DNA from: Geosiphon pyriformis
Taxonomy: Eukaryota; Glomeromycota; Glomeromycetes; Archaeosporales; Geosiphonaceae
Direction of reading: 5' to 3'
Length of the DNA stretch: 50,318 nucleotides
NCBI GenBank assembly: GCA_016748015.1
Contig: JAAOMT010000281.1
Location: 1 to 50,318, forward strand
The notes under the pieces are model-generated. The model saw only the letters and a list, made by a program, of their open reading frames with translations, searched no databases and had not been told where the DNA came from. The translations under genes and the position numbers were made by a program. Shown piece after piece: positions 1 through 50,318 of the stretch. The stretch's first letter is position 1; every line of letters starts with the position of its first letter.

Positions 1-364
1 AATATGAACACCATGTTCTTTATGCTGCGGCCATTTACATTATTCAGTCTAGTGTATTAATTTTTGCATAAGAGATATGGGTCCCACGGTTTTAAGGGTG
101 ATGTGAATTTGATTTCCCATTCTGATTGTATTTAGCCATTTTAGGATAGCCGAGTCAAAAAAAAATGAGTGATGAGGATCTGCTTAATATTACGTTAGTC
201 ATGAGGATCCGCGTAATAATATAAAAAATTTCCAGAAAGTACTAAGGTTTCAAAAAATGACGCTTTGTTTTTAATAGTTAAACCCACCCTTGTATTCTTG
301 TTTTTGCATGAAAAAAAAACGCGTAATTTTTGATCTCAAAATCAACAACTTAGAGGCAGTAACA

Positions 365-372
365 TATATAAA
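365..372 (+). promoter_or_regulatory. TATA box inside repeat copy A
   Basis: TATATAAA followed by AGAGGTGTTCCCTG, conserved exactly in copy B. Its conservation inside a repeat fits an LTR-type or other element promoter. No transcript start is visible from sequence alone. Confidence 0.45.
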
Positions 373-780
373 GAGGTGTTCCCTGTCTTTAAGCAAAATT
401 TTATCCTATATAGAATTACTCTTAACTTTATTGACGACGAATTACCGGCGTCCACCAACTCACGAACCCAACAGCTATAACTAGTACGGTTAACGACTCA
501 CTACTCATGACTCACGAATTCAAAGAACACTAAAAAAATCCAAGAGAGATTCATTCTCGTATCGAGTCGTACTAATAACCGCAGGAGGTCTCCAAGGTTA
601 AAAGCCTCCAGTTGATAGAACAATCCAGGTAAGGGTGTTGACGTATCTCTTCTAGCTCTAAGTGTTGAGTGAGGGAGGGGGGCATCCTTTACAGGAAAGA
701 ACCCCAACCTTAACCGAAGAAACTCAACCAAGCACGGGGTTTCCAACTTCTTTATATCGCCAAATGTGGTGTTCTCTAAC

Positions 781-985
781 CACTGTGCATGCACTCATTC
801 TGCCGAATGTCTGCTTTCACTTAGGGTTTATGACATGAATTGTTATACCTCTGTGCGTGTACCCATTCTGCCGAATGTCTACTTCCACTTACGGTCAATG
901 ACATGAATTGTTATTTAACCTCTGTGCTTGCCGCATTCCAGCTAAATGTCTGTTTCCACTTATGGTTGATGATGTGCATCATGGG
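781..985 (+). repeat. Three tandem imperfect units of about 70 bp
   Basis: The unit starts near CCTCTGTGC and contains CATTCTGCCGAATGTCT, CCACTTA and ATGACATGAATTGTTAT. Three diverged units follow each other, and the same arrangement exists in copy B (about 9348-9550). Confidence 0.7.
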
Positions 986-1083
986 TTAAACTGTTCCTAT
1001 CTACTATCTAGTGAACGGCAAAATCGGCAGGAAAAGAAGACCCTATTGAGCTTGACTCTAGTTTGATACCAACAATTGACGGA

Positions 1084-1505
1084 TAACCATTGCTCACCAA
1101 TGATTCGCGAATTCAACATTCGAATGACAATCACCCACCAATAATTCGCCAATTAACCTTCGAATGTAACCACCACCCACCAATAATTCGAAACTCAACA
1201 TTCGAATAACCACCAGCCACCAAAAATGCGCGAATTCAACATTCAAATATAACCAGCACCCACCAGTAACTCGCAATTCAACATTCGAATAACCACCAGC
1301 CACCAATAATTCGCGATTCAACATTCGAATATGACAACCACCCACCAATATTTCACGAATTCAACCTTCGAATATAACTACCAAACACTAATAATTCGGA
1401 ACTCAACATTCGAATAACCACCAGCCACCAAAAATGCGCGAATTCAACATTCAAATATAACCAGCACTCACCAGTAACTCGCAATTCAACATTCGAATAA
1501 CCAAT
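1084..1505 (+). repeat. Minisatellite of about 40 bp, ten units (copy A)
   Basis: Units of 38-45 bp carry the core AATTCAACATTCGAATA and a CCACC-rich arm. There are about ten units, and a block of five units (about 208 bp, 1211 and 1419) is itself repeated, giving a higher-order repeat. Copy B has about six units, so the array has expanded or contracted since the copies separated. Confidence 0.85.
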
Positions 1506-1608
1506 GAATACGGAATAGAAATTCATGAACAATCGATCATCAAATAACTGAATTAAATTTTAGGATTAGGTGGTGAGGAATTGATAATTGTTACTCTGTT
1601 ATTTATGC

Positions 1609-1725
1609 TTTGCAAGAATAAAGAGTGGGAGGGGGGCAGTTTAAGATTTCTTACAAGAATGAAAAGCGGGAGGGGTAGTTTTAGTTTAGGATTTCTTACA
1701 AGAGTGAAGAGCGGGAGGAGGTAGC
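1609..1725 (+). repeat. Three tandem purine-rich units of about 42 bp
   Basis: The unit is roughly AAGAATGAAAAGCGGGAGG followed by a GTAG/GCAG arm and TTTAAGATTTCTTAC. It is present in the same form in copy B (about 10,018-10,135). Confidence 0.7.
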
Positions 1726-2180
1726 CACATTTGTCAATTATCTTTTCTATATCCATCTAGTCTATATAGAAAAATTGTTCACCGTTGCCAATTCTGATAA
1801 ACTCTTGTTATTTACTGTTTATTGTTTAAGCCTATTGAAATTTAATTCAGAAATTTGAAATGATCGATATAAAATAGTTAAGAAACCTAATGTATAATAA
1901 ACTATTGTAATTAATATAAGTATTTTTAAATGATAATAGTTCGGTAATAACTTTAAGAATTGCTAAAATTAGCTTAAGTCCAAGCAACAATAACTTTATT
2001 TTTCAAACCACCGATCAAATATACTTCCCGAGACCTTTTATATGCAAATTCCGTTTATTTGATGATCTAATATCGGGTTTAATTATTAAAGTTTATGCTT
2101 TGATATGCTTTTCATCATGTAAAACGAGAACCCTCTGCCCTTTGCTATCGAAATGTATTAATTTCATCAACTACGAATGA

Positions 2181-5100
2181 AAAATTTAGCATTTTCGAAA
2201 AACAATGATGAGTAAATGTACTTGCTAAAAGTCATGTTCAGTCTGGTCATTCAATACATCCTTTATTTATTACTTGGGAGTTATCAAAAGTTTTTGATGC
2301 TCAAGTGAGGACTTTGATATATCTTAGGATATTATTGTCAAAATCGATCACACGCAATAATGCTTGAATCAAATAGACGAGCGTTTTATTGTTAAATAAA
2401 ATCTAATATCTAAATCTTTAAAATTAAGTCTCGTTTCAGTTAATTAAAATTCCACAATATTTCTTTAACAAAAATAATTTTATTTCTAGAATTTTATTTA
2501 TTTATGCGAAAGTGATTTTTTAATGCACAAATTATTTTTGATACTTTCTAAATTTGATGAAAGAAATATATAATTAAAATTTCGGGGGGGGGGGCGTGTA
2601 GGTGTAATAATTCAGAGATTAATATGATTATTAATTCATTTTGGTTTAACGCATTTATTTTTAGCAGAAATTAATAAAAACAAACTTAATATATATTTTT
2701 TATTTGTCTTTTTCATTTCTATACTAAGCTTTTTAGTAAACGATTAAAAGAAACTGTAAGACTCTTGTACTCTTATTTAAACATTAAACTCTATTATATT
2801 CAAAAATTAATATTATTTAAAATCGCTATGTTGTTTTCTTTCTTTAATCACTTTAAGTTGCAAAAGATTGTTTTATTCAAAGTTGTCTAAAGTAGCTTGT
2901 AAATTCGTTTCAATAATAGAGATATAAAAGATTATTAAAGTGAGAGCATTTATAATTTTTCTCTAATGAGCTTTATGTTATAAGACAGGCAAAATTCCGG
3001 TTTCAAATATCTCATACAACCTTGGCACTAAGTATTGCGTTAAAATTATTCAATATTTATTATTGGATTATTTTTCTGAAATAGTTATTTATAATCTCAA
3101 CTAATTGAGAATATTAGAGCTGTGTTAGAGCATAATATAAAGAAAAAAGTAAAAAGAATGGTTGCAAAAAAAAGGGGTATCTTAAGAAATTTTTATTGGT
3201 CAAATCAAAGAAGAATGGGCAAACCTTCTAGAAAGTTGGTTTTTACTTACATTCATGACATGTATGTCCGTATTCAGGCTTGTATAAATGTCAAAGGAGG
3301 CTTTATTTAATATTAATTTATAGCTTTGAAATTAATGAAACATATTCTGGTTTTTGATATAGAATATATGAGATTATTTTTTAAAAAATTAAATTTCAAA
3401 TTTGCAATATATGTATATGTTAGATTTGATAAAGGTTTTCCATCTTTACCAAAATTATATATATATGTATATATACTTAGCATTGAGAAATTTTTAAACT
3501 TTTAAAATTATGCCAAATTTCAAGTTCTAAAAAGTTTTAAGAATTTTAAAGCCTTTTTATCTCAGTTGTTTGAAAATTCTATTTTAACTTAAAATATTAT
3601 CTGAAATTGCTCGCTTGAAAATTACCGGGTTGCCTTAAATTATTTTTACTTAATTTTGTTGGTAATTTTTATATAAAGTATTATAATTTCAGCAGCAAAA
3701 CACCATATTAACAGGTTTAGTGCAGGTAGCTTTTTTTATTACTGCTTCAGTTTTTGTTATTTTCAAGACTTGATTTATATTTTTAATATTAAAATACGAA
3801 TTTGCTTAATAAATCTATTTTTTAATTCTACAACAAATTAGTTTAAGATTTAAGAATCTAAATATTAAGTATTTATTTCAAATTATTGAACTTTTCTAAA
3901 TTAATATTACCATTTTTTGTCGGCTTTTGTTTAATGCTTTTAAATTGGGGTTAAAAAGCAATTAAGGTGTTTTTATTGGTAAAATACTGAATTAAATCAT
4001 CTTTAAATCAGCAAATAAAATAAATACAACTGATTGGTTTTGAAATTATATGTTTGCTGTATTTACTAAATGAAATAGAAATATTTTAAGAGCTTTAGCT
4101 ATTAATAAGTATTTGCTTCAACTGTATTTGCAATTTTGTTAAATTATTTTTACTTGTTAATTTAAGAATCTTGAAATTTAATATTATATAGTTGTTTTTT
4201 TTGTTTTTTTATTTTCTTCTGTTTTTAAGGTTTTTAAATAATAACTAAAACAGTTTTTGTGCTAGTTTTTAGTTGGTAATTAAATGCTCTTATTACAACT
4301 TAAAATAATATGTTCACAAATAGCAAAGAGTACAAATATTATATATATTAAAAAAGTTATCAAAAATTCTTATTAAAAAAAATAAATTATATAAGTAGTT
4401 TTATAAAAATTACAGCTATTGATCTTTATAATAATTTTAAGTTTAAAATAATTTGTATTGTCAACAAAAAATAATACAATTGTTATAATTCTATGTTTCA
4501 ATTTAAATTTTTTGAAATTTAATAACAGATATTTTTCGTTTTAATAGTACTTAAATAGTTAAATGGCTTTTATAGCTTTGAAAAATTTTATTTATATACT
4601 TTTTAAAAAACCAAATTAATAAGAAAATTAATAATTAGATTTAAAATTAGGTTAGTAACTAAATTAATAAAATTTAACTATTGTTAAAGTTTTTGAGGTT
4701 TTGTAAAAATAAATAATTTAAATAAATTAATGTTATTTTGCATTAAATTATTTAAAGCTATTATTACAGATTGAAATAATAAGCTAATACATAACAAAAA
4801 AACAAGTATTGTATAAAAATAACACAATTAAAATATATTCAACAGAAGTAAATTAAATTTGTATCAATTTAATATATAAGTTTAGTTTTATAAACATTTT
4901 ATTTGCTAATTTTGTCAAAGAATTCGAACTAATATAGTTTTATGTTTTAATTTATTTAACAGTACTTTTCAAAAATTAAGATATTTTCTTTACATGTTTA
5001 GATTAAAAGATATAAGAACATAAAGTTACTGATTCTTAAACTATAAATTATTGATCAAATTAATAATTACATCAATAACTAATTCTAAAATAGAGTGGCT

Positions 5101-7860
5101 TATATGTATACTTAAATATAATTGAATAATTAATAAAAATAAAAAAATGAATTAATGCACTATAATTTACTTATTAAAAACAACATACCTGTACGCTGCA
5201 ATTATTTTAAAACTGAAGTTAAAAATAATCAACCCAAGTTTGAATTTAAATTACAATTAAACAACCAGTAAATAAAACTGATTAATTTTTTTTAAGCTAA
5301 TAATTCTAAAATATTTTATTATTTGTTTTTAATTGAAAATTAAAGCAAACAATCTGAATGGATTGCAATATATAATTTAACAAAATTGCTGTTTTAAATG
5401 CACAGTTATCAAAATTAATTATTTTAATTCTATCGTTAATTACTTCTATAATATTATCTAATTGTGTAATGCAACTAATGCAAAAATGCAAAAAAAAACT
5501 TCCAAAAATTTGAAGTTGGAAACTAGTTTCTAAAGTAGAATATAAAGTTGTTATTTACAGTATATTGACTTTTTACACAATTTCACAAATATTATCAAGA
5601 ATTTTGTTTAACAAAAAACAAACAAAAACAATATTTTGCCTAAATTAATTTTTTTAAAAACTGTTTTATTTCATATAATGTCCAATATTATTAAAATTAT
5701 CTATCATAATATATGTTTTAAAACATTTATTCAACTAAAAATTGTCTAAAATTTTAAAATTCATACCAAGTTACATTCACAAGTTAAGACAGCTCTAATT
5801 TTACTCTAATCGAATGCAAAAAATTGGTTTCAAAATTACCATTTGTTACAATAATTAAACTAATCAAGCTTAAATAAAAAAATTAATATTAAAAGTCAAA
5901 AATATTGATTTTGAATGTACAAATAATATCACAATTTTTTCCAAAACTAAAGTATGCCATTGAAGCAACAAAAATCACTTAGTCATTTTTTTACTTTTGC
6001 TCAAACTTACCAATTAAATTTTAAAAAAATTTTGGCCAAACCAAACATAAAATCTCAAAGTTTTAGTTTATTTAATTATCTTAATATAATTATTGAAAAT
6101 TTTGTTATAAACTTAAGAATTTAAATTAAACTAGTTTTAATTGCATTAGTATTAGTTAACTTAATAATTATTAATTTATAGTTTGATAAAAATATTGAAA
6201 AAAATATTTTTGTTGATTTTATTTTTAAATAAAAGATGATTTGTTTTAGTAAATTGTATTTATTATAAGTATCTAAACTTCTTAACTATTAAAAAATGCA
6301 CTTTTTGTGTATTATTTTTTTAATATCTATATTGTTATATAGTTTGAAATAATACATGACTTAATTATAATATTTAGTTACATATGTAAATTGCTACAAA
6401 TTGAGTTATTGATAAAATAAAGGACAAAAATAATTTATATAAATAAAAAGATAATAAGAATAATTTTATTCTAATTTTTGGTTCAAATACATAACAGATA
6501 AACGAGAAATTAAAAACAATGTAAAATTAATTAAATATATGAACAAATCAATAAATATAATTATTTTCAAAAACTCAGTTGCTAATTTTTCTAAAAAAAT
6601 CTGAAAATAGAAAAAACGGTTATGATTTTTAACAAAAAATAATACAGCTGTTATAATTTTAATAATTTAAAAATTTAAAAACAATATCATTTATGTCCAG
6701 CAGTTATTTTTTTAAAAAATATAAAAGCTAGTTTTTTACTTATCAAGTTATTTTTAACAATATACAAATTAAAAAAAAAGTAATTGCAGAAACTTGATTT
6801 CTATCTTCTCTAAAATTTATTGTCTCAAAAGGGATTGTATGAGGGAAGTAAGATGTAAGGTTTAAGATTTTAGATTGGATGTGAAAAAGTAGTTTCCTTC
6901 TGGAAAAAAAATTATAATTAAATTCCCACTAAGTACAAGAAATATTTAAGAAATAAAAAAACCCGAGCAAGGTCCTTATAAAATGCCTATCTCAATCTAT
7001 TTGTTTAAAGATTTTAATTTATAAAAAAATCTCTTTGTCGAAATTAATGAAGTTTCTTGATTTTAGGATCCTGTTTATTATTTTTTTAAAAATTAACAAT
7101 GCAATACTTTACTTTTGATCAAGAGCATGTTATAACTGGAAAGTTATAGGTAAAAAAAAATTCTTTGAATGTGAAAGTTGCCAATTATTTTTTGTTGAAA
7201 ATGATCTTGCAGTATAAAATATTTTAGAATATTTTACACTTCAAGTTTTATTGAAAAATCAAATTTTTTACCAAATTTCTTAGATCTTAATGTTATAGTT
7301 AATTTATTTATTCAGCTATTATATGTTAATAATACAGAGCAATATTTTATTTTAAAAATAAATTGTTGACTTGATTATTGACTGAATTGGTTAAACTTTT
7401 TTAGAAAAATATAATTGACATAGTATAAAATTTGCAAATCTCTTTCTTATTATTCCAAATTTTATTTGTTAAATATAATCAGCTTTAAATTAATAAAACT
7501 ATTTGTAATTTTAAATCTTTGTTGATTGAAATTGATTTATTTTATTGAATAAATTACAAAATTTAATTCAAAGCTCTTTTTTTCTTTTTTTTACTCATTA
7601 GTTCCAAATTTAAATTAAATCAAAGAGTCATTTTTTGATTAACTAATAAATCAAAATCAATTTTATTTGAAAATTTGGTCTTTGATATACAATTTTTAAA
7701 TATTTTTTTAAAAGTATTTATAGAAAATATGCAGATATATTTTAAATTACGTTTTTTATTTGTTAAATTAATCAAGGTATTTATTGATTTTATACAAAAA
7801 ATACTATTTGATTGTGCTTCTATTTGCAGCAGTTACATAATTTCGATCAAATTTTCATAA
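2181..7860. other. AT-rich non-coding stretch between the two long repeats
   Basis: About 5.7 kb, roughly 80-85% AT by eye, with only short chance reading frames and no domain I recognise on either strand. A run of eleven G at 2584-2594 stands out. If the flanking repeats are LTRs, this would be the internal region of an element without gag-pol. Confidence 0.6.
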
Positions 7861-8519
7861 TAATGTATTCAGAAAGAGCATTCCGGGCTTGTTTAATTAC
7901 CATTTAAGTTCTGGATGATTAAATAGTGGTATGAAGTACGACAACAATCATAGCTTTCAAAAATTCTCAATCGGGCCACGGTAATATTGCAATTCCAGCT
8001 GTGTCAACTTTGGAATCATATGGAATGATATTTTCTTGCGTAAAATATTTTCCATTAAGTCCTTGTCAGAATTGTGTGAAAAACGTTTTTTTATGAAAAG
8101 GAATTTTTTTGATATTTGACTTGTTTCTTATGATGTGTTTTAGTCATTGCAGATTTACATTGAAATGTAAGATTACAATCTATCGCATGTTCAAAAAAAA
8201 TTTCTATACACAGATATGATAACATAGAGCCATCGATTATAAACAAAAATAACGTGGTCGCATAATTTTAGCCGTCACTGTGGAATGATAATGATTAAAT
8301 TTTTATTATTATTTAAATAAGAGCTTCTTTCAATTTTATTAAGTAAATAAATCAATAATTAAATGACGCAATTAACTCAAAAAATTGATAGTCTAGATGT
8401 TTGATAGATGAGCTAATTAAAGAATTTAGTATAGAAAAAGAAGATAAAATTTACGCTTTAAAAAACGGGGGTATTCGTATAACGCAATAAAGGTCTGTTT
8501 CAAAAAAGGAAGGGGGAAA
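7861..8519 (+). other. Less AT-rich stretch ending in a polypurine tract
   Basis: Composition becomes more normal at about 7860. Around 8363-8480 short coding-looking pieces occur in shifting frames (MTQLTQKIDSL, then DELIKEFSIEKEDKIYALK and GGIRITQ before a stop). They look like the end of a decayed mobile-element protein, but I cannot name the family. A run of eighteen purines (8502-8519) lies 55 bp before the first base of copy B that can be matched to copy A, the place where an LTR element carries its plus-strand primer. Confidence 0.4.
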
Positions 8520-8929
8520 CATCTATTGGACTCGAGTAATTTGCCTTAATGTTTGGAGGCGCTTTCGGCTATGAAATATGAACAGCATGTTCTTTATGCT
8601 GTGGCCATTTACATTATTCAGTCTAGTGTATTAATTTTTGCATAAGAGATATGGGTCCCACGGTTTTAAGGGTGATGTGAATTTGATTTCCCATACTGAT
8701 TGTATTTAGCCATTTTAGGATAGCCGAGTCAAAAAAAATGAGTGATGAGGATCTGCTTAATATTACGTTAGTCATGAGGATCCAGAAAGTACTAAGGTTT
8801 CAAAAAATGACGCTTTGTTTTTAATAGTTAACCCCACCCTTGTATTCTTGGATTCTTGTTTTCACGTTTTCGCGTGAAAAACAAACGTATAATTTTGATT
8901 TCAAAATCAACAACTTAGAGGCAGTAACA

Positions 8930-8937
8930 TATATAAA
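8930..8937 (+). promoter_or_regulatory. TATA box inside repeat copy B
   Basis: TATATAAA in the same context as in copy A (365-372). Confidence 0.45.
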
Positions 8938-9658
8938 GAGGTGTTCCCTGCCTTCAAGCAAAATTTTATCCTATATAGGATTACTCTTAACTTTATCGAT
9001 GACGAATTACCGGCGTCCACCAACTCACGAACCCAACAGCTATAACCAGTACGACTAACGACTCACTACTCATTACTCACAAATTCAAAGAACACTAAAA
9101 ATATCCAAGAGAGATTCGTTCTCGTCCCCAGTCGTACTGATAACCGCAGCAGGTCTCCAAGGTTAAAAGCCTCCAGTTGATAGAACAATCCAGGTAAGGG
9201 TGTTGACGTATCTCTTTTAGCTCTAAGTGTTGTGTAAAGAAGAGGGGCATCCTTTACCAGAAAGAACCCCAACCTTAACCGAAGAAACTCAACCAAGCGC
9301 GGGGTTTCCAACTCCTTTATATCGCCAAAAGTGGTGTTCTCTAACCACTGTACATGCACCCATTCTGCTGAATGTCTGTTTTCACTTACGGTCTATGACA
9401 TGAATTGTTATACCTCTGTGCATGTACCCATTCTGCCGAATGTCTGCTTCCACTTATGGTCAATGACATGAATTGTTATTTAACCTCTGTGCTTGCCGCA
9501 TTCCAGCTAAATGTTTGTTTCCACTTATGGTTATTGATGTGCATCATGGGTTAAACTCTTCCTATCTACTATCTAGTGAATGGACTGAGCTTGGCAAAAT
9601 CGGCGGAAAAAGAAGACCCTAATAAGTTTGACTCTAGTTTGACACCAACAATTGACGG

Positions 9659-9916
9659 ATAACCATCACCCACCAATAATTCACGATTCAACATTCGAAT
9701 ATGACTACCACCCACCAATATTTCATGAATTCAACCTTCGAATATAACTACCAAACACCAATAATTCGGAACTCAACATTCGAATAATCACCACCCACTA
9801 AAAATGCGCGAATTCAACATTCAAATATAACCAGCACCCACTAGTAACTCGCAATTCAACATTCGAATAACCACGCTCACCAGCAATTTGCAATTCAACA
9901 TTCGAATAACCAATGA
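9659..9916 (+). repeat. Minisatellite of about 40 bp, six units (copy B)
   Basis: Same unit as at 1084-1505, with the TTCGAA-containing core and CCACC arm, but about six units and no second five-unit block. Confidence 0.8.
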
Positions 9917-10774
9917 ATACGGAATAGAAATTCATGAACAATCGATCATCAAATAACTGAATTAAATTTTAGGATTAGGTGGTGAGGAATTGATAATTGT
10001 TAGTCTGTTATTTATGCTTTGCAAGAATAAAAAGTGGGAGGGGGGCAGTTTAAGATTTCTTACAAGAATGAAAAGCGGGAGGGGGTAGTTTTAGTTTAAG
10101 ATTTCTTACAAGAGTGAAGAGCGGGAGGAGGTAGCAACATTTGTCAATTATCTTTTCTATATCCATCTAGTCTATATAGAAAAATTGTTCACCCGTTGCC
10201 AATTTTGATTAACTCTTGTTATTTACTGTTTATTGTTTAAGTCTATTGAAATTTAATTCAGAAATTTGAAATGATCGATATAAAATATTTAAGAAACCTA
10301 ATGTATAATAAACTTTAAGAATTGCTAATATTAGCTTAAGTCCAAGCAATAATTACTTTATTTTCAAACCACTGATCAAATATCCTTGAGACCTTTTTTA
10401 GGTAAGTTCGGATTTAGATTTTAAAATTAGGTAATATTGAGCATGCTTAATATATTTTTTTCACCGTGTAAAACGAAAACCCTCTTCCTTTGCTATCAAA
10501 ATATATTAATTTGATCAACACGAAAAAACCCAAATTTTAAATTGAAAACAACTTTTATTGGAATTTGATAATTTTATTTTAATTTGCCTCAAACTAAATC
10601 CACGCTTAAATACTTTTTCAATGAAGGCAAGGCCAAAACAAAACTTTAATTACTTCAATTTTTGAACCTTTTCATTTAAAAATAGCGAAGCCTTATATTT
10701 AGTGAAATAATTAGAACAATTATAAAAAAATTTATTAAAAAAAGGCAATAGACAATATATCTAAATAAATATTT

Positions 10775-11640
10775 CTAGAAAATTAAATTATCGGGATTAA
10801 ATTTAATTTTAGTGTCCTTATTTTTGATAGTAAAAAAAATAGCCATTAAAGAATGATTTATTGTTACCATAGGAGGACATTGCGACATCATTTGTCCTAA
10901 ATAAGGACCAATATGTGATGCGAAAGCTTCTTCAATTGATGCAGCCTCGGTTCTACCATTGCATTCCTAAATATATAAAAAATGGTTAATAACTGTTAAA
11001 GGATTGTTAAGATTAAAAACAAAATTTTGATTCTATAGCAACTTACCCGGCGTTTCAACTTTATCCCGCTTGTGGTTTTGGGGCCTGGGCATAAATAAAT
11101 ATTGAAATTATCCCCATTATTATCGGAAGTAGCACAGCCACAATCTTTTGGCGATATCCAAAGCTCCTGTCCATGGTGTAAATATTGCGCTTTCTTATAA
11201 CTCTTTGGATACTTGGGTATAAAATCATTATAACATGTCACTCTATATATTTTTAGATTCTTAAAGAAATTTAGCTAATGAGCGAATTTGTAGTTTTCGA
11301 ATCGAGGTTTACCATATGTGTAAACTTTAATCTGAGATAATTCACGCGCTTTTACTGTCAAGATTTCGAAAGCTCCAAGTACAGCAAACACTAAAAATTA
11401 ATGTCATTTAGATGAGTCTTGTCAAGAAATTCGATCAAAATATAAATATTTATGTATCACCACCAAGCCCATGTCCAACAAAACTCAAATTATATGCTGG
11501 TGGAATTCCTTTTTGTCTATGATCAATTTGACGCCTTAGTTCAGTTCACCCAAGTTGAAATTTAAGGGAAAAATTTCTATCGATCATCAGATCATTTGTA
11601 CTTTTGTATCGCGTTTGGAGTAGGTAACTTCAAAATCTAA
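10775..11640 (-). pseudogene. Secreted class-3 lipase-like gene, broken (copy L1)
   Basis: Read on the minus strand, the pieces match the intact gene at 32.65-34.08 kb. A piece near 11,470 gives SFVGHGLG at the nucleophile elbow, with Gly where a lipase has Ser. After an intron ending at 11,391, exon 4 (11,390-11,047, 344 nt, the same length as in the intact gene) gives VYTYGKPRFENYKFAH, then YRVTCYNDFIPKYP with the triad Asp. An 80-bp intron follows, and the last exon (10,966-10,775) gives ASHIGPYLGQMMSQC with the presumed triad His. Defects: TAG at 11,277-11,275, TGA at 11,548-11,546, an apparent frame change near 11,580, and a donor at 11,460 that removes one Gly of the elbow. The C-terminal tail runs longer than in the other copies. 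The family would normally act outside the cell on lipid esters. Confidence 0.88.
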
Positions 11641-12559
11641 CTCTTTGGCACAAATCTGGATCAAGAAAACTGGTTTTTACGTATGCTTGTTATTTTCGCT
11701 AAGGTAGACGATTGAGATTTGAATTTTAAAATAATGAAATTTCGGGGAATTAATCATAAAGTAATGTAAAGTTTATAATGCAAGATGCTAATACCATAAA
11801 ATTCATCAGTCATTTTATAACGTCTTGATCGTTGACCGGATTTAAACAAAATGCTTCACTAGCGAAAAAGTGAATTTTTTCAATTTTTCTATAAACAGAT
11901 TATCCGATCGGAGTAAACCTTTTTTAGAGAATGTGTTGCTTATATGACGTTTTTCGAGTGTTGAACGACACTTTTCTAATAATTCTACTTGAATTTAACT
12001 GTATAGTTGACTTTAATCTAAAGATAAAAAAATAATTCAAGTATAATTAATTTTTATTTTTGAATTTTTTTCCACAATTTCGAAGGTTTTGCTCACATGG
12101 TTAATAAAAAACCAAATAGCCAAATCTATAATTTTGATTTTCAACTGTGATATTATAATTAACAAAAAACTAAAATTTTTTTACAATTAATTTCTCTTTA
12201 ATTAAAATTAATATTCTCAAAATCAATTAGCCATTAGCTCTGTTGAATTAATATACTATCTTTATTTTTTAAACGCAAAATTAATTTTTTTTTAGAAATT
12301 AAATTATTTTGTTTGTAATATTAATAATGCTTGATTTAGAAATTATCTAACATCAAAATTTTGAAATTTTATTTTTATTACATTGGAGTTGTTTTAAATA
12401 GTCTTATTACAAAACTTTCAAAAAAAAGTTTGTAAACCTTGAAAATCTTCAGAAATAGGAAACTCTGCAAAAAATTTGCTAACAACAAAACAAATTGAAG
12501 CATCAGGTGATTTTGACATTCAAGTCATAAATTTTTAGATGTTTAGCAACAACATTATA

Positions 12560-12830
12560 GCAAATTCGGTAATACAACTAGCATTGCCAAGAACTGAGTG
12601 GTAATGTGTCACTCGTACGATTGGTAATTTACTGGAAAGTACCATCAAGTATTCTGCTGACCAAATCTCAAGCGTAGAGGAAAAGATATTTCCGTTTTTT
12701 TAATATTTCAAGGAGAGTGAGAATTGCGTAAACTAAATTTTGAATAAAATTTTAAGCAAATTTGGATAAATTCTTTAGTCATTTCATATCATTCACCTCC
12801 AAAAATTGAATATCCGGTCCCGATAATAGG
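12560..12830 (-). pseudogene. Decayed class-3 lipase relic (L5), Ser apparently kept
   Basis: Too broken to form a long reading frame, but read backwards from 12,830 it gives PIIGTGYSIFG, then a 64-bp intron (12,796-12,733, GTGAAT...TTTAG) at exactly the elbow intron position of the family. Then come VYAILTLLEILKKRK, a stop, LRFGQQNT (for TFGQPRIGN), and in another frame SSKLPIVRVTHYHSVLGN (for the RVTHxNDxVP block). Aligned on the intron, GYSIFG replaces GHGIGG, so Ser is present here and Asp of the ND motif is lost. Stops and frame changes show it is a relic. No expression is expected. Confidence 0.75.
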
Positions 12831-13112
12831 AAATCTTATCTGAAATTGGACTATTTGTAGTTCCATAATTCTGAATGAATCTATTAAAAAAGCCTAACAA
12901 AAAACATATAATATCTAATTACAAGATATTAATTAAAAACCTTTATATTGAAATGATAGGAAAAATAATTTTCCAATCAAAATACCATATATTCATTGAG
13001 AAATTAGCCTGTCATCAGGAATAAAATACGATGCCATAGCGTGCCAGGCATATCTTTAGTATGTAGCCAAAAAAATTTTAAACCATCAATGAACCATACG
13101 TATTGATAGGTA

Positions 13113-13189
13113 TAGCAGGCACCAAAAGTAACGCCCGATTTACGTGGGTAACAATATAAAAAATCGGGCGCTACTTTTGGTGCCTACTG
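13113..13189. mobile_element. 77-bp palindromic MITE with TA target duplication
   Basis: Two inverted arms of about 29 bp (core AGGCACCAAAAGTARCGCCC) with three mismatches enclose a short centre (GTGGGTAACAATAT). TA flanks both sides (13,111-13,112 and 13,190-13,191), as for Tc1/mariner/pogo-type elements. It has no coding capacity. It sits between two lipase copies and is not related in sequence to the TIRs of the pogo element at 22.3 kb. Confidence 0.8.
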
Positions 13190-13476
13190 TACATATATTA
13201 CAGAGCAACCTATTTGGTTGGGTTGGTTGAAAAATTCACTTCAAATCGAAAAATCTCAAACTCAATCTTTAGAATGGATTCAAGAAATATTTGCAATGAA
13301 TTTTGATATAATTTTCAAAAGAAATCTGGATTTTCGATCGAGTATTAATAATTTAAAAAAGTAATAGAACACGATAAATAATTACATGTGGTTTGGCAAC
13401 TTAATCTCGGACCCTTAAAGCATCCTAATTATGTGTGAATTTTTGGCTAGAAAAAAAACAAAGAATATAATTTTCG

Positions 13477-15024
13477 TTATGTAGGATAGAAATGTTGACA
13501 ATCTCCAAAAGTCGTGCCAAACCATGGACCGAAATGTGCAGCATTGCTTAATCTATTTTGTCCTGGATCTTTTCCTAGATTACAATCCTAAAAGTTAAAT
13601 TATATTTAAATTTTAGAATCTTACCCATTTTGCATGTGTAAAATAATATTTATCCTGAAAAGGTTTTATTGCAAATTCTTACCATATTCTCACCAAATTT
13701 TTTCTGAGCATTGGGGAAAAAGCCAGGACATTCATAGACTTTATACAAGCCATTCTTATCTTTTTCTCCAGTAATTGAACTACAATCACAATCTTCAATA
13801 CCCGGAATCCAATATTCAGTTTCGGTATGCCAATATTGTATCCCGTCATTAGATATTTTTGGGAATTGGGAGACATAATCATTTCCGTTGGTCACTCTAT
13901 AAATTTTTACACGATTTTTTCTTTTATAAATCATTTCAGCATTTTTACTATTACCAATACGCGGTTGACCGAACGTAATCACTTCAATTGTTAGGCTCGG
14001 CCATTGAAACATTTTAAAACCACCCGCCATTTCAAAAGTAGCCACCGAAAAGGCCATGAGTACAGCATATGCTTGAATAGTTAAGGCAAAAATTATTTTA
14101 TTAGTTGAGAGATATTTAAAATTAACTCGAAATATTTGAAATTTGAATATTATAATTTTTTACCTCCTCCAGTTCCATGCCCAGTAAAAATTAATCTAGC
14201 TTTTTGGCCAGATATTTTTTCACCTAAAGCCATTATTTCCTTGAAGATAGGTATACGATTTTCATCAACAAGAAATTTACTATCTACCGGTCCTCCAGTT
14301 ATAGTTTCCTTTTTATTGAGAAAGTTTTTACGTTTTTCCCACTGAGACCTCGTCATCTCTGAGCCTATAAAGAAAATTTTCAGAATAAATAGAAAATTAA
14401 ATTGTTGAATCCGAAATTGAAACTAACTTTAAAAATACCTCAAAACACATTCCTCTAAAATACGCAATAATAGTCGCTTTTTTTTCATCCAAGAACACTT
14501 CATATGAAATTGAGTGAGAAAATATAAAAAAGCCAGTAGGGTTGGAAATTTTCTTTTCAAAATTGAAGTTTCATTCACAATAATCTATACTCACCATTTG
14601 AACCATTTCGCGGAAAACAATAAGGAATATTTGCTACTCGAGCCATTTCTGCGAAGAAATCAATTAAAGTTACATCAGTGACTAGTATTTTCGAGGGAGC
14701 TGAGTTTTTTAATTTATCAAACCCCCGAGTTGTTCGTTTTAATAGATTTGCTTTATTCCAATATAGGGTAGAATTTAAGGATGAAATACGTATTTTTATA
14801 GGTGAATTATAAGAACTATCTAATGGTAGCTTTGGTATTGAAGTAAAGTTGTAGGAATTTGAAGATTGGGAATAAGAATTTTTCAAAAAATAAACTAAAC
14901 TACGGGAGAACCATATTATTGTGATAATTAAACATGATCTAGGAAACTTTTCATTCAAAAGTTTTTTATAATTTCGAGACAACATTCTTTCAAAAAAATA
15001 ACCAGGATAAAAAATTATTTTCAA
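13477..15024 (-). CDS. Class-3 lipase-like protein, near-intact, Ser-less (copy L2)
   Basis: Five exons can be joined in phase: 15,024-14,595, 14,497-14,453, 14,364-14,164, 14,071-13,683 and 13,587-13,477, giving about 391 residues (378 if the Met at 14,985 is used, which puts the hydrophobic stretch SCLIITIIWFSRSLVYFL nearer the N-terminus as a signal or anchor). Visible blocks: AYFRG (oxyanion block), IFTGHGTGG (elbow, Gly for Ser, codons 14,176-14,174), AYAVLMAF, VITFGQPRIGN, YRVTNGNDYVSQFP (triad Asp), VYECPGF, and AAHFGPWFGTTFGDC (presumed triad His). One fault: the donor after AYFRG reads G|GAATGT instead of G|GTATGT (14,452-14,451). A weak GT 7 nt further in (GTTTTG) would also keep the frame and add two residues. 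So it may be alive with a shifted splice site or newly dead. Confidence 0.8.
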
Positions 15025-17190
15025 AAAGCTTTCATAAATTTATGATCTTCAGGGGAAAATTATTTTGTGGTTTCAATATAACCTGGCGAGAGATATCTAA
15101 TGCCTGAAACATATGCATCAAATATTTATTTCATTGAAACAAATAAAAATATGTCAACAATTTCGAGCCTTTATACATGTATATAATAGAGAAATATTTG
15201 AATAAGAATCCTTAACAAATTAGGGGAAATGAATTTATTAGACTTTCAAATAAGCAAATAAACGATTAGTACTATGAAATTGACCTTTGAAAGTTTGTGG
15301 CATATTGTATTGGTGAATAATAAGGTAAATTTATTTTTATGACTTCAATTATAATTGATCAAAATAGATTTTTAAACTATGCACATTATATAAAGAACTT
15401 AAAAAAAAAAAGGGTTTGTCATTGGGAAAAATGGCAAAAATTAAAATAATGATGGTAAAAGAAAGAAAACGTTTTATCTATACAATTTAAAATTAGGGAA
15501 AATTTGAATTTCATATTTTAAAACTTTACAAAATATTTATTTGTGACCTTTTTTTGTTTTCAATTATCAAAAATAGAATCTCAAAAAATATTTGAAAATA
15601 GCATTTCATAAAATCTTTTTAAAAAAATCACAATTATCGAACTTAATCCAATATTCTACCATAATTTTTTATTCTTGATCAAGAAATTTTATATCATTAA
15701 TATTTTTGCACAACATGTAAATGATTATTTTTTTTGGAAATTCTTAAAATATTGAATAGTCAAAATAATATAAGATTCATTTATTTTTAATTATCCCACC
15801 CTGAATGAAATTCTATTATCACAAATAAAGTAGTTTTCGATAAATGAATTTCTATATACAGTATATCTTTAAATAAAATTAATAAATTAATAAAATATGC
15901 CAAAAAACATAACACATTTCCCCGTTCTATTTACATTACTAATTTTTTTTTAAAAATATAATAAACTCTTAATTTATATTTTATATTGCTCCTTTCCAAT
16001 ATAATAACCTATAAAGTATTGATAAAACAGCAAAAAAAAAATTTCCGATTCAAAACCTTTCATGAATTTATATAAATCATATAATTTTATAACGAATACA
16101 TTCTCTTCCTTTCTGATTCTAATTAATAATTTACTATAAGGCAGTGTACAATTAATATCATATTTTTAACACTGTTCCAATTCGAAGATATAATATATGA
16201 ATTTGTTGTTTAATTTCCACTGTACCGTTGACTTGAATAGCAAATAGGAAAGCCCCAAAAGATAATATTTCTATCATTTTGATAAGTTAGAAAATTAGGA
16301 CCAAAATCTTTTGTCATATACTAAATATCTTGATATTTGACAAACACTCCCAATGAATCCATTCATATTTAATTTACTCTACCACTAAGATTATTATTAG
16401 GTAAAATATAGATTGAATTCTTAATTATTTTATCAACTTTCTTATTGCCGCTTGTAAAGTCTTTATAACGTTTTTTAAAATATATGAATCGGCATGCACT
16501 ATACTTATTCCATCTATCTCGACACCAATAACACTCATTGAAATCATGATCATATGAACGAGTCGTTCTTTTAATTTCTTGTAAATAAAATTGAATAGGC
16601 TATTATTCGAATAGAATTTTTTAACAAGAGCAAGGTTTTTTTAAAAAGTAAATTTTTTAAAATGGGGAGTTAGTATTCATCTTATTTCTCTGTGTTTCTT
16701 AACAAATCAATTTATTAATCAAAATATGATTCGCTATAAATTATAGTACAAAAAGATGCCAATCAAAGTTTACCTAAAAACGAGTAGTTTAATTTCTTTA
16801 TTAGAACCAATATTAGTCAATTATTTTTTTGCCTTTTTTTAACATTTTGAAAAAAGAGCATAATCATAAATTTACTTAATAAGACTCGAAATGAAATTAA
16901 TATAGGAATCAGAGACATTTAAAAATTTAAACGGGTAATTCTATGTGTAAGAACAAATGATATAATTATTTTTTCGTTATTTTATTTTGCCTAATACTAA
17001 AGGAAAAAATTTTATTAACGATGGCTTTGAATTTCTTGTTTTATTTGCTCTCGGTTTTTCTTTAAACTAACTTTGGATGCTACAAAATCGATATTTAATT
17101 ATTCTATTAAGGTATTTATAAACCAATTAAGTTCTGCTGTTTATCCTTTTTCGAACTAATATCTTGTATTGATATATATACTTTAGTACT
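15025..17190. other. Gene-poor stretch downstream and upstream of lipase copies
   Basis: 14,930-15,330 (5' end of L2 and its flank) has a diverged relative at 26,460-27,010. Minus-strand pieces at 16,290-16,170 (MIEILSFGAFLFAIQVNG, which looks like a signal peptide) and 16,640-16,420 (about 65 open codons without an early Met) look coding-like but lead nowhere I can follow. The rest is AT-rich with nothing supported. Confidence 0.35.
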
Positions 17191-17199
17191 CGGATTGAG

Positions 17200-17430
17200 G
17201 AATGGTGCCTAGTTTACTATGGTGTCTTTAGCAAATGTAGTACGGAATATTGCAAATCGACCAATATCAATTAGAGTCGAAATAATCCTTGCAAATTTTT
17301 TATTACCAATATGTGGTTGACCATACGTGAATACATCAAAATAATGGCGTCCCGGTAATCTAATCACAAATCCCTATTGTGGCAAAAACTGTGTATGTTA
17401 CACAAAAAGTAATAGTTGATTATATTCTAA
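17200..17430 (-). pseudogene. Decayed class-3 lipase relic (L4)
   Basis: On the minus strand TYTVFATIG (elbow-following helix, compare AYAVLTAL in the intact copy) is followed, after a frame change, by RLPGRHYFDVFTYGQPHIGN and KKFARIISTLIDIGRF, then FRTTFAKDTIV and a stop. VFTYGQPHIGN is the family's TFGQPRIGN block with Arg changed to His, and AKD sits where the triad Asp is expected. The N-terminal half, including the elbow, is not recognisable, and the sequence runs into the AT island upstream. Confidence 0.7.
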
Positions 17431-19739
17431 GCAAATGTGTAAAATTTTTGATTAGCGAGTGGTTCAAATCTATTGAAAACCTTTTGAGCGAACTAAAACT
17501 TGAAATCTAAAATATTTTAGAATATCTTTTAGAATCTTTAGAAAATTATACTCTTTATATGAACTGTAAATTATTAAAAAAATTTAAAAAAGTTTTTAAA
17601 TTAATAAACAATAAAATAATATTCCAATAAGAAATGTAGTATATAAATTTAGAATAAAATATTTATTTGAATAGTATGTATTATTTATACATAATTTTTA
17701 ATATTATATTTTAAACCATATTTTATACTTATGTGATTCAATAAGTAAATTTTATAAGTTATATTCAATTTTATAAACAGATTGTATTTGATTAACAATA
17801 TTCTTACAAAAAACAAATTGAATAAGATAAAACAACATAAATAGTAATATGTTTTAAAGATTTATAAAATAAATACAAAAACATATTATCTATATTTTCT
17901 AAATAAAATTAATTTTAATTTTTAGAATACATTATATAAACTATAATAAATAAATAATTAAAGCTTTAAAAAGAAATTGTTTTTAAGAGATATTATAAAT
18001 ATTATTAAATTAAATATATTATAAATACAATATAAGTATAAATTATTTAACTGCAGTCAAAATAAAAAATTAATAATTCTTTATAATAAAATATAACATA
18101 CAAAAATACAAGATAAAATTACTTAAAAACTATATATTTTTGGTATTTAATTTATTAATAAATGTTTTAATAAAATTAAAAACATAAATTTGATTTAATA
18201 TAAAACCTTATAAACAAAAATTTACATATAAACAAAATGATTTTTAATTTGTAAAGAAATGCTAATAAGCTTGTATTAATTTAAATTTTAAGTTTGGTAG
18301 TACAAAAGCAAAATAAAAATAAAGTTAAAACAAACACAAAAATTAGTTTCAAGAAAGTAAACTTAAATTATTAAAATATGTGTGTATAATTATTAAATTA
18401 ATTTAAAAGCCTATAAATTTTAATATAGCAATAAATACTAATGATTGTTTTTAATATGTTTTTTTGATATTATAATTATCAAATCTTAAAAACAAATATT
18501 ATTAAAGCTAAATTGTTTTAAAAGTATGTATAAAATATTACAAAACTGTTAATAATAATAATATATATAATTTATATTTTATTACTAATCATAATTATTT
18601 AAAAAATTAAACCAACTTAAATATATATTTATTTATATAATCACAATATTTTGCATTTTTAATAAAAAAAATTTAATAAGTCGCTATTTAAAATTGTATT
18701 TGTATAATTTGAAACTCATATTTACAAAAATAATGAATTTTTAAAACATATTTCATATATAAAATTAATTAAAAATAAAAATTTAAAAATAGTATTATTA
18801 CTTCAAAATTTTTCTTAATAACAAATTATATATATTGTTAATTATACTTTTATTTTTCAATCAAAATGTTTGTTTAAAGAAAAATTATTTTTGTTTTAAT
18901 TTTATCAAGTTTTTTATTTTATATTTGAAATAAAACAGCAAAAACAAATTAATTATATTTTTTAATAAAAAATAATAATTGGTATTTATTAAAATAAAAA
19001 AATTTAAATAAAAATATTTAATATTGCTTATAATAATATTGGTAAACAAAAATAAAATTATTATTATTATTGTTATTTAATTTTATTTATCCTTGGTAAT
19101 TTGTAATTATTTATAATTTTTGCATATTTGTTAAACGAAATTTAAAAATATAATTTTTTAAAAACAGTAGCAAATTCCAAATAAACAAAAATATAATTAA
19201 TTTACATCAAATTTACTATAAATTCAAAAAATTACAAAATAAATTATAATATTTAAAAAAATAAATAAACAAAAATAAACTATTTAAAATATTTTAATTA
19301 AGAAAAAATAATGAAAAAAATTTAAATAAGTATGTTTGCTAATTTTAAGTTATATAAATACAAATATTAAAAATACATAAAGCATTATAAAATAAATACT
19401 ATAATTTTTGCATTAAAAATAACAATAATTATTAATGTTATATATTTTTAAATAAAAACATAACATAATTTGTAAAATATTAAATATAATTGTATATAGC
19501 AGTTATTTTCAAATGTTTTATTTAAATTGTTATTTATTAATAGAGATTATTTATTTTATTTTGATAAAAAAATATTGCTATTGTTATTATTATTGTTAAA
19601 ATGAAATTTTTTTTAATTAAAAGTAATAAGTACAGCTTTATTCATGTAATTACATTATTTTGTAAAATATTTTAATTTATTATATTATTATAAAAATAAA
19701 TAATTTAATAAATAAAATTAACCAATCAAACATAAGCAA
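17431..19739. other. Extreme AT island
   Basis: About 2.3 kb. Sampled 60-bp lines hold only 5-7 G or C (about 8-12%). No reading frames of note and no obvious tandem unit. It ends abruptly at about 19,740, where composition jumps to near-normal. Possibilities are an AT-rich isochore, a decayed repeat or a replication/centromere-like segment; sequence alone does not decide. Confidence 0.7.
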
Positions 19740-20219
19740 GGGATGATTTATCACCAATACACGTGACTAACCTTTTGCGATTGGTGGTGAGGATTCCGCG
19801 GTCATGGTAATATAATAAGGATGACAATACACTAACAAACCCAGGTGGTTAGCCGCATCTTGTAATTTGTATTATTGGGTGAGTTGGCTTTATGAAAGCG
19901 CCACATTTTTGTGGACATAACTAATAAACGTCCAGCGTGGCTACACGTTAACAAAAAAAAAGCTAACAAACCCAGGACGAACTTGGGAAAAAAAAGTAGG
20001 AATGAGGTGTGGGTCGATACCCCCACTTTGCCCTAATCACCTGCGCACCCCCTGCCTATAGTAGGGGGGATTTTTGGGTGCTATCCAGCACTTGAATGTC
20101 TTCCTTCCGGCAGGGAAGAAAGCGTACATCCAAATCCAAAGCTTCCTCGTGCAAAACAGTTCCTCTCTAACGAAAAATTGATCGATTAATGAGCTGACTA
20201 AAAGAAGCAGAAAATAAAA
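19740..20219. other. GC-richer module with several hairpins, identity unknown
   Basis: The segment begins sharply after the AT island. CTAACAAACCCAGG occurs twice (19,832-19,845 and 19,963-19,976). A T-arm-like hairpin GTGGG-TCGATAC-CCCAC is near 20,009-20,026. CCCCCT/AGGGGG (20,048-20,068, 9-nt loop), GTGCT-ATCC-AGCAC (20,078-20,091) and CTTCC/GGAAG (20,100-20,118) follow closely. No convincing protein is encoded. It could be a SINE-like or other structured RNA repeat. The TCGATA loop resembles a Pol III box B, but I could not complete a tRNA fold. Confidence 0.5.
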
Positions 20220-21400
20220 ATGGGGAAATCGGCGAAATCATTCCTGGATGCTTTATCTCGATCGGATGTTATTAGTATCCATATACTTGCTAAAGAGAGA
20301 GGGGCTCGTGGATAAGCTGGGTTGTGTACACTATTAGAAAAATAATCAAAAACCAATTAGGTAAATTAAATTTGTTAAATTTGTGGATTTTATATTATTT
20401 CAAACAGGATATATTTACTAATAATTCAGATAAAAAGCGGATTCAAGATTATCTTATTGATATAAGATGTGTTGAAGATGCGTAAATATTTTTTAGTTTG
20501 TTTTTCTATGATTTTATTTTTAATAAAGCCTACTTAAAAAAATTTTCAAATAGAAACGCCTGGATTAATTGTTTTAATGGGAAAATGTGAATCAGAACGA
20601 ACAATCGATATGTTTATTTTAGGTTCATGTGCTAAAACTCCTGGAACACTGTTTTTATATTAAGTCTTAATTTTATATTAAATTATGTATTTTTTTAGTG
20701 GTGAGAATCATTCGGATCCTCAAACAGGTCGTATAGGAAAGTCATGTGACTACTTATATCGGGTAGGTTAGATTGAGTTATGTAAACTGGCATTCATAAC
20801 CTAATTTTAATTGGAAATTTTATATAGAAATCATGTTATGAAATCGGGTTTGGAGAAAATACTGGTCCTAAACATAAAGACCATTATGAGAAAGCTGAAA
20901 CGGATTTTATTGATTTAATGAAGGTTGCAAAATCTCTGCACATCCAATTCAAGATGCTTCTAATTGAGAAAAGCATTGAAAATCCTTTACCTAAAAGTAT
21001 TCAAGAGTCATTGGCATTCATTATGATACATTATTGGCATGAAAATCAGATTTTATCTTCTGTTACGAGTGAACGGTGACCTCTATTGTATTTATGAATG
21101 GGCATCGGAAGATCTTCCCGCCAAGGATGCCGATGTTGAAGTGATCCTTCTCTGTAAAAGATTTTTAATTCACAGAGTAATGTATTTATAAATTTTTATT
21201 TGATCTGTTTCACAAAGTTTTAATATTTATGAAGGATTTAACTGTATCATTTAGACAATGTTGGACGAATTTCAAATGCTTTGTTAAAAAAAGCAAAGCT
21301 TTTTAGAGACGAAATGACGAAGTAGCATTCTCAATCAATGGTGCAACTGGAACATTTACGAACTCTTTCAAAAAAGCAAAGAGATCTGTGATGATTTTTT
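20220..21400 (+). pseudogene. Broken multi-exon gene of unknown function
   Basis: Not visible as a long frame, but consecutive exons can be read: MGKSAKSFLDALSRSD from 20,220; DIFTNNSDKKRIQDYLIDIR at about 20,409; ETPGLIVLMGKCESERTIDM to AKTPGT ending near 20,650; then GENHSDPQTGRIGKSCDYL (from 20,699) joined to a GTAGGT donor; then KSCYEIGFGENTGPKHKDHY and a helical region (HYEKAETDFIDLMKVAKSL, ESLAFIMIHYWHENQILSS). A one-base shift near 21,080 precedes GDLYCIYEWASEDLPAKDAD and VEVILLCKRFLIHR. A further exon NVGRISNALLKKAKLFRDEM runs into TAG and then stays open. I do not recognise the family. The composition is clearly coding and less AT-rich than its surroundings. Frameshift plus stop indicate a pseudogene. 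Confidence 0.6.
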
Positions 21401-21499
21401 AGAATAGAAATTAAGCGTCTTGTTTTTTATTGTATACCAATGAAGAATTCGATTTAATTTCATCTACGGAAATTTGTTACGACTTTTACTTCCTTTAAA

Positions 21500-21760
21500 T
21501 GACCAAGTTTGACAATCGAAGGCACGTTCTTGTGGTCAGGTCTTGTGACGATGGCAGGTCAGGTCTTATAGCGATGGCTTGCCTTTGTGTGGTTATAATA
21601 TGCTCTGGCGTTGTCAATAAAATGGCTTTATTGCAATCTCAAAGGAACATCTATGCTAGTGATCGTTGTGATTTTGGCTTTATGAGCCAACATTTTGGGG
21701 GCATGTAAAACCTTGTGCAGATTGATGTTGTCAATAAAATGGTTGCATTGTGATTTTAAG
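21500..21760 (+). repeat. GC-richer patch with short direct repeats
   Basis: GTTGTCAATAAAATGG occurs twice, about 115 bp apart, each followed by a related TT(A/G)CATTG-like arm, and GGTCAGGTCTT occurs twice near 21,537-21,569. The open frame of 69 codons across it lacks any recognisable domain. It may be a fragment of a repeat family. AT-rich sequence without genes follows to 22,320. Confidence 0.35.
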
Positions 21761-22439
21761 GTCCTGGTTTTTACGTATTATAAGAATATTGGGAAAAAAT
21801 ACCCAAAAAAACAAAATTTTAAACCAATCTTTATAATTTTCTAAATTCCAGTTAATTTTAAAGTAAGATTCTGAAAAATTGCATAATAAATTTTAATCAT
21901 TAAAATAATATGTGAAAATAAATATATTTTAACAAAATAAATTTAAATTTCAGATTGTTAATTACTTTTAATTTTGTTGACATAAAAAAACTTTAAGAAT
22001 ATATAAGTTTGTACTTATTAAAAATTTAATGACAAATTTCAAATTTTATATATGTTGTTATAAAGTAAAATATTACATTAATAAATAACAATAAAAAATA
22101 AATATTATATGATAAAAAATAAATTCAACCTAAAAAATTAAAATAAATTCTATATATAATTAGATATTTAATAAAACTAAAAATTTAAAATTTAATTATA
22201 ATATTATTTTCTCTAAAAAATTAAAATAATTTTATTTAAAAAATATTTGGACTTTTTATTTTAAAATTTAATATTTTTAGTTAATATATAAATAATAATA
22301 TAATAAAAGAAGTCCTAAAATTAAGTACAGTCAAACCTGAAATAATCCATACTCTTGGTGGATACAAATTGCTATGGGTTATTACAGGTTTAAGTATATA
22401 TAGTATACATATAATAAAAATAGATATAATATTATTAAA

Positions 22440-24095
22440 AAATAAGTTTATTTGCATATTCTTATAAGAATCTTTAAATAGCTCATGCAATATTTGTTTT
22501 TGTTCATCTTGTATTCTCTTATAAAGTATATGTTTAACATGAGCAAGCTTACTAATTGCATCATAAAATTTCTTGCTATTTTCAAGCTTCATAAACTGTT
22601 CAAAATTGGTAATAGCAGTTAGTACATCCTTAATATTCATTACTTTCTGTACTTCTTATTTTTCATCAGAGCTATTATGCTTTGTTTCACGATTTGTTAC
22701 AATATAATTTGCAATCTCATCATCATCCAGATGTTCCAAAGTAATTGTATCATTTTTCTCAGATAAATTTACCAACTCTTCAATTGATAAGTATGTACAA
22801 TTTGGCTGTATACAATTGAACTCTTTGTAGCAATCCTTAATCTTTTCTAATACTATCTCTTGATTATAATTAGCTATTATTTCAAAGTTTGTAGTTTTAT
22901 TCTGAAAGTTGTTATTTGTATTAATCAGAAGAATGCCAACTTTGTGCCAGCAATGAGCGATTGTTTCATTTGAAACATTCTCCCATGCCCTATAAATTAG
23001 ATGTATTGCTTGAAGTTGGTTGATTATATAAATATTATTGGCACCATCATCAAAAAAATCCAATACATGGCAAAAAAAATAGTGACAGTAATGTGCCTTA
23101 AAACAATTCCAGCATCCATAAGCTAAATATGTGCTGTCAAGTTAGGTGCAAACCATTTTACATGAATATTTGTAATAGATCTCATATCATAGTTGTGACC
23201 AGCAAAATTGTCTACTAACAATAATATGTTTCGGTTTTTTTTATGCAGCTAATAGTTCCAATCAACAAGCCACTGTCGAAAATATCACCAGTCATCTAAG
23301 CATGAGTGTTTGAATAATACTGGAAACCAAGTTGCTCTCCTGTTTTTTTTTGGAAACAGCGTGGACGTTTAGCATAACCAATAATAAGTAATGGCAAACA
23401 CTTAGTTCTATTAGTATTAGTTGTAAAGGCAAGTATTAGTCGCACTTTTGATTGTTTGGTGCCATAACATGGTATTGTAGCAAGACCTCGATTTGGTAAT
23501 ATGGCATAAAATAGTGTAGTTTCATCCATGTTGAAAAAATTGCGTAACCTCTAATCAGCAAGAAGTGTTATTACATGCACTCACTCATTTTCAATATGTT
23601 CAACATTGACTGATAATGCATCACCATGAAAGCAAAGTGAACACAATCCAACACAGTCTTTAAAGCTCTCAAGTCAGCTATTAGATAGTTTTTGGTGCTT
23701 ATTTTCTGGAATATCCAATTGATCATAGAACTTTATACCAGCAGCTTGAACTACATTTCTAGTAAGTGTCATTCCACACGATTCTGCCTCTTGAACAAAA
23801 TAATAAGTGCTTTATCAAAGTCAGAATTACATATTGTGCATATACATTTGCTAGTCAAGTCATGCATTGTATTTGCTTGTGCACAAAGATTTGGTTCATC
23901 TTTGACCCAAGCTGAAACTAGAGGCTGTTTCATGTATGAAAAACCATTTTCCTTAAAGTGTCTTGCAGTTTTTGATTGGTTTTTATCATTTGCATGATAC
24001 CAATCAAGCATCATAAGCTTATTATGAAGTGTAGCATTCTCACGACTTTGCAGAACACAGGCTGAAGAGATAGCATGTTTTTTGCTATTAGACAT
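22440..24095 (-). pseudogene. Tigger/pogo transposase (CENP-B HTH plus DDE_1), disabled
   Basis: From the Met at 24,095 the N-terminus shows a helix-turn-helix block (NKLMMLDWYHANDKNQSKTA, KQPLVSAWVKDEPNL). A frame change near 23,790 leads to CGMTLTRNVVQAAGIKFYDQ and LESFKDCVGL. The catalytic domain gives FFNMDETTLFY (first Asp), ILLLVDNFAGHN (second Asp) and LMDAGI (third Asp), that is a DDD triad. The C-terminal part (23,063-22,281) is open apart from one stop near 22,656. Stops fall where the family has Trp, Tyr or Gln (SNS*LESFK, ENE*VHV, LAD*RL, THA*MTG, AHI*LMD), and there are at least three frame changes. The true stop codon near the left TIR is not evident. Confidence 0.88.
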
Positions 24096-24150
24096 GATAG
24101 AATCAAAAGACAAAGGAAAAGTATGATTAGGATGGGACTGATCCAAAAAT

Positions 24151-24300
24151 CTGACTTGATTACTCACACAATTGATAATAATTTAAAACTTGGAACAATT
24201 CGAAACTCTGATTTGATTACTCACACAATTGATGATAATTTAAAACTTGGGACAATTCAAAACTCCGACTTGATTACTTACACAATTAATGATCATTCTG
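24151..24300. repeat. 57-bp tandem repeat, 2.6 units, in the transposon's leader
   Basis: Units at 24,151, 24,208 and 24,265 (truncated) share TTGATTACTCACACAATTGA and ATTTAAAACTTGG. It lies between the right TIR and the transposase start. As 57 is a multiple of 3 the plus strand stays open across it (repeating DLITHTIDDNLKLGTI), but I treat that as a by-product. Confidence 0.8.
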
Positions 24301-24575
24301 TTGAATAAGTGATGTTACATTATCATATAGCATTTTTAGTCATGGAAATATTGGTTTGCTTTACTGCAATTTTACCAGAATTAGCAGAATTTAAACTAAA
24401 TATAGCATCTGAGATAATCCATACTAACAGTAAAAAGTTATGGGTTATTGGGTATCACAGGTATTGGTTATAAACATAGGAATTCTTTAACTACCAAATT
24501 GGTAGATTTAAAATGCTATGGCTTATCACAGGTTATGGGTTATCTTTAGTATGGATTATTTCAGGTTTGACTATA

Positions 24576-26370
24576 ATTAAAATTTATTATAAGTGATTTG
24601 ACTTTTTTTTGTAATGATTAAAACTTTAAGAATATTTAATTACATCATATTTAAAATTTTTATCTAAAATTTTAAAGTTGATTTTTTAGAAGTTTTATAT
24701 ATTTTTATAATTTTAACAAGTTATCTATGTTGTTTAAATTATTTTATGTAACAAAATTTTATTAATAAACAAAACTTTTTTAATGATCTAACTTTTTATA
24801 AAGAGATCTTCAATACTTTTAAAGTTAATTGTTTATAATAATATTAAATGAAATAAAATAGAGTTGAAAAATAGGATTAATTTTTTTTGGTCTTTAAAAT
24901 ATCTGACACAAATTCTTTACTGCATTCTGCAATTAGGTAAGAATAAGATTCAATTTTCTATTAATTTAAAAAACTGTGGAAAAAATCCAAAATTTTTTCC
25001 AAAGAACATTATTGGCAAAAAGATCAAACTAAGCCTTGGATTTCTAACCTAATGACATTATTTTTCAGTACCATTAAGTATAAGTGAAAAAAATGAAACT
25101 CTTGTTTTGTGCTAAATGATCAAGCAAATATAAAACTTTATGCGAAGAATAAATCACTCGTGAATTTTATATATGAAAAAAATAAACCCGTTATTGAAGG
25201 TCGTCAACAATTTTAGAATTGTTGATATACCTCAAATAAATTTAAGATTAAAGAATGATACAACTTTTTATGCATATCTATACTAAGTAAAAAAAAGCAT
25301 GTCTATAATTTATTATTCAATTTAAACGCATCTAGAACTAAAATTTGTAAAGAAAAAACTTACAAAAAAAGGAATTCAGCCTGTTAGTACAGAGAATTGC
25401 TTTTCATCATTAATTTTCACTTTAAAAAATTTGATTTTACAAAAGTAAAAAGTAGTCATTAAAGGTAATAACATATATAGGAACTATAATATTTTCAAAA
25501 TTTTGTAACAATTTTAAATCTTTTATTTCTTGGTTGATAACTAAATTTTTTATTTGATATTAGTGAATTTTTCTAAATAGTAAAGCTATTTATTTATCTA
25601 TGTTTTTTTTATATGTACATCATCTAGAAAACTTCAATAAAATCTGAGTGATTGAACAACAAGATGTATTTATGTGGATTGTTGAATAAAATTAATGATT
25701 AGAAAAAACTCTTTTTATAAAGTATTTTCTAGAAATCTTATTTAAAATACAAAATTATTATTTTTTGAATTGTAACTAATCTGTTATTAATAAGAAATGA
25801 TTCAAACTTTAAAGTGCTATTTCTATTCAATTAATAATAAATATTAATCTAGTTTTTTTTTCCAAGTATTTAAAAGTAGCAGTGTTTTTCTCTTTTTTGG
25901 AAACATAATATTTTTAGATTTTGATAATACATAAATATTTACACAAAAGTATAGAAATTCATGTTTAAAAATAAAAATAACATATTTAAATTATGTATTT
26001 AATTACAACCTTTTTTTTTTGAAGAAAATTAGTGTATTAATAAAATATATTTTATTCACTACTATAATTTCTAGTTGAATATTGATTTTAATATATGTTG
26101 TTCAAACTTAAAAGACTAAAAAATTGATTTTTAATAATACGTAAGTAATCAAAGGTGAATTTATTGATCAGGCTAGCACAGTGATTATGAACTTAATCAC
26201 AGATCAGTTAAAATGCCGTAAAAGTAAAACACAATTGATTAATTAATTACTTGTACAATTTATAAGCAATAAGAGTTTTATGATTAAAATCATCCAATAT
26301 TTTTTCTATAATACACGAAACCACTTAAACTATACATATTGATGAAAGAATAAATGTTTCTATTAATTTA
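24576..26370. other. AT-rich gap, no gene seen
   Basis: Low-complexity AT-rich DNA with short chance frames only (for example 24,864-25,052 plus). No domain, tRNA or repeat recognised. Confidence 0.5.
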
Positions 26371-26379
26371 TATATCTAT

Positions 26380-27010
26380 TTTTAGCTGTTCTAACTTTTT
26401 TCCGACCAACAATTTGATTACGTTATTGAATCATGTTATTATAAACATTAAAAATGATTAGAAAACTTCTTACTTTAAAATTTTGTTATAATTTCTATGC
26501 AGTATCCTTCCAAAAAATAGTAAGGTTGAGTATTATTTTCATAAACTTATAATATTATTAAATTTCTTTGGGAAATTTTCTTTGTTGGTTTAATATTAAC
26601 TGACAAGAAATATATTAGATATTTGATTTCATCGCAAAAAATAAAAGTATGTTAACAATTATACACTTATATATTAAGCGCAAATATTTTACCGGGCAAA
26701 ACTAAAAGCTTAAAGTATAAAAATTAAAATAGTTAAGGCACATACTCTGTTTAAAATTAAAAATCTCTTTAAAAACAAATATTTTCAATATTAAACACAA
26801 TCTCAACCAATATGTTGAATTCTTAATTGTATTGCAAATAAACTTAAAGAGAATATCGATGTTTTTTAGAAAGTTATTTGAACTTCGCATTACATATAAT
26901 TTTTTAAACTTTTTTTTTTCTAAAGAAAGATTATAAGTTGAAGAGATTCAAATAAAATTGATAAACTTTAAATAAGAATCTTGAACAAATTAGGGAAATT
27001 GAAGAATGTA
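26380..27010 (-). pseudogene. Relic of a lipase 5' end and its upstream flank
   Basis: 26,460-26,690 aligns base by base with 14,940-15,190 (for example TATAATTTC, TTCAAAAAAATA-like, ATTATTTTCA, GGTTT.AATAT, ATAAAAGTATGTTAACAAT), and 26,968-27,010 with 15,200-15,240 (AATAAGAATC..AACAAATTAGGG). About 270 bp are inserted in this copy. Downstream on the minus strand, 26,427-26,380 reads NNVIKLLVGKKLEQLK, resembling the NKANLLKRTTRGFDKLK part of L2 exon 1. No further lipase domain remains. Confidence 0.6.
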
Positions 27011-29120
27011 TAAATTTATTAAATTTTAAAAAGGGTAATAAGATCACTATCTTAGATCATAAGAATTAGATGTTGTGAAAATATCAATTTTATCATTCTT
27101 ATTATTATTTTGATTTCAAGATTTTAACAATAGAAGCTTAAAATGACAAATTGAAATCTTAGAATCAAGATAAATAGTAGCCCAATCTATACATGGAGCT
27201 TTAGGTTTGTTGATTATAGAAATAAAATTTAGCTGGTTTTTTTTAGCTATTCTCTATACGTAATTCTTTATTAGCATCCGATAGACCAGAATGGCTCCAC
27301 AAGTTAGCTCTTTTATATTCTAGTGATTTGACAAATATATGCAAAATGGCAATATGTTCACAATCAAAATTTCTGCTTCATCAGAACTCAAGCTTTCTTT
27401 GCCTTACTTATAAATTAACTGCATAACTGACATTTCTATTCAGAATTTTCACCAAATGTCGAGATAACAAATGGAGATAAGCAAATGACAATGAAGATAT
27501 GTGCCGTTGACATTTTTATAATGGAGAAAATCCAACCCTTATCTAACAAGATCTTTTATTGTTGTATTTCCAAAGTTTGTCACAGATTTTAGCAATAAGA
27601 GAGCAGAAAAATAAGTCAATAAGTAAAATTATCAATATTTGTCTAGCACACTGTGATTAGTTTGATCTAATATTGTAAGGATGACTATCAGCAATTGTAT
27701 TATCTCATGAATTTCTCTTCTAATACTAGAATGACAAATTTTTATGTAGAAATATATCTAAAATTAGATTTTCTTTATTTACATGGCTCAGAGGAAAAAG
27801 TGATTTAAGCAACAATTATTCTATTATGGTTCTTAAAGCAATAATTTAAAAAATCAAAATAAATATATATGAAAGAATAAGCTGTTAGCATTTTAAGAGT
27901 AAAGATGTTTCTTTTCGATCAAGAGAAATTTATCAGTATAAATATATCTATTGAGGAAAATAAAAAACAGGAATTTGTTTTGGTCAAACAAATTTTAAAG
28001 CAAATTCAAAAGAAATTCATAAGTCACTTCAAAATTCTAGGCAATATAGTGGGTTTGGTAAAGACGATGATGATATTATTTCCTTCTTTTATCCAAGTCA
28101 CTAGAAAATGCTATAACAAAATAGGTCAATAACAATGGTATCAGACGCTTCACCAAATAATAATTAAAACATCTGTATTGTTTTCCATATGTATAAACAT
28201 ATATTCCAGGATATCACTGATAATTACTGTATGGGCGAAAATCATTGAAACAAAAATGACACATAAACTAATTACATTTTAATTTTTGTATTTATTTTCC
28301 AATTATTAATATGCATCATCAATTATTAGTCGGTACTTAATTCAAAGATACATGAAATCAGAATTTATAAATTACATAAATATTAAATTTAGAATTCTGA
28401 AAGCTGAGATAAATGCTCCGGAAAAGTTTTTGAGAACATGAAAAAAGATTGAAAACATAATAGCAAAATACATTTCTCTAATTCATCAGCTAGCTGCGAC
28501 TTTTATTAATCAAAAATTGTGTTTTGGCACAATATGATAACAGACCCTCAATATCTTTGAATGATCTATTATTTGATAATGAATCGGTATCTTCATCCCA
28601 AATTGTATTTTACTACCTCCCTTGTGATTGGAACTCAAACTAGCGAAATAAGAATTTGAATCAACTGAATTATTTTAATACTAAATTAAGATCTGATAAA
28701 TATTTTATTCTGATTTACAAAATATTTATAGCACCTTCAATATTAAAGCCACTCGATTTGTCAATAATTTTAGCTATACTACCACCTCATGTATTTGCTT
28801 TTAATTTATATGCAGATGGCTACCAGAATTATCAATGCAATGTTAGCAAAGTGCAGGGCCAGGCTGAAACCTGGGATCTAGGTATAAAAAAAATTGATTT
28901 CTTTAGAGATTTTCAAAGATTAAATCAAAAATAGGTTTGCTATTTAACATGTTTAGTTAGTCTACAGGCTTTTTGTTTAATAATTTTTTGGACAAAATAC
29001 TGGTGTTAAAAAAATAAAGTTGGCGACCATTTTTTCCAAATTATAGGTTTTCCATATAAACCAAAAAAATGTTGTTCTTTGGAGATACAAAATTTAATTG
29101 ATTTTTTTTCACATTTTTAG
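27011..29120. other. Gene-poor stretch upstream of the P450 relic
   Basis: Two plus-strand frames are open here: 27,905-28,132 (75 codons, Lys-rich, no domain) and 28,656-28,934 (92 codons, containing the hydrophobic run PLDLSIILAILPPHVFAFNL and a possible GTATAA donor after EWD-like QAETWDL). The second could be an upstream exon of the decayed P450 region, but I cannot join it in phase. Confidence 0.3.
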
Positions 29121-29568
29121 CTTTCTGGAATCGATGGAGGTATAGCAAAATGAAAGAGCAGTGCACTGAATAATATGTCAAGTGTTGTTACAAATATTGT
29201 TATTAAAATGACATTTCCTTATGGCCCTGAAAATATTGTTTGCTTTATAACTCAAATGACAGCTAATCAGGTTTGTTGAGTTGTTAATTTCATTGTAAGT
29301 CTGGAGGAAAATCACTTATGTGTTGAAATACATTAGCTTTGCAGAAGGATAATTCTTTCACGGTATTTTTTTCCGGTACTTTAGGAGCTCGGTCAGGATG
29401 AGCAATTAATTTCTTTATTTTGAGGATTTGCAGCTGAGATATCGAAAACGATGGCAATACCACAAACCCTTTTATTTATTCACCCATGGCTTCATCAACA
29501 AAGGCTCATGTGAGTGAACAATATACTTTTTTTGTGTGTCAATCCACAAAATTCTTATGCCATTATAG

Positions 29569-30662
29569 ATGGAAAATTAAACTTGGTAAGAATCCGGCAC
29601 AAACCCATAAAGCTATGTTGATTAAGCGACTCAAGCCTATTATGGAGAAAAGATTGCAAAAAGAAAAAGAACAAGGAAAAAATTATGAACTACCGGTAAC
29701 AGCCTCAATTTCATTTTTATATACAAGTTATTTAAGTAAAAGGCAGCTTTCGAGATTTCTTTCACTTTTTAAGGTTGATTTGATTCGAATGACAAGGTAA
29801 ATGTAGACTATTCCTTCATAGCAGAACAATTGCTTCTTTCAATTTTGTCAGCGATCGATTCATTAAGCATTAATGCACTCAATGTTCTATATGGTAAGTT
29901 TTATTTCCATCAAGGTTCAAATTACGTTGATTGAGCCTTTATGGAAATTCTTGTTTTTTTTTTAAAAGACTTGGCAGCTCGAAAAGATTACCTTGACGGA
30001 TTATTAGAAGAGCAAAACAAGATTACAAAAGAATCAGACTTTGATGGGGAACTTACCCTCAAACTTGATAGTTTCATCAAAGAATCAATGCGACATCGAG
30101 GAGATATTCGTAAGCATTCTAGATATGTTTGTGAACCTATCTTACCTTGTTTCAAGAAGTTGATTACTAACTCTTTTCCGAAAAAATCAGTCGCTTTCCC
30201 ACACATGAACGTTGGCCCACAAATGACATTTTCAAATGGTTATCAAATACCACATAGTATCAGAACATTCAAGTATAACAGGCATTTTCCTTTTTCGCAA
30301 AAATTTCTTTTTTTTAACAACCCGATATTTCTTTTAAATTCCAAGGTCGAACAGTTTTTCTCTATCTACCATCAATTAATGCCGATAAAGATTTTCAAGG
30401 GTCAAATGGGCTAGAATTCAATGGTTACCTTTACCTTAATCAAAATAATCCAACAACCCGTGTCAGTCGAGAATTTTTGTAGTTTGGTCTTGGCAGACAT
30501 GCATGTCCAGGTAGATTTTTTGATATAATTCAAACAAAGACATTAACATCAATTATTATTCGAAAATATAATATCAGTACAAAAAGTAAACGACCTAATC
30601 AATCCATTGTCGAAGGATTTGCCTTCGTGCCAAATGAAAGTTTAACTTTTAAAAAGAGATAG
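29569..30662 (+). pseudogene. Fungal cytochrome P450, C-terminal half, broken
   Basis: Exons in order: 29,569-29,695 (LKPIMEKRLQKEKEQGKNYE), 29,774-29,893 (DYSFIAEQLLLSILSAIDSL, the I-helix region), 29,969-30,109 (DLAARKDYLDGLLEEQ and the K-helix ExxR in SFIKESMRHRGDI), 30,191-30,256 (MNVGPQMTFSNGYQIPH) and 30,346-30,662 (TVFLYLPSINADKDFQG, then the heme-binding FGLGRHACPGRFF with the Cys ligand). Introns are 63-89 bp with GT-AG ends and agree in phase in the last three junctions. Defects: a one-base shift near 29,781, and TAG at 30,480-30,482 directly before the heme motif (likely from CAG). An intact enzyme would be a monooxygenase of the ER membrane. The N-terminal half is not recognisable. 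Confidence 0.88.
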
Positions 30663-30948
30663 AAAATATCTATAGCTATTCTAAATAAAACTAAAGATAA
30701 GAATAACGCCAAATCAACTTTTATATAATTACCTCCTAAGTTTATGGTAAAACCTTAATCTAAAGACTAGCCGTAAGACAACTATTATATGTTGAAATGC
30801 TTTTTGAACAAGTCATCGTTTGGTTTGAACGGGTGGCTTGGGTAAACTTTAGACTAATCACTCACGACCAAATCAAAACAACTTACCTGCGGTATTGATT
30901 AACTTGTAGGCATATTGATTGATTGATTGATTGCACAACGACTTAAAT

Positions 30949-30956
30949 TATATAAA
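30949..30956 (+). promoter_or_regulatory. TATA box of the small gene at 31,136
   Basis: TATATAAA lies about 85 bp before the donor of a 5'-leader intron (31,044-31,098, GTAAGC...CTGCAG) and 180 bp before the start codon. A GATT-repeat (GATTGATTGATTGATTG, 30,917-30,933) sits just upstream. Confidence 0.5.
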
Positions 30957-31135
30957 TGGCTCTTTTCCAATTTTTAATTCAGTGGCCCTGCTCACTTTGC
31001 CTTCCAACGCGTAACCACACTCTCTTATCAACAAAAATTTGTGGTAAGCATAGTTATGCTATTTTGTAAATATCTTGTTTAGTTAATAAATCCTGCAGTT
31101 ATCAACTTAATCAAAAAAAAAGATCGCTGCAAAAA

Positions 31136-31612
31136 ATGTCAACCACTACAAATACAGAACACGACGCGAAAAATGACCAGAAACGAAGAACATACTCATT
31201 TGTAGAACTTATTGCATATCGTTATTCACCCCTGATCAACAAAATTGAATGCAAGTTTCGACCTGAAGCTCTCTATATGAATTTATTAGTGAAAGAACAA
31301 AAAATTGTCGATATCAAAATGCAATTCTTTGTTACGCCACCCAATGAGCATGTCGAATCTCCTACGAATACTAATTCTGATAATTTGTTGGCCGTGATGG
31401 CTATGTTGAAGGCTCATATTCGGTGGAAGAATGTCTTGCAAAATCGCTGTGAAACCGAGTTGAAAGCAAATACCGAGAAAGAAAAAAAGATTTTTGCGAA
31501 TCCCTTTGAGTGTAAAAGCGTCGCATGGTTTGTGGATCATATGCAGGAGAAGGGAAAACATTCCGAGGATTGTGTTGCCATGATGCTGCCTGTGAAAAGT
31601 AGATATCATTAG
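31136..31612 (+). CDS. Small charged protein with candidate eIF4E-binding motif
   Basis: Single coding exon, 158 residues, behind a TATA box and a short leader intron, so it looks like a live gene. Near the N-terminus, after a basic patch (KNDQKRR), it reads TYSFVELIAYRYSPLINK. Tyr20-x4-Leu25-Ile26 fits the YX4L-hydrophobic motif by which 4E-BP, Eap1/Caf20 and 4E-T type proteins bind the cap-binding protein eIF4E, and the following RYSPL resembles 4E-T-like fungal sequences. The rest is Lys/Glu-rich with a Met-rich middle (NLLAVMAMLKAHI) and no known domain. No signal peptide or membrane segment. The eIF4E link is inference from one short motif; otherwise it is an uncharacterised protein. Confidence 0.65.
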   Translation: MSTTTNTEHDAKNDQKRRTYSFVELIAYRYSPLINKIECKFRPEALYMNLLVKEQKIVDIKMQFFVTPPNEHVESPTNTNSDNLLAVMAMLKAHIRWKNVLQNRCETELKANTEKEKKIFANPFECKSVAWFVDHMQEKGKHSEDCVAMMLPVKSRYH

Positions 31613-32650
31613 GATGCTAATAAATGGAAAGCCGAGAATGTTATCTTCAATTTAAGTTTGAATTAGGCTGGTTGTTGGTCAAAAGGAATCACAATATCAA
31701 GGGACGGGTACACGAGTAGATCATTTAAGAAGATTTAATGTGTTATTCTCTACAAATGAAATCGTTCTTTGCTATATATCGCTCCATCCGTCCTGCTTTC
31801 GTTTTCCTTCCATTTTAATAAATAATTGCAATTATTCAAACGTCTGATACACTGTCAGAAGTAACATCTTAACGCTTTAAAATTCTTGGTGGTTTTCTTT
31901 AGGGTTGCTTTGAATCAATGATCTTTTAATCTCTAGACTTTGATTAAGTTGGATAAGGTTTTTTTTATTTTGAAATCCCTCTAAAATGAGGTACAGATCC
32001 AATATGAGAAAAGTGAGTCATAAATTCTGAAAGTTGAGGAACAAATAATTCTGCCTCTTTGTTAAATACAATCCACGAAATTACTAGAACTTTGACTAAT
32101 AATAGCAAATTTTCATGTTCATATATGCTTTATTTAAGTGTTAACTTCTCTTGGACCTTCTCAAACTCTACTAGAGCGGCCTACAGCTTGGAATCTTGAT
32201 AACATGGAAATTGAAATTTTCAAAATACTAATAAATACAATACATGTTATATACAAAATTAATCAAAAAATACTTTTTGCAAACCAATTAAACAAGCTAT
32301 TTAAAAAGATATAATTTGCTACAAGAATTTCAAGGCCTAAATAATTCAATATATTCTAAAATGCTTGAGTTAACGATTGCCACATTCAAGAATATACATT
32401 AATAGTATTTAAAATAGTGTCTGAAAACATCACAGTAAATTTTTCACGTTTTCTTAGTCATCACCGAACCACAAAAGATTTAAATATCAAAGAAAAAGTC
32501 AAATTTTCAGGCTAAAATATGATTTAATTTAATTTAATTTAGGTGTATATCCCAAAGATTTTCATACATCTACATGTATGAAACCTTATTATCTAAATAT
32601 TGAACTCGATCTTCGTTTAAATATGGTTAAAAATCAAGAGATACCAATCG
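31613..32650. other. Intergenic DNA between the small gene and lipase L3
   Basis: No supported gene. AATAAA-like signals occur at 31,619 and 31,818. A TTAATTTAA-type run (32,522-32,541) and a short palindrome CATACAT-CTAC-ATGTATG (32,563-32,580) are the only structures I noted. Confidence 0.4.
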
Positions 32651-34077
32651 ATGGCTAAAGCTCTTAATCTGTTCGCATTTTTCTTTTTGCTCTTTTATCC
32701 TTGCATGAAATTCGGCGCACAAATATCAGGAAGGCAAGGTTTATTTGAATTAAATTTAAGACGTCAACAGAGTCACAAAACCTGGCATCTATATCATAAT
32801 GCTCGAAAACTACAAGTAAGGAATTAACTATATCTTTAAAAAAATAGTTTTTTTTTGACATCAAATTTTTCAAATTAGGCGAAATTGGGACAGAAGTCGA
32901 TTTTTAAAAAATTTCTGAATAGAACAACTCTTCGAGCTCTTAATCCTCGGTCATTCGGTGAGGACGGTTTGCAACGAATACCACCAAAAACTCTTTTAGA
33001 AAGTACAGAACAACTTGATTTGATGGGAATTTACGCAAGAATTGCAAATCTAGGTTATTGTTTAGATAACAATGACATAGGGAAAGTCGTGTCTGATAAT
33101 CAAGTCAAAGGTATACATATAATGTAAGGTCTATCAAAAATCACCTTTTCATTTTGAAATTTACAATATTTTCGATTCTTTGTTTAGCTTATGCTTTTCT
33201 AGTAGATGAAGAAATCATGGTTTTTTTCAAAAGCCCAGAGCTTAGTATCGAAGCATGGCAACAAAGAAAAAACACTATGGTAGATTATCGTCCCGAATTT
33301 GCTACAAACTCTCCGATGAAGGTGGATCAAGTTTGGTATAAGAATACGTTAATATTCAAAAATAAAATTTTTGAAAAAATTCATAGTCTGATACGCAAAG
33401 GAAATTTGGATAAAAATGAAATTCTTGTATCTTTTACAGGACATGGAATCGGTGGAGGTGAGAGAAAGAGAGGAGTTATTATCTTCAATGAGGAGAATTT
33501 TCGGAATTTCATAGAATTTTTTGAAAACTCTTGCAAAATTTTAGCATATGCAGTTTTGACAGCTTTGGAATTCGCAAAAGAAGTAATAATTGGAACTAAG
33601 CTCCATATCGATATGTTTATTTTTACTTTTGGGCAACCAAGAATCGGTAATGGAGGGTTCTCGAGTTTCGTTAATGATGTCGTAGCAATGTGCCGAATCA
33701 CACATACCAATGATCGAGTTCCCCAATTCCCTTTGGTGGATGATAAAGGGGAAAAATATTGTCATCACGATCAAGAAGCTTGGATTACTCATGATTGTAA
33801 TTGTCTAGAAACCAGCACTACCACAGAATATGTTGTTTATGAGTGTCCTGGATATAAATCCGAATGGGGCGATATTAGAGAGCATCCTGTAAGTCTCAAT
33901 GTTACAAGAGGTTTTAAAGCAATTTTAATTCTCTCAATTTCTGAACTCTTTCTTTTCAACAAGGATTGCAACTTGAAACAAGAAGGATCGGAAGAAGATG
34001 CTATTCGTGCACATTATGGACCATATTTTGGCACAACCATGGGAGACTGCAAATCAATGTGGCAACGATGGTGGTGA
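32651..34077 (+). CDS. Secreted class-3 lipase-like protein with Gly for catalytic Ser (L3)
   Basis: Five exons join cleanly: 32,651-32,815, 32,879-33,110, 33,188-33,457, 33,545-33,888 and 33,964-34,077, with introns of 63-87 bp and correct phases, 374 residues. Residues 1-23 (MAKALNLFAFFFLLFYPCM) form a signal peptide with a plausible cut after FGA. The alpha/beta-hydrolase core shows IMVFFKSPE where active lipases have the FRGT oxyanion loop, then SFTGHGIGG with Gly219 in place of Ser, AYAVLTALEF, FTFGQPRIGN, THTNDRVPQFP (Asp279) and AHYGPYFG (His354). Asp and His are kept while Ser and FRGT are lost, so hydrolysis by the usual mechanism is unlikely. Paired Cys (CNC, YECPG, DCN, GDC) suggest disulfides in a secreted protein. 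A lipid-binding or effector-like role is only a guess. Confidence 0.88.
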
Positions 34078-35880
34078 ACCAGAATTAGAGCCAACACTTT
34101 TGAGGAGATTTGGATTGATGAAGAAGCAAATAACTCTTTTTTCTTTAAAAAATTGAATTGGATTTTTATATTGTTTCTTTCTTTCAAAAGAATTCCGCAT
34201 TGAATACCTAAGTTTATAAATTTATATTTCCCTATTTATGAAAGAAATAGTTGATTAGAAGACTAGATTTAAAAAATATTGTTTCGCAGGTAATCTCTTG
34301 TTTTGGGGTGTTTTAATTTTTCTTATTAAATGTAATATGTTCTTTCATTTCAGAAAATTTTTATTGAACAATTGCATAATTAGATGTTAAGCATAATATT
34401 TTTTCTGTTTCACAGGATTTCAATAGAATAAACCAGAGAATTTGACTTGTTGTTTGAAAACAAATGAATAACTGTTGACAATTTACTTTTAACCACGATT
34501 TAGATTTGAAATCAAATGAATATGCTGTTAACAATTTACTTTTAACCACCGATTTAGATTTGAAATCAAAGTATTCAAATGCTGTGTAAAGCCAAAAAAA
34601 GTCTTTTCTAAAAAAAAATATCATAAATAAATTCATTTGTTCTTACATCTAATTATACAAAATAGCAAATGAGATTCCTATGCTGGAAAACAATTATAAA
34701 AGTAATTATAGCATATATAAATAGACTTCAAATTTAAACAACTGGGATAAGCATTTTCCGATATAAACAATCAATAACATGTTTTTAATAAGTCAATGGA
34801 GATTTATGTTTAAAAATGCTTTTTTTGAAAATCTAAAATACCTAGTTTGCCCTCTTTAAAAAAAAATTCTGGTTTCAAATTAGGCTAGGGGGTTAGATAA
34901 GAAGTTAAAATTATTATAGAAAAAGTTTATAAACCGTGTTATCAATAACTTTTTCATAAAAATGGTTAGATTTCTGAATTAAATCTTTCCTTTCTATTTT
35001 TCCTTGTCATCCTTTAAGTGTTCAATATTTGATATTTAAAACAATGGAAACACAAAATTCCCGATAGTAACGATAAAAGTTTATCAAAATAAAATTATTT
35101 CAAATAAATAAATAAATAATTTTTTTGATTACTTTTGAATATTTTATTCTTTTATTCAAAAGTGTTTCTCTGAATGTATTGAAATTTTAAAATTTTTTAT
35201 GCTTTATGTTTTTCCAATTTTTGCTAAAGTTGTTTTGTATTTGGGAATAAAAACAAAATAATTTGTAATATTATCTATGTATATATTATCTATTTTTTTT
35301 TGTGTTAGATTCTTTTGCAACAATCAACACATTTTTCACTTTATTTCTGGTTTTATGCCGAATCATATATATTTTTTAAAATTGAACGTAAAAATTTTTT
35401 AATTCAACTTTTTTTGTCTTGAAACTTAAATAATACCTGGATAGAAAAAAAATTATAAATGGAAATGATAAAATTTTATTTCAAATACAAGAAAATTATA
35501 TTTATTCATTGAATTTTTTGTAGATTGAGGGTAAAATTAGGTTTAAAAAAATCAATATTGAGTTTAAAAAACTCGTTTTTATCAAAAAAAATTCTTGTTT
35601 CATCTTTTATTGCACCATTTTTTCAATGCCAGTTTATGAGTTAAAGTTTCCAATTCATGAAATTGCTTTTTTTATCATATTCCTAAAGCAGAAAAACTTG
35701 AAAGAAAACTTTGAGACAAAAAGAAATTTCTAGAAATTAATTGTAAGTTATTATTTATTATTAAAATTGTTTAGACAAATTTAGATTAAGATCTCACTAA
35801 AAATATCAGATTACGAGATATTAATATAAAATTTTCTAAATCTCACAGAAACGGATAAGTCTTTACAAACTGTCGAGATA
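34078..35880. other. AT-rich gap after lipase L3
   Basis: No gene supported. Contains a 53-bp tandem duplication listed separately. The remainder is AT-rich with short chance frames. Confidence 0.5.
34472..34580. repeat. 53-56 bp tandem duplication
   Basis: Two units (from 34,472 and 34,525) share ACAATTTACTTTTAACCAC and GATTTAGATTTGAAATCAAA with small indels. Confidence 0.8.
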
Positions 35881-36606
35881 GGCTATTAAAAGAATGTTGT
35901 CAGCTGATCGGACCATTTTCTTAACAAGGTGTTAAAGGCAAACAACGCCATACAACTGGTCAGAAATGAAAGCTTAAATTCATCTAGAATTCTGGCTGTT
36001 TCTAATCTGGAACACTGGAAGTTTGTGAATGCGTCACATAAAGCTTTTGGGTAATTTATATTAAAAATTTTGTAATGGTAACAGTAATCACTAAATATGG
36101 AATGTTGCACAAAAAATCGGCTGGTCAATGATAGTTGGTTGGCTGGTTGGTTGGTCACGTCAAGGGAGCCAAAGAAAAACTGTAAAAGTTGCTCGGTATA
36201 TCAAGGAAGAGAAATAGCAGGAAAATAAGAATCTCACTGTTATTGTTGACAAAAATAACTTCAGTCAACCACAAGGGATGATTCTATGTGACGCATGGCT
36301 GCTGTTAAACATAAACCAAGTGTAACAAATAAGATTAACATTCATTAAGTTTGGAAATGAGGACTTTTCAAGTAGAACAGAGATTCTTGCCCACATGGAT
36401 AATGATTAAAAAACATCCAAGGCTCGTGCAAGCTTTGGATTTGGTTTGTAATCCTCTTCTGAAAGTTTATCAAGTATATATAAGAAATTTTCAGTGTAAC
36501 TCGAATTATTTTACATCATGTTGTAACCCAATAAAATGATCGAAAATTTAAATCTTAGAAAAGAGCAAGCATCTTGTGTATAAATTATTAAAATATCTAA
36601 ACATAC
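35881..36606. other. Near-normal composition, no gene resolved
   Basis: Less AT-rich than its surroundings, with coding-like pieces (plus-strand ANNAIQLVRNESLNSSRIL and LEHWKFVNASHKAFG) interrupted by stops. GGTTGGCTGGTTGGTTGGTC at 36,136-36,155 is a short G/T-rich run. Possibly a decayed gene; family unknown. Confidence 0.25.
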
Positions 36607-36998
36607 CGTCCAATGCGATGACGATAAAGAAACTTGTGAAAATTTAAATATGAAATAGATTGTACCACGCCGCTAATGTAGGGTTTTCCTAGTAATCTTA
36701 AAATTTGTTTGTTTAGAATATTTTCGTCACGAATAAACAGATCCGATTCCTGGAAGGTAAAAATCAACAAATTTTATAGTATTTGTGAGGTGAATTATTT
36801 TGATAAACATACAGCCAGAGCAGAATAAAAAGCATTCATGGCTGTATTGTAATTGAAATTATGCGTTAATTCAGTCATGTTAAGTGTGATGCCTGACTTC
36901 AAAAGAGAAGTTTTGATATTGAACTTTGCTGGCAGTTCATAATAAATGAAAAGGTAAGTAAGTAGATTTCTCAGCAATTTAGTTGATAGGATAACCAC
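36607..36998 (-). pseudogene. Two exons of an unidentified gene
   Basis: Exon 36,998-36,813 (ending LTHNFNYNTAMNAFYSALA) has a GTATGT donor. A 63-bp intron ends CCTTCCAG, and the next exon 36,749-36,607 continues in phase with ESDLFIRDENILNKQILRLL, GKPYISGVVQSISYLN and FLYRHRIG before another GTATGT donor. Both the first and last exons of the gene are missing from what I can read, so status is uncertain. The LF-R-EN-LNK-LLGKPYI pattern is distantly like the LFRxNSLxxK..VGxxYL block of RasGAP domains, but the match is weak and I would not name it. Confidence 0.45.
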
Positions 36999-37669
36999 CA
37001 GATTTAGAATATTTTATATTAATAATAAATCTCCGTGGGGAAATCAAGCTTTTATTATGTTTATGAAAGAGTAAAAGGGAGAAAGGATAGAAGCCTGATG
37101 AAACTTAAAAATATCTAATAACTCTGGTGTCATCATTGATATATTTAATTTTCGATTAAGAAATCACGTAGTTTGAAAAGCTAGTGATAAGAGTTTCTCA
37201 AATTTAAGCTGAAAAAGTATATTTCAAATGTCAACAATATTCAATTCGCATAAAATTTTAAGAAACCATTAGTATTTAGAAATCAAATTTTATATTTTAG
37301 AATTTTTTTACTTGCAACAAAACTCATTTAAAATGATTAAATTCTTCAGAACTAATTAGTTAATTTTTATTTTTGTTAAAAAAAAAAAATTTTGAATTAT
37401 TTTATTTTGAAATTTAAATTTTTTTTTCAAATTAAATATTTATAAAAGTTTATTTTTATAATAATAATAAAATTTGTAGTTGTAATTGTAAAATATCGTT
37501 AAATAATTGAATTAATGTTAGAGGAATGATATCATAGGCGAAGTGTGTTTTGATGATAAATAACCTTGTCGAAAATAATCATTATTTAAAACAATTGATT
37601 TGATTAAGCATAAAATTTTTTAAAATCTGAATTATTCAAAATTGGTATACTTTGAATATAAGAAATTTA

Positions 37670-37907
37670 GAGCATCGATAATGTTCATCTGTCACAACAA
37701 TTACCAAAATTCAGAACGTTTTGCATAAATCACGGCCCAGATTATATTACGCATACTGATACCACTTTACAGGTTCTTCATCTGATTTTCCCACTCCTCC
37801 CTAAAATTGATACATTATACCTAGACGGTATTGCACCTCGACAAGACCTTGTTCGGCAGCAGTTCGACACCACTTTACTTTCATTATTAAATGTGTACGC
37901 TGAATGA
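37670..37907 (+). pseudogene. Isolated coding exon, possibly F-box/LRR-like
   Basis: About 78 open codons ending TGA at 37,907: LSQQLPKFRTFCINHGPDYI, TLQVLHLIFPLLPKIDTLYL, DGIAPRQDLVRQQFDTTLLS, LLNVYAE. Leu spacing (LQVLHLIFPLLPKIDTLYLDGI) recalls leucine-rich repeats of fungal F-box-type proteins. It lacks a Met and neighbours that join in phase. A further broken coding-like patch lies at 38,170-38,440 (HDFEMENDRWKFPKAKTPDE in one frame), perhaps the same decayed gene. Confidence 0.4.
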
Positions 37908-38440
37908 GTTATCAGTTTCTTTCAAAAAATTTTGATCATTCAGTTACTTTTAAAGACGAAAAAGCTTGAGAAATACTGGAATCAAGGTTCGATCTTTACA
38001 ATTAGGCCAAGTTATTTATTTGGGAAATTTCATTTATTCAATTATATTGAAGCGAAAATGGTTTCAATATTCAAAAGAAATTATGTTTAGCATTGATGTT
38101 TTCTAACCAGCTACTTTTGTAAAGCTAAACATGTAAATCATTAAACCGATGAGAAGGCAATCCCTTAAAGGTTTCTGGGCAAATTTCGCTTGCAACTTGG
38201 GAAATTTAATCGCCAGATTGGCATTTGCTACATGATTTTGAAATGGAGAATGACCGCTGGAAATTTCCAAAAGCAAAGACACCTGATGAATAAATATCGG
38301 AAGCTGTCGTGTACCTATAAGTTCCTTCTATTAAGAGAATTGGGTCAATATATGTTATCACCCCGAGAATATTTTTGGTCTATGATAATTCATGGTCGTT
38401 CAATTTTGAAAGTTCAGATCGCTTTTCATTTTTGATCAGT

Positions 38441-39667
38441 ATATTTTTAGGGTACTTAAATCATAAAAATAGGCTTCCATTATATATTTGATTAAAATGA
38501 TTTCAATTTTTTTTACTTTTAAAGAAAAAAATAAAAACTCACTAGGTCTCTCTGTGAAATGTATTTCTTTCATGTAAATATGTTAAGACGTCAACTATAT
38601 TTTTAGCCAGGTCAATTTTTTATTAGTTCCAAGCAAATCAAATTGATCTTTCAAGTGTTTTTCAAAGTGTCCTTCCATTAGCATATTACCTTACAAGAAT
38701 ATTATCTTCATTAGTGGCTATAAGAAATCAAAAGTTTAATATAATTTTAATTTAAATAGCGTGTAAAAAGAATACTCGTTTCAAACCTCGGAATAGGTCA
38801 AAAAATTGCGTGACATATGAATTTTCTTTATCACCCAATTTGCACTTTTAAAATTTATTTTAAAAATTTAGGTTAGCTTCGTCAGTTCATAAAGATTAAA
38901 AAGATTTTTTATACGTATTACCTGAGGTTTAAAAATACTTAATTCTTGCTGTATGAAAAAGTCGTTGTGATACCATTTGATGTCTAAATATTACGTGAAA
39001 CTTCACTATTGCTTCCATTTGTAGTAATAGTAGCCGAGGCCAAATTAATTGATATTTATGAATATATCTAATTCTAAATTCCACTATTGTTGTTGATTCA
39101 TTTAAAAAATCCTCTAAACTGCTTTTCTAAATTATTTTTTTGGATTGGCCACATATGAATAGTAAAAAAAATGTTCTGGGTCAACAAATTGTTCATTTTT
39201 GATGATTCACTGCATATATTGTTTTTACCAATCAGACTACAGTGAAACTTGTAAGACGTTAGACGAATTATCTGGTTCAAAAATAATAATCAAAAAAAAT
39301 ATATTTTTAGATGTATTAAAGATTTTCGAATCATTGACAATTTTTTTCACACAAGGATAAGTGAGATCATTTATACAAATTATTGATATAAAAATTTTGC
39401 TATCAGTATGATGACAAATAAATTTGTAAATTAAAGCTGAACTGAAAAATATTGTTAAAAATGTTTTCAATATTAAAATATCTAATTGAAGTATGCTATT
39501 ATGAGACCCACACTCCATGGCCTATATTGTAAAGAATCTAATACTTGATTGATATCCGGATATCAAGTTGAAATCTATTACTAACTGTATTTCCCAAACT
39601 AAAACTATACATGTAATTAAAAAAAATCCTCCCCACCACCACCTCTCAATTTTTTAAAATCTTATTG
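38441..39667. other. Intergenic DNA downstream of PLAC8 gene 1
   Basis: Nothing supported. The frames at 39,098-39,518 are short and without recognisable domains. Confidence 0.4.
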
Positions 39668-40218
39668 CTAGTTTTGCTCATCTTCAAGTTCACGATTTTC
39701 TTGGGCCAAAGCGCAACAAGGTACAATACCATGATAAATTGCATCTTCAACTAGACTTCCTCTAATATTTTTCTGTGTACGAATCTCACCACGATTAAGG
39801 GTACCGAGTACGCAAGAAAGACCAAAACAACAGTACATTAGACCACAGTAAATTGCTGTATGTTTTACTTTTGATTCGGGATCGTTGGTAATTTTGGCCC
39901 TATTTTCACCGTAGACAAGACATGGAAGACACCAACTTTTGACGGCTATTTAATTTTTAGGAATAGTTATAGAAAATAAAAATAATAATTCAATCAATGA
40001 TTTGAACATTTATTTAAATAATATTACGTAAAAGATTTCAATTTAAAAATAAAATACGTACCCAATTCAGGAAGAGCGAAACAATCAAAAATAGGATTTT
40101 TCCATTCACGTGGTTCTCCTTCAAATGCTACATGTTCTTTATGACCTCCGGGAGCATTCATTTGAGAGCCCATTTGTGGAGCAGGGGCATATTCTTGGTG
40201 TTGTTGTTGTTGTTGCAT

Positions 40219-40270
<52 letters not shown>

Positions 40271-40275
40271 GACAT
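39668..40275 (-). CDS. PLAC8-family Cys-rich protein with N-terminal poly-Q
   Basis: Two exons (40,275-40,062 and 39,945-39,668) around a 116-bp intron (GTACGT...AAATAG) join in phase to 163 residues. The N-terminus is a glutamine tract of more than 20 Gln broken once by Met, then a Pro/Gly/Met-rich linker. The PLAC8 domain starts at WKNPIFDCFALPELG and continues SWCLPCLVYGENRAKI, the short hydrophobic stretch YCGLMYCCFGLSCVLGTLNR, EIRTQKNIRGS and ends CCALAQENRELEDEQN, the family's CCxxCALxQExREL signature (here PCCALAQENREL). PLAC8 proteins are small membrane-associated proteins in fungi, plants and animals, tied to metal handling or cell-size control in some members. Its role here is unknown. 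A TATA-like TATAAATATAAAA lies about 45 bp before the start. Confidence 0.93.
40199..40271. repeat. TTG/CAA trinucleotide repeat coding poly-Q
   Basis: About 24 near-perfect TTG triplets with one CAT and a short interruption. On the minus strand they are CAA codons of the PLAC8 gene, so repeat-length change alters the protein without shifting the frame. Confidence 0.95.
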
Positions 40276-41267
40276 TTTTCTGTAAATTTAGATTTTGAGA
40301 ATGAAAAAAGATGCGTTTTATATTTATAATTGAAATTTATTTTTCAATATTTTTTTTTATTCGTTTCTAAAAACCTAGAGAAAAAGTTCTCCCAACCCAT
40401 TTGCTTCTTTCCTTTTATATAAAAAAAACCTTGAAGAATTTGTGCTTTAACAAAGTCCTTTTTCATCAATGCAGGGAGAAACTTTACCAAGATTTCTTTT
40501 ACAAAAAAAACTGTGTTACGGTAACTCAATCTAAATACAATTTAAATTATGTGTTCAACAATTTGCACACCAATACATTGTCGAAGGAGTTATCTATCCA
40601 TAAAATTATATTGAATGCCTTAACTTTTGAGCGCAGTGAGAAAAACGGAAAATCAAAATTTTAAATCATATATTTGATGCATACTACAATTAACACCTGT
40701 GCAGACTTTGCATATGCTCTAGAGGGGTGCAGAATTGGGTAATAGTGAAAATCATGAACCATTTTTTGAAAATTAATTAAGAACTCCGAGTGTGAAAAAA
40801 TTTTAAATTATTATTAGAAAACCATCGCCCTCATTAACAATAAAAAATTTTAAAGTTAACCGCCTTTGCTTTAAATCGCGTTTCAATGAATGAAAAAATC
40901 AAATTTTTTGAGAAGGTTTTTTTTTTAATCAAATTTCTAGCGTAACTCTCAACTATCATAACCCGTTGACAACAAGTCGAACTTCATATTTCCAATCACA
41001 AAAATTTGTGAAATAATTGTCGGAAATATTTTTCAAATTCGTGTATCGTTTCAAATTATATGAGCTGAATACAAATTAAGAGTTCGGTGAAAATGTTTTT
41101 TTCAACATCATTTGTTCTTTGAAAATTTTTTCTTTGTAGTAATATTTCACAAATTAAAGTATTGACATTTTATGTTAACCGGAGTAAAGGTGACCTTGAT
41201 ACAAATTGTTTTAACTTGCATCCTTCCAAAAATATTTGTCAAGAAAGTCTATCATCCCTTATTTAGT

Positions 41268-41268
<1 letters not shown>

Positions 41269-41302
<34 letters not shown>

Positions 41303-41325
41303 GCCTGTCTGCCTGTCTGTCTGTC
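41269..41325. repeat. (TCTG)n microsatellite, about 14 units
   Basis: Tandem GTCT/GCCT units with two GCCT variants. It makes the overlapping plus-strand frame read as Cys-Leu-Ser-Val repeats, a by-product of the repeat. Confidence 0.95.
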
Positions 41326-42100
41326 GTAACTTGAATAAAGTTTGTAACAAGAAAAACCTGTTCCGAACCAATATAAATATTTCTTTAGTCGTTGTTATTA
41401 TCTGGAGCTTATCTCTATTCGTTTCGCATATTAAAAATATTCAAAGTTAAGCAGCAATAATAATATTTAGCATGTGCTCTATTAAAAAATCAAAATTACT
41501 TCAAATGCTCTTTAAGTGTGATAGTTTTGGTAAGGGAAATTTTAATTTTTCAAGTATTGTTTAAAAGAAAAAACAATCAATACTATTTTGCATTTCTAAT
41601 AGATTTTTCTTTGAAATTCTTCCGAATTGAAACGTACTTTAATATTCTCAGTTTCAGGTGAAAAAAAATATTGAACCAATATATTAAAGTTATTTACAAA
41701 GCTTTTTTTGCTCTTCATACCTATAAAAAAAAAAAAAATAGTACTATTTTTCTAAAAGGAATAACTTTTAAATCAATTTCAAAAGATAAGAAATCATTCT
41801 TTTATTCATTCAATAATTGATTGAGTCACATTTGAATTATGCATTTTCATGCAAGTTATTGTATAAAATGAATTCTAGTATAGAAATCCTAGAATTCTCT
41901 TGGAAAAAATAATTTTATTGAAAACAAGATTTTTCAGGTATTTTCAAAATGATGAATTGTAATAAACAAAAAAAAAGTTTTTCAAAAAGTTTTAAATCTT
42001 TTATAGCATTTATCATCGTTTTTGAAGATCAAAATATTTCAAAACCTGAAATTTTTGAGTAACAGGTTTAGACATCAAGCATATGATATTTTAAATCAAG

Positions 42101-42102
<2 letters not shown>

Positions 42103-42140
<38 letters not shown>

Positions 42141-42141
42141 G
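42103..42141. repeat. (ATT)n microsatellite, about 13 units
   Basis: Uninterrupted ATT triplets. Confidence 0.95.
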
Positions 42142-42953
42142 CTAAACTTCTCATGCTTAAATTAAAATTATAGATGCATCCTAAATTCTATTTTAAAATT
42201 TTATGATAAAACAACAGGTGCTTGAGAAGTAATTATTTATATAACATGAGTTTTAAGGAAAAAAAAAAGGTATAATATTTGTTGGTTTTCAATAAAAAAT
42301 CCCATTAAATTGTAATTGAAAAGTGGCAACGAAATATAAAAAGAAATTTTCCCATGATCAAAAAAACTTAAAAATACATATTTTTGGGGAAAATGGGATT
42401 ACAACTCTAATAAAATAACACCTCAAGTGAGAGCCTTTTGATTTAACCGATTCTTTGATTCTCATCCCTATAAATTGTCATCTGATCAAACATGGAATTC
42501 TTTTTTACCCTATCATAATATATCCTGATTTGTTAGATATGATCATTGATAAAAACTTTTTCATAAAAAATATATATATAAATTCTGTACTTGATCATAG
42601 ACACTTTACAAGTTGTGCTTCCACAAAGAAAAGTAGTTATCACATAAACCCTTCTTCATCTACATTCATTTTCCCCAGAAATGGTAATAATTATGATAAT
42701 CATATATTATTATCATACTGATCTCTAGACTAACTCAAATATCCTCGAGTTAAAACATTCGAATCTCGTTTTACTTGAAACAAAATAGTGAAAAAGTAAA
42801 TAATCGAATTAAAAGAACAAATGGTCAAAGTACTTTTTTTGGAAACTACAGATCAAATGATCATGATAAAAGATAATTTGAAATTCGATGTGTTTTTTAT
42901 TTCTATAATAAAATTTTAAATCGATTTCCAAACCATTTTGAAGATATTAAAAA

Positions 42954-44684
42954 ATGTCAACAGAACTCGATCCTTCACAAAGAATCATACGACCATTAAC
43001 TCCTTTAGAAAGATTTTACACAATTCGTCAATCCTTAGACTATTATCACAATATTCTTTCTATGGTCACATACAATCATCCTTTGCTCGCATCGATCCCT
43101 TCCTCAGCCTTAATTGAGACACTAACTCCAATATTAACGGAAACGATCACCCATCTAATTAACAGCCTTCCTTCACTTTCAATCGCAATCACTGATATTA
43201 AATCAGATGAACCGAAATTCGTACATGTTCCAGAAATTAATTTAAATCAGATTATAAGATTCGTATGGTGTCAAGAAAAACAAGATGTTGAGCAAGTTTT
43301 TGAAGATGAACATGATTTGGTTTTTGACCAAGAGGATACCAGAAAGGTATTGTGGCGATGTGTTGTTTTATTATGGAGGTCGAATGGTGAGATGGAAAAT
43401 TTTTCAAATTCGGCCAGCGAAATTCAAACTTCAACCACCGATCAATCGAGCCAAATTGGAATTCTTTTTTGTTACCATCATTCAATAGGCGATGGTCAAT
43501 CCTCATTCGTGTTTCATTCGGAATTATCTTCTCTTCTAAACACCAATTTCTCTAATTTCTCAATTAAATTACAATCAAAATCTCAATCACCTCAAAAAAC
43601 TCTTTCAAAAATTAATACTAATTTCCAACAAATAGCACCACCATTAGAGCACTTTATCAATCTCCGTCCACCGTTCCTCAAATTAATCCGCCTTATTACA
43701 CCTTTATTTCTTATTCCAGAACCTATTAAGAATGTGTTTCTACCTGATTATTGGGGTGGGGATATTCATGCGATGGATGTCAAAAAAGGATTAAAGACCA
43801 AAGTTATAATTATTAAAGTTGAGGAAGAAGTTTTGAATGAGATTTATGAAAAAGCAAAACAGAATGAAACGACGGTGCATGCAGTAATGAATACCGCTAT
43901 GGTTTTCGGAATATATAAACATCTCTTACCCAAGAAAGTGGAAGATAATTCGAAATCTAATGTATCAAACAAAAAAAAAATGATTCGAACATCATCACCC
44001 ATCTCGTTTCGAAAACAATCCTCACCACCAATTCCAGTCACAAATATGGGTAACTACATTAGCGAAGTCGTCGTCGATATACCATTCACCAAAATCCAAA
44101 CAAAAGGCAAAAAGGCAGATAATCTTTTTTGGAATATGGCACGTGATTGGAAAAAACAGTGCCTTCAACAGGTTGAAGGGACCAAATATAAGATTTGGTT
44201 TTTGAAATTACTTGGAAAAAAATTTGGAAAGTGGGAAAAATGGGTAAAAGAGAGAAAGCATGAGAAAAGAGGAATGGGACGAGATGCTAGTGGTCAGATT
44301 TCAAATTTGGGAAGGTGGATTCCGAGATCTGACGAAGAAAGTAAGAAGGATATCGATAAAAATAGTCAAATGAGAGAGGATAATTGGAAGATTATGGATA
44401 TAATTTTTTCGCAATCAGCTAATGTAGGTTTCTTTTTTCTATTTCATATTTTTTTTATCTGAACTGTTATAATTCTTGCTCAAATCACAATAAGTTTCCT
44501 TACAAATCTTTCAAAGGTTATCGGAGGTGCGATTCAAATTAATGCGGCTACATATAAAGATACCTTATCTTTGGCTTTAACTTATCAAGAAGGCGCCATA
44601 GATTCGAGTAAAGTGGAATTGTTTTCTAATGCATTCTTGGATGCTTTGAGAGAAATCGCGCAGAAAGGGAATATTAATATTTGA
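42954..44684 (+). CDS. Alcohol acetyltransferase-like (HHxxxDG) acyltransferase
   Basis: Two exons (42,954-44,423 and 44,517-44,684) around a 93-bp intron (GTAGGT...TTCAAAG) give 545 residues, normal for fungal AATase-like proteins. The N-terminus RIIRPLTPLERFYTIRQSL followed by YHNILSMVTYNHPL is typical of the fungal family. The catalytic motif is YHHSIGDGQSS with His176 and Asp180 (HxxxD). Later blocks: NMGNYISEVVVDIPF, SQSANVIGGAIQINAATY and LALTYQEGAI. The plant BAHD DFGWG motif is absent, which fits AATase or condensation-type enzymes. Expected reaction: acyl transfer from acyl-CoA to an alcohol or amine; substrate unknown. No signal peptide. A low-complexity Ser/Gln segment sits after the HHxxxDG region. 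It stands alone between two PLAC8 genes with no shared direction. Confidence 0.85.
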
Positions 44685-47000
44685 TGAATAGTGTTTAGCT
44701 ACTTGTTTAATGGATAGTACCTTTTCAAAATAAAGATTACATTAATTAAACTACTTTAAACAAATACGAACATATTTCAATTACCATTATATACTGGTGC
44801 AAACCTAAAATAAAAACAAAACCAGTTGGCATTTCAAGTTTTGTTTTAAAAAAGTAACCAAGGCATGATTTAAAAACTGGAATAGTCAGGTATTAACTGT
44901 ATGTGGCTTATTCAAGAGGATATCCTTTTTACTCTTTCGGAATTCTTTTTTTTTTTTTTTTCAATAGCTTCATATAAACATCAATGATCGGAATAAAATA
45001 TCCTTTTTAAACAATGCTATTCTCGCATGATTGGATTTTAAAGATGAGGACAGGTATTTGTTATTGGTTTCAAAGAGAGGTATAAAAGCCTAGATTCACT
45101 ATTTGAGATAAATTCAGCAAAAATTGATGTTGAATGGGAATGCGATAAATAGAATTGATAAAAGTCACTTGAACCAAAACAAATTATTATTTTTAAAATG
45201 TGTTTATTCATCTCAATCATGAATGAACCTTTTAAAAAAGGTAAATGGCGGTACTAAACCTGATTTGATACTTGATGATTTTTGAAAATCATTGAAGATA
45301 CATAAAATTTACAGAGTTTTATGTATGAATGTATGTATGTATGTATATATGTATAGGACATTTATTTTTTTTCTGAGCATGGATTATTTTAAACTGAAAA
45401 AACTAGTTTTTGTCGACCATAATGAAATACTAGTAAAATTGGGATTTTTTGATGTTTACTTTGAACCTGGGGGGTATATATCAATAATTAATTAATTGAT
45501 TTGATTGATTAATTTAAAACAAAGAATTTTGATCATCATATGGAATTCATTTACGTTCATTCTCTTTTGACCTTTGTTATGTGTGTTAATTTAAAGAAAG
45601 AATATTAAGAGTTTTTTCATATTTTCAAATTTTGTTTTTTTATAGTGAAATAGTGAAATAAATTAAAAAGATTTCCAATTAAAGGTGTCAGGAGTTTTCA
45701 AATGTAACTTTAAAAATACATGAAACGAAACTAAACTCAACACTGAAAAAAATCTTGAAAATTTTTAAAACATCTTTTTATTAACTTCAAATATTTCTGA
45801 AAAAAAAAATTTAGATTATACATAATCAATGAAATATATATTTATAATATTTTATCATAGTTTTTTATTTTTTTTTTTTCAAAAAATATATTTGATAATA
45901 AGAAAAATACTTTTATTCGATCGTTTCGAGAAATTCGTCACTATTACGAAAATTTCCAAATTCATTATCATACATAAATGTATTAGCTCTTATCGTGTCT
46001 GTGTGTGTGTGTGTATGTGTTTTTTTTTGTTAAACGGAATAAAGAAAATCATTTAGACTTTATTGGAATTTCCATCTAACCTTAAACGATTTTTATCCAA
46101 ATCATCATTAAAGCGATACAGCTTGAAATTTTATCACACCTAAGTGAGAGTATATTACATGAAATATTTCAGCATCATCTTTTTTTCATATTAAAGTGAT
46201 TTTACATATCCAAAATATTTTTTATCTCAAAATTATAGGAGTAAAATTTTAAAGATGATTGATTGATTCAAATGAAAATTTAAAGATAAAAATTAATGGT
46301 AAAGATTATTGAATCCAATTTTCAAAAAAAATAATGATTAATATTTAGGGAAAAACTTTATTTTTTTGTCGCAATTTGATTCTTGTTTTATATCTATTTA
46401 GGTGTAAATTTAAAAAAAAACTTTATGATTTTAAAATAAAAATTTAAGGTGGGATTAATTCTTTCTTTTCAAATTTTTGAAAATAGTTTGCAAGGCATGT
46501 TATTGGTGTCAACCCTAAAGTTTTCAATCATCATCCTAAAACTCTTATCATTCACCGTTTTTCAATACACAGCATCTCTGAGTGATACACGAGTGAATCG
46601 AAGACATCTCTTTTAAAAGGTTTATTTTGTACTGTCTTCAAGTAAACCAAGTTTGCTTCACGCTTCGAATAAAGACCAAGGATCTAATTATTGAGGAATT
46701 CCAATGAGCTATACTAATAAGCCCATTTTTTCTTTATTTAAACAAATTGCTTTACACTTTAATTATCATCAAATCAATCCACAATCAAAGATAATTGTAT
46801 TTTATCTATATCAATCCTAATTACTACAAAAATATTATTATTAAATTTTTAATTAATTATTCATATTTTTGAGTGAGAAAATTATAAAATTACTGATATT
46901 TGAAAATCATTTTATAAAGTATTCAGATAAATCTTTGTAATATTTATCTATCTTATTTCTATTTGTGTCATTACATACATGACTGAATCGTGTCGCAATA
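44685..47000. other. Intergenic DNA with small repeats
   Basis: No gene supported. Contains TATG units (45,321-45,350), a TG run (45,998-46,020) and poly-T stretches. The 46,500-46,700 patch is slightly less AT-rich but holds no frame I can interpret. Confidence 0.5.
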
Positions 47001-47353
47001 TTATGCCTCATCACCAAATTCACGATTTTCTTGAATTAAGGCGCAGCAATGACAGCAGCAATGAATACACGCGTCCCCCATCAATCCTCCCTATGAAATA
47101 ATGGATTAGAATAAATTAAAATGAAAGAGTCCTTTTTAAAAACCATCAAAATTTTTCAAATTCTTACTTCAATCATCCTCTTCTGACGAATATTACTACG
47201 TGTCATCGTTCCAAGACAACAACTCAATCCCACTGCTAATACCACCCAGTAAATTATACAGTGTGTAGTTGTGTCGGTGGTACCCTCTAATTTTGCTTTT
47301 GTGTCGCCCTGTTTAAAGATGAAAAAGGGACGAAAAATATTTAAATTTTGAAA

Positions 47354-47384
<31 letters not shown>

Positions 47385-47932
47385 TCACGAAAAAGATTTC
47401 TTCACTCACATAAGTAATACATGGACAGCAGCATGATTTGAAACCTGAAAAAGGATTTTTTAATATCAATAAAATAAATTTCAATTCATTAGACCTTCCC
47501 TGAAAAATCGTTTCAACTCGAGCTCGAACTCAAAACCTAGATTTTTAACTTACAAAGCCCAGGAACTGAAAAACAATCCAATAAACCGTGTTTCCAATCG
47601 TTAGCTCCATTATCATGACCTCTTTGTCCTTGTGAAGATGGTTGTGATATTCCAGCATTTTGATTGGTGACAGGTGGTTGCATTTGAGGTTGAACTGAAT
47701 ACCCCATTGGTGGTTGTCCTTGGGTTTGCGCATGTCCTTGATATTGTGGATAACCTGGAGGCGGATAAAGACCTTCACCAGTATTACTTTCTTGATATGC
47801 GTCATGACCAATGTGTGGATTTTGTGGAGGTTGTCCATAAGTTGGTGGGGCTGATTGATGTGGAACTAATGGTGGTGACTCATATGGAACTAATGGTGGT
47901 GAGGCGTATTTTTCTCCCATTTCATTTGACAT
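47001..47932 (-). CDS. PLAC8-family Cys-rich protein, Pro/Gln-rich N-terminus
   Basis: Four exons (47,932-47,554, 47,444-47,410, 47,308-47,168, 47,090-47,001) with GT-AG introns join in phase to 214 residues. Residues 1-110 are Pro/Gln/Tyr-rich, beginning with a duplicated SPPLVPYE/SPPLVPHQ. The PLAC8 domain follows: WKHGLLDCFSVPGLC, FKSCCCPCITY, a hydrophobic segment CIIYWVVLAVGLSCCLGTM, then NIRQKRMIE, and the end CCCHCCALIQENREFGDEA with the conserved CALxQENRE. It shares the domain but not the N-terminus or intron number with the gene at 39.7 kb, so the two are older paralogs, both on the minus strand, 6.7 kb apart. Likely membrane-associated; function unknown. Confidence 0.93.
47357..47383. 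repeat. (ATTG)n microsatellite in intron 2 of PLAC8 gene 2
   Basis: About six to seven GATT units inside the intron 47,309-47,409, which is otherwise short. Confidence 0.9.
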
Positions 47933-50027
47933 GATTACTTTTTTTGATACGTTATGGGATATTGTGGTTTTCTTTTTAAAATTAAAAAGATTTGTTTTAT
48001 ATATATGTGTAATGAAAGATCGTTCCTTTTAAAAAAGTTTAATTTGAAACTCTTAATTTCCCGTATTTATGTAAATTTGTCACAGGATAAAAAAATTAAA
48101 TTTAAGTTAATAATAATAATAACAACATTGAATATACACTTGTACCCCCAAATGGTGCGCATAACAAAGCAAAGATTACTGGCGAAAAAACAATAGGCAC
48201 ATGGGGTTTTGATCTAATTTAATAAATACAATTCAATTAAAACATAAATGTAAATTTTTTTGCCAAGAAATGATCCCGGTTTTTACTTGTAATACTTGGT
48301 GATACCCTCTAACCGGGTAAGACTTAGATTAGCTTTTGTGTTTGTGTTTGTGTTTGTTTTGTGTGACAATTGTAGCAAGTTTAAACTTTAATGAAAAACG
48401 ACTTTGATTCGTCGTCAATTATAATTGGTTAAAAAAGCAAAAAATTTCGAAAATCTAATTTATTTTTAAACATCACCTCAAAACGAAACTTGAGAAATAT
48501 TTTCCTATCAATCAAGAAAGGAAAAAGCTGCTTCTTACATTTGTAATATATTATAGCGTTATGAAATTTGATATTTATTATAAAGATTTTTTTGTTAATA
48601 AATAAAATCGAAGCTAAATTTTCTAGAGGTAACGGATCCATGATTTTTATAATGTCACAACCAAATAAGATTATTAATCAGGGAAATTTATGAAAGAAGG
48701 AAATATTCAAAATCCTTTATTAAAATACCGATAAAACAATCGTTATATTGGATTGAAATAATATCAAACCAACTGTTGTTGAAAAAAGCAAGTCCTTATA
48801 TGGAAATTGGATGAGGAAGCAGTAAATGTCGGTGATTCTTTTGATTGAATTGGTTTATTGTATAAAAATAGCAGAGGAGCCCCAATATTTGAAAATATCA
48901 ACAATTTAGATTTCAAGCTATAATGTATCCATTGTTTTTAATCACAAATGAAAATACTAAATTAATAAAATCATCATAGGCCAACTTCAAAGCCTTTCGA
49001 GAAAATTTATAATCAAAAACAGAAGCAGCAACTAAAATTCCGATTCTTGAACTTTCTTCAAAGACATGCAAAAAACAGGTGCGAGATTTGAGTCCATAAA
49101 AAATTATTGATTAGATCAAATAAAAATTTTATTCGCCGATGGAATTCTTTTCAAAGTATTGAAGGATACTTGACTGCTTTTGAAGACTCATATCCTACTT
49201 AAATATTGTCGTGGACTCCTCCCACTGAAAATTTCTTCAATGCTTGATTATAAGCGTGAATCTTGATAGAATTCCATTCATTAGTGTTAAGATCCCTTCT
49301 GTTTTCGGTGAATTAAGTCAATTTTTTTTATTTTGTATCATGTCGTCTGGGAACATTAGATTACTATCAGCCAAATTTCTAATTTTTCGTGTTTCCAAGA
49401 GCCCATTTTAATAGAATTCAAGGCTTTAGACCCACGAATCATGTTCTAGTTGGGTCATACCACTTCATAACTCTCTGGCACTTCTTTTGCCAAAATAATC
49501 TGTTGATAAGATAAATACTCAATAGTTTCCAATGAATTTTTAATTGCGAATTGCAACACTAATGATGAGACTCTGTGAATTTTACTCAAAATTCAAGCTA
49601 GTTTTTTCTTTTGGTTGCTTTATTAAAGTTTTCCATCATCTTTTCTCACTACAATTCTCAAAAAGAGTAGTCAAATTTAGAAACAGAGATATAAGTACAT
49701 TTGTAAAAAAATAATAACTTTTTTGTAGGAATTGCTAAGATGTTGCAAGTAAATTTTTTTTTGATATATTAATCTTTATGCTATTGAAAGTTTTTAAATA
49801 TTTTACATATAATCTAATTTATTCAATGAGCATCTCTTTTGAAAACCCAGATACAGTGTGGGATAAAACTTTTTGGGATTAATTAAAAGGCTCTTTATCA
49901 GCGCTCTACCTTTGTTTCTAAAGAGACAAAAAACTGTTTCATCAGCAAAAAATAGTCGGATTTCAATCGTCGTTCAAATGTTGATGAACCCATTATACGC
50001 GCTTTTTTTATGTAAATTCGTAAGCAC
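47933..50027. other. Intergenic DNA upstream of PLAC8 gene 2
   Basis: Contains a TTTGTG repeat (about 48,337-48,358) some 400 bp before the PLAC8 start. From 48,700 on, composition becomes less AT-rich with fragments that look formerly coding, but stops are frequent and I can assign no family. Confidence 0.35.
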
Positions 50028-50028
50028 C

Positions 50029-50318
50029 ATAGGAGGACATTGCGACATCATTTGTCCTAAATAAGGACCAAGATGTGATGTGAAAGCTTCTTCAATTGAT
50101 GCAGCCTCGGTTCTACCATTGAATTCGTAAATATATAAGAAATGGTTAATAACTGTTAAAGGATTGTTAAGATTAAAAACAAAATTTTGATTCTATAGCA
50201 ACTTACCCGGCGTTTCAACTTTATCCCGCTCGTGGTTTTGGGGCCTGGGCATAAATAAATGTTGAAATTATCCCCATTATTATCGAAAGTAGCACAGCCA
50301 CAATCTTTTGGCGATATC
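50029..50318 (-). pseudogene. Class-3 lipase-like 3' end, recent copy of L1 (L6, cut by window end)
   Basis: About 97% identical (eight differences by eye in 290 bp) to 10,866-11,155, including the intron. It covers the end of exon 4 (ECPG-type LCPGP block region and KRR before a GTAAGT donor) and the last exon up to GQMMSQCPPM. The acceptor is changed from TTTAG to TTTAC at 50,127, and the next conserved Cys is Phe (EFN for ECN). The homology stops abruptly at 50,029, after which the frame would run on into unrelated sequence (VLTNLHKKS...). The rest of the gene lies beyond the window, so I cannot judge it fully. Confidence 0.8.

Follow-up and report, generated by a model that had tools for sequence, protein, structure and literature searches.

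The genome of Geosiphon pyriformis carries a large family of genes for class-3 lipase-like proteins in which the residue at the position of the nucleophilic Ser is usually Gly. The genes of this Gly class are for the most part intact and under purifying selection, and they retain the catalytic Asp, the catalytic His and the Gly of the oxyanion motif as often as the genes of the Ser class do. By these measures the Gly members are a constrained family of predicted Ser-less pseudoenzymes, with loss of activity deduced from the missing Ser. The description below starts from one such gene within the window, by which we mean the whole stretch of 50,318 nucleotides that was analyzed.

RESULTS

A Ser-less class-3 lipase gene and its relatives in the window

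The five exons of the window gene (Table 1), with all introns GT-AG and the start of exon 5 fixed by a spliced profile-alignment model, encode a product of 374 amino acids. The product is a member of the sequence family Lipase_3 (PF01764; 71.2 bits, with the curated cut-off at 22). When the residues expected of an active class-3 lipase are considered, the catalytic Asp and His are present as Asp279 and His354, the nucleophile Ser of GHSxG is replaced by Gly219 (codon GGA), and the FRG(T) oxyanion motif is replaced by FFKSPE, with Ser148 in place of its Gly. In both single-sequence and profile comparison, the elbow and the Asp fall on the corresponding columns of solved fungal lipases, and the column of His354 is tied to them through a Ser paralog whose C-terminal His aligns to a His toward the close of the 6a0w match; the aligned residues of the solved lipases are presumed here to have their familiar catalytic roles. 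The sequence-only reading had placed the gene at 32651-34077 with Gly219, Asp279, His354 and FFKSPE, and these coordinates and residue numbers are right.

The intron that follows the elbow is in frame and without a stop, which is why an ORF finder takes it as coding. Splicing out 33458-33544 yields the lipase-like GHGIGG-AYAVLTALEFA. The paralog models listed splice at the same point, an agreement that is not independent, as the paralogs were picked in part by the presence of a donor there.

The elbow pattern GGNCAYGGNNNNGGNG is found at three places in the window, 33439 (+), 14167 (-) and 11461 (-), compared with 0.01 expected. The earlier description of three copies with a GHGxG elbow is thereby borne out, as is that of the copy at 13.5-15.0 kb as near-intact, with stop-free modelled exons, and of the copy at 11.5 kb as broken, with two stops. 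In a profile scan of the window with a reporting threshold of 70, the copies at 33 kb, 14 kb and 11.5 kb score 1358, 872 and 416, respectively. For the remnant at 17.3 kb the score is 154, with 128 in a second chunk, and for the exon at the right end it is 146; the remaining stretches above threshold, parts of the three copies aside, score 70-116. By eye, the right-end exon is like the subfamily of the broken copy. The window has a GC content of 27.3%, and an Rfam scan of its whole length at gathering scores gave no match.

Table 1. Coordinates of the features of the window, with the strand where assigned.
Feature	Position	Strand	Description
Window gene	32651-34077	+	five exons
Exon 1	32651..32815	+	start codon and hydrophobic leader MAKALNLFAFFFLLFYPCMKFGAQ (leader by eye); donor GTAAG
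Exon 2	32879..33110	+	conserved ANLGYC segment with Cys116
Exon 3	33188..33457	+	FFKSPE at the place of FRGT; SIEAWQQR motif; exon end is the elbow
Nucleophile elbow GHGIGG	33439..33456	+	Gly219 codon GGA at 33445-33447; aligned to the elbow of solved lipases
Post-elbow intron	33458..33544	+	in frame, without stop
Exon 4	33545..33888	+	AYAVLTALEFA, TFGQPRIG, Asp279 at 33712-33714, CNC, YECPG
Exon 5	33964..34077	+	CN; His354 at 34012-34014 within AHYGPYFG; C-terminal Cys366; stop
Second copy	13483..15477	-	elbow at 14167-14182 reads GHGTGG; Asp and His retained; modelled exons stop-free; 5' end uncertain
Broken third copy	10868..11879	-	GHGLG elbow at 11461-11476; two stops
Degraded remnant of a further copy	17224-18204	-	exon-4-like TYGQPHIG stretch at 17280..17339
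C-terminal exon of another copy	50028..50317	-	SHLGPYLG...C; cut by the right window end
Alcohol acetyltransferase-like ORF	42951-44462	+	long ORF with alcohol acetyltransferase domain (PF07247, 34.8 bits)
Transposase piece and nearby ORF	22656-23141 and 23769-24182	-	DDE_1 piece (PF03184, 26.8 bits); nearby ORF with helix-turn-helix match under cut-off
Short direct-repeat arrays	9344-9550 and 9707-9872		two arrays with 68- and 83-base units

Gly is the usual elbow residue across the genome

The assembly searched comprises 124.7 Mb in 406 contigs. A DNA pattern for a GHxxGG elbow with an intron donor, neutral with respect to the nucleophile codon, occurs at 321 places in it, compared with 2 for the reversed pattern used as a control; the count includes broken copies with an intact elbow and misses other layouts. 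At these 321 elbows the nucleophile codon specifies Gly 230 times, Ser 35 times (AGY 31, TCN 4) and Ala 25 times, with 31 others by subtraction; the reversed-pattern control gave 0 for each residue subset. Ser in most close homologs had been named as an outcome that would speak against the sequence-only reading, and the counts are otherwise. Searching the genome with Pfam Lipase_3 gave at least 163 exon matches, with 150 of 750 candidates scored. Among the matches listed, a dense cluster of family members lies on contig C252 at about 242-309 kb, and further clusters are seen on C98, C122, C227, C283 and C370.

Loci were then modelled from a sample that took in all 35 Ser places and, among the matches listed, 50 of the 230 Gly places (on contigs up to C280) and 15 of the 56 places with neither Ser nor Gly. 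Four of these Ser loci and one further non-Ser locus (L003) entered from the Pfam Lipase_3 search, and the main set, with the two window copies, has 103 loci. The addition of 11 further Gly places, chosen for elbow letters like those of fetched or window copies and so not random, brought the total to 114. The gene models come from our own spliced profile alignment; because its profile was built from the same family and anchored on the window gene, their 5' ends are unreliable.

Integrity and selection

Complete, stop-free models were obtained for 49 of 52 Gly, 30 of 35 Ser and 10 of 16 other loci in the main set. Under a looser rule, which considers core columns and allows no stop beyond modelled residue 50, 102 of the 114 loci were retained (59 Gly, 32 Ser and 11 other), and the comparisons of residues below refer to these.

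Eight close Gly-Gly pairs with no gene shared between them give a pooled dN/dS of 0.54 over core columns (p 8e-14, synonymous versus non-synonymous), and two Ser-Ser pairs give 0.48. Single Gly-Gly pairs range from 0.29 to 0.71 (16 overlapping pairs, core columns only). For the window gene itself, the nearest fetched copy is L105, the modelled 5' part of which contains a stop; the pair gives a dN/dS of 0.68, without a significant departure below 1 (p 0.12). The expectation that dN/dS in the Gly class would not be near 1 is upheld by the pooled pairs but not by the pair that contains the window gene.

The elbow Gly codons in the sample (GGA 31, GGT 22, GGC 6, GGG 4) have a spectrum similar to that of the codons for the Gly two residues before (GGA 28, GGT 19, GGG 11, GGC 5). 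As a fresh change from AGY yields only GGT or GGC, most of the elbow Gly residues are not fresh.

Conservation of the remaining active site

Asp279 is kept in 58 of 59 Gly models and 31 of 32 Ser models, and His354 in 54 of 59 and 28 of 32 (Fisher p 0.71). For the FRG Gly the corresponding counts are 55 of 59 and 30 of 32. The five Gly models that deviate at position 354 have Asn, and the window gene is one of the four without the FRG Gly. The Arg of the FRG motif reaches no more than 53%, and the position that follows the motif varies. The six cysteine columns 116, 307, 309, 323, 339 and 366 are occupied by Cys in 96-100% of the Gly class, gaps set aside, which would fit an oxidising compartment.

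Models with neither Ser nor Gly at the elbow keep the His in 3 of 11 cases (Fisher p 1.8e-5 versus Gly); of the eight losses, one is a gap. The rarity of the His at these elbows would point to a need for it beyond folding, but on independent tree pairs the contrast does not reach significance (5 pairs, median p 0.5). Four such models (L041, L048, L049 and L050) combine Tyr, Phe or Glu at the elbow with replacement of the His by Arg, Lys or Glu and so form a small group inactivated in a second way.

Migration of the nucleophile to another position was also considered and rejected: no Ser, Thr or Cys column exceeds 60% in the Gly class with a 25-point lead over the Ser class. When the same test for gained columns is opened to all residues, only Asp at column 179 passes (0.71 versus 0.35).

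Repeated exchange of Ser and other residues at the elbow

The tree was built from 96 rows, after 6 near-copies had been dropped from the 102 models and the elbow column had been removed. The Gly form is not one clade, and Ser and non-Ser residues interchange repeatedly on the tree. Parsimony requires 18 changes for Gly, of which at least 11 are forced by well-supported branches, and a single Gly clade is present in 0% of 200 bootstrap trees. One Gly clade as a constraint is rejected by the AU test (p 2.6e-53). The window copies at 33 kb and 14 kb do fall together in a well-supported clade of 35 rows, of which 29 have Gly, 3 Ser and 3 Ala. The broken copy at 11.5 kb, which is outside the tree rows, by eye resembles another subfamily (L060, L115). 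The nearest row to the window gene in the trees, L064, has the C-terminal letters MWQRWW in common with it (34057-34077).

It follows that the sequence-only reading stands in part. A large, mostly intact and constrained Gly family with leader-like N-termini is supported; its proposal that Gly is ancestral to a single branch holding all three window copies is not supported, in view of the AU test, the 18 changes and the resemblance of the broken copy to another subfamily.

A model in which Ser is lost irreversibly was rejected as well: it needs 26 losses, compared with 12 changes when these are free, and has a log likelihood of -51.6 versus -39.9, the reversible model being better by 11.7 log units. 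The root for the loss models was a chosen Ser member of the FRGT kind, and any of three single rows of this kind gives identical figures; the seven rows intended as an outgroup do not form one side of a branch in the tree. Since these figures come from a single best tree in which 33 of 93 inner branches have support below 80 and the bootstrap is unsettled, regain of Ser is a lead only, and any direction given to the changes is provisional. Within a mostly Gly clade, L036 and L038, which have Ser encoded by TCA at the elbow, lie beside L059, which has Gly; the proteins of L038 and L059 share 53% identity. The Ala members of the clade that holds L036 and L038 (GCA, GCT) could be a step in the regain of Ser.

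N-terminal leaders and fatty-acid synthesis

Leader-like ORF starts were found upstream of 48 of the 102 loci (27 of 59 Gly and 14 of 32 Ser), compared with 2% for shuffled sequences and 3 of 102 on the reverse strand; the other 54 loci have no leader by this rule, which is a simple hydropathy criterion applied after an upstream ATG, such that some hits may be membrane anchors.

Sel1 repeats are present in bulk (2002 first-look candidates, 150 of them scored). The abundance of Sel1 repeats is a mark of Glomeromycotina. Searching the genome for the FAS-I domain PF08354 gave 0 candidates, although no match does not prove absence, and no trypsin domain was found in the genome. The loss of FAS in Glomeromycotina is reported in portions of PMC10629195 and PMC11134847, the latter of which also describes Geosiphon as associated with Nostoc. 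Geosiphon pyriformis, a relative of arbuscular mycorrhizal fungi, would seem to lack fatty-acid synthesis of its own.

DISCUSSION

From the sequence features described above, we put at just short of an even chance the reading that the Gly members are exported proteins of the lipase fold that form no acyl-enzyme and bind fatty acids or acyl lipids, perhaps for scavenging. As the nucleophile Ser is missing, the acyl-enzyme of a class-3 lipase is not possible in these proteins, and from this same absence we infer that hydrolysis has probably been lost; that they may bind lipids is suggested by the kept pocket alone. It can be hypothesized that the Gly members leave the cell by way of their N-terminal hydrophobic leader and that a carboxylate or ester carbonyl is then accommodated near the oxyanion site and the His, in place of the Ser side chain. 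Lipids might in this way be held or handed over in the topologically external space around the hyphae or the Nostoc partner, alongside a minority of Ser paralogs that could still be able to cut esters. With no FAS-I found, the fungus would need to import fatty acids, and lipid binders would suit such a need.

The retained Asp, His and FRG Gly, which are as frequent as in the Ser proteins, could equally be expected if the Gly proteins were still enzymes, with Asp-His activating water or with some other reaction taking place on the oxyanion site and His, in either case without an acyl-enzyme and with Gly leaving room. The varied codons of the elbow Gly, which point to its presence for long enough to allow silent change, and the raw counts in which bulky elbow residues accompany loss of the His, would also be in line with such Ser-free catalysis. 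It is nevertheless unlikely in our estimation, given that Asn replaces the His in five of the 59 Gly models, that independent pairs show no significant contrast with other elbows, and that we know of no tested natural example of a Ser-free class-3 enzyme. Retention of the His is, on the other hand, not predicted if the Gly members are regulatory or structural pseudoenzymes whose targets are Ser paralogs, cell-wall glycans or the surfaces of partners, with lipid binding beside the point. We regard a role of this kind as doubtful, with in its favor the Ser and Gly copies that lie a few kilobases apart, as on contigs C98 (Gly 127040, Ser 129794, Gly 132724), C247 (Gly 235043, Ser 238419) and C100 (Ser 51142, Gly 54792), and the occurrence among the profile matches of plant EDS1 and PAD4, which are lipase-like signalling partners.

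It could also be speculated that active lipases were amplified and that most copies are heading toward pseudogenes, the Gly being an early hit. The broken copy and the remnants in the window, the incomplete loci L060, L098, L100 and L115 and the dN/dS of single Gly-Gly pairs, which reaches 0.71, are in line with such decay. It nonetheless fits worst of the rival explanations, and we hold it to be very unlikely: almost all of the Gly models (49 of 52) are complete and stop-free, the pooled dN/dS is 0.54 (p 8e-14), the Asp and Cys columns are nearly invariant, and the codon spectrum of the elbow looks old.

Returning to exported lipid binders, it is conceivable, if improbable, that the class-3 fold has become in this fungus either a system for capturing lipids outside the cell or a catalyst that works through Asp-His without Ser, with hundreds of genes that replace or feed the lacking fatty-acid synthesis, and with a site that switches between Ser for cutting and Gly for holding.

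Comparison with known proteins places the window gene closest to the fungal class-3 lipases, with 6a0w and 1tgl/4tgl, the latter presumably the Rhizomucor miehei lipase, as the best profile matches (E 1e-22). The Lipase_3 domain and the order of the elbow, the TFGQPRIG-like stretch and the Asp are common to both, whereas the nucleophile Ser and the FRGT motif of those lipases are Gly and FFKSPE in the window gene. The family further differs from them in an added DCDC cysteine pair, the cysteines of which are present in 44-45 of 49 complete Gly models and 14-15 of 30 complete Ser models. Feruloyl esterase A (1usw, 2bjh), another Lipase_3 relative, is the second-best single-sequence match; where the window gene has Gly, its elbow has Ser in 1usw and Ala in the chain of 2bjh, which we take to be an engineered mutant.

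Lipase folds put to other uses are known. Plant EDS1 and PAD4, the lipase-like proteins noted among the profile matches, work without lipase chemistry and are intracellular signalling proteins with a second domain; the Geosiphon proteins, in contrast, are single-domain, have leader-like N-termini and occur in hundreds of copies. A replaced nucleophile Ser is likewise a feature of the esterase or lipase folds of neuroligins, where Gly takes its place, and of insect yolk proteins, which all belong to other families with few genes each.

Large fungal Lipase_3 expansions have a precedent in Entomophthora muscae, where 348 are described in portions of PMC11105155 and read as serving the metabolism of host tissue; that fungus belongs to another group, and those portions leave the elbow residue unmentioned. 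Pseudoenzymes within expanded families are already known (PMC6549527, in part). No mention of Ser-less Lipase_3 genes was found in the portions consulted of PMC11105155, PMC8778642, PMC11426481, PMC10234402, PMC10629195, PMC9453076, PMC7550596 and PMC11134847, and a search for the term "lipase" gives 0 hits in the main text of three of them (PMC9453076, PMC10234402 and PMC11134847). The literature searched contains no report that we found of a class-3 lipase family this large in a single genome in which Gly usually occupies the nucleophile position; the search excluded the Geosiphon genome paper (10.1016/j.cub.2021.01.058), so an earlier mention is possible.

In conclusion, a count of domains alone would suggest a huge lipase arsenal in this fungus, most members of which are without the nucleophile. 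Should lipid binding by the Gly proteins be real, they would be candidates for the capture of fatty acids from the partner or the surroundings by a FAS-less relative of arbuscular mycorrhizal fungi, a question that the natural Ser and Gly sister proteins make testable. If they instead catalyze, they would represent a textbook hydrolase in a naturally occurring form that works without Ser.
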